Positions 1 through 64,000 of a stretch of 64,000 nt of DNA are shown one piece after another. A program made the position numbers and the translations under genes. The notes under the pieces were generated by a model. It ran no database searches and was not told the origin of the DNA. It saw only the letters and a program-made list of their open reading frames with translations. Origin of the DNA: Rothia sp. SD9660Na (GTDB lineage: Bacteria; Actinomycetota; Actinomycetes; Actinomycetales; Micrococcaceae); the NCBI RefSeq assembly GCF_030064065.1, contig NZ_CP125946.1:1054001-1118000 (forward strand), given 5' to 3'. How positions within the stretch are numbered: the stretch's first letter is position 1; each line of letters starts with the position of its first letter.

Positions 1-157
1 ATAGAAGCCTTGACCTGTCGAGTACGCCAAGGAGCAGGGCTCTACCGGGTAACCGAGGATTTCGGTGGACCGACCAAATGCGCGGTCAGGGACCACCGAC
101 AGCAGGCAAGACCCCCGGTGCGGTGGGGGCAAACGAACACAAGGAGAGTGAAGGCTG

Positions 158-3100
158 ATGAGCAGCGAGAAGCCCGAGGTAGTAGAAAACCTCGAAGAAA
201 ACCAGGCTGTAGAAACCACCGGGCAGGCAGATCAGCTTGCCGAGGTTGCCACCGAGGTTGATGAATCTCAGGCCAAGGGGCCCGAAGCCAAGGCACTAGT
301 TGAGACCGAGGGTGCCGAAGGGCCCCAGCAGGCAGAGGCTAATGACCAGCATCAGGCCGCTGAGAGTCCCTCGTCTGAAGAAGAGAAGGCCGAAGAAGAA
401 GCCCCCTCAAGCGAGGCTAGTGATAGTGCCGAAGAGGCGGCTTCAGAAAGCACCGAAGAGCCGGTGGTTCCCCAGAAGAGCCTGCGTGAGCTCAAGGAGG
501 AGGAGCTGGCCCAGGTTAATGCTGCTGTTAGCTCCAACAACCTACTCTTCTACTCGCCCAACATGGACGAAATCATGGAGCAGCTCCGGGCTGAAAAGGA
601 AGCCCGCCGCCAGGCTGAGGAAGCCGAGCGCCGTGAGCGTCGTTTGGCTGACCTGGATCCGGAAATCACCTCCCACCGTCGCCGCCGCCGCCGCAGGGGA
701 GATGCTGACTTAGAATTTGAGGGCGGTACCGATGGCGACCCCGAGGACACCATCGTTAAGGTACGCGCCCCGCGCCTGTCTGACTCCCACAGCACCAACC
801 GGGTCACCGGCGTCCGCGGCTCCACCCGCCTGGAAGCCAAGCGCATCCGTCGCCGCGAAACCCGCGCCACCGGCCGCCGCCGCCAGATCATTACCGAGGC
901 TGAGTTCTTGGCCCGTCGTGAGTCCGTTGACCGCCAGATGCTGGTACGCCAGAAGGACGACCGCATTCAGATTGGCGTGCTTGAAGACGGCGTGCTGGCT
1001 GAGCACTTTGTCTCCAAGACCCAGCAGGACTCCCTGATCGGTAACGTCTACTTGGGTAAGGTTCAGAACGTTCTTCCCTCCATGGAAGCTGCCTTCGTGG
1101 ACATCGGCCGTGGCCGCAACGCCGTTCTCTACGCTGGTGAAGTCAACTGGGACGTCACCGGCCTCGACGGTGCCCCCCGCAAGATCGAAAATGCCCTCAA
1201 GGCAGGCGACTCGGTACTGGTGCAGGTCACCAAAGACCCCGTCGGTCACAAGGGCGCCCGCCTGACCAGCCAGGTCTCCCTGCCCGGCCGCTACCTGGTC
1301 TACGTGCCCGGCGGATCCATGACCGGTATCTCCCGCAAGCTGCCCGACGTTGAGCGTCAGCGCCTGAAGAAGATCCTCAAGGACCGTGTGCCTGAGGACG
1401 CCGGCGTCATTGTCCGCACCGCCGCAGAGGGCGCCAGCGAGGAAGAGCTGAGCAACGACATCAACCGCCTGCGCGTGCAGTGGGAAGAAATTAAGGCCAA
1501 GAGCGAATCCCGCAAAGTTCTGGCCCCCGAACTGCTCTATCAGGAACCCGACCTGACCATCAAGACCGTGCGCGATGTCTTCAACGAAGACTTCACCTCC
1601 ATGATGGTGCAGGGCTCGGACGCCTGGGACTCCATCGAAGCCTACGTCACCTACGTTGCTCCCGACCTACTGGACCGCCTGAAGAAGTGGGAAGAGGACG
1701 ATGACCTCTTTGACCACTACCGGATTGAAGAGCAGCTGGCTAAGGCCCTGGACCGCAAGGTCTACCTGCCCTCCGGCGGCTCCCTGGTCATTGACCGTAC
1801 CGAAGCGATGACCGTGGTGGACGTCAATACCGGCAAGTTCATCGGCTCCGGCGGCAACCTGGAAGAGACCGTCACCAAGAACAACCTGGAAGCAGCCGAA
1901 GAAATCGTCCGCCAGCTACGCCTACGCGATATCGGCGGCATCGTGGTCATCGACTTCATCGACATGGTGCTCGAATCCAACCGTGACCTAGTACTGCGCC
2001 GCTTGGTAGAGTGCCTGGGCCGCGACCGCACCAAGCACCAGGTGGCCGAAGTGACCTCCCTGGGCCTGGTACAGATGACCCGCAAGCGCATGGGCACCGG
2101 CCTGCTCGAAGTCTTCTCAGAACCCTGTGAAGCCTGTGCTGGCCGCGGTATTCTCGTGCACGACCAGCCCCTCAAGGGCCGCTCTGGTGGTGCCAGCGAC
2201 TTCATCCACCGTGCCGAGCGCGATGACCGCAAGCGCTACCGCAACCAGAAGACCCAAAACCGCCACGACTTCACCGAGGTCGACGAAGAGACCGAGCAGA
2301 AGACTGAGGCTCGCAAGGCTGCTCTGGCCAACATTGTTGCCGCCAGCTCCCACCACGGGGACGAGCAGGAAGAAACTGAGTCCAAGTCAGCCCGCAAGCG
2401 TAAGCGCCGCAAGCGCAATCGCCGTGCCGAGGTGGGGAGTGAGCTGGAAAACCAGCAGGGTCAGGACGCCCGCGGTGAGCAGGTGCTCACTATTGGCGAT
2501 GAGGTCATTGAGCTGCCCACCGGTGTAGAGGCAGAATCTGAAGAGAACATGGGGGAGCAGGGCTCCTTCACTCTCGAATCTCTGGCTGCTGTTTTTGACA
2601 CCGAAGCTGAGGCTGACACCGAGGCCGAAGTGCGTTCCGAGGAACGCTCAAAGGGCCGGAACCAGTCCAAGCGCCGAGGCGGCAAGAAGCGGGAAGACAT
2701 CTCAGCAGATGACTTCTCCGTCAACTCCGATGCCTCACTCGATGTAGACCCCGAAGTTGACTCCCGCTTCACTCAGAACTCATCACGTCTCGACGCGATT
2801 CGTGCCGGTGAAGCCCGTGCCCGCGCCTCCCAAAAGGCCGGACGCGACTATGAGCCGCGCGAGGGCGAAGAAGCAGCAAACTCAGGTGAGCGCTCTGGCC
2901 GTAACGACCGAGCCGGCCGTGCAGACCGCACCGACCGCCACGGCACCCGCAACCAGGACGGGTCAGGCAAGGGCCGCACCCGCAAGCCCCGCCGCGCCTC
3001 AAGCACCGACGTCAAGTACGTCGCCCCCATCGAGGTCGCAGCAGACCCGACCGTCACCGGTGTTGCCATCCCCGGCAAGAAGGTTGAAGCACCCGGTGAA

Positions 3101-3352
3101 ACCCCCGCCGAGGCGTCCGCACCCGCAGCAGCTACCAGCGAAGCACCCCGCAAGAAGCGCCGCTCCCGCCGCGCCGTCAGCTCAGGTGCCGGCTCCACCG
3201 AGGTACGCACCGAAGAGGTCAAGGCCGCAACCGGTAGCTCCGTAGTCGCCAGCATCGACCAGGCTACTAAGCCCGCCGCATCCAGCGATGACGCCCCCGT
3301 CATGCTCGGCGTCGGCGTCTCAGCTGCAGATATCAAGCGTGTAGGTAACTAA
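158..3352 (+). CDS. rne: Ribonuclease E/G family endoribonuclease
   Basis: Endoribonuclease of the RNase E/G family, which cuts single-stranded AU-rich RNA in mRNA decay and rRNA processing. Seen: a 1064-residue protein with an acidic Glu/Ala-rich N-terminal arm (about 1-260), an S1-type RNA-binding segment (about 268-365), the metal-binding DVNTG and DFIDM motifs (about 550 and 598), the zinc-link motif CEACAGRG (about 657), and then a long Arg/Lys/Glu-rich disordered tail. The central catalytic core flanked by two disordered arms is the usual actinobacterial layout. ATG start is preceded by AAGGAGAG. It lies directly upstream of rplU-rpmA-obg, the usual actinobacterial order. Confidence 0.96.
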   Translation: MSSEKPEVVENLEENQAVETTGQADQLAEVATEVDESQAKGPEAKALVETEGAEGPQQAEANDQHQAAESPSSEEEKAEEEAPSSEASDSAEEAASESTEEPVVPQKSLRELKEEELAQVNAAVSSNNLLFYSPNMDEIMEQLRAEKEARRQAEEAERRERRLADLDPEITSHRRRRRRRGDADLEFEGGTDGDPEDTIVKVRAPRLSDSHSTNRVTGVRGSTRLEAKRIRRRETRATGRRRQIITEAEFLARRESVDRQMLVRQKDDRIQIGVLEDGVLAEHFVSKTQQDSLIGNVYLGKVQNVLPSMEAAFVDIGRGRNAVLYAGEVNWDVTGLDGAPRKIENALKAGDSVLVQVTKDPVGHKGARLTSQVSLPGRYLVYVPGGSMTGISRKLPDVERQRLKKILKDRVPEDAGVIVRTAAEGASEEELSNDINRLRVQWEEIKAKSESRKVLAPELLYQEPDLTIKTVRDVFNEDFTSMMVQGSDAWDSIEAYVTYVAPDLLDRLKKWEEDDDLFDHYRIEEQLAKALDRKVYLPSGGSLVIDRTEAMTVVDVNTGKFIGSGGNLEETVTKNNLEAAEEIVRQLRLRDIGGIVVIDFIDMVLESNRDLVLRRLVECLGRDRTKHQVAEVTSLGLVQMTRKRMGTGLLEVFSEPCEACAGRGILVHDQPLKGRSGGASDFIHRAERDDRKRYRNQKTQNRHDFTEVDEETEQKTEARKAALANIVAASSHHGDEQEETESKSARKRKRRKRNRRAEVGSELENQQGQDARGEQVLTIGDEVIELPTGVEAESEENMGEQGSFTLESLAAVFDTEAEADTEAEVRSEERSKGRNQSKRRGGKKREDISADDFSVNSDASLDVDPEVDSRFTQNSSRLDAIRAGEARARASQKAGRDYEPREGEEAANSGERSGRNDRAGRADRTDRHGTRNQDGSGKGRTRKPRRASSTDVKYVAPIEVAADPTVTGVAIPGKKVEAPGETPAEASAPAAATSEAPRKKRRSRRAVSSGAGSTEVRTEEVKAATGSSVVASIDQATKPAASSDDAPVMLGVGVSAADIKRVGN

Positions 3353-3353
3353 A

Positions 3354-3470
3354 GATCCGGGGAATAAAAGGCCCCTCCGCCGACTAACCTTCTTGCTGAT
3401 TCGCTGGCGCTCATAAGCAATTCATGCCAGACCCAGCCAGTCGGCTTCGGGGCCTTCACCTCCCCGGATC
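3354..3470 (+). other. Large nested inverted repeat, candidate structured RNA in rne 3' region
   Basis: Three nested perfect complementary arm pairs: 3354-3363 with 3461-3470 (10 bp), 3368-3375 with 3449-3456 (8 bp) and 3379-3385 with 3439-3445 (7 bp). The 53-nt apical region holds two interleaved 5-bp complements (3393-3397 with 3416-3420; 3404-3408 with 3426-3430), a possible pseudoknot. It begins 2 nt after the rne stop. No coding ORF explains it. The rest of the 386-nt gap to rplU holds the terminator at 3498-3534 and an unassigned leader. Confidence 0.6.
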
Positions 3471-3497
3471 CTGAGTGGTTCACCACATATCTTGCTC

Positions 3498-3534
3498 AGC
3501 ACCGGCTCACCACGTAAACTGGTGAGTCGGTGCT
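3498..3534 (+). terminator. Hairpin terminator after rne
   Basis: A 15-bp stem (one G-U pair) between AGCACCGGCTCACCA and TGGTGAGTCGGTGCT with a 7-nt loop, followed by GTTTCC. It probably ends the rne transcript and separates it from rplU. The U tract is weak, so efficiency is uncertain. Confidence 0.65.
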
Positions 3535-3738
3535 GTTTCCACAAGCAAGCGTTAGCGTGGACTCAGCTAGGCATATTCCACCCGGGATAAGGCCACACCA
3601 TCTCAAAACGACAGAGCCTGAAACCGCCCGGTACGTACTGAGCAAACCGGGTCACCACCTTGCTGTTGAGCCCGAGTTCCTTTCAGGAAGACTCGTTTTG
3701 AACCATTAAAATGACGTCAAGAAGAAGTGAGTTCCCAA

Positions 3739-4050
3739 GTGGCATACGCAATTGTCCGCGCTGGCGGCCGCCAGGAAAAGGTCTCAGTTGGAGACCTGGT
3801 TACCCTTGACCGCGTCGCTGGCGAGCCCGGTAGCACCATTGAGCTGCCCGTGCTGATGCTGGTTGACGGCGACAAGGTCACCGTTGATGCAAAGTCCCTG
3901 GCTTCAGCCAAGGTCACCGCAGAAAAGATCGAAGACCTCCGCGGTCCCAAGATCGTTATTCAGAAGTACAAGAACAAGACCGGCTACAAGAAGCGTCAGG
4001 GCTTCCGCGCCGAACTGACCACCGTTAAGATCACCGCGATCAACGCATAA
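3739..4050 (+). CDS. rplU: 50S ribosomal protein L21
   Basis: Structural protein of the large ribosomal subunit that contacts 23S rRNA. Seen: the L21 signature from the N-terminus ([14 protein letters not shown]) through the C-terminal GYKKRQGFR segment; 103 residues, normal for the family. I chose GTG at 3739 because homologues begin directly with [10 protein letters not shown]; the in-frame GTG at 3727 would add four residues (MSSQ) unlike the family. It precedes rpmA by 53 nt, the almost universal L21-L27 pairing, and both probably share one transcript with obg nearby. Confidence 0.95.
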
Positions 4051-4103
4051 GTTCAGCTTAGACTGGTTTTATCCCAACATTCTTTGACCTAAGGTAGGCA
4101 TCA

Positions 4104-4361
4104 ATGGCACATAAGAAGGGCGCAAGCTCCACCCGTAACGGCCGTGACTCAAACCCCCAGTACCTCGGTGTTAAGCGCTACGGCGGCGAGACCGTCAACG
4201 CAGGCGAAATCCTCGTTCGTCAGCGCGGCACCCACTTCCACCCCGGCAACAACGTAGGCCGCGGTGGCGACGACACCCTGTTCGCTCTGGCAGCAGGTAA
4301 GGTCGAATTCGGTACCCGCAAGGGCCGCAAGGTAGTCAACATCCTTGCAGCCGCTGAGTAA
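4104..4361 (+). CDS. rpmA: 50S ribosomal protein L27
   Basis: Large-subunit ribosomal protein whose N-terminal tail reaches the peptidyl transferase centre. Seen: start [16 protein letters not shown], the conserved [18 protein letters not shown] block, and 85 residues, all as expected. The N-terminus begins directly with the mature AHKKG sequence, so there is no cleaved leader of the Firmicutes type. ATG start. Followed by a strong terminator before obg. Confidence 0.97.
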
Positions 4362-4385
4362 GGCCTAAACACCTCACCTCAGTAG

Positions 4386-4419
4386 AAGGGCGATTACGGG
4401 GCAACTCGTAATCGCCCTT
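4386..4419 (+). terminator. Rho-independent terminator after rpmA
   Basis: A 13-bp stem AAGGGCGATTACG / CGTAATCGCCCTT with an 8-nt loop, running into TTTTG. It closes the rplU-rpmA unit. Confidence 0.85.
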
Positions 4420-4544
4420 TTGCGTACCTCACCTCCGCAAAGCCGCCCCGCGGGCGTCCGCCCGTAAACCAGAGGGGGACCGGCGTCGGGGCGACCCTGT
4501 AGACTAGATAACCAAACCAAACTTTTTTGAAGGAGCTTGCACTC

Positions 4545-6152
4545 GTGGCAGAATTTGTAGATCGCGTGGTCCTACACGTAACCGGTGGGCACGGTGGGCA
4601 CGGCTGTGTCTCGGTTCGCCGTGAGAAGTTTAAGCCCCTCGGCGGCCCCAACGGCGGTAACGGCGGCAAGGGCGGCGACGTCATCCTGCGCGTAAACGCC
4701 CAGATCACCACCCTGCTCGAATACCACCACAGCCCCCACCAGAGCGCCCCCAACGGCGACATCGGGCGAGGAGATATGTCCCACGGCTTCAACGGCCAAG
4801 ACCTGATTCTGCCCGTACCCCAAGGCACCGTGGTCAAGGACCGCGACGGCAACGTGCTGGCCGACCTGGTGCGCATCGGTGACGAATTCGTTGCAGCTGA
4901 AGGCGGCATCGGCGGTAAGGGCAACGCCGCCCTGGCCTCCACCAAACGCAAGGCCCCCGGTTTTGCCCTGCTCGGTATTCCCGGTTCAACTCGCGATATC
5001 GTGCTGGAACTTAAGTCCATCGCAGACATTGCCCTGGTGGGCTACCCCTCAGCCGGTAAGTCCTCCCTCATTGCAGCTATTTCTGCAGCTCGCCCCAAGA
5101 TCGCTGACTACCCCTTCACCACCCTGATTCCCAACCTGGGTGTGGTGCAGGCTGGCGATACCCGCTACACCGTAGCCGATGTTCCCGGCCTGATTGAAGG
5201 TGCCTCCGAAGGTAAGGGCCTGGGCCACCGCTTCCTGCGCCACGTGGAGCGCTCCAGCGCCCTGGTGCACGTGATTGACTGCGCCACCCTAGAGCCCAAC
5301 CGCGACCCCATCAGCGACTTCGACGTGATTCGTGGGGAACTTGAAAACTACGAGGTTGACCCCACCGCCGGCGTCACCGTGCCCCTCAACGAGCGCCCCC
5401 AGATTATCGTGCTCAACAAGATCGACGTGCCCGAAGCGCGCGAGCTGGCCGAGTTCGTCCGCCCCATGTTTGAAGAGCGCGGCTACCGGGTCTTTGAAAT
5501 CTCAACCGCCTCCCACGAAGGTCTCAAGCAGCTGACCTTCGCTATGGCAGAGCTCGTTGAAGCAGACCGCAAGGCCCGCAAGAAGAGTAAGAGCGCCCCC
5601 GCAGAAGACGTTGCCGTGGTCAAGCCCAAGGGCTTCCGCTCCAAGAAGCGCCAGGAATTCATCATCCGCAAGGAAGAGCGCAATCTTGAGCCCCTCTTCC
5701 GCGTCATCGGTGAGAAGCCTGAGCGCTGGATTAAGCAGACCGACTTCAACAACGACGAAGCTGTGGGCTACCTGGCTGACCGCCTCAACCGCCTGGGCGT
5801 TGAAGATGAGCTCTTCAAGGCCGGTGCTGTTGCCGGTGACGCTGTGGTGATCGGTGAAGAAGTGGACGCCGTGGTCTTTGACTGGGAGCCCACCATGGTT
5901 GGCGGCGCCGAGCTGCTCTCATCCCCGCGCGGTACCGATGCCCGCCTTGAGGAAATCATTCGCCCTACCCGTGCCCAGCGCAAGGCTGAGTTCCACGAGC
6001 GTATGGACGCCAAGGCTGAGGCCCGTGCCGAGCTTGAGGCTGAGCGCGTGGCGGGTATCTGGACCGAGTCTGTCGACGAGGCCCGCGCCGCTAAGGCCAA
6101 GGCAGCTAAGGCTGAAAAGCGGGCTGCCAAGCGCGCGGCAGAGGAAGAGTAA
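4545..6152 (+). CDS. obg: Obg/CgtA family GTPase
   Basis: Essential GTPase that binds the large ribosomal subunit and links ribosome assembly to growth. Seen: glycine-rich Obg fold (1-158) with repeated GGxGG turns, then the G domain with P-loop GYPSAGKSS (about 165), DVPGLIEGA (about 211) and NKID (about 290), a C-terminal OCT domain (about 360-455) and an Ala/Lys/Glu-rich tail of about 80 residues, as in other actinobacteria. GTG at 4545 is preferred: AAGGAG ends 9 nt upstream, and MAEFVDRV matches family N-termini; the in-frame TTG at 4527 would overlap that ribosome-binding site. Confidence 0.96.
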
Positions 6153-6204
6153 GAGGGGCTAGGGCGGTTTTCTTCGCCCCGCTCTTATTTCACTATGTGT
6201 AAGG

Positions 6205-6235
6205 AGTCGCCCCGGGTAGTGTGCCCGGGGCGACT
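6205..6235 (+). terminator. Hairpin between obg and proB
   Basis: A perfect 12-bp GC-rich stem AGTCGCCCCGGG / CCCGGGGCGACT with a 7-nt loop. No U tract follows, so it may be a weak or factor-dependent terminator. Confidence 0.6.
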
Positions 6236-6286
6236 CTGCTCTATATTCATAGAAGCTAAAGTTAACACTTTAAGGGAGCTAATCAA

Positions 6287-7477
6287 TTGGATTTGAAGGA
6301 CGCCTTCCAGGCTAGCGCCGAGTCACGCGGCAAGCACCGCCGCAGCCCCATCATCGAACGCTCCGACATGCCACGGGCTAAGCGGATCGTGGTGAAGGTG
6401 GGTTCTTCGTCCCTGACCTCCATCGAAAACTCCCTGGACGAGCTGGCTATCGCCACTATCTCCGATGTGCTGGCTAAGAAGAAAAAAGAGCACCCCTCTA
6501 TCGAGCTGGTCTTTGTGTCCTCGGGTGCTATCGCTGCCGGCCTGGCCCCGCTGGGCCTGTCGCGCCGTCCTAAAGATTTGGCAACCCAGCAGGCGGCGGC
6601 GTCCGTCGGCCAGTCCTTACTGATGAGCCGCTATACCGATATCTTTACCCGCTACGGCGTTACCGTTTCCCAGGTGCTGCTGACTGCCGAAGACCTCATG
6701 GCCCGGGACCGCTACCAGAACGCCCACCGCCAGTTAGAGCGCCTGCTTGATTTGGGGGTCATGCCCATTATCAACGAGAACGATGCGGTAGCTACCCGCG
6801 AAATCCGCTTCGGCGATAATGACCGTATCGCGGCCCTTGTGGCCCACACCGTCAAAGCCGACGCCCTGCTTCTGCTCTCGGACGTGGATGCCCTCTACAC
6901 CCGCCACCCCGACCAGGGCGGCGAGCGTGTGAGCAGCGTGCGTAACGAAGCTGACCTGGCTGGTCTGTCGATTGGGTCGGTGGGGTCTGCCGGTGTGGGC
7001 TCCGGTGGTATGGTGACGAAGGTGAAGGCTGCCCAGGTGGCGGCGGCGTCCGGAATTCCTGCCCTGGTGACCAGCGCGGCTCACGCCCGCGCCGCTTTTG
7101 CCGGTGAGGACGTCGGCACCTGGTTCTACGCCACCGGCGAGCGCCGCCCGGTGCAGACCCTCTGGCTGGAGCATCTGGCCGATATTGAGGGCTCAATTAC
7201 CGTGGATGCGGGTGCTGCTGCCGCCCTGCGCCGCCGTCGTTCTCTGCTGGCAGCCGGTGTGCTGGGTGTTCAGGGCTCGTTTGAGGGTGGTAGCCCCGTG
7301 GTGATCGTTGATGAGGGCGGCGAGGTGCTGGCTCATGCCCTGAGTTCTTATACTGCCGGTGAGACCGCCCAGATGGTGGGTCTGCACACCGAGCAGATTC
7401 AGCGCACTATGGGGGAGACCTACGACGGTACGGTAGCGCACGCCGATAATATTGCGCTGGTGGCCCCCACCCAGTAG
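6287..7477 (+). CDS. proB: Glutamate 5-kinase
   Basis: First step of proline synthesis: phosphorylates glutamate to glutamyl-5-phosphate. Seen: amino-acid kinase domain (about 28-285) opening with RIVVKVGSSSLT, the QVLLT and NENDAV segments, the substrate-loop region GSGGMVTKVKAA, and a C-terminal PUA domain (about 303-385). TTG at 6287 has AAGGGAG 9 nt upstream and gives 396 residues with a 27-residue basic extension; ATG at 6368 (MPRAKRIVVK) would match the usual family start but lacks a clear ribosome-binding site. proA, the next enzyme, follows. Confidence 0.94.
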   Translation: MDLKDAFQASAESRGKHRRSPIIERSDMPRAKRIVVKVGSSSLTSIENSLDELAIATISDVLAKKKKEHPSIELVFVSSGAIAAGLAPLGLSRRPKDLATQQAAASVGQSLLMSRYTDIFTRYGVTVSQVLLTAEDLMARDRYQNAHRQLERLLDLGVMPIINENDAVATREIRFGDNDRIAALVAHTVKADALLLLSDVDALYTRHPDQGGERVSSVRNEADLAGLSIGSVGSAGVGSGGMVTKVKAAQVAAASGIPALVTSAAHARAAFAGEDVGTWFYATGERRPVQTLWLEHLADIEGSITVDAGAAAALRRRRSLLAAGVLGVQGSFEGGSPVVIVDEGGEVLAHALSSYTAGETAQMVGLHTEQIQRTMGETYDGTVAHADNIALVAPTQ

Positions 7478-7572
7478 TAATCACCGGCCCCAGTAATACT
7501 GGGCCCTTGCGCGGGTGCGGCGGTAGGATAGTTTCAAGGTTGTTCAACCCCCCTATACATAAGGAGACGCTC

Positions 7573-8856
7573 ATGGGCGAGCAGGTACACGTGAGTGACG
7601 ATGTGATGCGGCAGGTCACCGATATGGCGGTGGATGCCCGTATCGCCTCCCGCCGTCTGGCCAAGGCCGATACCCGGTGGAAGAACCGGGCTTTGCTAGC
7701 TGTTGCCGATTCACTCGAAAAGCATTCGGCGGTGATTATTGAGCAGAACGCCCAGGATCTTGAACGGGAGCGGGAAGCCGGTATGAGCGAGGCTATGCTG
7801 GACCGCCTGCGCTTGACCGAGCACCGGGTAGTTGAGCTTGCGGACGCCCTGCGCGAGCTGGTTGCCCTGCCCGACCCGGTGGGGGAGCTGGTGCGCGGTT
7901 CAACCCTGCCGAACGGCCTGCGGATGCAGCAGGTGCGGGTGCCCCTGGGCGTGGTGGGCGCTATTTATGAGGCTCGCCCCAATGTAACGGTTGATATCGC
8001 TGGCTTAGCTATTAAGGCCGGTAACGCGGTGATGCTGCGCGGCGGTTCAGCTGCTGCCAAGAGCAACCAGGTGATTGTTCGTATTATCCGCGATGCCCTG
8101 CACGCTACCGGCCTGCCGATTGACTCGGTGCAGTCGGTGGACGAGTTCGGCCGTGAGGGCGCTGCGGCCATGATGCTTTCCCGCGGTCACATTGATGTGC
8201 TGATTCCCCGTGGTGGGCACAGCCTGATTCAGTCGGTGGTGCAGAACGCTAAGGTGCCGGTGATTGAGACCGGTGAGGGTAACTGCCACATCTTCCTCGA
8301 TGTCACCGCCGACCCGGAAAAATCCGCGGAGATTCTGGTGAATGCTAAGACCCAGCGGCCCGGTACCTGTAACACTGTAGAAACCCTGCTGCTGGCCGAG
8401 GGCGCGAAAGCCGCTCCGGGCGTCCTTGCGGCCCTGGCTAAGGCGGGGGTAACCCTGCATGCGGACGCCGCCACCCGCGCCATCCTGCCCGAGGGCGCAG
8501 ACGCGGTAGAAGCAACCGAGGAGGACTGGGCCACCGAATACGGCTCCCTGGACCTAGCGGTTAAGACAGTGCCCGATGTTCGCGCAGCTATCGCCCATAT
8601 TCGCGAATACTCGACCGGCCACTCCGAGGCGATTCTGACCAACGACATCGCCAATGCCGAGAAGTTTATTCGCGACGTTGACTCCGCGGCGGTGTACGTG
8701 AACGCCTCCACCCGATTTACGGACGGCGGCCAATTCGGCCTGGGGGCTGAGGTTGGCATCTCGACCCAGAAACTGCACGCCCGCGGCCCCATGGGCCTAG
8801 AACAGCTCACCACCACCAAGTGGATCGTGCGCGGCGACTGGCACAGCCGCGACTAA
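7573..8856 (+). CDS. proA: Gamma-glutamyl phosphate reductase
   Basis: NADPH-dependent second step of proline synthesis, reducing glutamyl-5-phosphate to the semialdehyde. Seen: aldehyde-dehydrogenase fold with the IYEARPNVTVD segment, the catalytic cysteine in RPGTCNTVETLL (about residue 266) and the C-terminal FGLGAEVGIST block; 427 residues, normal length. ATG at 7573 has AAGGAG 6 nt upstream and is preferred to the upstream in-frame TTG at 7507. It follows proB by 95 nt and may be co-transcribed with it. Confidence 0.96.
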   Translation: MGEQVHVSDDVMRQVTDMAVDARIASRRLAKADTRWKNRALLAVADSLEKHSAVIIEQNAQDLEREREAGMSEAMLDRLRLTEHRVVELADALRELVALPDPVGELVRGSTLPNGLRMQQVRVPLGVVGAIYEARPNVTVDIAGLAIKAGNAVMLRGGSAAAKSNQVIVRIIRDALHATGLPIDSVQSVDEFGREGAAAMMLSRGHIDVLIPRGGHSLIQSVVQNAKVPVIETGEGNCHIFLDVTADPEKSAEILVNAKTQRPGTCNTVETLLLAEGAKAAPGVLAALAKAGVTLHADAATRAILPEGADAVEATEEDWATEYGSLDLAVKTVPDVRAAIAHIREYSTGHSEAILTNDIANAEKFIRDVDSAAVYVNASTRFTDGGQFGLGAEVGISTQKLHARGPMGLEQLTTTKWIVRGDWHSRD

Positions 8857-8874
8857 AAGCAGAAAAATCGCACC

Positions 8875-8920
8875 TGCTACCGGGTAAAGTCCCGCTCATA
8901 GAGCGCGAAACCCGGTAGCA
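8875..8920 (+). terminator. Hairpin after proA
   Basis: An 11-bp stem TGCTACCGGGT / ACCCGGTAGCA enclosing an inner GCTC/GAGC stem. No clear U tract. Confidence 0.5.
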
Positions 8921-8987
8921 TGGTAATAAACCCATACTTGACCGCACTGGCGCGGCCACACACCGCCCAGCCTCGAAAGGTACACAC

Positions 8988-9236
8988 ATGTTTTCATCTG
9001 TACTTGCATCAGGCTCCACCGCACTTGCCTCAGAAGAAGGTAGCCACCAGCTCGAACTGCTCGGCATGCCCACCTACTGGTTCGCTATTATCGGCTTCAT
9101 TGTCTTCGGCATTCTCTTCCTCATTACCATCTCATTCTCAGGCCGCGGCGTTGTACGCCCCGACCATGCAGCAGACCACCTCTCCCACGAAGAGACCGAT
9201 GCCCTGCGCGACTACCAGAGCAAGCACAAGCGCTAA
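8988..9236 (+). CDS. Small single-pass membrane protein
   Basis: 82 residues; not assigned to a named family. Seen: a short N-terminal region, one transmembrane segment (about 31-50, WFAIIGFIVFGILFLITI) and a hydrophilic His/Asp-rich tail. A small membrane protein at this position between proA and nadD is common in Micrococcales, which supports it as a real gene; its role is unknown. ATG start with GAAAGG upstream. A strong hairpin follows at 9253-9307. Confidence 0.75.
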   Translation: MFSSVLASGSTALASEEGSHQLELLGMPTYWFAIIGFIVFGILFLITISFSGRGVVRPDHAADHLSHEETDALRDYQSKHKR

Positions 9237-9252
9237 ACTTTTCTCCACCACA

Positions 9253-9307
9253 CTTCGGCGCGGTGCCCGCACCACCCGGTAACCGGGGGAGCGGGCCCGC
9301 GCCGAAG
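9253..9307 (+). terminator. GC-rich hairpin before nadD
   Basis: Long stem of CTTCGGCGCGG-t-GCCCGC (9253-9270) with GCGGGC-c-CGCGCCGAAG (9291-9307), one mismatch. No U tract. It may terminate the small membrane-protein transcript or act as an mRNA-stabilising fold. Confidence 0.5.
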
Positions 9308-9336
9308 CCGTACATACAAAAGCGAGCAGGAGACCC

Positions 9337-10032
9337 GTGATTCGTCCCGCCCATGAAATCCGACGTGAGCTCGGTATCCCCGAACCCGACCCCGCCACCA
9401 CCCGCGTGGGGGTCATGGGTGGCACCTTCGACCCCATTCACCACGGGCACCTGGTTGCGGCCAGCGAAGTCGCTGCCGTGCTCAGTCTCGACGAAGTAAT
9501 TTTCGTGCCCACCGGCAACCCCTGGCAGAAGGCCAACAAACAGGTCACCGCCCCCGAGCACCGCTACCTGATGACGGTGATTGCCACCGCTTCTAACCCC
9601 CGCTTCACCGTAAGCCGGGTCGATATTGACCGCCAGGGCCCTACCTTCACCATCGATACCCTCACCGACCTACGAACCGAGCGCCCCAACGTCGAGCTCT
9701 TCTTCATCACCGGTGCCGACGCCATGAGCCAAATTACCACCTGGAAGGACGCCCACAAGATGTGGGACCTCGCCACCTTCGTGGCGGTCACCCGCCCCGG
9801 CCACGAACTGACCGTGCCCGAAGAAGCGCAGGGGCGCGTCCGCGTCATCGAAATACCGGCCATGGCCATCTCGTCGACCGACATTCGCGACCGCGCTCGC
9901 AACGACCTGCCTGTCTGGTACCTGGTGCCCGATGGGGTAGTGCAGTACATCAATAAATACAGCCTCTACACCGGCGACGACACCGGCACCTCGGGCAGCG
10001 GCTACGTAGCTGGCCTGCCCCGGCTGAAATAA
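9337..10032 (+). CDS. nadD: Nicotinate-nucleotide adenylyltransferase
   Basis: Converts nicotinate mononucleotide and ATP to deamido-NAD in NAD synthesis. Seen: nucleotidyltransferase motif [13 protein letters not shown] (about 27-39), and the C-terminal ISSTDIRDR motif (about 178-186); 231 residues with a 25-residue N-terminal extension typical of actinobacteria. GTG start at 9337 with GCAGGAG upstream. It heads the conserved nadD-hypothetical-rsfS cluster. Confidence 0.95.
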
Positions 10033-10124
10033 AACCAAAGACCACCTCGGCTAAGAACCTTCACCACTTGTCTGGGTTGATAGCATTAACCACAAGAACC
10101 AGGCATCCCACTCAAGGAAACACT

Positions 10125-11276
10125 GTGAGCACACGACCCGATCAGGCCGCGGACGGCCAGAACGACGAGACACCCGCCTACCTCACCGAAAGCTACGTCA
10201 CTGAGGACGGGATAGAAATCCCGCCCCCGACCCGCCCTATGGGCCCGCGCCGTCTGAGCCGCTACTACGAAGAGGTCGCTGAATACCTGCGCGCCCTGCA
10301 GCGGGGGGACGAAGAGTTGCCCGAGGTGCCCATGTTTATGGGGGCCATCGAGGGTGTAGAAGTAGAGCAGGACGCCGCCCGCTCCCTGGTTGACCTGTCG
10401 CAGATGGGCAGCATCAGCACCGGTGAGGGCGAGAAGCTCGACGTAGATTTCGATAACACCCGTGCCACTGTGGTCGAAGATCCCCTCGCTCACATTGACC
10501 AGCAGGTTCTCGGCGCTGACTACTCCGAGCAGGCTGAAGCTACCGAGCAGGTAGACTTCGCCGCTGCCGCCGGCGAAATCACCGGTGAAAGTGACTTCGT
10601 GAGCGTTGATGAGCTGCAGGTAGAAGAGCGTAAGGCCGAGGAACCCGTCGTCACCACAAACCCTGAGGCGATTGCCGCTATCATCGCCCGCGCCCAGGCC
10701 AAGGACGATGAATATAGGGCAACCCACCCCGAAGAAGAAACCGAAGCGGAGCTCGCCGAAGACGCGCAGAGCGGTCCCGTCACCGAACTCTTCACCGCAG
10801 GCCAGCACACCCCGGACCTGCCCGCCCCCGTCCGCGCGGTTGATGCCCAGGGCCTGGATCTCACCGAAATTGACACTGCCGATGTGACTGACCCGGCCAC
10901 CAGCACCCTAGCCAGCGACAGTGACGGTGCGGTAGACTCTGATAGTTCTGAAGAAAATGCCGAGGCCCCCGAAGGGTATACCTACGAGCCGCAGGCAGAA
11001 GCGGACGAAGAGACCACCGAGTCTGCACCTGAGACCCCGGTGGCGGCCCCCGGCCCCGACCAGGAAGAAGACGCTCAGCGCTTCAACTTCGCAGGTACCG
11101 TCAAACAAACGGACGAAGCCCCCTCCAGCGACCTTGCCGAAGTGGAACAAGAAGCAGCAGCAACCTACAGCCCAGAAACATCAGAGGGTCGATCCACCGG
11201 CGCTATCGTAGCCGTCGTGGGCCTCCTGCTTCTCGTGCTTGTGCTGGCCACCGTGTGGTTCCTTTTCTTCAGTTAA
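10125..11276 (+). CDS. Acidic tail-anchored membrane protein between nadD and rsfS
   Basis: 383 residues, no recognised catalytic domain. Seen: a strongly acidic, Glu/Asp/Ala-rich, probably disordered region over about 350 residues, with one hydrophobic segment at the extreme C-terminus (GAIVAVVGLLLLVLVLATVW) that would place the bulk of the protein in the cytoplasm if it is tail-anchored. The N-terminal 40-90 residues (RRLSRYYEEVAEYLRALQRG) are the most ordered-looking part. GTG at 10125 has AAGGAAA 5 nt upstream, better than the earlier TTG at 10068. Role unknown; context suggests a ribosome- or envelope-linked function only weakly. Confidence 0.75.
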   Translation: MSTRPDQAADGQNDETPAYLTESYVTEDGIEIPPPTRPMGPRRLSRYYEEVAEYLRALQRGDEELPEVPMFMGAIEGVEVEQDAARSLVDLSQMGSISTGEGEKLDVDFDNTRATVVEDPLAHIDQQVLGADYSEQAEATEQVDFAAAAGEITGESDFVSVDELQVEERKAEEPVVTTNPEAIAAIIARAQAKDDEYRATHPEEETEAELAEDAQSGPVTELFTAGQHTPDLPAPVRAVDAQGLDLTEIDTADVTDPATSTLASDSDGAVDSDSSEENAEAPEGYTYEPQAEADEETTESAPETPVAAPGPDQEEDAQRFNFAGTVKQTDEAPSSDLAEVEQEAAATYSPETSEGRSTGAIVAVVGLLLLVLVLATVWFLFFS

Positions 11277-11335
11277 AGATTTAGTTGAATGAGACCCCAA
11301 AAGGTTTGGGGAATGATTTGCTCGGAAAGGGCGAA

Positions 11336-11788
11336 ATGACTGCAGCTGCAGAGTCTATTGAAGCGTTGAAGGTAGCCGCACGCGCGGCCGACGACATGCA
11401 GGGAACCAACCTGCTGGCCGTCGACGCTTCTGACATTATGGGTTTGATCGACGGCTTCCTAGTCGTCTCAGCCCACAACGAACGCCTGGTCAACGCGATT
11501 GTTGACGAGGTTGAAGATAAGCTCCGTGAAGAACTGGGCCTCAAGCCCCTGCGCCGCGAAGGCCGTGCAGAAGGCCGCTGGGTGCTCCTGGACTTCGGCG
11601 ACATCGTAGTGCACGTACAGCACGAAGAAGACCGCGCCTTCTACGCCCTCGACCGCCTCTGGGGCGACGCCCCCCGCATCGACCTGGGCCTAGAGAGCGA
11701 AGCTGGTGCCATCGATACTGAAGGTGCCGAAGCTGACTTCGAGATCATCACTCCCGAAGCGGATTTGATGAACCAGCGCGAAGACTAG
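11336..11788 (+). CDS. rsfS: Ribosome silencing factor
   Basis: RsfS (Iojap family) binds L14 on the 50S subunit and blocks subunit joining in starvation. Seen: the family pattern from AAKAADD-like start, through VDASDIMGLIDGFLVVSAHNE and RWVLLDFGDIVVHV to FYALDRLWGDAP. 150 residues including an acidic C-terminal tail. ATG at 11336 is chosen because homologues begin MTA-(A)-xES and GGAAAGGG sits just upstream; the TTG at 11285 would add 17 unlike residues. Adjacent to nadD's neighbour as in most bacteria. Confidence 0.94.
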   Translation: MTAAAESIEALKVAARAADDMQGTNLLAVDASDIMGLIDGFLVVSAHNERLVNAIVDEVEDKLREELGLKPLRREGRAEGRWVLLDFGDIVVHVQHEEDRAFYALDRLWGDAPRIDLGLESEAGAIDTEGAEADFEIITPEADLMNQRED

Positions 11789-11811
11789 AAGCTCATCCTA
11801 AGAGGGGTTGC

Positions 11812-11838
11812 GCAGGCTCGCGCTCGCTGCGAGCCTGC
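11812..11838 (+). terminator. Hairpin after rsfS
   Basis: A 10-bp stem GCAGGCTCGC / GCGAGCCTGC with a 7-nt loop. No U tract. Candidate terminator. Confidence 0.5.
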
Positions 11839-12022
11839 TCCACACCCAACTTCCCTGCGTTAGGGGAGTAGGGTGGGGCGTCCTTTTATGGACATAGGTT
11901 GAACAGCCCATGAATATTGTGTGATGCAGTTCATAGGTGCTGGTGGGCTCTCGATTTGCGTGAGCCCTTGTGGGTGCCATAAGATAGAACAGTCGCCGCG
12001 AGAGCGGGGAATAAATGAATAA

Positions 12023-12095
12023 GGGGCTATGGCGCAGTTGGTAGCGCGTCTGCATGGCATGCAGAAGGTCAGGGGTTCGAATCCCCTTAGCTCCA
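12023..12095 (+). tRNA. tRNA-Ala (anticodon GGC), copy 1
   Basis: A 73-nt cloverleaf. Acceptor stem GGGGCTA / TAGCTCC contains the G3-U70 pair that identifies tRNA-Ala; anticodon arm TCTGC-ATGGCAT-GCAGA gives anticodon GGC; T arm AGGGG-TTCGAAT-CCCCT. The 3' CCA is not encoded (the next bases are CGG). Confidence 0.97.
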
Positions 12096-12096
12096 C

Positions 12097-12172
12097 GGGG
12101 GTATGGCGCAGTTGGTAGCGCGTCTGCATGGCATGCAGAAGGTCAGGGGTTCGAATCCCCTTACCTCCACCA
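12097..12172 (+). tRNA. tRNA-Ala (anticodon GGC), copy 2
   Basis: Starts 1 nt after copy 1 and is identical except for a paired change in the acceptor stem: position 5 C to G and position 68 G to C (GGGGGTA / TACCTCC), so pairing and G3-U70 are kept. Anticodon GGC. Here the 3' CCA is encoded (12170-12172). A terminator follows. Confidence 0.97.
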
Positions 12173-12174
12173 TC

Positions 12175-12215
12175 AAGACCGTTCCTGTGAAAGTTTAACA
12201 GGGGCGGTCTTTTTT
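12175..12215 (+). terminator. Rho-independent terminator after tRNA-Ala pair
   Basis: Stem AAGACCG...CGGTCTT with an inner CCTGT/ACAGG stem, followed by six T residues and G. Ends the tandem tRNA transcript. Confidence 0.85.
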
Positions 12216-12289
12216 GCTTAAGGGTAGAACTGGGGTAGGCGCTCGGGTTGAGGGTCTGTTAAGCCATAGAAACTATTGACTTTCGATAG

Positions 12290-12787
12290 GTGGCTATTGA
12301 TAATCGATACATGGATACATTTGCACGGCGAATCCTCATCGCCATACTCACCCTATTCATCGTCGTCCTCTTTCTCGGCCAGCTCCTTGTGCCCATCGCA
12401 GCCAATGAATCAGCCGAGGTCCACCCCGAGGTGCTCCACCTTGTAACCCCCTACTCAACCCTAGGAATAGCCTCCCTGCTATGCTTTCAGCTAGCTGCCG
12501 TCCTGCTGTGCAAGCTACTGGGAAAGAGCGCCACACCCGGCTTCTGGAATGGCGCCACACGGGCTCTTATTCAGGCGGTGGGGGCGCTCTGCGTCCTGGG
12601 CTTTGTTATCCCTGCTGGGGTGGCGATACACTTGTGTGTCACGATGAATGCCGGCGGCGTGCTCATTCTGCTTGGCCTAGTGATGTCAACCCTGGCCGCA
12701 ATCGGGTTTATTTGCGTTACCTGTTTAGCGGTCCGCACCTATGATAAGGCCCGCACCGAGCATGAAGAATTGGAGGCCGTCATTTGA
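12290..12787 (+). CDS. DUF2975-type four-helix membrane protein
   Basis: 165 residues with four predicted transmembrane segments (about 12-36, 54-75, 90-112, 120-142) and almost no soluble domain. This resembles DUF2975 proteins, which are commonly encoded just before a small Cro/C1 regulator, exactly as here: its stop overlaps the start of the next gene by 3 nt. Function unknown; membrane partner or sensor for the regulator is an inference. GTG at 12290; an in-frame ATG at 12311 is an alternative. Confidence 0.72.
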   Translation: MAIDNRYMDTFARRILIAILTLFIVVLFLGQLLVPIAANESAEVHPEVLHLVTPYSTLGIASLLCFQLAAVLLCKLLGKSATPGFWNGATRALIQAVGALCVLGFVIPAGVAIHLCVTMNAGGVLILLGLVMSTLAAIGFICVTCLAVRTYDKARTEHEELEAVI

Positions 12788-13011
12788 TTAAGGTCAAGCT
12801 CAATGTGTTGCTTGCCGAACGGGGTATGAGCGTCAACGAATTCGCGGAGGCTGTTGGTATTACCCCAGCTAATATCGCTGTACTGAAAAACGGGCGTGCG
12901 AAAGCGATACGCTTCACCACTCTCGAAAGCATTTGCAAGGTACTCGACTGTAGTGTGAGCGACGTTCTCGAATTCGTGGACGACGAAGGGCCAGCTAGCT
13001 TCGAGCGGTAG
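12784..13011 (+). CDS. Cro/C1-family small transcriptional regulator
   Basis: 75 residues, essentially one helix-turn-helix domain: LNVLLAERGMSVNEFAEAVGITPANIAVLKNGRAKAIRFTTL is read in two parts as the XRE DNA-binding fold, followed by the typical ICKVLDCSVSDVLEF end. Resembles the YozG/HTH_26 type. TTG start overlaps the stop of the DUF2975-type gene, so the two are translationally coupled and probably work together. Targets unknown, most likely its own operon. Confidence 0.85.
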   Translation: MIKVKLNVLLAERGMSVNEFAEAVGITPANIAVLKNGRAKAIRFTTLESICKVLDCSVSDVLEFVDDEGPASFER

Positions 13012-13132
13012 AGCACCGGAGAAGTAACTAGGCAGGAGGCTCGACCTAAAGAGTCACATCTCGAAGGGCCCAGGAGTTCTTTAGATCCTCAAGCCCTGTG
13101 AAACCTTGGGGCTGGGTACACCACGGATAGGG

Positions 13133-13921
13133 CTATAGGGAGTAGAGCCTCCTCTGGTTCTCTTGTAGAACCGGTGCACAGTCCTCGCCGCGCTCAGCCG
13201 AAATGCACTCGATAAGCCGGCGCAGGCGTCCGCCCACTTCCTGCGCAAAAAGCTGGGTATCGAGCGCGTCGGTAGGCTGCTCGGGCAGGTCTGTCTCCAA
13301 AAGCAGGCGATCTGTGGGCACTTGGCGGAAGTACGCCCGTCCGCGCTTGCTCTCAACCATCTGCGGATGAACCGAAATGCACCCACCTGCCCTCATCAGC
13401 CGAGTCAGCTCGTCACTCGTTCCCCCAAACCGGTGAACCACTGGAACGATAGGGGAGCTGGGCACATCAAGCTTCTCAAAAAGATCAAGCATCGCCGTTG
13501 TTGCGCGGACGGCGTGCAAAGAGAGCACATAGGGCTTCTCAGTAGGTTGCCCATCCGCTGCCTGGAGAACCGCACTCAAAATGCGGCGCAGGGCCTCTAC
13601 CTGCAGGTCGGCAGGGGAGGCCTCCAAGTGGCGGGGCAGAAAATCTAAACCAATCTCACCAATCAACCGGGTGCTTCGCACCTCAGCCTCAAAAATCTCA
13701 AGCTCAGCCTCAACCTGGGCAGACGAGGCCATCTGCCAGGGGTGAAAACCAAGAGACAGCAGGGGGCCATCTGGGGGAGCAGTTTCCCGAAGTTGCCGGT
13801 AGGCTGAGGGCTTCAGGGTCTGGGCAACCACCTGGACGCCCTGGGCTCGCAGCGCCTCGTCAAACGCTGGACGAAGCGCCGGGGCTAGGAAGTCATAGTG
13901 AAAGTGGGTGTCAAGCAGCAT
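13133..13921 (-). CDS. TatD-family metal-dependent hydrolase
   Basis: TIM-barrel metal-dependent hydrolase/DNase of the TatD family. Seen: N-terminal DTHFHYDF (metal-binding His 6 and 8), LSLGFHPWQM, the metal ligand Glu in LIGEIGLDFLPR, His in LSLHAVRATTAM, and LLLETDLPEQ near the C-terminus; 262 residues. ATG at 13921 is used because MLLDTHFHYDF is the family start; the reading frame extends further upstream into the preceding gene. It begins 1 nt after the stop of tcdA, so the two are an operon. Confidence 0.87.
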   Translation of the reverse strand: MLLDTHFHYDFLAPALRPAFDEALRAQGVQVVAQTLKPSAYRQLRETAPPDGPLLSLGFHPWQMASSAQVEAELEIFEAEVRSTRLIGEIGLDFLPRHLEASPADLQVEALRRILSAVLQAADGQPTEKPYVLSLHAVRATTAMLDLFEKLDVPSSPIVPVVHRFGGTSDELTRLMRAGGCISVHPQMVESKRGRAYFRQVPTDRLLLETDLPEQPTDALDTQLFAQEVGGRLRRLIECISAERGEDCAPVLQENQRRLYSL

Positions 13922-13922
13922 G

Positions 13923-14765
13923 CTAGCGGGGCTGAGGCAGGTGCTGACCTGCGGCGTCCTCCTCTCCCGCCTGGGAACCAAGATAGGGAGGCGCCGGAAT
14001 CTCTTCCATACCGGCCAGCTGACGAATCACCTTACCCGCCAACATCTGCCCCATAATCGGGGGCATGTAGCTCATCGACCCCAGAGTCTCACCCTTAGCC
14101 TTAGCCCCGGGGACCTTCTCCACCTTGAAAGGCAACTCGGTGGAAAAGAGCACCTCAAGCCCGTAAATCTGGCGCTTGCGGCACTCGGCGCGAACCACCT
14201 TCGACATAGAACAGTTGTAGGTGCGGCGGATATTAGCGAACTGCAGCATGGTCGGGTCAAGACGGTTCGCCGCGCCCATCGACGCCACCAGGTTCAGACC
14301 CCGCTCAGCAGCCCACTGGTAGACAGCCAGCTTCTGGGTGATGGTATCGATGCAGTCAATGACATAGTCAGGGCGGGGGAACTTATCCAGAGTCTCAGCC
14401 AGGTTATCGGGGGTAAGGAAAACCCGCTCGGCGGTAACGGTGCAGTCGGGCTGGATCTCCTTAATCATGCCCTCCATGACCTCGGCCTTGACCTTGCCCA
14501 GGGTGGAGGTAAACGCCAGGGCCTGCCGGTTGATGTTGCTTTCTTCCACGACGTCGCGGTCCAGCACAATCAGGTTGCCGACACCGCCGCGGGCCAGAGC
14601 CTCAGCGCAGGCAGAACCTACGCCGCCAAGACCCAGCACCATGACGGTGGCGTCCTGAAGTTTCTGCAGGCCCTCGTTCTTAAAAAGTAGCCTCAACCGG
14701 GCAAAACGTTCGCTCTCAACACCCACAGGGTCTCCTCGAAAAGTCAGTGCGTCTAACCTGGACAT
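13923..14765 (-). CDS. tcdA: tRNA threonylcarbamoyladenosine dehydratase
   Basis: E1-like ThiF/MoeB-fold enzyme that cyclises t6A37 in ANN-decoding tRNAs using ATP. Seen: FARLRLLF start region, ATP-binding GLGGVGSACAEALARGG (about 46-62), adenylate-pocket ESNINRQ, DCIDTITQK, the CRKR segment and SMSYMPPIMGQMLAGKVIR at the C-terminus. ATG at 14765 (MSRLDALTF) gives 280 residues; the upstream in-frame start at 14801 adds 12 unlikely residues. Coupled to the TatD gene downstream. Confidence 0.88.
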   Translation of the reverse strand: MSRLDALTFRGDPVGVESERFARLRLLFKNEGLQKLQDATVMVLGLGGVGSACAEALARGGVGNLIVLDRDVVEESNINRQALAFTSTLGKVKAEVMEGMIKEIQPDCTVTAERVFLTPDNLAETLDKFPRPDYVIDCIDTITQKLAVYQWAAERGLNLVASMGAANRLDPTMLQFANIRRTYNCSMSKVVRAECRKRQIYGLEVLFSTELPFKVEKVPGAKAKGETLGSMSYMPPIMGQMLAGKVIRQLAGMEEIPAPPYLGSQAGEEDAAGQHLPQPR

Positions 14766-14848
14766 TATGCCATATGGGTGGGAGCAGGGCGTGTGCCTCA
14801 TGGGTTGAGGTCTTGAGCTGCAGATAACCCAGTCGGTAGGATTGAGGT

Positions 14849-15073
14849 ATGACCACCAAAATTAGTATCAGCTTAGCGGACGAAACGGTTGAGGCTCTCG
14901 ACCGTTTTATCGCACAAAGGAAATTTGCTTCTCGGTCATCTGCCATTAAAGCAGCCATTGATCAGATGACATCCGTAGACCTCACTGATGAATACGCCAG
15001 AGCACATCGGGAATGGGCAGAGTCTGGTGAAGAAGATGTGTGGGGTCAGACTTCAGGAGACGGTCTTGTATGA
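14849..15073 (+). CDS. Ribbon-helix-helix antitoxin of a MazEF-like pair
   Basis: 74 residues. The N-terminus TKISISLADETVEALDRFI is a ribbon-helix-helix DNA-binding pattern (beta strand then two helices); the acidic C-terminal part would wrap the toxin. It overlaps the toxin start by 4 nt (ATGA), the normal antitoxin-toxin coupling. Expected to neutralise the toxin and repress the operon. ATG start. Confidence 0.85.
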   Translation: MTTKISISLADETVEALDRFIAQRKFASRSSAIKAAIDQMTSVDLTDEYARAHREWAESGEEDVWGQTSGDGLV

Positions 15074-15417
15074 GACGAGGTGACGTCTACTGGGTAGATT
15101 TTGAGCCTGCCCGAGGGAGTGAGCCCAACAAGAAAAGGCCTGCCATCATCGTGAGTAGGGATGAATCGAATACTTATGTAGCCCATCACGGTATCGGGAC
15201 ACTGACGGTTGTTCCATTGACCTCTAATACTAGATTTATTGCTTCGTTTCAGGTGCTCTTGGCCCAGGACGAAACCGGCCTATCTACCGACTCAAAAGCC
15301 CAAACAGAACTTATAAGAACAGTATCTGTGGATCGTATCGGCGACTATATAGGTACCTTATCGAGAAATAAAGTTTGGGAACTAGATGAGGCTTTGAAAG
15401 TTCATTTGAATCTGTAA
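15070..15417 (+). CDS. MazF/PemK-family endoribonuclease toxin
   Basis: mRNA interferase of the MazF family. Seen: MRRGDVYWVDFEPARGSEP, KKRPAIIVSRDE, TVVPLTSNT, KAQTELIRTVSVDRIG and LSRNKVWELDEALKVHL, covering the whole fold; 115 residues, normal. ATG at 15070 lies in the antitoxin stop with AGGAG about 10 nt upstream. The earlier in-frame ATG at 15040 is less likely. Appears intact, so the pair is probably functional. Confidence 0.9.
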   Translation: MRRGDVYWVDFEPARGSEPNKKRPAIIVSRDESNTYVAHHGIGTLTVVPLTSNTRFIASFQVLLAQDETGLSTDSKAQTELIRTVSVDRIGDYIGTLSRNKVWELDEALKVHLNL

Positions 15418-15485
15418 GTGGTCAGCTCAGGGCAGAGGTGCTGGTATTTGAAAACAGGTAATGCATGTTTCTCGGAGGAACTTTA

Positions 15486-15818
15486 GTGACGATTTATCAC
15501 ATAGCTTTGCCCGAAGACTGGGAACAAGCGCAGAAACTTAAGGTGTGGGTTCATTCGACACGTGGAGTGAGTATCAACGAGCAGGGATTCTTGCACGCTT
15601 GCGCGGATATGGATCAGGTAAAGCGAGTTTCAGACTTCATCTATGGTGACAGGCCAGATATTCTCGTCCTTGAAATCGACCCCCGTGAATTAGAGCCTGC
15701 TGGGTTCACTGTTCGATGGGAACCAGCAGACCCTTCTGATCCTAGTTCCGAGTTGTTTCCGCATGTTTATGGAGGGCACCTACCCCTGTGCCTGTTCAAA
15801 GTTTTACATCGCAAGTAG
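15486..15818 (+). CDS. DUF952 domain protein
   Basis: 110 residues matching the DUF952 pattern: IYHIALPEDWEQAQ, GFLHACADMDQVKRV, LVLEIDPREL and FPHVYGGHLPL near the end. DUF952 has been related to ADP-ribosyl/glutathione-transferase-like folds but has no settled function. GTG at 15486 is preferred because GGAGGA lies 6 nt upstream and homologues begin with (M)-x-IYH. Monocistronic; followed by the palindrome at 15849-15919. Confidence 0.85.
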   Translation: MTIYHIALPEDWEQAQKLKVWVHSTRGVSINEQGFLHACADMDQVKRVSDFIYGDRPDILVLEIDPRELEPAGFTVRWEPADPSDPSSELFPHVYGGHLPLCLFKVLHRK

Positions 15819-15848
15819 GTAATACAAGCACATCCAAAGATTGTGATA

Positions 15849-15919
15849 GACGAAAGTGCGTCATATCGCTGAGCGTGCACCTGCCATGTGCACGGTGGGC
15901 GATATGACGCACTTTCGTC
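15849..15919. repeat. 71-bp palindromic element with 21-bp perfect arms
   Basis: Arms 15849-15869 and 15899-15919 are perfect reverse complements over 21 bp. Between them lie two copies of the palindrome GTGCAC (15875-15880, 15888-15893), which also pair with each other. No ORF and no U tract, so it is not an ordinary terminator. It sits 74 bp left of the IS insertion. Nothing else recognised in 15819-15984. Confidence 0.75.
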
Positions 15920-16691
15920 AGATAGGCAACGTAGCCTAATGCGAACTAAGGGTAAAAGGGTGATTCAGCATCAACCACTTAGGTCTATTTGAGGGTTATA
16001 GGCAGAAAAGTGTGTCCCCAACACCCCCACAACCCAACAACCACAAGACAACCAACCCCACACATTAGCCCCACAAGCTAACCTAAACCAAGTGAGCCCA
16101 AAAACCCCACATGCCTGATATGCAACCAACGAACCAAACGCAACGGCACCACCAGCGCAGGAACCACACGCTACCGCTGCACCCACTGCGGCGCCAGCAG
16201 AACCATCAAACGCCCCACCAGCACACGCAAACACCAACTAGCAGCCTTCATCACCTGGCTCACCAGTAAAAACACCCAGTAACACACCACCCTAGGAGCT
16301 GGACGAACCTTCCGCGCCAATACCGCCTGGTGCTGGAACATCACCCCACCAATCAAACAAACAGGCCAAATCCACCACGAAATCCAACTCGATGGCATCT
16401 ACATCAGCGGCATGGTCTGCATCATCGCCTACAACCACAGCGTTGGTGTCATCGACTACCAATGGGCTAAAAATGAGAACACCGCAGCCTACCAAGCTTT
16501 ACTCTCACGCATCCCAGCCCCAGATGTAGCCATCGTAGATGGCGGGGCTGGCTTTGCCAGCGCCGCCAAAACATGCTGGCCAGAAACACGGATCCAACGC
16601 TGCCTAGTGCACATTTATAGAAACACCAGAGCCCTGCTCACTAGCGCCCCACGCACTGAGGCTGGCAAGTCCTTATTAAAGATTTCTAGAG

Positions 16692-18029
16692 GGGACTGTC
16701 AGGAAAACGGTGTACCCCCCCCAACCCCAACAGGAGAAAATAACACCATGACAACAGAACACCAACTCGCCCAAAACCTCATCACCCAAGCCAAAGAACA
16801 AGGCCTAGACCTCAGCAGCGACACCCTACTCAAAACCCTCACCCAAGACATCATCCAAGCTGCCCTCGACGAAGAACTCACCGACCACCTCGGCTACCCC
16901 AAACACGCCGAAAACCCCAACCAGACAAGCCAAAACACCAGAAACGGCTACCGCACCAAAAGAATCCTCACCGACACCGTCGGCCCCATCGACATCAAAG
17001 TCCCCCGCGACCGCGACGGCTCCTTCGAACCGACCATCGTGCCCAAACGAGCCCGTCGACTCAAAAACGTCGATGAAATCATCCTCTCCCTGGCCGCCAA
17101 AGGACTCACCTACGGTGACATCGCAGCCCACTTCGAGCAAATCTATGGGGCCAGCATCAGTAAAGACACCATCAGCCGTATCACCACAACGGTCCTTGAC
17201 CAGATGAATGAATGGGCCGCCAGGCCCCTAGAAACGGTCTACCTGGCTGTGTTTATCGATGCAATCTACCTGAAAGTCCGCGAAGGGCAGGTAAGCAACC
17301 GCCCCTTCTACGTGGCTATGGGAGTCAACGTCGAAGGCGCTAGGGATGTGTTAGGAATCTGGGCAGGCCCTGAAGGGGCAGGCGAATCAGCCAAATTCTG
17401 GCTACAGATCCTGACCGAGCTGAAGAACCGTGGCACCGCTGATATCTTCTACCTGGTCTGTGATGGGCTCACCGGCCTGCCTGAGGCCGTGAATGCGGTC
17501 TATGAACGCACGATTGTGCAAAACTGCGTCATTCACATGATCCGCAATTCCATGCATTACGCCCCCAGGCAGCACTGGGAGGCGATTTGCCGGGATTTGA
17601 AGCCGGTCTATCAGGCGGTGACCGAGCAGGCTGCGCAGGCGGCTTTGGAGGCCTTTGGGCAGAAGTGGGATGAGAAGTACCCGGCTATTAGTGCTTTGTG
17701 GTGGCGTCGCTGGGAGGAATTTATTCCTTTTTTGTCGTATGAGATGGAGGTTCGTCGGGTGTTGTATTCGACGAATGCGATTGAGTCTTTGAATGCTAGG
17801 TTGCGGCGTTCTGCCAGGTCGCGTGGGCATTTTGTGTCTGAGGAGTCAGCTTTGAAGTTTATGTATTTGACGGTTCGGTCTTTGGATCCTTCAGGTGCTG
17901 GTGCCCGGCGGTGGATGACTCGGTGGAAGCCGGCATTGAATGCTTTTGCTATTGTTTTTGGTGATCGGTTGCCGCAGGTGGCTGGTCGCTAGATTTGTTG
18001 TGGGTTTACACCGTTAATCTGACAGTCCC
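16692..18029 (+). mobile_element. Inner insertion sequence, IS256 family, apparently intact
   Basis: 1338 bp bounded by imperfect inverted repeats beginning GGGACTGTCAG (left) and the complement of CTGACAGTCCC (right), three mismatches in the first 23 bp. Flanked by an 8-bp target duplication TTCTAGAG (16684-16691 and 18030-18037). It carries one full-length transposase and is inserted in the same orientation inside the older IS. Family assignment rests on transposase type and duplication length. Confidence 0.93.
16748..17992 (+). CDS. IS256-family (mutator-type) transposase
   Basis: 414 residues, full length for the family. Seen: N-terminal DELTDHLGYPKHA-type region, TVGPIDIKVPRDRDGSFEP, DDE catalytic segments FIDAIYLKVR, LVCDGLTGLPEAV and STNAIESLNARLRR, and the QNCVIHMIRNSM motif characteristic of mutator transposases. 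ATG at 16748 is chosen; the frame stays open upstream to 16412 only because it runs in from the interrupted outer transposase. Presumably active. Confidence 0.93.
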   Translation: MTTEHQLAQNLITQAKEQGLDLSSDTLLKTLTQDIIQAALDEELTDHLGYPKHAENPNQTSQNTRNGYRTKRILTDTVGPIDIKVPRDRDGSFEPTIVPKRARRLKNVDEIILSLAAKGLTYGDIAAHFEQIYGASISKDTISRITTTVLDQMNEWAARPLETVYLAVFIDAIYLKVREGQVSNRPFYVAMGVNVEGARDVLGIWAGPEGAGESAKFWLQILTELKNRGTADIFYLVCDGLTGLPEAVNAVYERTIVQNCVIHMIRNSMHYAPRQHWEAICRDLKPVYQAVTEQAAQAALEAFGQKWDEKYPAISALWWRRWEEFIPFLSYEMEVRRVLYSTNAIESLNARLRRSARSRGHFVSEESALKFMYLTVRSLDPSGAGARRWMTRWKPALNAFAIVFGDRLPQVAGR

Positions 18030-18635
18030 TTCTAGAGCCCTTCTACGAGTAACCAGCTTGGATGAAGCAGCGATCTGGTCAGCCTCTTTAGCGTCCTGGC
18101 ACTCGCAGTATCAAGGCTTTATCAAGGAGAGAACCTGGTTATCTGATGGTTCTTGGCAGTACACCCATGAGCGTGTGCGTACTGCCTATAGGAGGCTTGA
18201 GCGTTTGGTGAAACAGGGTGTTGTGTTTACTTTTCTAGATTCAGACTTGCTCAGGGAGGGTTCTATTTCTCGTACCACGAATCACATAGAAGGCTATAAC
18301 GCGAAAATTCGTGCCATGTTGCGCGAGCATCGTGGAATGCCGGTGGAGCATCAGTGGCGGGCTGTGGGGTGGCTTTTGTGGGTGGATGCGGCTTGGGGTG
18401 CCAGTGTTGATGAGGTGATTAGGTTGGAGCCGGTGCCGGTGGTTGCTCTTGCTGGTCGGAGGAAGGAGGCTGCTGTGGGGCGTTCTTTGGATGAGTTGCG
18501 GGGTGTGTTTGTTGTGGGTGAGGGTGTGGTGGTGCGGCGTGGTTGGGGTGGTCGTGGTGGGTGACGCGCCCGGGGTGGGACACACTTTTCTGCCTATAAC
18601 CCCTATTTGAGGCGGCATGATGCTGTTAAGATAAA

Positions 18636-18665
18636 AACGTACCGGGCAAATCTGCCCGGTACGTT
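18636..18665 (+). other. 5' stem-loop of the small-peptide transcript
   Basis: Perfect 13-bp stem AACGTACCGGGCA / TGCCCGGTACGTT with an AATC tetraloop. It ends 7 nt before the ribosome-binding segment of the 37-residue ORF. A -10-like TAAGAT lies at 18627-18632, which would start the RNA close to this stem. It could instead be a terminator for transcription arriving from the IS. Confidence 0.6.
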
Positions 18666-18692
18666 CAAAAATCAAATAGAGGAGGTTTAGAA

Positions 18693-18806
18693 GTGGTAAC
18701 GACACTTCTGAACCTAGTTCTGATTCTAGCTGCGCTGGTAGCGATTGTCGATAGCCTTTTGAGCATCGTCGAGAAGCTTCTGAAGCTGCTAGATAACGAG
18801 GACTAG
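18693..18806 (+). CDS. 37-residue hydrophobic peptide, candidate type I toxin
   Basis: Not a recognised family. GTG start with AGGAGG 7 nt upstream; 37 codons. The peptide is a short polar start, a continuous hydrophobic helix (residues about 5-27, LLNLVLILAALVAIVDSLL) and a charged amphipathic end (VEKLLKLLDNED), the composition of small membrane-acting toxins. The ribosome-binding segment CAAATAGAGGAGG (18673-18685) is perfectly complementary to CCTCCTCTATTTG (18842-18854) in the 3' part of the same transcript, so the full-length mRNA would hide its start. Toxicity and any antisense regulator are inference. Confidence 0.6.
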   Translation: MVTTLLNLVLILAALVAIVDSLLSIVEKLLKLLDNED

Positions 18807-18814
18807 GAATATAG

Positions 18815-18854
18815 GGTGCAGAGGCCTCGGTCTCTGCACCGCCTCCTCTATTTG
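18815..18854 (+). promoter_or_regulatory. 3' hairpin plus anti-Shine-Dalgarno segment
   Basis: A 9-bp hairpin GGTGCAGAG / CTCTGCACC (18815-18840) is followed at once by CCTCCTCTATTTG (18842-18854), the 13-nt perfect complement of the upstream ribosome-binding region at 18673-18685. The terminator stem starts 3 nt later. This would form a long-distance 5'-3' helix. Confidence 0.6.
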
Positions 18855-18856
18855 AT

Positions 18857-18895
18857 AAACGCCCTCAACTCTTATTGAAAGGGTTGAGGGCGTTT
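18857..18895. terminator. Bidirectional terminator
   Basis: 13-bp stem AAACGCCCTCAAC / GTTGAGGGCGTTT with a 13-nt loop containing CTT/AAG. Lies between the + strand small-peptide unit and the - strand DUF3817 gene, and can serve both. Confidence 0.75.
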
Positions 18896-18914
18896 CGTTA
18901 GGCGAAAGTAGTTG

Positions 18915-19385
18915 CTAGTTCTTGGGCACGGGCGGGCCCGCCAGCAGGAGCACCACGAAGAGCAGAACCACAAAGGCAAGCAACAGGGCGCTGGCCAGGG
19001 CGGGCTTGGCCAGGACCCAGGCCTGGGCTTTCTCGAACAGGCCGGACGGCGCCGCCCCACCAGGTGCCAGACGCCAGCCCCCGCGCAGTAGGCCCCGCTT
19101 ATCGAGGAAAAGCTCAAAGGGAACCGTCGCAAAGGGAATCACCGACAGCAGCAGACCCGCGATGCCCACGGGAGCCTTCCACTGCTGGTTCACCCAGGTA
19201 AAGACAGTCACCACGCAGTAGCTCAGAAAAACAAACCCGTGAATACCACCGGCAATGGGCACAATATTGGTTACGCCGGTACCCCGCAGAATCAGGGCCG
19301 TAATGAGCAGAGCCCAGGTGATCATTTCAGCGGTGGCAAAAGTACGGAAGAGCGCCCGAGGGGTGGGCTTAGAATCTGGTCGCAT
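18915..19385 (-). CDS. DUF3817-type integral membrane protein
   Basis: 156 residues. Seen: transmembrane segments about 18-37, 45-65, 73-92 and 130-150, with the actinobacterial DUF3817 pattern AEMITWALLI, GGIHGFVFLSY and PFATVPFELF. Function unknown. The C-terminal helix (ALASALLLAFVVLLFVVLLL) follows a Gly/Pro linker and is an addition to the core domain. ATG start. Shares the 18857-18895 terminator with the facing unit. Confidence 0.85.
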   Translation of the reverse strand: MRPDSKPTPRALFRTFATAEMITWALLITALILRGTGVTNIVPIAGGIHGFVFLSYCVVTVFTWVNQQWKAPVGIAGLLLSVIPFATVPFELFLDKRGLLRGGWRLAPGGAAPSGLFEKAQAWVLAKPALASALLLAFVVLLFVVLLLAGPPVPKN

Positions 19386-19630
19386 GGTGTCCTAGGTGTT
19401 AGGGTGAGGGATTGCTTGTTTATAGACTCAGCACCACTTTACCGGTTCTCTTCTTCCTTGGCCCGGGCTAGTTCTAATAAGCTGTACTGGCCGATGAGCT
19501 AGGTACTGGCGTCGAAAACGATATCGCCGACTGCCCGTCTAGTTTCCAAAAATTCGGTGATGCCGTCTATAGCATTGTAGAAAAACAGTATGTCTCGACA
19601 TCGTGACCTAGCCACAGGAAGGAAGAGAGC

Positions 19631-19978
19631 ATGAACCGAACAGTTCGAGGTTGCCTGGGTATTGCGGCGGTTTCTACGACACTGGTGTGCCAGATAATAG
19701 CTCTGCTGTTTGTGGAAGTGCCCTCAGACCTTTTTCTGATGAGTACCGCTGCCGCTTTCTTCTTTCTGGTGCTCTCTACCTACCTTTTGTGGGAGTCAGA
19801 GAAGCCCTGGACGGTTGCTAGCGCCTTTTTCATGATGCTCTTTGTGGGTATGCGCTTTGATGCTGCCCCAGCCCTTAACCTCACAGCTGCCTTGGTGACA
19901 GGGTGCGCTGTCATGGCGGTATGGGGCCAGGCCACGGCTCTGCTTAAGCACAAAAACTCGAAAAAGTATAAGCAGTGA
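19631..19978 (+). CDS. Small membrane protein, unknown function
   Basis: 115 residues, not recognised. Seen: four likely membrane segments (about 7-28, 34-54, 60-78, 82-102) and a basic Lys-rich C-terminus (KHKNSKKYKQ) likely on the cytoplasmic side. ATG at 19631 has GGAAGGAAGAG upstream, a strong ribosome-binding site, which supports expression. No operon partner. Confidence 0.65.
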   Translation: MNRTVRGCLGIAAVSTTLVCQIIALLFVEVPSDLFLMSTAAAFFFLVLSTYLLWESEKPWTVASAFFMMLFVGMRFDAAPALNLTAALVTGCAVMAVWGQATALLKHKNSKKYKQ

Positions 19979-20045
19979 CTAGTGACTTCCTTGGACTCCA
20001 AGGGCGTGAGAGAGTCAGTTTTTCTCTAACCGATAGACTTACCCC

Positions 20046-20396
20046 ATGACCCACAAAATCTTTGACATGCCCGTTGCCGAGGTCTGGCCCCACTACCTGG
20101 TCAAGGTAGAACGCAAGGGGCAGGACACCGCCCTGGTTGAGACCGTCACCTGCTGGCTCACCGGCTACAGCCCCGCCGACCTGGCCCGCCACCTTGAGGG
20201 GCGGATATCCTTCCGCGACTTCTTCGCCTCAGCCCAGCTTAACCCCGCCGCGCACCTCATTACCGGCTCCATCTGCGGGTACAAGGTGCAGGAGATTGAA
20301 GACCCCCTTATGCAGCAGATTCGCTACCTCGACAAACTCGTTGACGAGGTAGCGAAGGGGCGTCCGCTCGAAAAAATCCTTCGAACCCTGCCCTAA
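20046..20396 (+). CDS. DUF2200 domain protein
   Basis: 116 residues matching DUF2200 across its length: IFDMPVAEVWPHYLVKVERK, VTCWLTGYS, FFASAQLNPAAHLITGSICG and IEDPLMQQIRYLDKLVDE. Family proteins are cytosolic, of unknown function, widespread as single-domain proteins of this length. ATG start. Monocistronic. Confidence 0.88.
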   Translation: MTHKIFDMPVAEVWPHYLVKVERKGQDTALVETVTCWLTGYSPADLARHLEGRISFRDFFASAQLNPAAHLITGSICGYKVQEIEDPLMQQIRYLDKLVDEVAKGRPLEKILRTLP

Positions 20397-20411
20397 TCCA
20401 GCTGAACTGGC

Positions 20412-20966
20412 TTATGCCAGTGCTTCGCCCAGGGCCTTATCTACGATGGGCAGGGCCTGCTCGTACTCGGCAAAGGCAGTGGCGGTGTCCGAAATCTTAC
20501 CCTCAGCATCAAACATCGCGCGGCCCAACTTGATATTCACCGCCGCGGGCACCAGCACCAGGCCGTAGTTCGGGCAGATTAGCTCGAACTGCGCAGCCGA
20601 CTTGAGCCCCGCCCCAAAACCATAGGACACCACCGCAACCGGCTTGTCCTTCCACTCAGCAAACAGGTAGTCCATGGCATTCTTCAATACTGCCGGCAGA
20701 CCACCGTTGTATTCAGGTAGGGCCACCACAAAACCGTCAAACCCAGAAACCAGCTCAGACCAGTCACGAGTGTGCTGGTGCTGGTAGGGAACCCCCGACT
20801 TGGGCGATGCAGGCTCGTCAAAGAGGGGCAGATTCTGCTCCGCCAAATCAATGATCTCGTAGGTGTGATTGCCCAGGGCAGCCAGATGCTCCTGCGCCCA
20901 GGCGCCCACCACTGGGCTAATACGGGTAGGGCGGGTAGAACCAAGAATAATACCGATGCGAGCCAT
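20412..20966 (-). CDS. NAD(P)H-dependent FMN reductase family flavoprotein
   Basis: Flavodoxin-like FMN reductase. Seen: N-terminal IGIILGSTRPTRISPVVG (phosphate-binding loop), LPLFDEPASP, the flavin-binding ALPEYNGGLPAVLKNAMDYL and KPVAVVSYGFGAG; 184 residues. ATG at 20966 with GAGGAG 5 nt upstream is better than the adjacent in-frame TTG at 20969. Likely reduces FMN or quinone-like substrates; the actual substrate cannot be read from sequence. Confidence 0.88.
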   Translation of the reverse strand: MARIGIILGSTRPTRISPVVGAWAQEHLAALGNHTYEIIDLAEQNLPLFDEPASPKSGVPYQHQHTRDWSELVSGFDGFVVALPEYNGGLPAVLKNAMDYLFAEWKDKPVAVVSYGFGAGLKSAAQFELICPNYGLVLVPAAVNIKLGRAMFDAEGKISDTATAFAEYEQALPIVDKALGEALA

Positions 20967-21085
20967 CAAAACTCCTCAAACTAGATAGGACGGTCTACCC
21001 CAGTTTACGGCGCATAGGCCCGTTGAGGAGTAGTGGGCACCGTGTGGGCTACCATAGTGAGAAAGACCACCCACGAAAGGTCCCC

Positions 21086-21451
21086 ATGATCACCATCGTC
21101 CTCTTCCATCACGCCGCGGGGCTGACGGACGGCGTCCGATCGCTCGCTGACCGCCTGGCTCAAGCCGGGCATTTAGTGACCACCCCGGACCTCTACAACG
21201 GGCACCGCTTTACCACGATCGAAGAAGGGATGGCCTTTTACCGGGAGCTCACCCACGAGCAGGTACTGGCCCGCGCGCAGGCTGCCGTAGCGGCACTCAC
21301 TGGGCCCTTTGTGGTGGCCGGGGTATCTCTCGGGGCAATGGTCGCCCAGACCCTGGCTCAGACGGACGCCCGCGTCCAGGGCCTGCTTGCCCTTATAAAG
21401 GGCATGATAGTTCAAAAGAGGTCGTCGTGTGTTCCTGTTCGCAGGAAATAG
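21086..21451 (+). pseudogene. Truncated dienelactone hydrolase-like gene
   Basis: N-terminal half of an alpha/beta hydrolase: TIVLFHHAAGLTDGVRSLAD, TPDLYNGHRF and nucleophile-elbow motif VVAGVSLGAMVAQTLA. The family is about 190-240 residues; here homology stops after LLAL (about residue 103) and an unrelated 18-residue basic end follows. The catalytic Asp and His would be missing. The usual nucleophile Cys of true dienelactone hydrolases is Ser here. ATG at 21086. Confidence 0.7.
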
Positions 21452-21505
21452 GCGTGAGTTTTGCTTGTTCTCCAGATTAAAAGCCAGTCACCGGCATTTG
21501 CCACG

Positions 21506-21862
21506 TTAGATTCTTAGGTCATCAAACATGTCCTGGGCATTCTTAAATCTACTGGTACCCTCCTTTTCCATCGCAAGCGAATCAGAAATGGATTCCTGGG
21601 TTTCTGCGTTGGGTTGGGGGTATTCCAGTGTAAGCGGTATGCGCTGCTCGCGTATTGCTGCCCCATGACCGTGAAAAAGGCCTTCTTCCAGCCGTGCAGC
21701 AGGGAGGTTGTCATGGTGCTGACCGCACCTGCCCCCGGGGTTAAAGAAATTACCAGGCAGCGACGAGGGAAAGCCAAAGGGTAGGGGTCATAGCTCTTCA
21801 TAGTAGCGAAAAACAAAGGTGCTGAGGGGCGGTGTTTTATAGCTGTTGTCAGCGGAGACCAC
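21506..21862 (-). pseudogene. Possible decayed ORF
   Basis: A - strand frame reads as a protein-like acidic sequence ending AETQESISDSLAMEKEGTS and AQDMFDDLRI, preceded by YKTPPLSTFVFRYYEEL, but is broken by TGA at 21788-21790. Not recognised. A second overlapping open frame (21514-21864) has poor composition and I treat it as a shadow. Together with the truncated hydrolase this suggests a rearranged stretch between 21430 and 21900. Confidence 0.3.
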
Positions 21863-21896
21863 AAGAAGAAACACCAGTGTTTCCACCGCAGACAGT

Positions 21897-22649
21897 TTAT
21901 TCAGTTTGTGCGTCTAAAACCTGCCGGAACCATACCTTTTCAAAAGCGCTATGCTCCTTGCTCGCTAAGGCAATCTCACACCAGTTTCTGACCTCGGTGC
22001 GGTCAAGAATTTCAGCCTGACACAGTGCTGGTAGCAGGAATTCCCGAACGGTGTGAATCGGCAGGCGGATCTCATCGGCCTGCCGTAAGGAAAGCCCCTT
22101 CGCGCTTGGTCCCAGGAAAACCGCCCTCACCATGTGGCGACACTCCAACGGGTTCTGCACTAGCACGTCATACACCCACCCCAGGTGGAAACGACCAGTG
22201 AAGAAAACGAAGCCAGCCTCGCGCGAAGCGGGTAGAGATACGTCATAACGCCCATCAAACCACTCGGCGGCTCGGAGAATAGCTGCCCTCCTGTCATAGT
22301 TTTTTGGAGCCTTGACGTAGAGCCCGCTCCATGCCTCAAAAACCTGAGCCAGGGCGCCCGGAAAAAGCTCAGGTATCGACTCCCTAATGAACCGATGAGA
22401 CAAAGGCACCTGCCGCAGCAAAGAATCCACATCAGGGAACACAACAACATCAGCTGCGTGACGGTGCTCCTCAGTGAGCGGGCCGTACCACTGCTGGGAC
22501 ATTTCTCCCGGCGCACCCCTCAACACGACTTGAGCCAATGGCTTGAGCGGGGCCAACACCTGCATGCGTTCTTCAGGTTCTACACTCTGAAGATGGTTCA
22601 CTAGGTTTTCCGCTTGACCCCGGGTGAGAAAATCTAGGAGCTCAGACAT
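21897..22649 (-). CDS. Hypothetical soluble protein, 250 residues
   Basis: Not recognised. Seen: a largely helical, Leu/Ala-rich protein with no signal peptide or membrane segment, with regularly spaced helices such as QAENLVNHLQSVEPEERMQVL and AILRAAEWFDGRYDV (each quoted in part). The helical-repeat look recalls the DUF6493 type of actinobacterial proteins, but I cannot confirm it. ATG start; single gene, divergent from the MFS gene by 40 bp. Confidence 0.65.
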   Translation of the reverse strand: MSELLDFLTRGQAENLVNHLQSVEPEERMQVLAPLKPLAQVVLRGAPGEMSQQWYGPLTEEHRHAADVVVFPDVDSLLRQVPLSHRFIRESIPELFPGALAQVFEAWSGLYVKAPKNYDRRAAILRAAEWFDGRYDVSLPASREAGFVFFTGRFHLGWVYDVLVQNPLECRHMVRAVFLGPSAKGLSLRQADEIRLPIHTVREFLLPALCQAEILDRTEVRNWCEIALASKEHSAFEKVWFRQVLDAQTE

Positions 22650-22689
22650 GAGCCCAGTCTACCCATAGCCGACCCTAGAATAGATAAAC

Positions 22690-23931
22690 ATGAACACCCA
22701 CCAGCAGCGCCGCGTCCTCTGGGCCCTGGCCCTCACCCAGGTCTTTGGAACCATCGGCGTAGGAGCAGCCCCCTCCATTGGCGTGCTCCTGGCCAGCGAG
22801 GTCACCCAGAACGAGGCACTAGCTGGAATCGCCCGCACCGCCTCCACCTTCGGGGCCGCCCTCTTCGGCATACCCCTAGCCAACCTTGCAGCCCGCACCA
22901 GCCGCCGCACCGCCCTCACCACCGGCTGGGCCACCGCCACCCTCGGCGCCACCCTGCTGGCCTTCGCCGCCTCCACCGCAAGCATCACCCTGGTAACCCT
23001 CGGCCTACTTCTCATGGGAGCAGGCTCCGCCGCCGCCCTCCAAGCCCGCTTCGCGGCAACCGACCATGCCACCGACGCCAACCGCGGCTCAGCCCTCAGC
23101 TTCATCGTCTGGGTTGGCACTATCGGCTCTGTGCTCGGCCCCAACATTGGCGCCCCGGCTGCCGCGCTCGCGCCATCCCTGGGCATCAACCTCTACAGTG
23201 CAGCCTTTGCTCTGGCGGCTATCGCTATGGCCGCCGCGACCCTGCTGGTCTTCACCCTCTTGCCAGGCAATAAAAAGGACGCCGCACACAGCTTGTCTAC
23301 CGCGGGGCAGGGGGAACAGGCGTCCGCCCCAAAGAAGCCCACCCTGGGTGCAAAAATCGGGGCCTTCATCCGCGAAATTGCGGGCAACAGGCAGGCCCGC
23401 TTCGCGGCCATTAGCCTGCTGGGGGCGCACATGGTAATGGTTTCAGTGATGACCATGACCCCGGTGCACATGAACCATCAGGGCTCAGGCATCGAAATCA
23501 TCGGCCTGACCATCAGCCTGCACGTGCTGGGCATGTACGGGCTGTCTCCCCTGATGGGGCTGGGCGCAGACCGGCTGGGGGAGCGCACCATGATTCTGCT
23601 CGGCACTGCCCTGTTGACTCTGGCTGTAGCGTTAGGCGCCCTTGCCCCTCACAGCACACCTGCCATGGTGGCTAGCCTGATCCTGCTGGGTGTGGGCTGG
23701 TCGGCAACCTTCGTGGCGGCGTCCTCCCTGTTTGCGGCGTCCTTGCCGACTGAAAGCCGCACCCGGGCAGCAGGTGGCCTGGATTCGCTCACCAATCTGG
23801 GGGCTGCAACCGCTGCCCTGGCCTCGGGTTTCATTATGGCGGCAACCTCTTTCCCGGCGCTCGCCTGTATCGCAGCCCTGGCGCTGCTGCCCTCACTGGT
23901 GCTAGCCCGGCCAGCTTCTGTGCGCGCGTAA
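22690..23931 (+). CDS. Major facilitator superfamily transporter
   Basis: 413 residues, 12 predicted transmembrane helices with a cytoplasmic loop after helix 6 (about 197-235). Seen: ALTQVFGTIGVGAAPSIGVLL in helix 1, a loop 2-3 basic motif (LAARTSRRTALTTG) equivalent to the MFS GxxxDRxGRR motif, and GLGADRLGERTMILLG after helix 8. Drug/efflux-type exporter is the likeliest role; substrate unknown. Converges on the flavoprotein gene with a 5-bp gap. Confidence 0.9.
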   Translation: MNTHQQRRVLWALALTQVFGTIGVGAAPSIGVLLASEVTQNEALAGIARTASTFGAALFGIPLANLAARTSRRTALTTGWATATLGATLLAFAASTASITLVTLGLLLMGAGSAAALQARFAATDHATDANRGSALSFIVWVGTIGSVLGPNIGAPAAALAPSLGINLYSAAFALAAIAMAAATLLVFTLLPGNKKDAAHSLSTAGQGEQASAPKKPTLGAKIGAFIREIAGNRQARFAAISLLGAHMVMVSVMTMTPVHMNHQGSGIEIIGLTISLHVLGMYGLSPLMGLGADRLGERTMILLGTALLTLAVALGALAPHSTPAMVASLILLGVGWSATFVAASSLFAASLPTESRTRAAGGLDSLTNLGAATAALASGFIMAATSFPALACIAALALLPSLVLARPASVRA

Positions 23932-23936
23932 AGACC

Positions 23937-25025
23937 TTAACGGGTCAAGAGCCGGTGCAGCTTGCGCACTGCTACGCGCCCAGCCCGGTTAGCCCCTACC
24001 GTCGATTGGCTGGGGCCGTAACCGATGAGGTGCAGGCGGGGCTGGGCGGCTACCTGGGTACCGTCCATCTGGATGGCGCCCAGCTCGTTGCGCAGATGCA
24101 GCGGGTCAAGGTGGGCGAGCGCCGGTTTAAACCCGGTAGCCCACAGGATAGCGTCAAGGTCGGTGTGGCTGCCGTCGGCCTCAATCACGCCGGTTGCGTC
24201 GATACTGCTGAACATGGGGCGGCGGTTCAGGGCGCCGCGGGCTTTGGCGGCCCGGGCGTAGGGCGTCCACCCCAGACCTGTGTAGCTGACGACCGAACCG
24301 GTGGGGATCCCGGCCTCAGCGTCGGCGGTAACGCGGGCTACCACATCGCGCCCGTATTCGGTATTGAACTCGGCGTCGCGGAAGACCGGTTCGCGTCGGG
24401 TGTACCAGAAGGTGGTGGCAACCCGCGAGATTTCCTCCAGCTGCTGCACCGCTGAGATACCGCCGCCAACAATCGCGATCCGCTGGCCGGTGAAGTCCTC
24501 AAGCCTCACGTAATCGCGGGTGTGCAGCTGCCGCCCCTGAAAGGACGCCTGCCCCGGGTAGGCGGGCAAGATGGGGTTATTCCAGGTGCCGGTGGCATTG
24601 ACGATTGCTGCTGCCTGCCAGGTGCCGTTGGTGGTGGCGAGTTCAAAGGGTAGGTCGGGGTTGCCAGTCTTGGTAACGCCAAGGACGGCGACCGGCCGGG
24701 CGATGGCCAGCTGTTGGGTTGCCTCGAAGTCGGCGAAGTAGGAGGGGATGGCCCGTTTGCTGGGTTGGGTTAGCTCCACCTGGGGCCGGGGAAAGTCAGG
24801 GAGGTCGAAGATGTTGTTGACGGTGGCCATGGTCAGGGAGTCCCAGCGGTGGCGCCAGGCACCACCGGGACCTTCAGCAGCATCAAAGACGACGTAGGTG
24901 AGCGGGGCTGTGGGCTGGGTCAGGGCATTGGCGTAGCCACGCTGGGCTAGGTGGTAGCCGGCCGAGAGGCCAGCCTGCCCGCCGCCGATGACGATGACGG
25001 TGGCCTGGCGAATCATACTTTCCAT
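23937..25025 (-). CDS. FAD/NAD(P)-binding flavoprotein oxidoreductase
   Basis: 362 residues of the flavin monooxygenase/thioredoxin-reductase-like fold. Seen: FAD-binding VIVIGGGQAGLSAGYHL at the N-terminus, the GGAWRHRWDSL segment, NAD(P)-binding IAIVGGGISAVQQLEEI (about 166-182) and ILWATGFKPAL near the C-terminus. Likely an FAD- and NADPH-dependent monooxygenase or metabolite oxidoreductase. ATG at 25025 has AAGGA at good spacing; ATG at 25031 is the longer alternative. Confidence 0.88.
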   Translation of the reverse strand: MESMIRQATVIVIGGGQAGLSAGYHLAQRGYANALTQPTAPLTYVVFDAAEGPGGAWRHRWDSLTMATVNNIFDLPDFPRPQVELTQPSKRAIPSYFADFEATQQLAIARPVAVLGVTKTGNPDLPFELATTNGTWQAAAIVNATGTWNNPILPAYPGQASFQGRQLHTRDYVRLEDFTGQRIAIVGGGISAVQQLEEISRVATTFWYTRREPVFRDAEFNTEYGRDVVARVTADAEAGIPTGSVVSYTGLGWTPYARAAKARGALNRRPMFSSIDATGVIEADGSHTDLDAILWATGFKPALAHLDPLHLRNELGAIQMDGTQVAAQPRLHLIGYGPSQSTVGANRAGRVAVRKLHRLLTR

Positions 25026-25033
25026 GGGCATCC

Positions 25034-25852
25034 TTAGGAAGTGGGAGCGGAGCGTGTAGCGGCAGCGCGGAGCTGCTCGGCAAGGGTGCTGGCCTGGATG
25101 GTTGTGGTCCAGCGGGTTAAGGGCCGCATTGCGGCACTGAGCGGACGGCGCAGCAACCGCAGAGAGCGGGGCAGGTTTGCCTCGGGCGCGCGGAGCCAGC
25201 TGCTGGTTACCTGAGCGAGGGTCCCTGAATCCTGGGGGAGCAGGGTAACCTCAATGAGCTGTGTGTTGAACCGCCGCTGCTGGGGGAAACCTAACTCATA
25301 GGTTACCCGGTAGTCAGCCGAGGTGTGGGTGAGCTGGGTCTGCCGGGTTGTTCCTAGCTGCGTGCCGCCCGCACTAGATACCCCGGCCTGCTCCTTTATC
25401 ACTGAATCGCCTATGCTCTCAGCACTGAGGTTGAGGTTTTCGCGAACCTGCTCGGAGCTTACCCCGCAACGCTCAAGGGCTTCTGTGATGACGCCGGTGG
25501 GTTCGCTCAAGAGCGCTAGGGCAAGAGCCTGCGGGGTGATGGCCTGCTGCAGGAGTTTCTGGGCTCGGTCAGTGAAGTCGAAACCGGCGAGGTTGGGCAG
25601 GGGCTGGCGCGCAGGCACCTCCTGCATGCCCAAGGTGGCAAGGAGGGATGATTCGAGAGAAGCCAGTGCCTGCTGGGCTTTCTCTTCGGTGACCCCGCGG
25701 CTACGCAGGGCTGCCCCTGTTGTACCCGCATCGAGGGTGAGGGCTATGAAGAGGTCTTGGGTGTCGATGAGGGCTGCCCCGCGGGCTGCTGCGGCGGTAC
25801 GGGCTGCGGTCATTATGGCTAGGTAGTCGGCCCATTTCGAAGCGGTGCTCAT
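25034..25852 (-). CDS. Clp N-terminal-domain protein
   Basis: 272 residues. The N-terminal half resembles the double-repeat substrate-binding domain of ClpA/ClpC (DTQDLFIALTLDAGTTGAAL and TPQALALALLSEPTGVITEAL), but there is no ATPase. The second half (YRVTYELGFPQQRRFNTQLIEVTLL, in part) looks like an SRPBCC/START-type beta-rich domain. Encoded 5 nt after the HTH gene, forming a two-gene operon seen in other actinobacteria. An adaptor or sensor for the HTH protein is an inference. ATG at 25852; the open frame extends upstream over the HTH gene. Confidence 0.75.
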   Translation of the reverse strand: MSTASKWADYLAIMTAARTAAAARGAALIDTQDLFIALTLDAGTTGAALRSRGVTEEKAQQALASLESSLLATLGMQEVPARQPLPNLAGFDFTDRAQKLLQQAITPQALALALLSEPTGVITEALERCGVSSEQVRENLNLSAESIGDSVIKEQAGVSSAGGTQLGTTRQTQLTHTSADYRVTYELGFPQQRRFNTQLIEVTLLPQDSGTLAQVTSSWLRAPEANLPRSLRLLRRPLSAAMRPLTRWTTTIQASTLAEQLRAAATRSAPTS

Positions 25853-25857
25853 GGTAG

Positions 25858-26106
25858 CTAGGGCGCCTTTCTGCGCGGTAGGGGAATGGTGGGGTCGATG
25901 CGTTTGGCATATTTCTTGTGAACGGCCTGTCTGCTCACCCCTAGACAGTCGGCTATAGCTTGCCAACTCATACCGGTGCGCAGGGCTGCTTCGACCTGCT
26001 GGTGTTCAAGATTGTCGGTTAGCGAGCGCAGGGCAGCAATGGCGAGAAGGCCCCGCCGGGGGTCTGTGGTATCTGCTGCCTGCTGGGTGGTTTGGGGGAG
26101 CTCCAT
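25858..26106 (-). CDS. Small helix-turn-helix regulator paired with Clp-N protein
   Basis: 82 residues with a clear helix-turn-helix (VEAALRTGMSWQAIADCLG then VSRQAVHKKYAKRI) of the sigma-region-4/AsnC-like kind. It begins with the operon promoter at most a few bases away from the ATG, so the mRNA may be leaderless. The downstream Clp-N gene is co-transcribed. Likely autoregulatory through the repeats at 26107-26144. Confidence 0.8.
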   Translation of the reverse strand: MELPQTTQQAADTTDPRRGLLAIAALRSLTDNLEHQQVEAALRTGMSWQAIADCLGVSRQAVHKKYAKRIDPTIPLPRRKAP

Positions 26107-26144
26107 GGTGTCAACTTTAGTTGCTAAATGAGAAAGGTGTCAAC
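26107..26144 (-). promoter_or_regulatory. Promoter/operator of the HTH-ClpN operon
   Basis: On the - strand two copies of GTTGACACC (26144-26136 and 26115-26107), each holding a perfect -35 TTGACA, flank a small palindrome TTTAG-TTG-CTAAA (26116-26128). The distal TTGACA with TAAAGT 18 nt downstream could fire a nearly leaderless transcript. The repeat and palindrome are plausible regulator sites. Confidence 0.45.
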
Positions 26145-26241
26145 CATGGTTAACATCTTTCTTAGGGTGAGACACAGCTCGGTGCAACGCAGCGCCTGCC
26201 GTACGACATAACAATCACGTAGCACCAGAAAGAAATCCGCT

Positions 26242-26666
26242 ATGGCCCAGCTTGCCCCGCAGCCCTCCATCACCCTACGTTTTCTCGCAGCACCCACCGA
26301 CGTCATCATCGCAGGCTCAGCCGGGGTGTACGGTGGACGCGTGCTTGAATGGATCGACAATGCCGCCTACGCCTGTGCCGCCGCCTGGTACGCACCGACG
26401 CGCGGTCCATGGGCGTGATGGCGCACCTGCGCGCCGGCAACCCGAAGGAACGCCACGACTAGCTACCCCTAGCTATCCATGCCTCTATGACCTACATGGC
26501 AACCAATCTTGACGGCCAGCCCCTACCGGCCCGCCCCTTCACGCCCACTACCGATGAAGATAAGGCCCTTCACGCCCACGTGGCCCGCCTGCGAGCCCTG
26601 CGCGCTGAATACGAGCCCATGCCCCTGGTAGCACCCCAGCAGGCAACCGTTAAGATGACCGCCTAA
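26242..26666 (+). pseudogene. Decayed acyl-CoA thioesterase (hotdog fold)
   Basis: The first 45 residues match acyl-CoA hydrolases (ITLRFLAAPTDVIIAGSAG, VYGGRVLEWIDNAAYACAAAW). The frame then stops at TGA after about 58 codons. The C-terminal end of the same family reappears further on (MTYMATNLDGQPLPARPFTP, TDEDKALHAHVARLRALRAEY) up to the TAA at 26666. The middle of the hotdog domain is missing or scrambled, with frame changes and stops between. Nothing else is coded in 26145-26672. Confidence 0.75.
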
Positions 26667-26672
26667 ACCACA

Positions 26673-26707
26673 AAGGGGCCCCGCACCGTGACGGTGCGGG
26701 GCCCCTT
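26673..26707. terminator. Strong GC-rich terminator
   Basis: 16-bp perfect stem AAGGGGCCCCGCACCG / CGGTGCGGGGCCCCTT with a TGA loop, followed by GTTGTTG. Lies between the thioesterase remnant (+) and the DUF4190 gene (-); usable in both directions. Confidence 0.75.
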
Positions 26708-26731
26708 GTTGTTGTGGGGGTTAGTCGGGGT

Positions 26732-27436
26732 TTATTCGATGCCGCAGTTGACGGCGTCCAGGCCCAGGCCGAACACAACCTCGTTCAGGGCAGACTCAAA
26801 GGTAGCTGCATCAGAGGCATTGACAGCATCGATAGCGGTGGTCAGCGAAGCCCGCATCTCTTCGGTAGGAGCATTGTCGCGAAGTTTGGTCAGCGAGGCC
26901 AAGTAACCATCTAAGGTGGTGGCATCCTGCTGGATATCATCAGAGGCAACCAGGAACTCATCGAGAGCAACACAGTAGGGGGAGGCAGGGTCAAGGGCAG
27001 CGGTGGTTTCGGTATCTGATGCTACTGAGGAGGCATCGTCGGCGGCCTCTGAGGCTTCCTCGCTGACCTCTTCGGTAGCCAGAGCGCTCGCGGATGACGA
27101 GCTTGCAGTGGCAGCCGATGACTCGTAGGCAGCTGCGGACTTGGCAACCTCGTTGAGCCCAGCAAGCATGAGAATCGCGAAGATTATGCCACTGATCAGG
27201 CTGATGAAGCCCACGACGATACCGGCAATGGCCAGGCCTCGGCCCTTCTCGCCGGTGCGCTTAATCTGGTTGAGGGCAACAAAGCCAAGCACGATACCGA
27301 CGATGTTCACCAGGAAACCAAAAACGAGGCTGAGAATTGCCAGCGTATTGGTCTTCTCTGTCTGGGGTGCCTGCTGCTGGTAGGGGTCGGTGTTGTAGTT
27401 GGGTGCGGGGTAGGAGGAAGGCGTCTGTTCGCTCAT
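26732..27436 (-). CDS. DUF4190 domain membrane protein
   Basis: 234 residues. Seen: a Pro/Gln/Tyr-rich cytosolic N-terminus, the DUF4190 two-helix hairpin (NTLAILSLVFGFLVNIVGIV and GLAIAGIVVGFISLISGIIF) and a Ser/Ala/Glu-rich outside domain with two Cys (SPYCVALDE and the terminal DAVNCGIE) that could form a disulfide. Function unknown; common actinobacterial surface-type protein. ATG start. Confidence 0.83.
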   Translation of the reverse strand: MSEQTPSSYPAPNYNTDPYQQQAPQTEKTNTLAILSLVFGFLVNIVGIVLGFVALNQIKRTGEKGRGLAIAGIVVGFISLISGIIFAILMLAGLNEVAKSAAAYESSAATASSSSASALATEEVSEEASEAADDASSVASDTETTAALDPASPYCVALDEFLVASDDIQQDATTLDGYLASLTKLRDNAPTEEMRASLTTAIDAVNASDAATFESALNEVVFGLGLDAVNCGIE

Positions 27437-27622
27437 GTCAATCTACTCGTTTCAGGTGTATGGTGTGGGCAGGGTCTGGGTGCCCTACTCCCAGCATTTT
27501 ATCAGCGGACTGATAGAGAAGCCGGGAGTGCGGCCCCCTAGCGCCACTCGTTGGCCCGGTATCTCACTCTGTGGACGCACCGCCCCACCTAGACCCCTTA
27601 CCGCCCGTGAGATACTAGAGGG

Positions 27623-28831
27623 GTGCCCACAACTAGTACCCACTACCTCACCCAGCTCGTGCCCCTCGACTCACTGAGCGCAGGCGCGGCAAGTGCCCTT
27701 GACCGGCTTATCCTCGCAGACGCCGCCTCTGCATCCGGCCCCGCTGGCGCTATTGCCGGTGACATACTCGTCCTTGATGATCCCACCGGCGCCCTAACTT
27801 TCTGGGCCCTAGCGCACACCGCTCCCGGCAACCACCGGGTGATCAGCCGCCAACGCTCCTACGCAGACGCCCTGACCCTGCACCGCACTCTCACAGAAAA
27901 TGCTACGGGCGCCGCCGCCCACCTTACCCTGGCCGGGCTAGATGCCCAGGGGCAGGTAACACCAGACACCTTTAGCCTCTACCGTGCCCTAACCCACCAC
28001 GACTTTAAGGGCAGTCTGGTGTTGGGCCACCTACCCAAGAGTCACGCCGCGCTCGCCGACCTCGCCCATGATTTAGCGCGGTATCAGGCTGAGCAGGGGA
28101 GTGAGACCACCCTGATTCTGGGCGGCAATACCAAGCATATGAGCACCAGCTTCAACCAGACTCTGGGCCGCAGTTTCGGGCAGGTGCGAGGCCTGCGAGG
28201 TAAGGGCAAGCACCGCTGCCTACTCGCTACAGCGCCGTCTCCGGCATCTGAGCCCCCTCGCCCCGCCGGGCCCCTACATGCTGTCGGCGGTGTCTTCTCC
28301 GGTGGCAAGCCTGACCGGGGTGGGCAGCTGCTGGCCGCGAGCGTCCTTACCGACCTGGACAACCAGGTGCCCGACAGTCCGCTCACACTGGTTGATCTGG
28401 GGTGCGGCAACGGGTCGGTGACCCTCGAGGTCTTAGAGCACCTGCCTGCCGGGGTAGAGGTTGCCCAGGTTTGGGCCACCGACCTTGACGTGGACGCCGC
28501 CCGTTCGGCTGTCCTTAACCTGGGGCAGGACGCCCGGATGCAGGTGAGCTGGGACAACGCCGGTTCCCGCCTGCCGCAGGGCTCAGCCGACATCGTGATG
28601 CTCAACCCGCCTTTCCACACCGGAACCACAGTTGATCTGAGCCTGGTGGGCCCCCTGCTCGATGCGTCCTTGCGCCTGTTAGCCCCCGGTGGGCAGCTCT
28701 ACCTGGTGCATAACTCGCACGCCCGCTATCGCCAACAGGTCGAAGAGCGCTTCGAACAGGTACGGCAACTAGAACGCACCCCCACCTTCACCGTTCTTAC
28801 AGCCCGTGCACCCCTGACTGAGGAGAACTAA
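27623..28831 (+). CDS. RsmC/RlmG-type rRNA guanine methyltransferase
   Basis: 402 residues. N-terminal half is a degenerate methyltransferase-like domain; the C-terminal half is the active class I SAM domain with LVDLGCGNGSVTLEV (about 256-270), ATDLDVDAARSAV and the catalytic NPPFHTG motif (about 332). This is the duplicated RsmC/RlmG layout that methylates guanine N2 in rRNA. Start GTG 27623. Its stop overlaps the rlmH start (TAATG), so the two rRNA methylases are coupled. Confidence 0.85.
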   Translation: MPTTSTHYLTQLVPLDSLSAGAASALDRLILADAASASGPAGAIAGDILVLDDPTGALTFWALAHTAPGNHRVISRQRSYADALTLHRTLTENATGAAAHLTLAGLDAQGQVTPDTFSLYRALTHHDFKGSLVLGHLPKSHAALADLAHDLARYQAEQGSETTLILGGNTKHMSTSFNQTLGRSFGQVRGLRGKGKHRCLLATAPSPASEPPRPAGPLHAVGGVFSGGKPDRGGQLLAASVLTDLDNQVPDSPLTLVDLGCGNGSVTLEVLEHLPAGVEVAQVWATDLDVDAARSAVLNLGQDARMQVSWDNAGSRLPQGSADIVMLNPPFHTGTTVDLSLVGPLLDASLRLLAPGGQLYLVHNSHARYRQQVEERFEQVRQLERTPTFTVLTARAPLTEEN

Positions 28832-29286
28832 TGACCATCAAAATTATTGCTATCGGCAAGAAACACGAAAAGTGGGTCAAAGACGGCATCGACCGCTACG
28901 AAACCCGCCTGCGCAAGCCTTGGGATATTACTTGGCAGTACCTGCCCCACTCGTCCCTGGCAGAAGAAGCCGCCCGGGCTGAGGAGTCCCGCCGCATTCT
29001 TGAAAAGGTCGATCGTGATGACTACCTGGTGCTGCTCGATGAGCGCGGTAAGATGCTGAGCTCTCCAGCCCTAGCTCGCCTGCTGGAAGCCCAGTTGGGT
29101 TTTAGGAAGGTAGTGCTGGTGATTGGCGGGGCCTACGGGGTGGACGATTCGGTGCGGGCCCGCGCCAATACCATCTGGAGTCTCTCGGACCTGGTCTTCC
29201 CCCACCAGCTGGTACGCCTGATTATTACTGAGCAGATTTACCGGGCCGGTGAAATCTCCGCTGGCCGCCCCTATCACCACGTGTAG
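28831..29286 (+). CDS. rlmH: 23S rRNA pseudouridine-1915 N3-methyltransferase
   Basis: SPOUT-class methyltransferase acting on helix 69 of 23S rRNA. Seen: ITIKII-like start, RYETRLRKPWDI, LLDERGKMLSS, the knotted SAM-binding VLVIGGAYGVDDSVRARA and SDLVFPHQLVRLIITEQIYRA; 151 residues ending in the typical PYHHV. ATG overlaps the upstream stop by 1 nt. Confidence 0.94.
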   Translation: MTIKIIAIGKKHEKWVKDGIDRYETRLRKPWDITWQYLPHSSLAEEAARAEESRRILEKVDRDDYLVLLDERGKMLSSPALARLLEAQLGFRKVVLVIGGAYGVDDSVRARANTIWSLSDLVFPHQLVRLIITEQIYRAGEISAGRPYHHV

Positions 29287-29304
29287 GCTGAAAGAAGATT
29301 TTAG

Positions 29305-30750
<1,446 letters not shown>

Positions 30751-30754
30751 GACA

Positions 30755-30790
30755 GCCTTGCCTCATCTGCCCAGCAGGTGAGGCAAAGCC
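30755..30790 (+). terminator. Terminator after the phospho-glucosidase
   Basis: Imperfect stem GCCTTGCCTCATCTGC / GCAGGTGAGGCAAAGCC followed by TTCTTCT. Confidence 0.6.
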
Positions 30791-30894
30791 TTCTTCTGAA
30801 ACTTTCACAGGTTGCTCATAGGTTGGATAAAACTCCCGCGCATACCTGCTCCCTAGGCTAAGACTCAAGAGAAAAACCTAAGGAGTCCAACCCT

Positions 30895-31137
30895 ATGCAA
30901 ACACGTACCCGCGGCAAGCTTGTAGCCCACCTGGCAGGTGCCAGCCTAGTAGCCACCTCTACCCTGGGGGCTGCCGCAGTAGCAGTAGAAACCTATGGAG
31001 ACCTGCAGAGTACTGAAACGGCCACTGCCAACAGCCCCGTAACTGAGCAGACCTCACCCAGTGCAACAGAGACCAGCACCGGTACCAGCTCAAGCACCAC
31101 CGGTTCAACCTCCCACACCACCAGTAGCGGCTCCTAG
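30895..31137 (+). CDS. Short secreted Ser/Thr-rich protein, possibly truncated
   Basis: 80 residues. Seen: a basic start (MQTRTRGK), a hydrophobic export segment (LVAHLAGASLVATSTLGAAA) and a low-complexity Thr/Ser tail that ends at TAG. The layout resembles the N-terminus and linker of exported FMN-binding proteins, whose domain would normally follow. AAGGAG is 7-12 nt upstream of ATG. Either a short exported protein or the stump of a longer one. Confidence 0.5.
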   Translation: MQTRTRGKLVAHLAGASLVATSTLGAAAVAVETYGDLQSTETATANSPVTEQTSPSATETSTGTSSSTTGSTSHTTSSGS

Positions 31138-31139
31138 TC

Positions 31140-31340
31140 GTGCTGGCAGAGAACTGGCAGGTCTGGACGTCCCCGGCCCAGCTTCTGGTTGATAGCTCCG
31201 ATGAGGCAGACCTGGCTGCAGCATATGGCGTAACTGGCGCCACAAGCAGGTGCTGCGGGGATAGGATGAAAGAGGTCATAGACGACCAAACCTCGCTACC
31301 AGCTCAGCCAGGTGGCGGGGGAGACCTCTTATCGAAACAG
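31140..31340 (+). pseudogene. Open remnant upstream of the butanediol dehydrogenase
   Basis: The frame of the downstream dehydrogenase stays open back to GTG 31140. Its first 45 residues (VDSSDEADLAAAYGVTGA) do not belong to the dehydrogenase and look like the C-terminus of another protein; an ApbE-type flavin transferase is a guess. No ribosome-binding site for 31140. Confidence 0.25.
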
Positions 31341-31352
31341 GTGATGACTCCC

Positions 31353-32444
31353 ATGAAGGCAGCCCGCTTTTACGACAACAAAGACATCCGCATCGAAGAC
31401 ATCGACGAACCCACCGCAGGCGCTGGTGAAGTCCTCATCAAGGTAGCCTGGTGCGGCATCTGCGGCACTGACCTTCACGAATACCTCGACGGCCCCATTT
31501 TCTGCCCCACCCACAGCACCCCGCACCCCATTTCCGGCGAAACCGCCCCCGTCACTATGGGCCACGAATTCTCCGGTGTCGTAGAAGCTCTCGGTGAAGG
31601 CGTCACCGACCTAGAGGTGGGCGACCATGTCGTCGTTGAACCTTACATTGTGCGCGACGATGTAGAAACCGGCCCTGGCAACAAGGACTACCATCTCTCC
31701 AAGGATATGAACTTTATCGGACTTGCCGGACGCGGCGGCGGCCTTGCCGAAAAGATCGCCGTTAAGCGCCGTTGGGTCCACAAAATCTCCAAAGACATCC
31801 CCCTCGACGAAGCAGCCCTCATCGAACCCCTCACCGTGGGCTACCACGCCGTTGAACGAGCCGGGGGAGTCAAGGACGGGGACGTCGCCCTTGTCGGCGG
31901 CGCGGGCCCCATCGGCCTGCTTACCGCAGCCGTCCTCAAAGCCCAGGGCGCAACCGTCATCATGAGCGAACTCTCCAGCCTGCGCCGTCAGAAGGCCCTT
32001 GACGCAGGAGTCGCCGACTACGCCCTCTCACCGGCCAAGGTAGACGTCGTTGAAGAAGTCAAAAAACTCACCGACGGCCGCGGCGCCGACGTCGCCTTCG
32101 AATGCACCTCGGTCAACGTCGTGCTCGATACCCTCTTCGACGCTATCAAACCCCAGGGCGTTATCGTGGTGGTTTCCATCTGGGGTAAGCCCGCCCAGCT
32201 CGACATGCAAAAACTCGTCCTCAAGGAAGTCGACCTGCGCGGCACTATCGCCTACGTCAACAACCACCCCGACACCATCAAGCTGGTCGAATCAGGCAAA
32301 ATCAACCTCAAGCCCTTCATCACCGGCAAAATCGCCCTCGAAAACCTCATCGACGAAGGCTTCGACACCCTCATCAACCGCAACGAAACCGCCGTCAAAA
32401 TCCTGGTCACCACCGACCCTGAGCGACTAGAGAACGCTCACTAG
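31353..32444 (+). CDS. 2,3-butanediol dehydrogenase (zinc alcohol dehydrogenase family)
   Basis: Medium-chain NAD-dependent dehydrogenase interconverting acetoin and 2,3-butanediol. Seen: MKAARFYDNKDIRIEDI, catalytic zinc Cys in CGICGTDLHEYLDGP, GHEFSG, the cofactor-binding VALVGGAGPIGLLTAAVLKA and KEVDLRGTIAYVN, all as in (R,R)-butanediol dehydrogenases; 363 residues. ATG at 31353 fits the family start, with AGGTGA 8 nt upstream. ATG 31344 is an alternative. A strong terminator follows. Confidence 0.92.
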   Translation: MKAARFYDNKDIRIEDIDEPTAGAGEVLIKVAWCGICGTDLHEYLDGPIFCPTHSTPHPISGETAPVTMGHEFSGVVEALGEGVTDLEVGDHVVVEPYIVRDDVETGPGNKDYHLSKDMNFIGLAGRGGGLAEKIAVKRRWVHKISKDIPLDEAALIEPLTVGYHAVERAGGVKDGDVALVGGAGPIGLLTAAVLKAQGATVIMSELSSLRRQKALDAGVADYALSPAKVDVVEEVKKLTDGRGADVAFECTSVNVVLDTLFDAIKPQGVIVVVSIWGKPAQLDMQKLVLKEVDLRGTIAYVNNHPDTIKLVESGKINLKPFITGKIALENLIDEGFDTLINRNETAVKILVTTDPERLENAH

Positions 32445-32471
32445 TCCACAACCACCAGGACGCCGCACCCC

Positions 32472-32505
32472 GGGCGGGCACCCTCACACCAGAGAGTGCC
32501 CGCCC
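32472..32505 (+). terminator. Terminator after butanediol dehydrogenase
   Basis: 10-bp stem GGGCGGGCAC / GTGCCCGCCC with a 14-nt loop; no U tract. Confidence 0.6.
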
Positions 32506-32609
32506 CCACTACATCCCCCAACCTCTCATCAAGACTTTTAGCCACAAACTGTCGCCCACCGGCGCGTAGCATTACCCTAAGAGTCTGTGAAGACGCTATA
32601 TTTTTATGT

Positions 32610-33050
32610 ATGGCAAAGAAAAAAGTTACCGTAGTATCCGCGCTTGCGGCGACCGCCCTGCTCGCAGGCTGCGCGCAAACCATCGTACCCGGCATGGGCA
32701 TCGAAGCAACTGACGGCTGGGGCGGCCGCGACGATATCACCATCGAGGTAACTGCCGAACACAACGGCGCAGAGGTTCCCGCAACCATCACCGTCTACCA
32801 AGACCAGATGAACTTCGACGGCAACCAGGCTGAATTCGAAGGCAAAGCCTTCTACAAGCTCACCTACGACAACCTCGCAGACCTCTCAGACTCACAGATT
32901 CGTGTCTCCGTCACCGCCGAAGACCCCGAAGCTGAAGTCTTCTGCGCCATCAAGGGCACCGGCTACGCCCTCGAAGAAGGCGACCACGTCAACCACGCCA
33001 ACGAGGCAGACGGCACCGGCAGCGCCACCTGCGTCCTCAACATCGACTAA
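32610..33050 (+). CDS. Putative lipoprotein
   Basis: 146 residues. Seen: lipoprotein signal peptide MAKKKVTVVSALAATALLAG followed by Cys (lipobox LLAGC, residues 17-21), so it should be anchored to the outside of the membrane. The mature part is acidic with two further Cys (EVFCAIKG and SATCVLNID) probably disulfide-bonded, and reads like an Ig-like beta domain. Not recognised as a named family. ATG at 32610 is fixed by the signal peptide. Confidence 0.8.
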   Translation: MAKKKVTVVSALAATALLAGCAQTIVPGMGIEATDGWGGRDDITIEVTAEHNGAEVPATITVYQDQMNFDGNQAEFEGKAFYKLTYDNLADLSDSQIRVSVTAEDPEAEVFCAIKGTGYALEEGDHVNHANEADGTGSATCVLNID

Positions 33051-33072
33051 AACCCAACCACACACCACACAC

Positions 33073-33100
33073 AGGTGGGCACCAAAGGCGGTGCCCACCT
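33073..33100 (+). terminator. Terminator after lipoprotein gene
   Basis: 11-bp stem AGGTGGGCACC / GGTGCCCACCT with a 6-nt loop, followed by CATTTCTTT. Confidence 0.75.
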
Positions 33101-33186
33101 CATTTCTTTAAGAACCGCTGATCACGAACGAACCTCCGCTGGTGTCACACCATGCACCAACCACCCAAATATGAAAAACTAAGGCT

Positions 33187-34269
33187 ATGACCACAGGGGC
33201 ACATGAAATCCGCACCATCGTCGCAGAAGCAGCCGACGAAGCCGTCAACATCGGCTACCGCATCGGCGACAGCATCCACTCCTACCGCGAACGCCAAGCA
33301 CAAAAACACGGCCTAGAACCCGTCATCGTACCCAGCGTCGGCTACGGCACCCAAGAATGGGTGCGCATCCTCGGCCGCGCACTCTACAAAACCGACCTCT
33401 TCGAAGAATTCTTCGACTCCGTCGAAAAAGGCGACCCCACCATCGAACCCGTGCGCGGCTGGCGCTCCTTCACCTCCGTCGCCATCTCCCACGCCCCCAT
33501 CGACATCCACATCAACGGCCAACACCACCGCGTCCACGCCGACCGCGGAGGAGTCGTAGACGTCAAACTCAACATCACCCTAGAACCCGGCACCCACCAA
33601 GTCACCATCACCACCCCCGGCAGCCAACCCGCCATCACCAGCGTCTACATCGTCCCCGAAGACCAAACCATCGGAATCATCTGCGACGTTGACGACACCG
33701 TCATGAACACCGCCCTACCCCGGCCCTTCGTCGCAGCCTGGAACAGCTTCGTCCTCAACGAACACGCCCGCTCCGCCACCCCCGGCATGGCCGTCATGAT
33801 GGACCGCCTCCACCGAGCCCACCCCACCGCCCCCTTCATGTACCTCTCCACCGGCGCCTGGAACGTCACCCCCACCCTCCGCCGCTTCCTCCACCGCAAC
33901 GGCTACCCCAAAGGCACCTTCCTCCTCACCGACTGGGGCCCCACCCCCGATCGCTGGTTCCGCTCCGGCTCCCAACACAAAGTCAACACCCTCAAACGCC
34001 TCGCCACCGAATTCCCCCATATCCGTTGGATCCTCATCGGCGACGACGGCCAACGCGACCCCGAAATCTACAACGGATTTGCCGTCCGCTACCCCCACAA
34101 CGTTGAAGCTATCCTCATTCGCAACCTCACCTTCGGCGAATCCGTGCTCTCATCAGGCCGTGTCTGGGGTGATAACCGCGCTCGCGATATCACTAAGGGC
34201 GATCTTTGGCTTGAAGGCAACGACGGCACCGCCCTCTACGAGCAGCTCAAGGAACGCGGGCTCGTCTAA
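33187..34269 (+). CDS. App1/DUF2183 family phosphatase-like protein
   Basis: 360 residues. Seen: N-terminal region with a beta domain (about 100-155), then the App1 catalytic domain with the HAD-like signature IICDVDDTVMNT (about 163-174), FMYLSTGAWNVTPTLRRFL and WILIGDDGQRDPEIY. Family members related to yeast App1 phosphatidate phosphatase; bacterial substrates are not established. ATG start, terminator after it. Single gene. Confidence 0.87.
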   Translation: MTTGAHEIRTIVAEAADEAVNIGYRIGDSIHSYRERQAQKHGLEPVIVPSVGYGTQEWVRILGRALYKTDLFEEFFDSVEKGDPTIEPVRGWRSFTSVAISHAPIDIHINGQHHRVHADRGGVVDVKLNITLEPGTHQVTITTPGSQPAITSVYIVPEDQTIGIICDVDDTVMNTALPRPFVAAWNSFVLNEHARSATPGMAVMMDRLHRAHPTAPFMYLSTGAWNVTPTLRRFLHRNGYPKGTFLLTDWGPTPDRWFRSGSQHKVNTLKRLATEFPHIRWILIGDDGQRDPEIYNGFAVRYPHNVEAILIRNLTFGESVLSSGRVWGDNRARDITKGDLWLEGNDGTALYEQLKERGLV

Positions 34270-34290
34270 ATAGTCGCGCTTAAACACCTT

Positions 34291-34327
34291 AAGGGGCACC
34301 CTTGTCAAGCTTGGCAGGGTGCCCCTT
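34291..34327 (+). terminator. Terminator after App1-type gene
   Basis: 11-bp stem AAGGGGCACCC / GGGTGCCCCTT with a loop containing CAAGCTTG, followed by TCG. Closes the unit before the long nrd control region. Confidence 0.75.
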
Positions 34328-34521
34328 TCGCACGACACACCCCGGTAAAAAACCTTAAAAAATCGCCCCACACGGCCCCTAAGACTCAAGGCTCAATTTA
34401 GGGTTGAAAGCCCCAGCCCTGATATCTCGCGGGACGTCCGGTCTTAAGCCCCAGGGGTATAGACAGGCCCGCGGGTTTAAGGTCACACGCCACCCTCAAC
34501 CCCGCCTCAAGTAGCCCTTAA

Positions 34522-34648
34522 TGTGGATAACTTCTTTAAAGCCCGCAAACGCGCCGAAGGGCTGTGGATAGATACCGATTTTAAAAAATTTCGTAACAGA
34601 CCACACTATGTAGGGTTAGGTGCGCTCCCCAAACACTAGATGTAGTAT
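34522..34648 (+). promoter_or_regulatory. Control region of nrdHIE: DnaA-box and NrdR-box candidates
   Basis: TGTGGATAA (34522-34530) is a perfect DnaA box (TTATCCACA on the other strand), and TGTGGATAG (34563-34571) differs by one base. Downstream, ACACTATGTAGGGT (34603-34616) and ACACTAGATGTAGTAT (34633-34648) resemble tandem NrdR boxes about three helical turns apart. The 437 nt between 34328 and 34764 hold no gene; nothing else recognised between 34330 and 34520. Confidence 0.55.
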
Positions 34649-34764
34649 TAAATCTCGGTTCGGGCGACAAGAGAAAAACCGCCGCCCAACCCCACACCGG
34701 CTCGAAAAGAGCCCCCTATGCCAGAAACCTCCCGCCCCGCGCGGGACACCAAGGAGATACCCCA

Positions 34765-34998
34765 ATGACCGTTACGGTGTACACCAAGCCTGCCTGCGTC
34801 CAGTGCAACATGACCTACCGCGCTCTCGACAAGCTCGGCGTCCAGTACAACACCGTTGACATTACCGAGGACCCCGCAGCCCTCGAACTCATCAAGGACA
34901 TGGGCTACCTGCAGGCCCCCGTCGTCATCGCCGGTGAAGACCACTGGTCAGGCTTCCAGCCCGACAAGATCAACGCCCTGGCCAGCGCAGCAGCCTAA
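34765..34998 (+). CDS. nrdH: Glutaredoxin-like electron donor NrdH
   Basis: 77-residue redoxin that supplies electrons to class Ib ribonucleotide reductase. Seen: VYTKPACVQCNMTYRAL with the redox pair CVQC (residues 11-14), VDITEDPAA, and the C-terminal WSGFQPDKI signature of NrdH. ATG with AAGGAGAT upstream. First gene of the nrdHIE unit. Confidence 0.96.
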   Translation: MTVTVYTKPACVQCNMTYRALDKLGVQYNTVDITEDPAALELIKDMGYLQAPVVIAGEDHWSGFQPDKINALASAAA

Positions 34999-35010
34999 CC
35001 GCTGACCCCT

Positions 35011-35056
35011 GCCCGGGAGCACCCGCCGCCCACCGGCGTACGCACCCGGGCCTTTT
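35011..35056 (+). terminator. Attenuator-like hairpin between nrdH and nrdI
   Basis: Outer stem GCCCGGG / CCCGGGC with inner CGCCG/CGGCG stem, directly followed by CTTTTC. It looks like a terminator inside the operon and could make nrdH more abundant than nrdIE. Confidence 0.55.
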
Positions 35057-35111
35057 CTTACCCGCGCCACGCGCACACACCCACCACGACTAGATCCAGG
35101 CACCAGCCCCC

Positions 35112-35558
35112 ATGGACACTACAGATACCACCGGCCAGCCCACCATCGTCTACTTTTCATCGGTCTCAGAGAACACCCACAAGTTCGTGCAGAAGACCGG
35201 AATAAAAAACATACGGCTACCGCTGAAGACCAGTGAAGACCCACCACAGGTCACCGGGCCCTACGTGCTGTGTGTCCCCAGCTACGGGCGACCCGGGGGA
35301 GCGGGCTCCATACCGCCCCAGGCCGTGAAGTTCCTCAACAACCCCCACAACCGGGAACTCCTGCAAGGAGTCATCGGCGCGGGAAACACCAACTTCGGTG
35401 ACCTCTTCTGCGTAGCAGCAGACAAAGTCGCCGCCAAATGCCACGTGCCCGTACTCTACAAATTTGAGCTCATGGGTACCGAAGAAGATGTAGAAACCGT
35501 TCAAGAAGGATTGGAAAAATTTTGGATTCAAAACTCCCTGTACCCGGCCTCAGCGTAG
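35112..35558 (+). CDS. nrdI: NrdI flavodoxin for class Ib ribonucleotide reductase
   Basis: Flavodoxin-like protein that helps assemble the dimanganese-tyrosyl radical cofactor of NrdF. Seen: [17 protein letters not shown] (FMN phosphate loop), [19 protein letters not shown], and [18 protein letters not shown]; 148 residues. ATG 35112. Its end overlaps the predicted nrdE start by 37 nt. Confidence 0.94.
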
Positions 35559-37702
35559 AACCCGGTCACGAGGATCCGAGCACCCCCGAGAAATACCGTG
35601 GCATGGGGTATCACGAGCTGAACGCCCTTCTGAACCTCTACGATGAGAACGGCCAGATTCAGTTCGAAGCAGACCGTCAGGCAGCCCGCCAGTACTTCTT
35701 GCAGCACGTCAACAACAACACCGTCTTCTTCCATGACCTGGAAGAGAAGATTGACTACCTGGTCAAGCACCAGTATTACGAGCCCGAGGTTTTTGATAAG
35801 TACTCCTTCGATTTCGTCAAGTCCCTCTCCAAGCTGGCCTATTCTAAGAAGTTCCGTTTCCCCACCTTCCTGGGCGCCTTCAAGTTCTACACCTCCTACG
35901 CCCTGAAGACCTTCGACGGCCAGCGCTACCTTGAACGCTTCGAGGACCGCGTGGTCATGGTCGCCCTGCTGCTGGCAGAAGGCGACGAGGCTCTGGCAAC
36001 CAAGATTGTTGAAGAGGTCATCTCCGGCCGCTTCCAGCCTGCCACCCCCACCTTCCTCAACGCCGGCAAGAAGCAGCGCGGCGAACTGGTCTCCTGCTTC
36101 CTGCTGCGCATCGAAGACAACATGGAGTCCATCGGCCGCTCCATCAACTCAGCCCTGCAGCTGTCCAAGCGCGGCGGCGGCGTAGCCTTCGCCCTGACCA
36201 ACCTGCGCGAAGCCGGAGCCCCCATCAAGAAGATCGAGAACCAGTCCTCAGGCGTCATCCCCGTGATGAAGCTGCTGGAAGACTCCTTCTCCTACGCCAA
36301 CCAGCTCGGTGCCCGCCAGGGTGCAGGCGCAGTTTACCTGCACGCCCACCACCCCGACATTTACTCCTTCCTCGATACCAAGCGCGAGAACGCCGACGAG
36401 AAGATCCGCATTAAGACCCTCTCACTGGGCGTTGTGATTCCCGATATCACCTTCGAACTGGCCAAGAAGAACGAGGACATGTACCTCTTCTCACCCTACG
36501 ACGTTGAGCGTATCTACGGTGTACCCTTCTCAGACATCAACGTCACCGAGAAGTACTACGAGATGGTCGACGATGCCCGCATCAAGAAGACCAAGATCAA
36601 CGCCCGCGAGTTCTTCCAGACCCTGGCTGAGATTCAGTTCGAGTCTGGCTACCCCTACGTCATGTTCGAAGACACCGTCAACAAGGCCAACCCCATTGAC
36701 GGCAAGATCATCATGTCTAACCTCTGCTCTGAGATCCTGCAGGTTTCAGAGCCCTCCGTCTACAACGCTGACCTGGGCTACGAGACCATTGGTAAGGACA
36801 TCTCCTGCAACCTGGGTTCCCTGAACATCGCCTTGGCCATGGACGGCGGCGACCTGGGTCAGACCGTCGGCACCGCCATCCGCGCTCTGACTGCCGTATC
36901 TGACCAGTCTGATATCGCCTCGGTTCCTTCCATCGAGCGCGGTAACTCCATGAGCCACGCTGTGGGCCTGGGGCAGATGAACCTGCACGGCTACCTTGCC
37001 CGTGAGCACGTCTACTACGGTTCTGAAGAAGCTCTGGACTTCACCAACATGTACTTCTACACCGTTACCTACCACGCGATTCGCGCCTCTATGGAAATTG
37101 CCTGCAAACGCAAGGAGACCTTCGTAGGCTTTGAGAAGTCTAAATACGCCTCGGGGGAGTACTTCGAGAAGTACATCAACGGCACCTGGGACTTTGAGAC
37201 CGAACGCGCCCGCGAGCTGTTTGCCGGTCACACCGTGCCCACCGCCGAAGACTGGAAGCAGCTGGCTGCCGATGTTGCTGAGCACGGTATGTACAACCAG
37301 AACCTGCAGGCTGTTCCGCCGACCGGTTCTATCTCCTACATCAACGGCTCTACCTCGTCGATTCACCCCATTGCTTCGAAGATTGAGATTCGTAAGGAAG
37401 GCAAGCTGGGGCGTGTCTACTACCCGGCTCCCTACATGGATAACGAGAATCTGGACTACTACCAGGACTCCTACGAGATTGGCTACGAGAAGATTATCGA
37501 CACCTACGCCGTTGCCACCCAGCACGTCGACCAGGGCCTGTCGCTGACCCTCTTCTTCAAGGACACCGCCACCACCCGCGACGTCAACAAGGCCCAGATT
37601 TACGCCTGGCGTAAGGGTATCAAGACCATCTACTACTCACGTATTCGTCAGATGGCTCTTGAGGGTACCGAGGTTGAGGGCTGCGTCAGCTGCATGCTCT
37701 AA
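35522..37702 (+). CDS. nrdE: Class Ib ribonucleoside-diphosphate reductase alpha subunit
   Basis: Reduces ribonucleoside diphosphates to deoxyribonucleotides. Seen: [20 protein letters not shown], the active-site region [17 protein letters not shown], catalytic [35 protein letters not shown] and the C-terminal redox CVSCML; 726 residues. No N-terminal ATP-cone, as expected for class Ib. TTG at 35522 is used (AAGAAGGA upstream); the exact start is uncertain because homologues differ before residue 25. Confidence 0.95.
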
Positions 37703-37741
37703 GGCCTGAGGCGGGGTAGGGTGTTGCGCTGATAAGGCGCG

Positions 37742-37770
37742 GACGCCCGCCCCGGCTGGGCGGGCCCGTC
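37742..37770 (+). terminator. Hairpin after nrdE
   Basis: Stem GACG-CCCGCCC / GGGCGGG-CC-CGTC with a 5-nt loop, followed by ATCTTG. Probably ends nrdHIE before the MarR gene. Confidence 0.55.
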
Positions 37771-37852
37771 ATCTTGTGTTGGGGTGGCGGGCTTTCTTTA
37801 TCTCGGTATATAATCTATATAACTGATAAGTTAAACTGATTATTTTAGGCTG

Positions 37853-38350
37853 GTGCCCTTGGAAAATTTTTCATATGAGCAGGCAGGTACCTTAAGGTAT
37901 TCGGTGTTTAGAATGCATCGACGACTGAGGAACGAGACCGACTCGCACTCGCCCCTCTCATTTGCAGAGGAAACCGTGCTCGCCCAGCTCCAGGCTGCCC
38001 CGCGGCAAACCGGTGCTGAACTGGCCCGCTTTCAGCGCATGACCCCGCAGTCCATGAACAAAATCGTGGCCTCACTCCTGCGCCGAGGCTATATCGCATC
38101 GGGTAAAAACCTGCACGACAAGCGCCGCAAGGAGCTCTACCTGACAGACCAGGGGAGTGCCACCATTGACTCCATCATCAGCCGCCGCGACCGCTGGATT
38201 GTAGAACGAGCCGACGAGATACTCACCGCGGACGAGGCCGCGCAGCTTGCTGCGGCCCTGCCGCTACTACGCCGCCTCGTCGATAGGGAAACCAAAGCAG
38301 AACGCCAAGCCGCCCTACAAGAGGAAGCGGGTACAGGCGTCCGCCCCTGA
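37853..38350 (+). CDS. MarR-family transcriptional regulator
   Basis: 165 residues with the MarR winged helix: LAQLQAAPRQTGAELARFQ, MTPQSMNKIVASLLRRGYI, the wing DKRRKELYLTDQG and dimer helices at the end. GTG at 37853 is very close to the promoter-like TATAAT (37809-37814). Inverted repeat AACT-GATA-AGTT (37821-37832) just before the start could be its own operator. It splits nrdE from nrdF, so control of nrdF or a neighbouring unit is possible but unproven. Confidence 0.88.
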   Translation: MPLENFSYEQAGTLRYSVFRMHRRLRNETDSHSPLSFAEETVLAQLQAAPRQTGAELARFQRMTPQSMNKIVASLLRRGYIASGKNLHDKRRKELYLTDQGSATIDSIISRRDRWIVERADEILTADEAAQLAAALPLLRRLVDRETKAERQAALQEEAGTGVRP

Positions 38351-38444
38351 GATATTAAGCAAACCGAGCCGCTGGTGCGAAAACCGCCCAACGGTGAAAG
38401 AATAGAATCAAGCCTATTTCAGGCACCACACCAACCCGACATGA

Positions 38445-39434
<990 letters not shown>

Positions 39435-39542
39435 CGATATAGGTCATAGGTGGTTATGAGCGGTCATAAAACCTTGAAAAATAAGGGTTTTTTCGAGGTC
39501 GTGACAACGAGGAATCACGAGCTGTAATAGCTAAAGGGGTTC

Positions 39543-39579
39543 AAAAAGGGGTTCAAAGTGAAATTTTGAACCCCTTTTT
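39543..39579 (+). terminator. Terminator after nrdF
   Basis: 15-bp stem AAAAAGGGGTTCAAA / TTTGAACCCCTTTTT with a 7-nt loop; the right arm provides the T run. The interval 39435-39542 contains no gene. Confidence 0.85.
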
Positions 39580-39607
39580 ACCATGTATTGCCTAATCAAG
39601 TACGGAA

Positions 39608-39658
39608 AAATAGCCCCTCACCGCACCACCAAACTAGGGGAGCGGTGAGGGGCTATTT
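39608..39658 (-). terminator. Terminator of the prophage late operon
   Basis: Perfect 17-bp stem AAATAGCCCCTCACCGC / GCGGTGAGGGGCTATTT; reading on the - strand it runs into a T tract directly after the holin gene. It works in both directions and insulates phage and host transcripts. Confidence 0.85.
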
Positions 39659-39664
39659 TTTTGC

Positions 39665-40114
39665 CTACTTACCTAGGGCATAGGCCGGGTTGCTGTACTC
39701 AGTTCCCGCGGTGTCGACCAGTTCGTACCCGTCAGGGATCTCGGCCAGCTCAGGCTCTTTAGCCGGCTGTTCCTGTTCAGTTGCTGTTGCAGGTTCTACC
39801 TGCTCGACCGCTGGAGGCTGGGCGGGCTGGACGGCACTAAGCCGCCCGTGGTCGCCCTGCCGAGCCATAGCCAGCACAGAACCCAAGTAAGCCTCAGTCT
39901 CAGCCTTCGAAGACGGAGCCAGCCATCCGCCAGCCAGCGCGAGCAGGGCTGAGCAAACCACACCCAGCGCCAAAGCACCGTTAGCGGTCAGGTCAGGTAG
40001 CAGCAGCTCGTGAATGATGGTGGCCACCGCCCCACCAAGGGCGGTGCCGCCGGTTGCGAAAGCGGTGGTTGAGCCCACGGTGCGTTTGCGGGTCTGATTG
40101 GTCAAAGTAGCCAT
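39665..40114 (-). CDS. Putative holin
   Basis: 149 residues. Two predicted membrane segments (about 15-36 and 44-66, LALGVVCSALLALAGGWLA), then a Pro/Glu/Ala-rich soluble tail. Position immediately after the amidase endolysin, at the end of the late operon, and the two-helix architecture suggest a holin that lets endolysin cross the membrane. Holins are hard to assign from sequence alone; another small membrane lysis protein lies at 41127. Confidence 0.65.
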   Translation of the reverse strand: MATLTNQTRKRTVGSTTAFATGGTALGGAVATIIHELLLPDLTANGALALGVVCSALLALAGGWLAPSSKAETEAYLGSVLAMARQGDHGRLSAVQPAQPPAVEQVEPATATEQEQPAKEPELAEIPDGYELVDTAGTEYSNPAYALGK

Positions 40115-40131
40115 TTGCTTCTTCTCCTTTC

Positions 40132-41046
40132 TTACCAGCGGAAGAGGCCGCGCTTGTCGTTCTCAAATTCCTTTACCCGGGACGGGGCCTGTTTGGCTTC
40201 GTCGTAACCGAAGATTGAGCGGATCTTGTGCCCGAAGGTGCCATCGGTGATGACGCCGGGGATGCCCAGGCGGTAGAGGTTGAAGAGGTGGCGCACCATG
40301 CGCAGGGTGCTGTAGGTGTCGCGGTTGTTGTCCTGCAGCATTTCGGTGAGGGTGCGGCCGCCCCATTCGGAACGGGGGCTATGGAAGATAGCGTTTTCGA
40401 GGTCTGCCTTGGTAGCCATATCAAACCAATCTGTAGAGGTAGTAACGGTAGTGGTGGTGGCGGGGAGCCCTGCAGAAGCGGTGCCCCCGTTGTAGTAGCC
40501 CTGGACCTTCGCCATGAAAGCGTCCCAGGGGAACCCGGTGCCGACGTCCCAATGGTCGCTCATCCGGTAGACGCGGGACGCCTGAGCATGGTCAATGATT
40601 CCCTTTGCGCCTGCTGCAAGCTGGGCATCGGTGAGCTTGACCGGCGGGATATTATTGCGTCGGCAGATATCAGCGACCAGACGGGCGGTGTTCTCCAGCA
40701 GGGCAGCACTGTAGGCGTCATTCCACTGGGCGGTGGTCTGGGCAGCCCGGCCTGCCTGCTCAATCTGGATTCCGTCCTCGTTGGTGCCTGGCGCTGTCCA
40801 GGCCATGTCCTTCTCGGGCACCCCCTGGACGATACTGTCGTTGTCGACGTTGTAGTGGGCTGAGGCCATCGCTGTGGGGTTGAGGAACCAGCCGGCGCCG
40901 ATAGCTTCAGCCACGGTGGCATGCTCGTCGGTCTCCATAGTGTGAAGACAGACGAGACGCGCGTAGCGGCCGTTGGTCACGGTTCTGTTCGGCGAGAGTG
41001 CGGTCGAGGTGACCAGCGAACTGTCGGGCTTGAAGGTTGTGGCCAT
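40132..41046 (-). CDS. Endolysin, N-acetylmuramoyl-L-alanine amidase
   Basis: 304 residues. N-terminal amidase_2/PGRP-like domain: LVCLHTMETDEHATVAEAI (zinc His), SAHYNVDNDSIVQGVPEKD, and DHWDVGTGFPWDAFM with the last zinc His and Asp/Lys-type catalytic region. A Thr-rich linker (about 190-205) leads to a C-terminal domain of about 95 residues, probably cell-wall binding, not recognised. Cleaves peptidoglycan cross-stems during lysis. Confidence 0.9.
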   Translation of the reverse strand: MATTFKPDSSLVTSTALSPNRTVTNGRYARLVCLHTMETDEHATVAEAIGAGWFLNPTAMASAHYNVDNDSIVQGVPEKDMAWTAPGTNEDGIQIEQAGRAAQTTAQWNDAYSAALLENTARLVADICRRNNIPPVKLTDAQLAAGAKGIIDHAQASRVYRMSDHWDVGTGFPWDAFMAKVQGYYNGGTASAGLPATTTTVTTSTDWFDMATKADLENAIFHSPRSEWGGRTLTEMLQDNNRDTYSTLRMVRHLFNLYRLGIPGVITDGTFGHKIRSIFGYDEAKQAPSRVKEFENDKRGLFRW

Positions 41047-41070
41047 ATTGCCTCCTTTCTTTAAATGGGT

Positions 41071-41141
41071 GCGCCCCTCAGTTGATGGGCCAAGGGGCGC
41101 TTGTTTTTGGGTAAAGAAAAAGCCACCTACTGAGGCGGCTT
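41071..41141 (-). terminator. Two hairpins in the lysis module
   Basis: Stem AAGCCACCT / AGGCGGCTT (41120-41128 and 41133-41141) runs on the - strand into TTTTTC at the end of the 41127 gene; a second stem GCGCCCCT / AGGGGCGC (41071-41078, 41093-41100) follows. May dampen transcription before the endolysin. Confidence 0.5.
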
Positions 41142-41531
41142 GAGGAAATCCGGCATCAGCTGGATTAGCTCTTCAGGTATAGGCGGCGCAGGCGGTGGCT
41201 GCTCGGTATCGATGTGCGCACGCAGCTGGTAAATGTAGGCCGCGCTCATGGAGATATGCAGGCGGGCGGCGTCCTTGATAGCGTAGGCCTCGGTCTTGGC
41301 CTCATGCATCTCCTTATGAGCTTTCGCGGCTTCATCGCGTAGCTTGCGCACTTCGGCGCGTAGCTCGGCGACCTCCTCTTGAAGGTTATCGACCAGGGCT
41401 CCTGATGCATCGGCTTTGGTCTTGCCCCGCTGCGCCCAGGCCGTCATCAGAGCTCCAGAGAAACCACCGATAGCGGTGACGGCAACGCCCACCAGGGCCC
41501 AAGCTTCGGGAGGAATAGGAGGAAGACTCAT
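41127..41531 (-). CDS. Phage membrane/coiled-coil protein (possible second holin or spanin-like)
   Basis: 134 residues: one membrane segment near the N-terminus (ALVGVAVTAIGGFSGALMTAW), a long coiled coil (LQEEVAELRAEVRKLRDEAA, about 45-80) and a Pro-rich end. Sits between tail fibre and endolysin genes. ATG at 41531 overlaps the upstream stop (ATGA), preferred to 41546. Likely a lysis accessory or holin; uncertain. Confidence 0.65.
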   Translation of the reverse strand: MSLPPIPPEAWALVGVAVTAIGGFSGALMTAWAQRGKTKADASGALVDNLQEEVAELRAEVRKLRDEAAKAHKEMHEAKTEAYAIKDAARLHISMSAAYIYQLRAHIDTEQPPPAPPIPEELIQLMPDFLKPPQ

Positions 41532-42763
41532 TGAGCCACTCCCCATACCCTGGCCACATACTGGCCAAAAGCGCTCCGCATCAAAGCCACACCCGCATCA
41601 GTCGGGTGAGTCCCATCATCAGTCAGCGCCCCTGCAGCCCACACATGCGCCCCAGCAGCTGGCACTTCAACCGACGCAGCCAAATCAAAGCAAGGGAAGG
41701 CCAGCATATGCCCGGGGTCCCCTGCACGAAGAGCACCAGGAGTGCCAGGTGCCACCCATTTCCGCTGAGAATCTACTGGGGAGCCATCACGCACCCAAGC
41801 ATTCCAATCCTCGCGCCATTCAGGGGAGATACTGGGGGTCTGCCCCTCGACGGTGGCCCACCTATCAGTGGAGGTAGAGCGAGGCAGCAGGGTAGTCTGG
41901 GCCCCCAAGGCGCCGGCGTCAGCGTACCTGTACATCGCGTCGATTGCTTTCTGGAAGGTGGCAGGCTGAGGGGCGCCAGAGTTATTGGTTCCCAGCTCGA
42001 AGAGGAAGTAATCCCACGGTGAGCGGGCCAAGGCTCCGCCGAAAAGCGGGTCCCAAGAATTGACCTGGATGCCCCATACACCGCGGTCAGAAACCGCGAA
42101 TCCGGCCCCTACCAGTACAGAGCGGTGCCAATCTTTGGTCAGGATGGAATCACCATCGCACATGATAGAGCGGGCTCCCTCGGTGGTGTCACCTAGGACC
42201 CCGTAGGGGGAGAAGGTAGCGGCAGCAGAAGCGCTAAAACTACCTGCCACCAGGTGCTCTCCGGCCAGGAAGCCAGATTTTTCCATGGGCACCTTGGTCA
42301 CTGATTTCGCCGACCCCGCAGGGAAGAAGAGGCGAACCTCTGCTGAGGTGCCAGCGGCCACCGCGATATCAGCGAGAGGGTCGGTGAGTACATCACCGGC
42401 CATGACCGTGTTTCCGGCGGCTTGGAGGGGGTAGACCCCGCCGCCTAGGTGGAAGGTTCCCCGGGTGCCAGCCGGTAGAGCCCGTAGCCAAAAGCGCAGA
42501 TTCGTTGCGTCAGAGGCGAAAGTGACACGGCAGATGGCGGTCTCACCACCATCAGGTGATTTACTAGCTGAAACGCCGTTGATGATGGTGAGCTTAGCGA
42601 CCTGCTTGGCGGTGGCAGTCAGGGTAGATGTATCAACCACCGGGGCTTCCGCAGTACTGCCTGTTCGGTTGATGACCTGCTGCCCGGTGGTCAGGTAGAC
42701 CGGCGGGGCTGCCCCGTCTGTTAAGTAGAGCGGGGTCACTGAACCTTGGGTGGTGTAGCTCAC
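41528..42763 (-). CDS. Phage tail fibre with SGNH/GDSL hydrolase domain
   Basis: 411 residues. N-terminal structural part (about 1-190), then an SGNH esterase: block I CDGDSI (about 200), block III ELGTNNSG (about 253) and block V DDGTHPTDAG (about 385) carry the Ser, Gly/Asn and Asp-His set. On a phage tail such an esterase would deacetylate or trim a surface glycan at the receptor. Start ATG 42763 overlaps the preceding gene's end (ATGA), so the fibre genes are coupled. Confidence 0.82.
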   Translation of the reverse strand: MSYTTQGSVTPLYLTDGAAPPVYLTTGQQVINRTGSTAEAPVVDTSTLTATAKQVAKLTIINGVSASKSPDGGETAICRVTFASDATNLRFWLRALPAGTRGTFHLGGGVYPLQAAGNTVMAGDVLTDPLADIAVAAGTSAEVRLFFPAGSAKSVTKVPMEKSGFLAGEHLVAGSFSASAAATFSPYGVLGDTTEGARSIMCDGDSILTKDWHRSVLVGAGFAVSDRGVWGIQVNSWDPLFGGALARSPWDYFLFELGTNNSGAPQPATFQKAIDAMYRYADAGALGAQTTLLPRSTSTDRWATVEGQTPSISPEWREDWNAWVRDGSPVDSQRKWVAPGTPGALRAGDPGHMLAFPCFDLAASVEVPAAGAHVWAAGALTDDGTHPTDAGVALMRSAFGQYVARVWGVAQ

Positions 42764-43947
42764 GCTCCCACCCCGGCGTCCTTAGCCAGCTGCGCAAAGG
42801 CGGCTGAACCCCAGGCCTTGCTATCCCAGGCCAGGCCCGCGACGTCGTAATCGACCCAGGCCCCTGAATCGAAACCGAACCAGCGTACGGACTGCCCCTC
42901 AGCTCGCGCCGGGCCAGTAAACTTCAAGACGCCGTTTAGGTAGTAGCGGGTTGCTGACCCGTCACATTCCACGCCCACGTGTACAGTGACCGGTGAGGAA
43001 ATCGATGCTGTCTCGGCTCGCCATAGCGGGGTACTGGTGCCTGTAATCTCGATAATCGCAGGTTGTGGTGCATCCGGTGAGTGCGGGGTTCGCAGCCTGA
43101 GGGTAGTTGGGAAAGCCAGGATAGCGTTAGAAATCGCATTAGCTTGGTTTACCCGCAGAATAAAGGAATAAGACCAGGTGGTGCTAGCCATGCCGTTCTC
43201 TGGCTTAGTCTGCCACTTAAGGGTGTTGTTGCTGCCTTTGGTCAAAGTGTAGGAGGCTACATACCCGCCTAGTGCGGCGCTGGTCTCAGGGGCAGAAAGT
43301 GAAACATTTGAGAGAGCGCCTTGGGTGCCGGCATTGGTAGCCGGTGACCCCTTGATATAAATCTTTGGGGCCAGGGTCTTCAGAGTCTCCTCGTACGCTA
43401 CCGGCGGGGTCGCTAAGGTGGTAAAGCCTCCCATAGAGCGGATGACATTCGAGGGGTTTCCGCCTGCATCCACGGCCCGCAAATCAAGGTAATCATAGGC
43501 GGTGGATGGGGCCAAGCCACTAATCTTCAAAGTGGTAGGTGAGAGAATCTGAGCGTCCACCCAGGCTGATGAACCCGGTAGCTGCACCTGGTATTTTTCA
43601 ATGCGCCGGTCATCGGTAGCAGCTGCAGATAGGGTTAGGGTCGCCGTGGTCATGCCAGGGTCTACTGAGAACGCTGCCCCAGCAGGGAACTTTGGGGGCA
43701 CGGTATCTGGGGCTGAGGTTTCAAGGGTCAGTGCGACCTTACCCGGGTTCTGAGCTTCCCAGGCCTTGGCCTCTGCTAGGGTTTGGAAGATGGGTATGCC
43801 GATGGTCTTTTTCGCTAGCTCTTCCTTAGTGGCATAGGGCGAAAGGTCAGGAGCCGGTGCTTCGGCCTTCACAAGCTCGATAATCTCAGCTTTCAGCACT
43901 GAGGGGGCTTTGCCGCTCGGCAGCAAGCCCTTGATAACGTTAGCCAT
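42760..43947 (-). CDS. Phage tail fibre with carbohydrate-binding-type domain
   Basis: 395 residues from ATG 43947 (MANVIKGLLPSGK); 43974 is an alternative. Seen: helical N-terminal attachment part, a fibronectin III-like segment (about 95-165, ATDDRRIEKYQVQLPG) and a C-terminal concanavalin/LamG-like domain (WSYSFILRVN, HVGVECDGSATRYYLNGVL, WFGFDSGAWVDYDVAGLAWD). Predicted receptor-binding fibre. Overlaps the preceding gene by 8 nt. Confidence 0.75.
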   Translation of the reverse strand: MANVIKGLLPSGKAPSVLKAEIIELVKAEAPAPDLSPYATKEELAKKTIGIPIFQTLAEAKAWEAQNPGKVALTLETSAPDTVPPKFPAGAAFSVDPGMTTATLTLSAAATDDRRIEKYQVQLPGSSAWVDAQILSPTTLKISGLAPSTAYDYLDLRAVDAGGNPSNVIRSMGGFTTLATPPVAYEETLKTLAPKIYIKGSPATNAGTQGALSNVSLSAPETSAALGGYVASYTLTKGSNNTLKWQTKPENGMASTTWSYSFILRVNQANAISNAILAFPTTLRLRTPHSPDAPQPAIIEITGTSTPLWRAETASISSPVTVHVGVECDGSATRYYLNGVLKFTGPARAEGQSVRWFGFDSGAWVDYDVAGLAWDSKAWGSAAFAQLAKDAGVGA

Positions 43948-44314
43948 TCTTTGGTCCAATCTCGTAGGAGCCATCGCCCACGTGAGCGATAGCTTGGTCT
44001 TTCTCTAGAGTCAAAAAGTAGGTGCCATCCCCGGCAGCTGCATCCGCTGTAAGGTGCACCTGCTCACCTTCCACCGCAACAGTAGGAAGGGTGAAAGTCC
44101 GATGCTCAGAGGTAATGCAGGCTTTCCAGAGCCCAGGGGATAGTTCTACCGGTTCCATCTGCCCATCAGTGATAGGCGAGACGACAGAGGTGGGTAGAAA
44201 AATAGCGCCCTGTCGATATGAAAGGACGCTTTGAGTAAATGTCACGGTGCCAGTTGCAGCAGAAGACCCGCCAGGCCCGTAGGGAAGGCAGAAGGTTCCG
44301 GCTACTAGGGTCAT
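43940..44314 (-). CDS. Phage tail/fibre-associated protein
   Basis: 124 residues, beta-rich with no named family. ATG at 44314 sits in the upstream stop (ATGA), which decides the start over 44329. Contains FTLPTVAVEGEQVHLTADAA, reminiscent of a small beta-sandwich. Position between short tail protein and LamG-like fibre suggests a structural adaptor. Confidence 0.65.
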   Translation of the reverse strand: MTLVAGTFCLPYGPGGSSAATGTVTFTQSVLSYRQGAIFLPTSVVSPITDGQMEPVELSPGLWKACITSEHRTFTLPTVAVEGEQVHLTADAAAGDGTYFLTLEKDQAIAHVGDGSYEIGPKNG

Positions 44315-44562
44315 AGAAGCACCTGCCATGTACCGTCACCATCAGACTTCACAGGCACTGCCTCACCCAGTCCATTGGCTACCGTGTAGGCCCCTTCACC
44401 TTCGTGAGTGATAAAGACATTTTCTCGCGCTTCGAGTCGGTCTGAGAACTCCTTGACGATTGCGTCAATGGGGATAGCAAGGTTCAGCATGTCCTTGGGA
44501 ATTTGGGCCGGGTCAGGTGACTGAGGGACCGGCCAACCATAGTTGGGGGTGGATGTTGCCAT
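44311..44562 (-). CDS. Short phage tail protein
   Basis: 83 residues starting MATSTPNYGWPVPQSPDPAQ, the typical N-terminus of actinophage tail-fibre/baseplate attachment proteins (TPNYG-x-P pattern), followed by a helical oligomerisation stretch. Normally this motif begins a longer fibre; here it forms a separate short gene. Coupled by overlap to the next gene. Confidence 0.72.
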   Translation of the reverse strand: MATSTPNYGWPVPQSPDPAQIPKDMLNLAIPIDAIVKEFSDRLEARENVFITHEGEGAYTVANGLGEAVPVKSDGDGTWQVLL

Positions 44563-44568
44563 AATTTC

Positions 44569-46776
44569 TTATGCCTTCCCAGGCAGCGCATCATAGACCT
44601 GCCCATAGGTTTTGGTAGAGGGGACATCACGGTAAGCCGAGTAAACAGAGCCCAGGGTCCGGTACGACTTACCGGAGCGCAAGTCAGTAAGCTCTAGCGC
44701 AGCCACGTTAATCTTCATGCTCGGAACGCCCCCATCCCATTCGATGTCTTTACCTGTGACCAGGGCTTCCACTTCCCAGGTGTCGTTCCCATCGTGGTCT
44801 TGTCCGGTGATGGTGAGCTTGTCAAAGAGCTGGATGCGGGGGTCCCACAGGATAGGGAGCATATCGAAGGTCACTCGCTCAGTTCGCATCTCCTCAGCGA
44901 GCGTTCTAGCAAGGAGCTGGGCTTCTGCTTTGGTGAGCCACCAAGATGCATCGTGAGAGAAGGTGAGGGCAGAACCGCCGTACCCCACTGACTGCACCAG
45001 AGAGTCCACCCAGGTAGTGATGAAGTCACAGCGAATCATGGGGAGAGGGACGCCGCGGTTGCCAGCTCGTATGACATCCACTCCCAAGGTGGGGGAGGTG
45101 AGATAGTACTTCCAGTGTGGCTGGCCACCGGTAACCAGGTGCGTGAGTTTGTACGCTCGCTGGCCGATTTGCTCAATCTTTCCGGAGATATCTTCGAATC
45201 CTGCTCCGGTCCAGCGCATCTCGCCATCATACTGCGGGTCTTCAAAGCAGATGCCCCACCATGATCCGACTGGGCGGTTGAATGCGGCTCGGTTATCCTC
45301 CCCGTCACTGGCATCGATGACCGGCCTCATGTTAAGGTCAACGCCGTGCCAATCCTGCTCAGCCGGGACGGTGATAATGCTTTGTAGCTCTTCTCCCAGG
45401 GTGATTTCGAGTCGGTTATCGGGCTGGTAGGCGAGAGTTCCCTGGGTGTTAGCGTACCCCTGGGAGGTGATGTAGGAATCTTGGTATGAGACCTCCACAC
45501 GCCCGTATGTTTTATCTCTGCCGGTGGTGAAGGACCCTGCAAAGACCCGTTCTGATACCTTGATGTTCTGTGTTGTGGGGTTTGCGAGGAATACTTCGCG
45601 TGCCCACAACCGCGGTACACCGTATTCATCCATGGCTAGGGCGCTCATGGTCGCTTCGCAAAAGCTTTGCAGCACGGTTTTTGCTTCAACCGCCTCAAAA
45701 CCGCGCACCCCTTTTTGCTTCTGTTGCTCTTCACGAGAAACGATGAGGTGGTGGGCGGCCGGTGAGTGGTGGAGACGCTCGATGGTCTGCTGCTGCATAG
45801 CCAGGTCGCTGAGGTATCTTACAGAGATCCCTGGGGTGTTGACGGTCTCGCAGCGGGTAAAGGCTGTTCGTGAGTTCTGGATTTCAGTTTTTACGCTGGT
45901 TTTCCGAGAGGTCCAGAGTCTAATGTGTCCGGTTCCAATCGTGAGGGCCATGATGGGTAGAGGGTCGGTGTCGGCTGGGTCTCGTGGTGCAGTGAGGATA
46001 CGGGTTCCGCCTTTGCTGAGGCGGTATTCGTTTGCTGCGCGGGAGAAGGTTAGGTGGTACCAGGTTCCGTCGATTTTGAGGCGGAATGTGGTGTCGAAGG
46101 CCTTGGCGCAGCGGGTGATGGCGAAGACGTCGCCGGTTATGGTGGATGTGGAAGGGCTGTGGGTTAGGTTCATGGTGTGTAGCCCGTAGGAGTCGCCTTG
46201 CATGAAGCGCCCGGTGGTTGAGCCTACTTCTGCGATGCTGGTGTAAACCTGATGGTTTGCGTGCAAGACAGTGGAGGCGCTGACTGGGGGTAGGACGCCG
46301 AGGCCGGCGGCTGTGAGTGCCCGGTATGCTTGCCAGGCGGGGAAGATTCCTTGGATGTTGCCTTGGTGGTTGATGGTGACTTTTTGGGCAAGGAAGTCGC
46401 CGAGGCCGTCGGTGATCTTGCTGGTTGCTGTGTTGCGGGTGAGGTTGTAGGTGGTTTCTCCGATGTAGCCTGTGAATTCGCGGTAGGTGGCTCCTTCGAC
46501 TGTTGATTCGATGATGATGGTGTCCCCGCGGTGGGGTGTCCATCGGGTTTCGCCGATGGGCTGGAATGGGTTGGCTTCTATGACGCTATCTGGGGCCCAT
46601 GTGACAGTCCCGGTTCTTGAGGTGATGCCGGTGCCTCCTTGGATGAAGGCGTCGGGTAGTCCTGCGGTGGAGTCGATTCCGTAGGTTGCTGATAGGTGGG
46701 GGCGTTCGGTGCCGTTCACGTAGATGCGGAGTTTGGCCTCAATGGCCGGGCCGGGGTTGTAGTTGCCGGGGAGCAT
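44569..46776 (-). CDS. Phage minor tail protein (tail tip)
   Basis: 735 residues, no named domain that I can assign. Follows the distal-tail-like gene with TAATG overlap, the position of the tail-associated/hub protein in siphoviruses. Seen: repeated beta-rich segments and an N-terminal region (VNGTERPHLSATYGIDSTAG) similar in style to actinophage minor tail proteins. Likely part of the tail tip that opens on contact with the cell. Confidence 0.78.
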   Translation of the reverse strand: MLPGNYNPGPAIEAKLRIYVNGTERPHLSATYGIDSTAGLPDAFIQGGTGITSRTGTVTWAPDSVIEANPFQPIGETRWTPHRGDTIIIESTVEGATYREFTGYIGETTYNLTRNTATSKITDGLGDFLAQKVTINHQGNIQGIFPAWQAYRALTAAGLGVLPPVSASTVLHANHQVYTSIAEVGSTTGRFMQGDSYGLHTMNLTHSPSTSTITGDVFAITRCAKAFDTTFRLKIDGTWYHLTFSRAANEYRLSKGGTRILTAPRDPADTDPLPIMALTIGTGHIRLWTSRKTSVKTEIQNSRTAFTRCETVNTPGISVRYLSDLAMQQQTIERLHHSPAAHHLIVSREEQQKQKGVRGFEAVEAKTVLQSFCEATMSALAMDEYGVPRLWAREVFLANPTTQNIKVSERVFAGSFTTGRDKTYGRVEVSYQDSYITSQGYANTQGTLAYQPDNRLEITLGEELQSIITVPAEQDWHGVDLNMRPVIDASDGEDNRAAFNRPVGSWWGICFEDPQYDGEMRWTGAGFEDISGKIEQIGQRAYKLTHLVTGGQPHWKYYLTSPTLGVDVIRAGNRGVPLPMIRCDFITTWVDSLVQSVGYGGSALTFSHDASWWLTKAEAQLLARTLAEEMRTERVTFDMLPILWDPRIQLFDKLTITGQDHDGNDTWEVEALVTGKDIEWDGGVPSMKINVAALELTDLRSGKSYRTLGSVYSAYRDVPSTKTYGQVYDALPGKA

Positions 46777-47546
46777 TAGCCTACCTCCACAATCTTGGCA
46801 GTTACTTCAAACAGAGAATTATGCGTGCCACGGTCATGATTCTTCATCGAGCGAGGCGCCTCAGCCACCACTGCTGAAGCGCACCCGCCCCCGTCAAGCC
46901 ATGGCACTGTATACGGAGTCCACGTCACCTGAGGACGTGTTGCAACAACATGGCCACTTACGCTCACCTCAACCTGGCGAGCAGTTGCAGGAACGATGCC
47001 AGTCCAGCTCAGCCGTTGCATTAGATCGCCTTTGGCCGCCACTGGCGATGGCGAAGGGGCAGCCGAGCCAGAGGCGGTCTTGAATCGCACAGTGAGTACA
47101 GCTGAACCAGAGGCATCTATCGATACAGTCACATATTTACCCGGCACTACAGGCACGCCCGTAGCAAGGGTTACGGAATCCGGACCAGTAACCGCCTTAG
47201 GAGCGAACCCGCCCACTGCCTGAGCGGAAGTATTCGCTATACCAGCCAAATCACTCTGCTCTGGCGTCAACACGTTGGTAAATGAGGCTACGTCTGATAC
47301 ATACCAAAATGGCCCAGGCCCGTAGGCTCCACGTAAGAACCCTCGAAGCACAGCAAGATCCTCATTCCTAGCAGAGACCCCTACTGTCCACTCGCGTTTT
47401 GAAGCAGCATGAGCTCGGAAAGCCCACTTGCGACGAGGTGAACGCTGGAAGACGTACACCTCGTCGCTGTCAGCTTCATCAAAAGACGAATGCCAACCAA
47501 CAGGAATCATGTTTGCTAGGGTTCCGATATAGTCTTTTCCACGCAT
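46776..47546 (-). CDS. Distal tail-like phage protein
   Basis: 256 residues. N-terminal beta domain (VPVGWHSSFDEAD-type region, FLRGAYGPGPFWYVSDV) and a C-terminal galectin-like or carbohydrate-module-like half. Located directly after the tape measure gene, the standard place of the Dit hub protein. Start ATG 47546 overlaps the tape measure stop (TAATG). Confidence 0.72.
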   Translation of the reverse strand: MRGKDYIGTLANMIPVGWHSSFDEADSDEVYVFQRSPRRKWAFRAHAASKREWTVGVSARNEDLAVLRGFLRGAYGPGPFWYVSDVASFTNVLTPEQSDLAGIANTSAQAVGGFAPKAVTGPDSVTLATGVPVVPGKYVTVSIDASGSAVLTVRFKTASGSAAPSPSPVAAKGDLMQRLSWTGIVPATARQVEVSVSGHVVATRPQVTWTPYTVPWLDGGGCASAVVAEAPRSMKNHDRGTHNSLFEVTAKIVEVG

Positions 47547-50338
47547 TAGCGCAACCTTTCTGCTCGACGGATGAGCATAAGAACTTCTCGGTCACCGGCT
47601 GGACGCCATAGGTCGTCTAGTGCTGTTCGAATAGCATCAGCTAGCTCTGTAGCAGATGATGCCTCTGGCGAAGATATACCCTGCGCTACCGACGGTGCTG
47701 GGGCAGCTGCCGGCCCCGTCATAAATTGGGGTGTTGCTGCAACACTGGTAGCAGCAGCATTCATCATCTTTTGCGTAGCAGACTCGACAGCCGAAGCATT
47801 GCCGGCAATCGCCTGAGCGAAGTCGCCTGTCAGTGCCTTACCTGAGTAGGTCGTATACCCACGCCCAGAGAATGGGCCGACCTTTGCAGGTGAGAAGGGG
47901 AAGAAATCTCGGACCTTCTGAACCACGCCCTTAGCGGCGTCAGCTGCGGCACCAGCCATTGACTTAATACCGTCGATGAAGCCACGTAGCAGGGCCTTAC
48001 CTGAATCCATCAAGAGCCCACCGAGGTTTCCCAGGACATTCTTGATTTTTCCGGGCATCTCCCGCACCAAAGAAACAGCACTCTCAATGCCAGAAGATAC
48101 AGCAGACTTGATGTTCTCCCAAGCGGTCGAGACAAAACTGCGCACAGCTTCCCACCCCGCCGACCAGAGCGCCTGAATCGTAGCGAGCGCTGAGCTGATG
48201 ATGCTTTGAACGACGCTGATGGCTGTTTGGATCGCTGAGGTGATGGTTGCCCAGATGCTGGAAAGTAGGCTGGATATGGCGTTCCAGATGGCTGACCAGA
48301 TAGCTTGGGCGGCGGCCATGCCAGCTTGTATGAGAGAGACCAGGATCTGTAGGGCGCCGGAGATGATGCCCTTGATGGCGTCCCAGACTCCGGAGGCAAT
48401 CTGCTTGATGCCTTCCCAGACCTGTGACCAGTTCCCTGTCAGTAGCCCTGCGAAGACGTTGAAGACCCCGATGATGATATCTAGGGCTGCCTGTATGAGG
48501 GTGACGAGGACTGAGAAGATGGTCTGGACTACCGGCTGGATGATTTGGAATGCCGGTATCAGGATTCCCAGGATTGCTTGTGCGATTTGCATCACGATGG
48601 GTGCCAGCGCTTGGATAGCGGCGGCGACCATCTGGAAGATGGAAATGAGCGGTGGCAGGATTGCACCGAGTAGCTGGGTAAGCGGCGGCACTAGCCCTGA
48701 TATTAGGGCGGCTACTACCGGGATGATTGCTGAGGCGAGCGCCGCAATGACCGGTACCAGGGCGGCAAAGAGCGCCATCAGCGGGGGCAGTAGTGCGGTG
48801 GCCAGCTGCATGATGGGAGGTAGCAGCTGGGCTATCGCGGTCAGCAGTACTGATGCCAGGGTTGCTGCCACTGATGCAATGACCGGGGCAATCTGCTGAA
48901 GCAAAGGCGCGATGAGGCCGATTGCTTGCACCAGTATGCCGCCAAGTAGCTCGACAACTGGCAAGAGAGCTGATAGTAGGGTTTGTACGACCGGTACCAG
49001 TGCGGTGATGGCAGCGCCGAGGACGGAGCCGAGCAGGGTTCCTAGCGTCCCCATGGTCTGGGCGATGATTGGGGCCAGCGCGATAAAGGCCGACCCAAGC
49101 GCTGACAGTGCTGGGGACAGCGCTGATACCGCGGTGAATGCTCCCTGGAAAACGGTGGTAAGCGCGCCCTGGAAGGCCGGCCCGTTCACCGCAGTGTTGA
49201 TAGCTGCAAGGGCGGCGGCCATAGCCCCGAGCCCACCGCCAGAAGCATTAGATGCAGCAGTGGCAAGCCCTACGATGATGCCGGTGATTGACCCGATGAT
49301 GGAGCCAAGCAGGCGAAGGCTCTGCAAGGCTCCCTCTACCCAGCGGAAGATTTCACCGCTAGCGGTGACTCGCTGTGTCCATGCCTCGAAGCTGTAGGCC
49401 GTGCCGTTGAAGGCTGAGGCAAGGGGGCCCATGTAGGCTGAGCCGACCCCGGCCAGGTTGATGAGACCGGCGACGAATGCGCCGACACCGTCACCGGCCA
49501 GGTCTACCGCGTCGCGCATGTTCTCCAGGAAGCCTGTCATCACCGCAATAGAGTGTGAATCAGACAGTGCGCTTGAGATGGCTACAGCCCAGCCACCAAA
49601 CTGCCCGGCAACCTCTGTGAGAGCACCAGAAAGCGCGGGTAGGACGGTGCCCACCATCTCACGGATAGGGCCAGCAGCCCTGTCCCAGAAGGCTGAGGAC
49701 ATGGAGTCTTGCAGGGCTGAGAACTGTGGCCCCAGGTCACCTAGAACTTCTGGCAGGTCTTTGAGGACAGCGACAAGGACGCCGACGCCTACGCCTGCCC
49801 CGGCCAGCAAACCAGGAAGCGCCAGAGCCACCGGCGCGATAGAGGCTAGAGCCGACCCAAAAGCCAGCACCTGCCCCACCGCGGCAACGGCAAGAGCGCC
49901 AACAGATGAAATAGCAGAAGCCGCACCTACCGCTTTGAGAGCAGCAAGTGAAGCAGCAGCGGCAGCGAGCGCAGCCTTGTTGATGACCGGGGCGATGGAG
50001 ACTCGTCGGGTGCGGGTCAGTACCGCGATGCGGGTTGCAGCAGCGGCGGAGTCGAGGTCCACGTTTACGTCGATGTCACGGCCACGTTCAAGGGCAGCGA
50101 TTTGGGTTTTAGCGCGGGCGGTTTGTGCTTCTACGGTTGCTCGGACATCGAGAGTTCCAAGTGCTGCCTGAGCTGCTTTCGCGGCCTTCTGTGCCTGGGC
50201 TAGGAGGTAGTCCGCGTCTACGGTTGCCCTGATTTTCATGATGACCTGGCGCTCTAGGCGTTCTAGGTGCTTTTCGAGGGCAGGGCGGAAGTTCTTGGTG
50301 TTGGGGATAACCCTAATCCAGATTTTGCCGGCTTCCAT
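47546..50338 (-). CDS. Phage tail tape measure protein
   Basis: 930 residues, the largest phage protein in the window. Seen: helical N-terminus (ALEKHLERLERQVIMKIRAT), long Ala/Leu/Val/Ile-rich hydrophobic repeats across about 130-700 (for example LLPPIMQLATALLPPLMALF), and a C-terminal region with membrane-like helices. Sets tail length and is ejected with DNA. At about 0.15 nm per residue it suggests a tail near 140 nm. ATG with GGAGG upstream. Confidence 0.93.
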   Translation of the reverse strand: MEAGKIWIRVIPNTKNFRPALEKHLERLERQVIMKIRATVDADYLLAQAQKAAKAAQAALGTLDVRATVEAQTARAKTQIAALERGRDIDVNVDLDSAAAATRIAVLTRTRRVSIAPVINKAALAAAAASLAALKAVGAASAISSVGALAVAAVGQVLAFGSALASIAPVALALPGLLAGAGVGVGVLVAVLKDLPEVLGDLGPQFSALQDSMSSAFWDRAAGPIREMVGTVLPALSGALTEVAGQFGGWAVAISSALSDSHSIAVMTGFLENMRDAVDLAGDGVGAFVAGLINLAGVGSAYMGPLASAFNGTAYSFEAWTQRVTASGEIFRWVEGALQSLRLLGSIIGSITGIIVGLATAASNASGGGLGAMAAALAAINTAVNGPAFQGALTTVFQGAFTAVSALSPALSALGSAFIALAPIIAQTMGTLGTLLGSVLGAAITALVPVVQTLLSALLPVVELLGGILVQAIGLIAPLLQQIAPVIASVAATLASVLLTAIAQLLPPIMQLATALLPPLMALFAALVPVIAALASAIIPVVAALISGLVPPLTQLLGAILPPLISIFQMVAAAIQALAPIVMQIAQAILGILIPAFQIIQPVVQTIFSVLVTLIQAALDIIIGVFNVFAGLLTGNWSQVWEGIKQIASGVWDAIKGIISGALQILVSLIQAGMAAAQAIWSAIWNAISSLLSSIWATITSAIQTAISVVQSIISSALATIQALWSAGWEAVRSFVSTAWENIKSAVSSGIESAVSLVREMPGKIKNVLGNLGGLLMDSGKALLRGFIDGIKSMAGAAADAAKGVVQKVRDFFPFSPAKVGPFSGRGYTTYSGKALTGDFAQAIAGNASAVESATQKMMNAAATSVAATPQFMTGPAAAPAPSVAQGISSPEASSATELADAIRTALDDLWRPAGDREVLMLIRRAERLR

Positions 50339-50363
50339 GCGGGCTTACCTCCTAGCAGGTTGG

Positions 50364-51112
50364 TTAGAAGAAGTTGGGGACGTCGTCGAGGGAGAGCGGC
50401 TGGCTAGCCTTTGGGGTGCTCCCTGGCCTTGGTACCAGTTGTGGCTCTCGAACCTTCTTGGGGGAATTGACCTGGGCGACCGTGTGGTTGAGCACTCGGA
50501 GCATGTCAATGACATCGTCCAAGCGGCGGTTCGTTTCGTCGTATTCCCACCAGGTTTCGTCACCGCTGGCTGTGGCTCTCCACCGTGACCGAGGGTCCTG
50601 CGCCAGACGCTCCATGAGAGCTTCGAGCGGCCTCAAATCATCAGCCCAGATGAGGTCGAAGGGTGAGTAATGGTAGAGAGCCAGGAAGTCAGCGACAGCC
50701 TCAGTGTTAGCGTCGAAGAATTCTTCTAACTCTCGTCTTTTCCCATCTCACCGGCGTATGAGAAGACAAGGTCGAGCACGGCGTTCATGTTGTCGAAGCG
50801 GTTGAACTTCTCCCACCCCGCGGGGTCAATGACGTAGCGGTCGCCGATGTAGTCGATGAAGTCTGCTGCCTGGTCCCAGTCGAGGGCTGAGACTGCTGCG
50901 CGCAGGTTGCTGGTGTCGAGGTTGCCGTTGTTGTCGAGGACTTCATCGCCGAGGGTCTTGAGCAGGCGACCGGTGAGGCGCATGGCGTCGGAGGCCTTGA
51001 GCTTGCTGAAGGGGAGGAGTAATTCTGAGCCTTCTACTTCGCTGAATTTGAGCTGCTTTGCGGCGTTGATTTCTGCCTTGGGTGCCTTGTGGTCCTGGGG
51101 TTTGGTGGTCAT
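50364..51112 (-). CDS. Tail assembly chaperone, frameshifted long form (G-T)
   Basis: The reading frame shifts by -1 at GGGAAAA (50744-50738) from the short G product into a frame that stays open to 50364, giving one protein of about 249 residues. The shifted part reads RRELEEFFDANTEAVADFL and ends KASQPLSLDDVPNFF. The arrangement, just upstream of the tape measure gene, is the conserved siphovirus G/G-T pair needed for tail assembly. Confidence 0.85.
50726..51112 (-). CDS. Tail assembly chaperone, short form (G)
   Basis: 128-residue unshifted product, ATG 51112, ending ...SYAGEMGKDES at TAG. Contains the typical helical G-protein region (ELLLPFSKLKASDAMRLTG, ALDWDQAADFIDYIGDR). Translation to this stop gives most of the product; a fraction shifts to make G-T. 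Confidence 0.87.
   Translation of the reverse strand: MTTKPQDHKAPKAEINAAKQLKFSEVEGSELLLPFSKLKASDAMRLTGRLLKTLGDEVLDNNGNLDTSNLRAAVSALDWDQAADFIDYIGDRYVIDPAGWEKFNRFDNMNAVLDLVFSYAGEMGKDES
50738..50744 (-). promoter_or_regulatory. Programmed -1 ribosomal frameshift site
   Basis: Slippery heptamer G-GGA-AAA in the zero frame of the G gene (codons ATG GGA AAA GAC), four codons before its stop. This is a canonical X-XXY-YYZ sequence; both frames re-pair after slipping. Confidence 0.87.
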
Positions 51113-51162
51113 GGGTGAGCCCTTTCAATTGAAAATGATGGTGGGTGAGCCCGGTGGGGGGG

Positions 51163-51198
51163 CCTGCCCCGAGCTGGGCTCACGTAGCTCGGGGCAGG
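51163..51198 (-). terminator. Hairpin between major tail and chaperone genes
   Basis: 13-bp stem CCTGCCCCGAGCT / AGCTCGGGGCAGG with a 10-nt loop. No U tract; may act as partial terminator or RNA-stability element to keep major tail protein more abundant than the chaperone. Confidence 0.5.
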
Positions 51199-51209
51199 GG
51201 TGTAGGGGG

Positions 51210-51809
51210 TTAGCCGCCGACTGCTGCCTTGTAGGGGCGAGCGTCGAACCAGAAGCGCTTGCCCCAGGTCATGACATCGGGGGTGAGGATGGTGCCCTTG
51301 AGCTGGGTCTCGAAGAAGTTATCTGGTGAGATATCGGGAGCGTCACCGGCAGTAATCTTGACCTTGCGCATGTAAGCACCTGCGCGCTTACCGCCATGGG
51401 CAAAGATGACCATGACGGACTTTTCTACAGGCACGGTCTCATGCTCTGCGTAGCCCTTGAGTTCTTCGTCGTACTTGCCGCCGCCGTAGGCCAGGTCCCA
51501 TACGGATTTCTGCATGGAAGCGGCGTTGACGGTGAAGCCGTTGGTAGCTGATTCGGTCGAAGAGTCCATGGAGTCGAACTCCCAGACGTCGAGAACGGTC
51601 TCGTCGCCGCCGTCCTTGGTGAAGGCGAAGGTGTTTTCCTTCGATGTCAGGGCGAAAGGCATCCACTGATCTTTGGGGTACGAGGTGTCGTCGCCGAGTA
51701 CGAATGATTCGATGTCAAAGGGGTCGGCTTTGTCGGTGACGGATACAAGCACGGTGCCGTGGCCGGGCACCACCAGCTTGTCGGCATCGTAGTTAGCTTC
51801 ACGAGCCAT
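51210..51809 (-). CDS. Phage major tail (tube) protein
   Basis: 199 residues. Seen: N-terminal AREANYDADKLVVPGHGTVL, TKDGGDETVLDVWEFDSMDS, a central MQKSVWDLAYGGG, and a C-terminal beta-rich end; matches actinophage tail tube proteins in size and position. AAGGAGGG ribosome-binding site supports high expression. Confidence 0.87.
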   Translation of the reverse strand: MAREANYDADKLVVPGHGTVLVSVTDKADPFDIESFVLGDDTSYPKDQWMPFALTSKENTFAFTKDGGDETVLDVWEFDSMDSSTESATNGFTVNAASMQKSVWDLAYGGGKYDEELKGYAEHETVPVEKSVMVIFAHGGKRAGAYMRKVKITAGDAPDISPDNFFETQLKGTILTPDVMTWGKRFWFDARPYKAAVGG

Positions 51810-51860
51810 AGTTTTCCCTCCTTAAGAGAAGAACCCCGCCAGGTAGCGGGGCAAGAGTTG

Positions 51861-52253
51861 TTAGGTTTGAAAGATGAGAGTCGCGGTCATCGTGTACTGA
51901 TAGGCCTGCTTACTCAAATCGGCTGCAGAAACCGCCGGCAAGAGAACGGGTAAGGCAGTCACCTCCAGGTAGGACGGCGAGACCCCAGCATGAGATACAT
52001 CGAGCTCGTAGGAGTCGGTGAGAGCCTGCAGAACCTGCTGCAGGTCGGCTTCTGCTTCTGCCCGGCGCGAGGCTATCGAAGAAATATTCACCGACACCCG
52101 CTCAGATGCTGTAGCTCTCTGGCTGGGCAGGGGGTTTGCTCCTACAACCTGGTAGAAGATGAACCGCTCAGGCACCTTATTGGCTGATACCGTGCTTACC
52201 GGCACCAGCCCAAGGCCCTTGATAAGAGCCGCCAAATACTTGGTGACAATCAT
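51861..52253 (-). CDS. Phage tail terminator-type protein
   Basis: 130 residues from ATG 52253, which overlaps the upstream stop (TGATG). Beta-alpha pattern (RVSVNISSIASRRAEAEADL, QQVLQALTDSY) and location just before the tail tube gene fit the tail terminator/completion protein. Family assignment is by position. Confidence 0.7.
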   Translation of the reverse strand: MIVTKYLAALIKGLGLVPVSTVSANKVPERFIFYQVVGANPLPSQRATASERVSVNISSIASRRAEAEADLQQVLQALTDSYELDVSHAGVSPSYLEVTALPVLLPAVSAADLSKQAYQYTMTATLIFQT

Positions 52254-52555
52254 CAGTTCCACATCGCTTTCGCAAAGACGTGTTTACCTGGTTCAAAACC
52301 GCCGTCTTTAGTCTTACGACCGAACTCGATAGCGAGCGCCCCATCATCATCGGAGTAGATGACGCGGTCGATGACGCCTTTGCGTCCAGGGAAAGCATCA
52401 ATGCCAATAGAGTCAAGGTATTCGCCGGTTTCGGAGATTTTAGCGGCTTCTGACCGGACTCGAGCGTGAACCTTATCTGCCTCTGAGTCGAAAGCTTCGG
52501 TGGTGGAGACGAATCGGGCTAGCTCGTCGCCGGTTGATTTAAAGACCTGTGCCAT
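52253..52555 (-). CDS. Phage head-tail joining protein (HK97 gp10-like)
   Basis: 100 residues, ATG at 52555 with GGAG upstream; the open frame reaches 52714 but the extra part lies over the neighbouring gene. Seen: FKSTGDELARFVSTTEAFDS, the GYxD-like and GRKTKDGGFEPGKHVFAKA end, typical of gp10-like minor tail-joining proteins. Overlaps the preceding gene by 17 nt. Confidence 0.72.
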   Translation of the reverse strand: MAQVFKSTGDELARFVSTTEAFDSEADKVHARVRSEAAKISETGEYLDSIGIDAFPGRKGVIDRVIYSDDDGALAIEFGRKTKDGGFEPGKHVFAKAMWN

Positions 52556-52880
52556 TGCCTCGCTCCATGTAGACCTTATCGTGTTGAGTTGCCCTGCCCA
52601 TTCGGCTTTTGAGAACTCGCCCGCGCTGGGTGTAGGTTTCTCCCTCCCAGATGATGAGGGCAAGCGGGTCACCTGGCCAGGTGCCGGGCGGGGCAGTGAC
52701 AGTGTAGAGGTCATTGGGCTTTACCCCGAAGCTCTCTACATCGGTGGTGGATGACGGGTGGACGTTGCAGAGAACCTCTATTCGCCCGGTTTCGACATAA
52801 TCCAGGGCTCCTTCGCCGTCGTCCTGCTCCTGACGTAGTACGACGGTGACCGTGTGGCGTGGACGGCGGATAAGGCTCAT
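52539..52880 (-). CDS. Phage head closure/stopper protein
   Basis: 113 residues, mostly beta: HTVTVVLRQEQDDGEGALD, ETGRIEVLCNVHPSST, DLYTVTAPPGTWPGDPLAL. The position after the connector and its size fit a head-tail stopper. ATG start. Confidence 0.72.
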   Translation of the reverse strand: MSLIRRPRHTVTVVLRQEQDDGEGALDYVETGRIEVLCNVHPSSTTDVESFGVKPNDLYTVTAPPGTWPGDPLALIIWEGETYTQRGRVLKSRMGRATQHDKVYMERGNGTGL

Positions 52881-52882
52881 GG

Positions 52883-53341
52883 CTAGAGCTCCTCAGATAA
52901 AAGGGTTTTCCCTGGCCAGCCGAACTGGAAGTTCAGGTCAGGGCGTTGCCCGCGCAACCTGGCACGGGCATACCCATCAGACTGTGGGGCCACCGACCGG
53001 AAGCCACCGTTACCCATGAGCCGCGCCCATTCCTCAGGGAGGATATCGAGCAGGCCAGAAGCAACCTTGAGGTTGAGCCGGTAGGAGTAGCCATCCTCGG
53101 ACTCGGAGGTGTAAATACCTGAGTTTTCTGCGCGAAAAACGCGGGCTACAGCTTCTGCTTCCACCTGGGTCAGCAGATCCATGAAGCTTGGTGACGCGCT
53201 GCAGAGTTCAGCAAGTTTAGGGATGCGGACCTTGATGAGGTTCTCAGCCCTATTCAGCAGTTTTTCGACGTACTGTGCTTCGCTTTCGTGCAGGCTTCTC
53301 ATCAGGGAGGTCTCCACGTCCTGTGCTGTCGCTACCGCCAT
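52883..53341 (-). CDS. Phage head-tail connector (Gp19/Gp15-like)
   Basis: 152 residues. ATAQDVETSLMRSLHESEAQ followed by an alpha-helical region (YVEKLLNRAENLIKVRIPKL) is the connector pattern. It starts 100 nt inside the small protein at 53250-53438, in another frame. Confidence 0.8.
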   Translation of the reverse strand: MAVATAQDVETSLMRSLHESEAQYVEKLLNRAENLIKVRIPKLAELCSASPSFMDLLTQVEAEAVARVFRAENSGIYTSESEDGYSYRLNLKVASGLLDILPEEWARLMGNGGFRSVAPQSDGYARARLRGQRPDLNFQFGWPGKTLLSEEL

Positions 53342-53438
53342 CGGAGTTCACCTCTTTCAGCTTGTGCCAAGGAGCCGGCAGCTCATTATCGGTACTGATA
53401 ATGGTGCCGGTTTCCTTGTTCTGGTATCGCGGGGCCAT
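53250..53438 (-). CDS. Small phage protein after capsid
   Basis: 62 residues: MAPRYQNKETGTIISTDNEL, then PAPWHKLKEV and a basic tail (KPARKRSTVRRKTAE). ATG 53438 lies 2 nt after the capsid stop. The start looks like short proteins often found behind actinophage capsids. It overlaps the connector gene by 92 nt in a different frame, unusual, so part of it may be wrong. Confidence 0.5.
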   Translation of the reverse strand: MAPRYQNKETGTIISTDNELPAPWHKLKEVNSDGGSDSTGRGDLPDEKPARKRSTVRRKTAE

Positions 53439-53440
53439 GC

Positions 53441-54370
53441 TTAGGCCTTGTCCTCGTAAGCGACGAAGGCGTCCTTGTCGGTGATGACCCATCCGAAGAT
53501 AGCCTCGACAAGGAAAGCTTCCATGTTGTTCTGCCAGAGGTTGACGGTCTGGCCGTTATCGACGATGGTGGCCACATCGGTGCGGGAGAAGGAGATGTTT
53601 TCGGCGAAACCGTACTTGAGGTTGTTGGTGAAGTCGCCGCCGAAGGCACGGACCTTGGTGTCTTCTGCTGCGCCGATCTTGCCGGAAACTGCCTTGCCGT
53701 AGGCGACGGGCAGGCCGAAGGCGGTGCCCAGGTCGTCCTTGAAGTTCAGTGGATTGGAGTAAATCGGGCGGCCCTGAACGTCCACAGCTCCAAGGAGCTT
53801 GGAGCGGAAAACCTTATCGGCAGCGAAACCGGTGAAGTCGAAGTCCTTGTCGCTTCCGGTGACCAGATCGTAGCCGGCCAGTAGGTCGGTGGCTAGGCCG
53901 CCGGCGTCCTTTGCCGCGGTGCCCAGCTCCACGCGGTTGGTGGTCTGGTTGACGTGCTCAACGCCGGAGATGGTCTGGCCGTTGATGGCGTTCTTGCCGT
54001 GCAGTAAGGCCAGGTCGAAGGCACGGGTGATGGCGCCGGTGAGCTGTTCCTGAAGGAAGTCCAGATAGCCCAGGGGGTTAGCCAGGCGAGCTTCCTTAGA
54101 CCAGTAGACGATGGCAGCGGCCTTGATTGGCTTGATGTTCTTCACCGCCACGCCGGCATTGGTTACGGGCTTGGCTTCGCCTTCACCGACGATACCTGCC
54201 TGTGCCTGCCCAGTCTGTACCGCAACGGACGCACCGGTGATAGACATGGGCATGGTGCCAGCGAGCTTCTGAACAACAGATTCCTCGTTGACCTTCTTGA
54301 TGATTTCCTGCGCCATAGGCTTAGGCAGGATACCGCTTGATTCGAGGGAAGAAAGAGTGGTTGCAGCCAT
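53441..54370 (-). CDS. Phage major capsid protein (HK97 fold)
   Basis: 309 residues. Seen: N-terminal LPKPMAQEIIKKVNEESVVQ, MPMSITGASVAVQTGQAQA, the extended E-loop/P-domain region (VKNIKPIKAAAIVYWSKEA), DLALLHGKNAING and the C-terminal NMEAFLVEAIFGWVITDKDA. No protease domain; a separate scaffold gene precedes it, and the protein probably assembles without cleavage. ATG with AGGAGC upstream. Confidence 0.92.
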   Translation of the reverse strand: MAATTLSSLESSGILPKPMAQEIIKKVNEESVVQKLAGTMPMSITGASVAVQTGQAQAGIVGEGEAKPVTNAGVAVKNIKPIKAAAIVYWSKEARLANPLGYLDFLQEQLTGAITRAFDLALLHGKNAINGQTISGVEHVNQTTNRVELGTAAKDAGGLATDLLAGYDLVTGSDKDFDFTGFAADKVFRSKLLGAVDVQGRPIYSNPLNFKDDLGTAFGLPVAYGKAVSGKIGAAEDTKVRAFGGDFTNNLKYGFAENISFSRTDVATIVDNGQTVNLWQNNMEAFLVEAIFGWVITDKDAFVAYEDKA

Positions 54371-54404
54371 TGCGTGCTGCTCCTTTCAGATTGATTTTGG
54401 GTAT

Positions 54405-54438
54405 AAAAAATCCGCTAGCCATTCGATTGGCGTAGCGG
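54405..54438 (-). terminator. Terminator-like hairpin between scaffold and capsid genes
   Basis: Reading on the - strand, CCGCTA-c-GCCA / TGGC-t-AGCGG is followed by ATTTTTTATA. A strong U tract inside the late operon suggests partial termination or anti-termination control before the capsid gene. Confidence 0.65.
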
Positions 54439-54489
54439 GTCGTTGCTGTATTTAGTTATGGTGGGTGCCGCCTGGGCACAAGTTTTCTT

Positions 54490-54969
54490 TTACTGGCCGA
54501 AGAGAGCTTCTGCGTATTCCTCGCGAGGGTCAGTAGCAGGTTCTCCAAGCTGAGCAGGGTCAGGTGGCATTGGGGTGCCAGGACGCCCGGAGTTAGGCCC
54601 ACGCAGGCCTGCCAGCCGGTCTGCTGCCGCTTCGAGCACTTCTTCGTCCTCTCCGGTGAGCAGGTCGGCAAGGTCTGTGGGCAGACCCTTACGGGTGAGA
54701 ACCTGTTCCTTGGTTCGCAGCAGGGTGAGGGCGGAGAGTTCTCCTGCTGCCTGCTGGGCCTGCTCTTCCAGCTCCTTGGTGGTGGCTTGGGCGGTTTCGA
54801 GTTGGCTCTTGAGCTCGTCGCGCTCAGAGGTGAGGGCTTCAAGCTCGCTGGTCTTGGCCGCTAGCTTGGCCTGGTAGTTTTCCTTTTCTGCTCGAAGATT
54901 CAGCAGTAGGGTTTTGGCGCGGTCGGCGTCGAAGGTTTCGCCTTCGCGTTCCCAAGGCATCTTTTCCAT
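54490..54969 (-). CDS. Phage capsid scaffolding protein
   Basis: 159 residues, mostly a coiled coil (LRAEKENYQAKLAAKTSELE and ERDELKSQLETAQATTKELE) with a Pro/Gly-rich C-terminus ending EEYAEALFGQ. Typical of scaffolds encoded before an HK97-type capsid. Start at 54969; ATG 54960 (MPWEREGETFD) equally possible. Confidence 0.87.
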   Translation of the reverse strand: MEKMPWEREGETFDADRAKTLLLNLRAEKENYQAKLAAKTSELEALTSERDELKSQLETAQATTKELEEQAQQAAGELSALTLLRTKEQVLTRKGLPTDLADLLTGEDEEVLEAAADRLAGLRGPNSGRPGTPMPPDPAQLGEPATDPREEYAEALFGQ

Positions 54970-55096
54970 GTTTATCCTTACGGTTGATAATTACAGATGT
55001 TAAAATTGGGTTTAGAGCAGGTACTACCCTCCGCAACCTTGAAATAACAGGGCGGCCCAAAGGTCTAGAAGCGGTCAGAGGTGGGGTACCTGCTTT

Positions 55097-56470
55097 TTAT
55101 CGCAGGATTATTTCCTCGAATAACTCTCCTTCTGAATGCATCACCCATAATGAAGTAATTTTGGCGTCAGGTTTCCGGAGGTTATATTCGCTTAGCTGGT
55201 AACGGAGCTTGTCGTTCAGCTTGTGATAACCAAGGTCAATTACAAAATGCTCTTTCACAACAGGATGGGCATGGTTTTTTGCTCCCACCACAGCGTCTCT
55301 AATGCGGGTTGCAATCGTCGAGTACTTATTCTTAGATGTCTTAAGCTCTGTAGCCTGGTGTCCTTTTTCTACCCAATGGAAATCATTAGCTGGTATAAGA
55401 CCAACCCCAGGGAGAACGGTATCATTCGCAATCCAATGAGCCGTTTGACCATGGACTTCGAACCTCTTCAAAAACTCGACTTCATGAGGCTCAAGCTCCG
55501 CACTTGGCGGAATGACTGATTTGAGACCAGGCGCTTGAGCAACTTTTTTATCTTTCTCAGCCGCGCCTTGAGCTTTATCAAGCTCGTTTAAGGCAGGGTA
55601 CTCTAGTTCTTTTCCGTCTTTCTTGAGATCACGTAAGTAGTCAGAAAAAGCTTTGAGCTTATCGTTGCCTTCGGTGATATTTTTACCACCAGCTACAGCC
55701 TCTCGAGTAACTTCCTCATAGATTTTATAGAGCTTGTCTGATTGAGCTTTTCCTGCCCAGTTTTCAGAGTCGTAGACAGGCACCACAAGACAGTCGCAGT
55801 TGTCGTGGTAGGAATTAGCCCACTGCCGCCCTTCTTTATCCCAGCGTTTGCTGCTGGTAGAACTTGCATGATGCTGGGATGAATAGACCGGGCCACGGGA
55901 GGCCAGCACAATACAAAAAGCGCAGTTGTCTTTGCCGGTGAGAACCCGAGCCCAACCGATGGGATAGACAGCAGGCTGTTCCCTCTCACGCTTACTGGCT
56001 GGCAGGGCTTCAAATCCATCCCCGGCTTCACCAACGAAGTTACCGTCCTCATCGACATCAATCTCATCTGCAGATGGGTTCGTCTCAGAGGCGGGTGGTA
56101 CAACCGGGTCGGGAATGGATCGGACTACTTGCCGGCGGGCAGCCGTCCGAACATGCCGCTCCAAGGACCTGCTCACTTGGTCAATACTTCGCGAGTGGGT
56201 CAGCACCTCATGCACCGCCTGGTCAGCGTACCCCTCTACCGGCGGGATCAAGGCTTGCCCGCCAACCTTAGCAGCTTCCTCCGCCATCAGCTGGTTGGCT
56301 AGCTCAGCTGCCTGACGCCGGTACTTACGCACCAAAGCAGCAAGCATGGGGACAGACTCCTCGAAACTCTCAGAATCAGCCATGTCAAGGTCTCGGAGCG
56401 CTGGGGTGAGCTCTTGCCTGAAAGCCTGGACAATAGAACCCAGCAGGGTAGCGAACATATCAAGAAGCAT
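55097..56470 (-). CDS. MuF-type minor head protein with C-terminal toxin-like domain
   Basis: 457 residues. Residues about 1-110 are helical portal-contacting region; about 165-240 hold the actinophage MuF-type Cys motif (DNCAFCIVLASRGPVYSS and NSYHDNCDCLVVP), then a charged linker. From about residue 325 an unrelated module follows with ANDFHWVEKG, ATELKTSKNKYSTIATRI and VKEHFVIDLGYHKL; Asp363, Glu375 and Lys377 suggest a PD-(D/E)xK-type nuclease as in CDI toxins. The module's DNA (55097-55498) is visibly more AT-rich. Toxin family is inference. Confidence 0.8.
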   Translation of the reverse strand: MLLDMFATLLGSIVQAFRQELTPALRDLDMADSESFEESVPMLAALVRKYRRQAAELANQLMAEEAAKVGGQALIPPVEGYADQAVHEVLTHSRSIDQVSRSLERHVRTAARRQVVRSIPDPVVPPASETNPSADEIDVDEDGNFVGEAGDGFEALPASKREREQPAVYPIGWARVLTGKDNCAFCIVLASRGPVYSSQHHASSTSSKRWDKEGRQWANSYHDNCDCLVVPVYDSENWAGKAQSDKLYKIYEEVTREAVAGGKNITEGNDKLKAFSDYLRDLKKDGKELEYPALNELDKAQGAAEKDKKVAQAPGLKSVIPPSAELEPHEVEFLKRFEVHGQTAHWIANDTVLPGVGLIPANDFHWVEKGHQATELKTSKNKYSTIATRIRDAVVGAKNHAHPVVKEHFVIDLGYHKLNDKLRYQLSEYNLRKPDAKITSLWVMHSEGELFEEIILR

Positions 56471-56491
56471 TCGTCGCTCTCCCCACTGGAG

Positions 56492-57748
56492 TTATTGCCC
56501 GAGAACAGCCCTAGAGTTGGTGTCGTAGATGTTCTCTCGTGCAAGCTGTTCTGGGGATAGGCCCAAGAACTCACGGGCAGTTTCCTTGGTGATAATCCCT
56601 TGCGCTTGAGCTTGCAGTATCTGAGCGTTACGCGCCGCAGGAGACGCAACCGACGGGTCACGCCACCGCGCTTCTAGGGTCTCAAGCCCATCGGTACTGT
56701 GCCCTGCAGCCTCCAGGCAGAGGCGGGCGATATCCTCAGCGGCGTCCCCAAAAAGATTCTGCTTCTGCATTGCACGGGTCACCAGCCGGTCCTTAGCTAC
56801 CTGCATAGCCTCAGCACTTGTTGGGTTTGAATCAGCCGTAATTCCCAGCATGAACGGAGGAATGCCGGTCATAGCTGAGACCTGCTGTGCGTAGAGCTTG
56901 AAGGCAGAGATAATCGGCTCAAGGCTTGCGCCGTCTAGGGATCCCGCCGACGATCCTGCAGGCCCAGTAATCAGGTGCCCCCAGTAGACATCAAGCTTGG
57001 AGACAGCATTACCGAACTGGTCAATCTTTTCATCATCAGCTCCTTCACCGAAGAAGTAGCGCAAGGGCATCGAGAGCATTTCCTGAGCCACCTGCAAGTT
57101 GATGAGGGAGCGGGACGCCGCGTCACAAATATCTGCTATAGCTTCAAGTTCCGAGTACCCATCGCCACCGGCCCGAACGCGGTTAGTAAGCTCAACGATA
57201 GGGACGCGGGTCAGCCCTGTTTGTTGGGAATCGAGTACGACCCACTTACCATTGATGAGCTTGCGCCATGTCGTTACTCCAGGCAGATAGTGCGCTGTGT
57301 ATTCATCAGTGCCGTTCTTGTACCTACGCAGGGCTTCTACAACCCGGCCGAAGTGATCTCGACGCACAACAAACCCCTTGGGGGAGTGAACACTAATCAG
57401 GGGCGTGGTGGGGTCTACTCCACCACCAACCACTACAAACGAGCGGCGCTGCACTAGAGCCTCAGTCATAGCCAGGGGCCACTTAGTATCAAAGTTATTG
57501 GCCTGGAAGATACGGTGAATCTCGCCAGGCGCAGCACCTGACCCAACAGTAAACCCTTCAAGCACCAGTGACTCAACCAGGACATCGATAGCCAGCTTGG
57601 GCCACATCACCGACATTTCAAGCACTCTCGCCTCGGGCGGCAGAGAAATACCCAGCTGTTGCAGGTTTACCTCACCGGCGTAGTAGTTCTCATAGATATT
57701 GAACTTATGAGGGGTCCCTGCCAACTGAAGCATGACATCATGGCTCAT
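56492..57748 (-). CDS. Phage portal protein
   Basis: 418 residues. Seen: N-terminal YENYYAGEVNLQQLG, the portal body with YSELEAIADICDAASRSLIN, and TGIPPFMLGITADSNPTSAE, the SPP1 gp6-like signature. Forms the dodecameric DNA entry ring. ATG 57748 lies in the TerL stop (ATGA); the open frame to 57763 is not needed. Confidence 0.9.
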   Translation of the reverse strand: MSHDVMLQLAGTPHKFNIYENYYAGEVNLQQLGISLPPEARVLEMSVMWPKLAIDVLVESLVLEGFTVGSGAAPGEIHRIFQANNFDTKWPLAMTEALVQRRSFVVVGGGVDPTTPLISVHSPKGFVVRRDHFGRVVEALRRYKNGTDEYTAHYLPGVTTWRKLINGKWVVLDSQQTGLTRVPIVELTNRVRAGGDGYSELEAIADICDAASRSLINLQVAQEMLSMPLRYFFGEGADDEKIDQFGNAVSKLDVYWGHLITGPAGSSAGSLDGASLEPIISAFKLYAQQVSAMTGIPPFMLGITADSNPTSAEAMQVAKDRLVTRAMQKQNLFGDAAEDIARLCLEAAGHSTDGLETLEARWRDPSVASPAARNAQILQAQAQGIITKETAREFLGLSPEQLARENIYDTNSRAVLGQ

Positions 57749-59214
57749 CTGTAGACCACCCACTTTCTACTTGACTTGGTTCTTTCAGCGTTTACGGCAC
57801 CGTGATGCGCCAAGGTTGCAGCTACCAGGGGAGTAATATCTTTGGTGCTATCGTGCTTAGACCAGCGCCAAAGATCTTGCCCACCCTTTGAGCGGCGGCA
57901 AGCCTCCACAGCCTTATCTAGCTCTTCTTGCCCCGTATGGGCAATCTTGGATTGAGTAATTGCGTCGAAGAAATCACCGCAAGACTGGGCATAGGTTCTA
58001 GCATCAAGCCCCGTCAGAAACCGTTTCAACCGCGGCTTCTCCGCGACGACCGGGGCGGTTTGGGAAGCTGCGTCAAATACAATTGCGACAGGCTTCCACC
58101 GCTTCTGCAGCTCTTCAATACGGTCTGCAACCCAGGCTGTCCCCGCCCGGCGGTCGATAATCTCAACATGGACGCGCCCATCTTCCAGCACAGACGCTGC
58201 CGAAATCGTGGCTACATCACGCAAAGGCGATACATCAACGCCGAAAGCAACCTCAGCAGCCGGATCAGACTCTTCATCTAGACAGGCGTCCCACATCTGG
58301 GGAGGGACAGCAGATGAACCACCAATTTTGGCCCAGATACCCAAACGCTCACGTTTGAACTCTTCGTCACCCATCGTCCTGCGCTCATCAGCTACATACT
58401 GTTCAGACATGCGTATCCCCAGCGAGGGATTAGCCTGTGCCCAGGAGAGAGGGTCATCAGGGTCGGCATTCTCTTCCACAGACCACTCTGCATAGTACAG
58501 ACGGTTGTCGTCCTCACCAGGGCTCAAAGCCCTTTCACGAATACGACGCAGAACATCTGAATCGGGCATGCCAGCTGACGAGGCATACCAGATTTGGGGC
58601 GACCCCAACAGCGAGCGCGAACCCATAGTCGGCATGAGTGAAGCTACTGTTGAGTCTGGGAGGTCGTAGGCCTCGTCTAGGACAACTACATCTCCGGTGA
58701 AACCACGGCCAGAACCGCCTTTGCGAGCTAGAAACTTGAGCCGGTTTCCGTTTTCTAGAGTGAAGCTGACGTCGGTGCCGCCGTTTTTTACTCCAGGGAT
58801 CCGTTTCGGGTCTTTAGAACCTGCATACCCTTTTAGGTACTCAACCAATGGAGAATCGCAGATAAGGCTCTCCATACGTTGCCGATGTTCCATCGCCGTG
58901 CTGAACAGATGCGCTGTATGCACAATTGTTTTTTCGCCGAACAGAAAAAGACCGGCTAGTTCCCGAGCTTCAAGAATTGAGCCTTTTCCGTTCTGGCGGG
59001 GCACTACTAACCCACATTCAAAAGCTACCCAGCGGCCATCGCTAGTTTCACCCAAGGACCCCCGAAGCACATGCTCCTGCCACGGGTCAAGAACAAGACC
59101 AGCTGCTGCGGCTAGATCGACGGCGTCATCACCAGCAGAGGTATTGAAAAGGGGAGTGAGCTCAACCCGCGGCGTTTGCGCGCCTCTCAGCTCGCTTATT
59201 TGCAAGTTGGTCAA
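57745..59214 (-). CDS. Phage terminase large subunit
   Basis: 489-residue packaging motor. Seen: adenine-binding LDPWQEHVLRG, Walker A-like VPRQNGKGS (about 72-80), Walker B VVVLDEAYDLPD (about 165), coupling YASSAG, and the RNase H-like nuclease domain starting VAFGVDVSPLRDVATIS (about 320). Complete. Coupled to the portal gene and overlapping terS by 53 nt. Confidence 0.95.
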   Translation of the reverse strand: MTNLQISELRGAQTPRVELTPLFNTSAGDDAVDLAAAAGLVLDPWQEHVLRGSLGETSDGRWVAFECGLVVPRQNGKGSILEARELAGLFLFGEKTIVHTAHLFSTAMEHRQRMESLICDSPLVEYLKGYAGSKDPKRIPGVKNGGTDVSFTLENGNRLKFLARKGGSGRGFTGDVVVLDEAYDLPDSTVASLMPTMGSRSLLGSPQIWYASSAGMPDSDVLRRIRERALSPGEDDNRLYYAEWSVEENADPDDPLSWAQANPSLGIRMSEQYVADERRTMGDEEFKRERLGIWAKIGGSSAVPPQMWDACLDEESDPAAEVAFGVDVSPLRDVATISAASVLEDGRVHVEIIDRRAGTAWVADRIEELQKRWKPVAIVFDAASQTAPVVAEKPRLKRFLTGLDARTYAQSCGDFFDAITQSKIAHTGQEELDKAVEACRRSKGGQDLWRWSKHDSTKDITPLVAATLAHHGAVNAERTKSSRKWVVYR

Positions 59215-59602
59215 GGATGCTCTCCTTCGCAGGGCTGGATTCAGCAGTTAGACGCTCAACCTCTGCTATGCACTTTGCTTCAGCGTCTGACAAACTCGCG
59301 ACGTCTCGAGGCGACGCTACAAGCAGGGCTGCGCGGACGCGGTGTAAACGCCAACGAGCTGACTCTAAGGGGTTTTCTGTAGCTGGGACAGGGACGATGA
59401 CTGACTGCCCGTATGCAACGATTTGGGACACCGATACGGTTTCGCCGTCGAATCCTTGTATTTTGATTTGGGCTGCGCGTTCACGTTGCCTGCGCGATTG
59501 TTCCACAGCCGCTTTCTTGCAGGCGTCACAGGCTTCTTCTCCGCGCCGTTTATGTCGCTTATAGGCCGACCAAGTGCCACATTCTGCAATGCGTCTGCCC
59601 AT
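59162..59602 (-). CDS. Phage terminase small subunit
   Basis: 146 residues: CGTWSAYKRHKRRGEEACDA (Cys pair and basic helix) is the actinophage TerS-like start, and the rest is helical with SPRDVASLSDAEAKCIAEVE. Recognises phage DNA for packaging. ATG start; its 3' end overlaps terL by 53 nt. Confidence 0.78.
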   Translation of the reverse strand: MGRRIAECGTWSAYKRHKRRGEEACDACKKAAVEQSRRQRERAAQIKIQGFDGETVSVSQIVAYGQSVIVPVPATENPLESARWRLHRVRAALLVASPRDVASLSDAEAKCIAEVERLTAESSPAKESILDQLANKRAERRANAAG

Positions 59603-59668
59603 GTCACACCCCCTTTATTGGTAATTGGGAATCGGTGCAGAGGCCTGCGAGAGAAAATGACTATACCC

Positions 59669-59711
59669 GAAGGGGGTCAGACCCCTAGGGGGAGGGGCAC
59701 CCCCCCCGGGC
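59669..59711. other. Candidate cos region between HNH and TerS genes
   Basis: A 43-nt stretch of alternating G and C runs with small palindromes (GGGGTCAGACCCC then CTAGGGGGAGGGGCACCCC), in the 112-nt gap between terS and the HNH gene. HNH-TerS-TerL clustering is associated with cos packaging, so the cut site may be here. No direct evidence for overhangs. Confidence 0.35.
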
Positions 59712-59714
59712 ATT

Positions 59715-60014
59715 TCACCAAGTCCGGGTGGTTTTCGGTCTCGAGATGAGTTCATCGACTCGCTTTCTGCCACGGGATGAGTTACAGCGTCGATGCGCAG
59801 GTCGCAGTTCGCTCAGTAGCTTCCCACCATTGGCGATAGCCTCCACATGGTCAGCAGTAAAGCTCATGGGGTGCGTATAGGGAAGCATTAGGTCTATCGG
59901 TTGACCGCACAACCAGCAAGGCTCATTAGTTCGGCCAACGTGGGCTTTTAGTGCTGCATTGCGTTTGCGGTAAGCATGGTTGTTGTAGCGTGTTTTCTTC
60001 CCCAAGGACACCAC
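59715..60014 (-). CDS. Phage HNH endonuclease
   Basis: 99 residues: zinc Cys in PCWLCGQPID, then SFTADHVEAIANGG and LRPAHRRCNSSRG, the HNH signature ending in CNSSRGRK. Encoded directly before the terminase pair; such HNH proteins assist terminase cleavage at cos. ATG 60014. Confidence 0.92.
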   Translation of the reverse strand: MVSLGKKTRYNNHAYRKRNAALKAHVGRTNEPCWLCGQPIDLMLPYTHPMSFTADHVEAIANGGKLLSELRPAHRRCNSSRGRKRVDELISRPKTTRTW

Positions 60015-60021
60015 CGTTCAG

Positions 60022-60071
60022 AAAAGCTTCCGTGGCACTACCCAATGGGTAAAGGGTAGTGCCACGGAAGC
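60022..60071 (-). terminator. Strong terminator before the packaging genes
   Basis: 18-bp perfect stem GCTTCCGTGGCACTACCC / GGGTAGTGCCACGGAAGC (60026-60043 and 60054-60071); on the - strand it is followed by TTTTCTG. A second hairpin AGAGCC-ct-CACC / GGTG-aa-GGCTCT lies at 60145-60172. Separates early from late genes, so late transcription may need antitermination. Confidence 0.8.
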
Positions 60072-60231
60072 CCCGCTCATACGAACCGACAACATACTCA
60101 GCACCCCAACACGGTGCCCTCCAAGCAACACCGGTTAAACAACTAGAGCCCTCACCGAAAGGTGAAGGCTCTCGAAGTTGCTTACTGGTTTTGGATACAG
60201 TAAACCGATGCACTGACAACTTTAACAGGCT

Positions 60232-60924
60232 CTAGCCCCGGCCCGCAAGAACCTTCCCAAGATTTTCGTTGAGCTCGTGAGCCAGGCTGAGCAGGTCGCT
60301 TCTATCCCAGGTGGAGAAGCAACAGCGGCACATCATGCCTGAGATGCGGTCACTATCCCAGGTGAGGGTCAGCGCTGTGTCGGTGGTGTGGTCGCCGTCC
60401 TCATCGTAGGAGGCCCATTGAGTCTGATGGCACTCAGGGTTGGGGCAGCGCCCCTCGATGGGAGTTTTTCGTGCGGGGTGTACATGGGCTTGGATTGAGG
60501 TACACCAGGATTCCCAGACCTGTACGCGATGCTGGAGCCATTCAGCGGGCAAGTCGTTGATAGCTTCGAGTAGCGCCTGGGCATGGCGCTGGGGAGTGTC
60601 GGGCTCACCGAAGAGGCTGCAGTCCATGGCGTCGGCGCGTAAGTCTAGCCAGAGAGCAGTCCACATCTCTGAGGCGGTGACGTCATAGGGCAGACCAGGA
60701 CGACCGCGCCCAACGTTGGCGCCACCGGTTGAGTTCGCCAAGCACTGCTGAAGCTGGTCAATGAGGCTGTACTCTACAGGTACCTGCTGCCCGATCTCAA
60801 CTAGGTCAGCCCGCCGCCGTTCCTTCCCCAATAGACCAAGGGCGCTGGCAGCCCGCGAGCGCAGGTTGCTTTCTTCGATACATCCCCAGCAGCCGCATTC
60901 GGGTGAGTCAATGTGCTCAGGCAT
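60232..60924 (-). CDS. Phage hypothetical protein with zinc-ribbon
   Basis: 230 residues. Seen: N-terminal Cys cluster (SPECGCWGCIEES), helical middle (YDVTASEMWTALWLDLRADA) and a C-terminal zinc ribbon with CPNPECHQTQW and MMCRCCFSTW. Family common in actinophages (similar to DUF7341), function unknown; perhaps DNA binding. ATG with AAAGGAAAG upstream. Confidence 0.72.
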   Translation of the reverse strand: MPEHIDSPECGCWGCIEESNLRSRAASALGLLGKERRRADLVEIGQQVPVEYSLIDQLQQCLANSTGGANVGRGRPGLPYDVTASEMWTALWLDLRADAMDCSLFGEPDTPQRHAQALLEAINDLPAEWLQHRVQVWESWCTSIQAHVHPARKTPIEGRCPNPECHQTQWASYDEDGDHTTDTALTLTWDSDRISGMMCRCCFSTWDRSDLLSLAHELNENLGKVLAGRG

Positions 60925-60969
60925 CGGTACTTTCCTTTCGTGAGCTAGTTCCTTGGTTAGTTTCAGGTT

Positions 60970-62064
60970 TCACTGCCTTCCTTTTCCTTCTGCGCCTTCT
61001 TCTCTTTCTGGGTTTGGGTGCAGTGGTGCCAGTGTCTGAGGTTTCTTGGGTTCTCTTGTGGTTAGTATTTCTACTTCCCGTCCCGACAAATCCAGGTTTG
61101 TCACCGTGGATATCTGCCGGGTTCTGCCTGATTCTGTTTTGTGCCATTCTGCTTGTACCCAGTCGGGGGCATCAGCTATGGATTGTTCGAGGTTGTCAAG
61201 GTCTACTTCGTAGGTCTCTGTCTCCGGTGCCTGCGCCTGGTGGGGAGTCGTGGCCCTGGGTGCCTGCGCCACTGGAGCCGGTGTTTCAGGCTCTACGGTG
61301 GTGGGCTCTACCTGGGTCGTCTCTACCGCGGTGGTGGGCTCGACGGGGGTGAGAGATATGGTGGGTTCAGCGCCTGCTACCTCGATGGGGAGGGAGTCGC
61401 TGGGGGTGACGTTGACGTTGTATTTGGCGAGGAAGGTGACGGTTGCTTTGGAGTAGTACGGAGTCTCAGGGGCTGGTCTCAACGTTTTATCCCAGCTGGG
61501 GGCATCGTGTTGTCTGGAGCTGTTGCAGGTTTTGCAGCAGACGACCATTTCTTCCGGTGTTGCGGAGCCCTGGCCAGGGTTGAGGTGGTCGTAGGTGCCT
61601 GCGCGGCCGCTTTTGCGGTCGTTGTTCCAGTTGACGATTTGCCCGCACCAGCGGCATTCGTCGCCGTCTCGTTTGCGGACGGGTACGGTGAGTTTGGGGT
61701 TGCGGTTGTCTTGCTTTCGGCGGTTCCTCCAGAGTCTTTCGGCTTTTTCGATCATGTGGACCAAATCTTCTTCTTCGATGAGTTTGTAGACGATTCGGCC
61801 TTTGGGGTCTTTCATTGCGGTGAAGACCCCGATGGTTAGGGCTAGGTCGCAGAGTACTTTGTTGCGGGCGAAGGAGCCTGCGAGGGTCTGGACCATGCCT
61901 TTGGTGATGATGTAGTCGGTTTCATATGCTGCGGCGCTGGTTCCGCAGCGGGTAATGAAGCCCGCGAACTCGTTGAGTATGCGGTCGTCGGCTTCGGGGA
62001 ATTCGAGCACCTGCAGCAGGAGCGGGTGCATGGCGAAGGCATCTGATACTTTGAGCCAGCTCAT
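60970..62064 (-). CDS. Phage HNH-containing replication-type protein
   Basis: 364 residues. N-terminal helical region like phage replisome/helicase-loader proteins (WLKVSDAFAMHPLLLQVLEF), a central HNH domain (VRKRDGDECRWCGQIVNW, TYDHLNPGQG, VVCCKTCNSSRQHDAP at about 130-200) and a Thr/Pro/Glu-rich low-complexity C-terminal region of about 130 residues. Likely a replication initiation or homing-type endonuclease; role not certain. Confidence 0.75.
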   Translation of the reverse strand: MSWLKVSDAFAMHPLLLQVLEFPEADDRILNEFAGFITRCGTSAAAYETDYIITKGMVQTLAGSFARNKVLCDLALTIGVFTAMKDPKGRIVYKLIEEEDLVHMIEKAERLWRNRRKQDNRNPKLTVPVRKRDGDECRWCGQIVNWNNDRKSGRAGTYDHLNPGQGSATPEEMVVCCKTCNSSRQHDAPSWDKTLRPAPETPYYSKATVTFLAKYNVNVTPSDSLPIEVAGAEPTISLTPVEPTTAVETTQVEPTTVEPETPAPVAQAPRATTPHQAQAPETETYEVDLDNLEQSIADAPDWVQAEWHKTESGRTRQISTVTNLDLSGREVEILTTREPKKPQTLAPLHPNPEREEGAEGKGRQ

Positions 62065-62171
62065 GCTCGACCCCCAGCGGGGGAAGCATTTGCATCAAAG
62101 TGATGAGGCATGCAAGGTTCCTTGTCGTTGGTGTTGTCATTAGCTGGTTATGGGGACGTTAATCTTTGTTG

Positions 62172-62369
62172 TCATTTCGTCCCCTGCTGTTGTTCGAGGA
62201 TGTCGGTGAAGGCTCCTGCGACACAGTGCCACTGGAAGATGAGGCGCTTGATGTGGTGCATGCAGTCTTCACGCTCTTCCTCAGTGAGGTGGGGGTGTGT
62301 GGCCTCGTCGATCTCGACGTCGGCGACAGCGTGAGCGATTTCGGACCAGATGATGTCAGGCCGCTTCAC
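62172..62369 (-). CDS. Small phage protein, 65 residues
   Basis: GTG at 62369. Helical, acidic and His-rich: MKRPDIIWSEIAHAVADVEI and EEEREDCMHHIKRLIFQW. Start overlaps the preceding short gene by 14 nt, so likely translated. Function unknown. The 107 nt to 62064 contain no gene. Confidence 0.55.
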   Translation of the reverse strand: MKRPDIIWSEIAHAVADVEIDEATHPHLTEEEREDCMHHIKRLIFQWHCVAGAFTDILEQQQGTK

Positions 62370-62499
62370 GGTTGGCCTCCTTCTTAGCCAGGTCGTAGCC
62401 CCAACGGGCCCATTCAGCCTCTGCGGGGCTGGGGGTGCGCTGTGGCTGGTTATCGAGGGTGTAGAGGGCGGTGGGGTATGTGGTTTCTTCGGTGATCAT
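62356..62499 (-). CDS. Very short phage protein, 47 residues
   Basis: ATG 62499: MITEETTYPTALYTLDNQPQ then an end AEWARWGYDLAKKEANREAA. The same frame stays open to 62754 but that part is the shadow of the glutaredoxin-like gene. Short, well composed and coupled to the next gene; function unknown. Confidence 0.45.
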   Translation of the reverse strand: MITEETTYPTALYTLDNQPQRTPSPAEAEWARWGYDLAKKEANREAA

Positions 62500-62509
62500 G
62501 CTTGTACTT

Positions 62510-63112
62510 TCAGGTGGTGATGAGCTGGTTGGCGAGGTCGCCGATATGGGAGGGGATGAAGCCGGTCCACTCTTCGATGGGGTGGCCGTCCTCCGGGGCG
62601 AGGGGGAAGTTGAGCTGGATGTAGGGGACAGAGCTGCGCCCTTCGCTCTTGAGGGTCTCAACGAGCTCTTCGTTGCCCGGGTCATCGAGGTAGTAGAGCT
62701 TGAACTCAACGCCCTCAACAGCTGAGACAAGCTGCCCGGCACTGTTCTCGGCAATAAGCCCGACCTCCTGTAGCTTTCGTTTAGTGAGGTTGCAGGGCAT
62801 ACAGCCGGTTCGCTTGGCGTACAGGGTGATGGTCTTGATAGGCATCATGGCTTCCTTTCGATTGCGTTGAGCGTGGGCAAGAACTTCGTCGAGGTTGAGC
62901 CCCGGCGGGGCATTCGACCAGGCACTGGTCCTATAGGGCCTGTCGTTTGCGGCCGTGAAGAACGCGGTCACGTATTCCTGCCCTGTGGGACCCAGCGGCT
63001 GCGCCGGGTTCAGGGCGGTGGCACCCGCAACGAAGAGGACGCCAGCGAGCGCTGCCAGGAGCATGATGAAGGCGAAGCTTTCAGCGATCAGATGCAGCTG
63101 TGATGTCAGCAC
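62510..63112 (-). CDS. Membrane-anchored glutaredoxin-like phage protein
   Basis: 200 residues from GTG 63112 (AGAGGAG upstream). Residues about 1-35 are one membrane segment (LIAESFAFIMLLAALAGVLF), about 36-88 a linker, and about 92-200 a glutaredoxin/NrdH-like domain with redox motif GCMPCN and TLYAKRT. A second in-frame start at ATG 62848 has a strong AAAGGAAG, so a soluble version of about 112 residues is also possible. Could reduce phage or host ribonucleotide reductase. Confidence 0.72.
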   Translation of the reverse strand: MLTSQLHLIAESFAFIMLLAALAGVLFVAGATALNPAQPLGPTGQEYVTAFFTAANDRPYRTSAWSNAPPGLNLDEVLAHAQRNRKEAMMPIKTITLYAKRTGCMPCNLTKRKLQEVGLIAENSAGQLVSAVEGVEFKLYYLDDPGNEELVETLKSEGRSSVPYIQLNFPLAPEDGHPIEEWTGFIPSHIGDLANQLITT

Positions 63113-63755
63113 GGCTTGCTCCTCTTACGAAGGTTTGGAAGGCGAGGTTGAGGGTGTTCATGATGTCGTCGATGGGCGCTGTCTGGTAGGTGCCGTGGAG
63201 CTCTATGCCGGTGGCGGTGAGGGTGATGGCGGCGCCTTCGTGGGTGCTGTGGGCAGCTGCGATAGCGGTTTCGAGTTGTTCGCGGGTTTCTTCGGTGCGG
63301 CGGCGGGCTCGGCGGAGGTTTCCTTGGAGTTCGGTGATTTTGGCTAGGAGCTTGCTGTTCTTGTTTCGCTCGGCTTCAAGCTCTTCTGTGAGGACGTCGG
63401 TGAGCCTGTTGTTTTCGGCTTCGACTTTGAGGGCTCGGGTTTCGGCTTCGGCGGTTTCGGCTCTTTCGGTCATTTTGATGAGGGCCTGGTTGAGGCCTTC
63501 GTTGATGCCGGTGAGGGTGTCGTAGCTTTCGGTGAGTCCCTGTAGTTCGTTTGTTTTTTGTTCGAACTCGGTTTCAGCTGCGGTGAGGGCATCGGAGAGC
63601 TTGTCGTTGAGGGCGGTGAGCTCAGCGATTCGTGCGTCGCGGGCTCGGTGCATGGCATCTACCCGGGCTGGGATCTTGTAGGTAGGTCGCTTGGCGGTGG
63701 CAGGTCCACCTGCTGCTTGTTTCCTTGTGGTGGCTCCGTAGACGTAGTCAGGCAT
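63081..63755 (-). CDS. Phage coiled-coil protein
   Basis: 224 residues; a long coiled coil (about 40-160; ALNDKLSDALTAAETEFEQK, in part) between a basic N-terminus (RKQAAGGPATAKRPTYKIP) and a short folded C-terminus (ITLTATGIELHGTYQTAPID). Not recognised. Overlaps the next gene start by 32 nt. ATG 63755 overlaps the upstream stop. Confidence 0.72.
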   Translation of the reverse strand: MPDYVYGATTRKQAAGGPATAKRPTYKIPARVDAMHRARDARIAELTALNDKLSDALTAAETEFEQKTNELQGLTESYDTLTGINEGLNQALIKMTERAETAEAETRALKVEAENNRLTDVLTEELEAERNKNSKLLAKITELQGNLRRARRRTEETREQLETAIAAAHSTHEGAAITLTATGIELHGTYQTAPIDDIMNTLNLAFQTFVRGASRADITAASDR

Positions 63756-64000
63756 TAGAAGTTGACCTCATCGTTGATGTACATCTTGTCGAAGGTGGGC
63801 TGGTAGTAGTTCAGCGCGGCCTTTTCTGCAGGGGTGGTCGTCCAGTCGAAGAGCTGTTCGGCGGTAGTGAAGGCTCTTAGGGCTTCCCCGTGGTCGACTG
63901 TGGCGGGGTTGAAGGCTCGCAACTCGAAGATATGGCGGGCTGAGACGCTACCGTCGTTGGTGACCCCCAGCTTGGCGGCTACGAGTGCGGCGAAGAGCTT
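63755..64000 (-). CDS. Phage early protein, cut by window end
   Basis: Only the C-terminal 81 residues are inside the window: KLFAALVAAKLGVTNDGSVS, SARHIFELRAFNPATVDHGE, and the end FDKMYINDEVNF with TAA at 63757-63755 overlapping the coiled-coil start (TAATG). Not recognised. It runs past 64000. Confidence 0.7.
   Translation of the reverse strand, partial: KLFAALVAAKLGVTNDGSVSARHIFELRAFNPATVDHGEALRAFTTAEQLFDWTTTPAEKAALNYYQPTFDKMYINDEVNF

Follow-up and report, generated by a model that had tools for sequence, protein, structure and literature searches.

The stretch of Rothia sp. SD9660Na DNA analysed here (64,000 nucleotides, referred to as the window) probably carries a type I toxin-antitoxin module composed of two fully nested RNA genes, a predicted mRNA for a putative toxin and a predicted antisense RNA, which would act as an addiction module. 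Support at the sequence level comes from complementarity, covariation, coding selection, promoter- and terminator-like sites, and the prophage-like setting of two copies. The sequence-only reading of this DNA had already likened the locus to a type I toxin unit, and covariation, a conserved peptide and a predicted antisense RNA now support this view, the toxin being putative. The unit comprises the following features:

18624-18632, plus strand: extended -10 of the predicted toxin mRNA, TGTTAAGAT, read from the sequence, with the mRNA start expected at about 18636-18639
18636-18665, plus strand: 5' hairpin of 13 bp with a 4-nt loop, on the minus strand the predicted terminator of the antisense RNA
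18671-18685, plus strand: 5' arm of the predicted lock, consisting of an A/U-rich linker and the Shine-Dalgarno (SD) sequence, with 15 Watson-Crick pairs to 18842-18856
18680-18685, plus strand: SD AGGAGG, read from the sequence
18683-18715, plus strand: start-codon hairpin of 13 bp with a 7-nt loop (18696-18702), holding the end of the SD and the GTG
18693-18806, plus strand: putative toxin ORF with GTG start and TAG stop, encoding a hydrophobic peptide of 37 aa, under purifying selection in comparison with locus L009
18714-18722, plus strand: 5' arm of an inner stem, CCTAGTTCT, closing the ORF against the stop region in MFE folds
18799-18807, plus strand: AGGACTAGG, spanning the stop codon and forming the inner stem's 3' arm in the fold
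18814-18840, plus strand: 3' hairpin between stop codon and anti-SD, with a strong hairpin at this place in 7/7 intact units
18842-18856, plus strand: 3' arm of the predicted lock (anti-SD), from the 15-nt complementarity and cross-pairing among groups
18860-18899, plus strand: mRNA terminator hairpin (18860-18892) with a short T tail, from hairpin inspection
18751-18723, minus strand: antisense promoter-like site, with -35 TCGACA (18751-18746), a 17-nt spacer and -10 TAGAAT (18728-18723), from a promoter scan and a recoding test
about 18716 down to about 18630, minus strand: predicted antisense RNA (antitoxin) of about 87 nt, from promoter and terminator prediction

Among 35 genomes of the genus, members were recognised at 9 places in 7 genomes. 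Seven are intact, namely the window copy, L008 (genome G014), L009 and L029 (G011), L039 and L080 (G030), and L068 (G016); the remaining two, L010 (G002) and L011 (G028), are deleted forms missing the 3' half. Since the window copy and L008 are nearly identical, the intact members were counted as six sequence groups. These share ancestry, so that counts over the groups are not independent, which has to be held against our explanation.

The lock is formed by ATCAAATAGAGGAGG (18671-18685) and CCTCCTCTATTTGAT (18842-18856), a 15-nt Watson-Crick match plus one G-U pair. A 13-nt complementarity pointed out in the sequence-only reading is real and forms part of this longer match. Its judgement that such a match is not expected by chance also held. 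Both strands of the window contain 254 candidates, counting every possible start of an ORF of 20-60 aa that has an SD-like motif, and the runner-up reached 9 nt of SD-arm complementarity. For a cross-pairing test, the 36-nt stretch ending two bases before the start codon was combined with the 85 nt after the stop codon in all 36 combinations of the six groups. The arms vary in sequence between groups, and the own partner was best in 6/6 rows and 6/6 columns, with own-pair energies of -29.7 (window), -20.8 (L009), -29.8 (L029), -27.3 (L039), -31.1 (L068) and -19.2 kcal/mol (L080). The pairing suspected earlier, for which a check of co-conservation in related genomes had been proposed and a failure of the arms to co-vary named as refuting, is hence kept in six groups, whose arms co-vary with different letters.

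The strength of the lock differs between groups. Per 1000 mononucleotide shuffles of the 3' region, 0 (window), 128 (L009), 2 (L029), 3 (L039), 0 (L068) and 44 (L080) paired as well, so that the locks of L009 and L080 are weak in this test; arm pairing no better than shuffles in L009 and modestly better in L080 speaks against our explanation. Perfect pairing of at least 13 nt is found in three groups (window, L029, L068), and the locks of L009, L039 and L080 contain G-U pairs or bulges. A further point against is that an ungapped Watson-Crick match of at least 11 nt occurs in just 3/6 groups (window, L029, L068) and, by chance, also at the unrelated locus L017. An SD-sequestering 5'-3' long-distance interaction, as is characteristic of aapA/IsoA, is present, in L009 and L080 in a weak form.

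Signals for the toxin mRNA were found on both sides of the unit. The extended -10 (TGnTAnnAT) is present in 4/6 groups (window, L009, L029, L080), and only its TAnnAT-like part lies upstream of L039 and L068. There is no clear -35 at standard spacing, and the promoter scan of 18400-19100 omits the site. A terminator had been placed behind the 3' arm; a hairpin (18860-18892) does exist there, with only a short T tail, and is absent from the results of the terminator scan. The 5' and 3' hairpins framing the unit were both recovered, the former at 18636-18665 and the latter as 18814-18840. When the RNA from 18634 to 18896 was folded, as had been suggested, it reached -149 kcal/mol vs -74.9 +/- 5.0 kcal/mol for 200 shuffles (z -14.9). 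Preference of hairpin arms for their own partner was seen in 5/6 rows and 5/6 columns for the 5' hairpin, in 5/6 rows and 4/6 columns for the start-codon hairpin and, as weak support, in 3/6 rows and 4/6 columns for the inner stem. The weak preference of the inner-stem arms counts against our explanation. The start-codon hairpin is formed in 7/7 intact units (-14.3 to -19.0 kcal/mol). Its loop has 7 nt in 6/7 of them and 5 nt in L068, and judged from the sequence it is a possible kissing site for the antisense RNA. According to the folds, the 3' hairpin is likely to be the border that would remain after 3' trimming. The 3' hairpins of L009, L029 and L068 have a recurring core GGGGTAGCTCCC, and L080 has GGTAGTCCC; this core could be an RNase or protein site.

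Folding of growing transcripts in the six groups, which describes equilibrium only and does not capture kinetics, predicts hiding of the SD, its locking by the 3' arm and its opening after trimming. At transcript lengths of 60-75 nt the SD is mostly open in five groups (unpaired probability 0.45-0.97; L039 0.24-0.29), and at 90-140 nt it is mostly paired in these equilibrium folds (0.00-0.47). Opening rises at 200-210 nt in 5/6 groups, with L039 reaching 0.25, and the SD closes once the 3' arm is present in the folded transcript. The unpaired probability of the SD is 0.00-0.26 at full length vs 0.25-0.97 after a cut behind the 3' hairpin, and that of the linker 0.02-0.49 vs 0.84-0.99. Two results argue against our explanation. 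The SD of L039 does not open freely at any stage (unpaired 0.29 at most), and trimming leaves the start codon paired in each of the six groups (unpaired probability 0.00-0.02), so that initiation would presumably need a ribosome waiting on the linker.

In the sequence-only reading no antisense RNA was visible. A candidate can nevertheless be recognised, since a minus-strand promoter-like site at 18751-18723 is accompanied by a terminator. This site is the sole one in 18400-19100 in a consensus scan (shuffles 0.2 +/- 0.4), and the 5' hairpin is listed by the scan as a minus-strand terminator. In 7/7 intact units it is followed on that strand by a T-rich tail, 4 to 7 of the first 8 bases being T. 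The predicted antisense RNA has a length of 85-96 nt in 7/7 intact units, covers linker, SD and start codon of the mRNA, and is made up of three parts: a hairpin facing the start codon, a linker facing the SD, and the terminator. In 6/6 groups the best minus-strand promoter-like site within the ORF has the same location and a 17-nt spacer, the -10 being located at ORF bases 31-36 or 34-39. The scores sum up to 57 of 72, which was reached by 0/5000 synonymous recodings based on the codon usage of 34 window ORFs; the best recoded scores were 55 at any site and 54 at the fixed site. Single promoters are moderate (9-10 of 12 per group, fixed-site chance 0.004 to 0.20), which counts against our explanation. 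The antisense strand at 18635-18705 also gave a sub-threshold match to PtaRNA1 (Rfam RF01811; 21.3 bits, E 0.054).

The coordinates of the ORF (18693-18806) and the strong AGGAGG given in the earlier reading were verified. The peptide, for which that reading had asked for conservation, is conserved, and its ORF is under purifying selection. Between the window and L009, 24 of 111 bases differ, 8 at first, 0 at second and 16 at third codon positions, corresponding to dN 0.093 and dS 0.985. The peptide has a best 15-residue hydropathy of 3.09, and identity of the other peptides to it ranges from 97% down to 24%. Nothing above cut-off was found in Pfam, NCBIfam, PHROGs and PDB sequences, and the peptide family, unrecognised before, thus matches none in the former three. 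A cationic C-terminus is found in the majority of membrane type I toxins described, according to the part of the source cited (PMC8309996). A net charge of -3 for the window peptide and of -5 to +1 for the six others computed therefore speaks against our explanation.

A protein search yielded 8 proteins, for two of which a source is named, Rothia sp. LK2588 and Rothia terrae. The genus search gave 28 places, of which seven strong and two weak ones (L068, L080) are the members. L069, L070, L071, L072 and L081, also weak, were inspected and are not members, and the remaining 14 (E 0.10-0.86) were judged by ungapped-match and energy screens only. Outside the genus no member was recognised in the samples searched, which gave only weak matches, many inside long ORFs. 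These searches comprised one peptide against 149 relatives, protein profiles against 295 family and 396 order genomes, and the nucleotide profile R2 against 395 family and 384 class genomes; the samples overlap, and the filters applied above 40 genomes can lose weak matches. In 21 weak loci (L101-L115, L119, L120, L145-L148) screened for a small ORF whose SD is locked without gaps, no lock exceeded 7 nt. Because this screen would miss members like L009, L039 or L080, 40 weak loci from the genus and beyond were rescreened by the energies of lock, 5' hairpin and start-codon hairpin. The 7 intact units passed, as did 12/40 weak loci, so that the energy screen is not specific. The peptides of the weak loci that passed are unrelated as judged by eye; L114 is the end of a long ORF, L147 lacks such a unit, and L119 was inspected and is not a member. 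At the gathering score, Rfam finds nothing in the window except two tRNAs, and at E up to 10 the unit gives 13 sub-threshold matches. The unit has no match in plasmid and phage records, and in IMG/VR scans only two G011 contigs match, with none for one further group.

These two contigs, carrying L009 and L029, are both contained in IMG/VR. The two copies sit between a holin-like gene and an integrase in two prophage-like regions, both of which have tape-measure, amidase, holin-like and integrase genes; a search for the major head protein found it in L122 only. The copies in L124, L125, L126 and the window are located among ordinary chromosomal genes, on the evidence of ORF lists and of Pfam hits for a few neighbors. 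Downstream of the window unit, a DUF3817 protein is encoded convergently on the opposite strand (18915-19385). This neighbor is matched in 15 genus genomes, ten of which were compared at the locus. The unit is absent in six (G021, G005, G012, G018, G027, G011) and present in four, as such in G000 and G014 and in the deleted form in G002 and G028. These deleted copies, L010 and L011, share an identical deletion that removed the lock and the C-terminal half of the peptide and retained the predicted antisense gene, in L011 with one extra base between antisense -10 and -35. Judged from their sequences, they are in the state expected for an orphan antitoxin.

Several other elements were observed in the vicinity. 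Upstream of the unit, Pfam assigned 16412-17992 to a Mutator-family transposase that begins with MULE-like sequence; it is followed by an ORF without Pfam hit (17995-18564) between transposase and unit. The ends of the transposase element (window 15990-18600) have GGTTATAGGCAGAAAAGTGTGTCCC in common and are flanked by the repeat CTATTTGAG; element and repeat reach to about 15 bases upstream of the -10 of the unit. A type II toxin-antitoxin pair (14849-15417), composed of a ribbon-helix-helix protein and a PemK/MazF-like toxin according to Pfam, lies 3.2 kb from the unit. Near the border between occupied and empty site there is a long palindrome, GTGCGTCATATCGC...GCGATATGACGCAC (about 15849-15945), which is also found in other Rothia genomes and has two weaker copies elsewhere in its own genome.

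From these features we infer a course of events extending from transcription through trimming and antisense binding to toxicity and addiction. An mRNA of ~262 nt would be made from the extended -10 at 18624. During its synthesis, the SD would be held by the start-codon hairpin and the CTAGTTCT codons. Once made, the 3' arm (18842-18856) would zip onto 18671-18685 and lock linker and SD, leaving the full-length mRNA inert. Trimming of the 3' end to the 3' hairpin would remove the lock, set linker and SD free and give rise to the translatable form. The antisense RNA of ~87 nt would start from a promoter embedded in the toxin codons and have the 5' hairpin of the mRNA itself as its terminator. 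It may bind linker, SD and start-codon hairpin, beginning with a 7-nt loop-loop contact, and thus stop translation. Upon loss of the element the antisense RNA would decay first, and the short membrane-helix peptide would harm the cell. Such an addiction module may be used by prophages and left behind at chromosomal sites.

The same RNA control could serve a peptide which is not a self-toxin, i.e. a prophage membrane peptide tuning lysis in an antiholin-like manner or blocking superinfection, which would need tight silencing. The position next to a holin-like gene in both prophage-like regions is in line with this, as is a short membrane peptide that is net negative in 5/7 cases computed. Considering the copies among ordinary chromosomal genes (those in L124, L125, L126 and the window, on the strength of ORF lists and few Pfam hits), and that double silencing plus antisense is typical for toxins, we regard this role as unlikely. 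It is even less probable that coding constraint gave rise to the antisense promoter as a side effect and that the unit is a self-locking mRNA without any antisense RNA. The modest score of each promoter-like site, attainable by chance in a single group at up to 0.20, would fit such an origin. Against it stand the common place and spacer in 6/6 groups, the summed score that 5000 recodings never reached, the rightly placed terminator, and the antisense part retained in L010 and L011.

A small ORF with alternative RNA structures also recalls leader or attenuator peptides, which control the gene downstream of them. We give hardly any credence to this, as the next gene (DUF3817) is convergent on the opposite strand and the unit has its own terminator hairpin and occurs in different contexts. 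This reading and that of a plain mobile hairpin were rejected because of the convergent neighbor gene and the coding selection on the ORF.

The closest counterpart of the proposed type I module is aapA/IsoA. As described in the cited parts of two sources (PMC6733600, PMC8309996), both have a small membrane peptide and a full-length mRNA locked by 5'-3' SD pairing; transient SD-hiding hairpins, activation by 3' removal and a cis antisense RNA are further likenesses that are only predicted in Rothia. For aapA3, transient SD-hiding hairpins followed by a long-distance lock and 3' truncation to the active form are reported in the part of PMC6733600 cited, and the predicted folding order of the Rothia unit resembles this. 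Unlike aapA/IsoA, the Rothia unit comes from a different phylum, its peptide is mostly not cationic, its predicted antisense promoter is located within the ORF, and a strong hairpin encloses the start codon itself. The family libraries searched, which may lack an AapA/IsoA model, showed no relation to aapA/IsoA. The hok/Sok system likewise has a cis antisense RNA, which in Rothia is predicted. It differs by the overlapping leader frame mok, of which no counterpart was noticed in the Rothia unit, and by a peptide unrelated according to Pfam and NCBIfam; no Hok family was among the Pfam matches at E up to 1. It is alike in a fold-back lock released by 3' processing (PMC6733600, in the part cited), a release that is predicted here. 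By the Rfam test the unit is not a member of PtaRNA1, with 21.3 bits vs a gathering score of 47, and unrelated families (microRNA, sRNA) score similarly in the same Rfam list, which indicates chance level. Fst/Ldr and PSM-type peptides are likewise short with one hydrophobic segment. Weak Pfam matches to the PSM-delta profile for two relatives (E 0.055, 0.03) remained below curated cut-offs, and no Fst or Ldr families were among the matches at E up to 1.

According to our best reading of the sequences, the Rothia module would work like aapA/IsoA and hok/Sok; the libraries searched gave no indication that it shares its descent with aapA/IsoA. The arrangement has been described in other bacterial groups and apparently not in that of Rothia. 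A 2025 paper confines the type I systems described until then to Proteobacteria, Firmicutes and Tenericutes and adds Cyanobacteria (PMC12390103, in the part cited). Among the matches listed from the open literature, none described a type I system for Actinobacteria/Actinomycetota, Streptomyces/Mycobacterium or Rothia; a first case can be claimed only as far as this literature reaches, because most subscription papers lie outside it. Within these bounds we lean towards regarding the module as the first type I family of Actinobacteria, carried by prophages, with an antitoxin gene wholly inside the toxin gene and an aapA/IsoA-type triple lock reached independently. It is difficult to detect type I systems from sequence. 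If our reading is true, this compact and conserved Rothia case would widen their range to Actinobacteria and extend the 5'-3' lock to an unrelated lineage. Furthermore, the architecture of small ORF, SD lock, shared hairpin-terminator and antisense promoter in the codons would then be searchable without sequence similarity.
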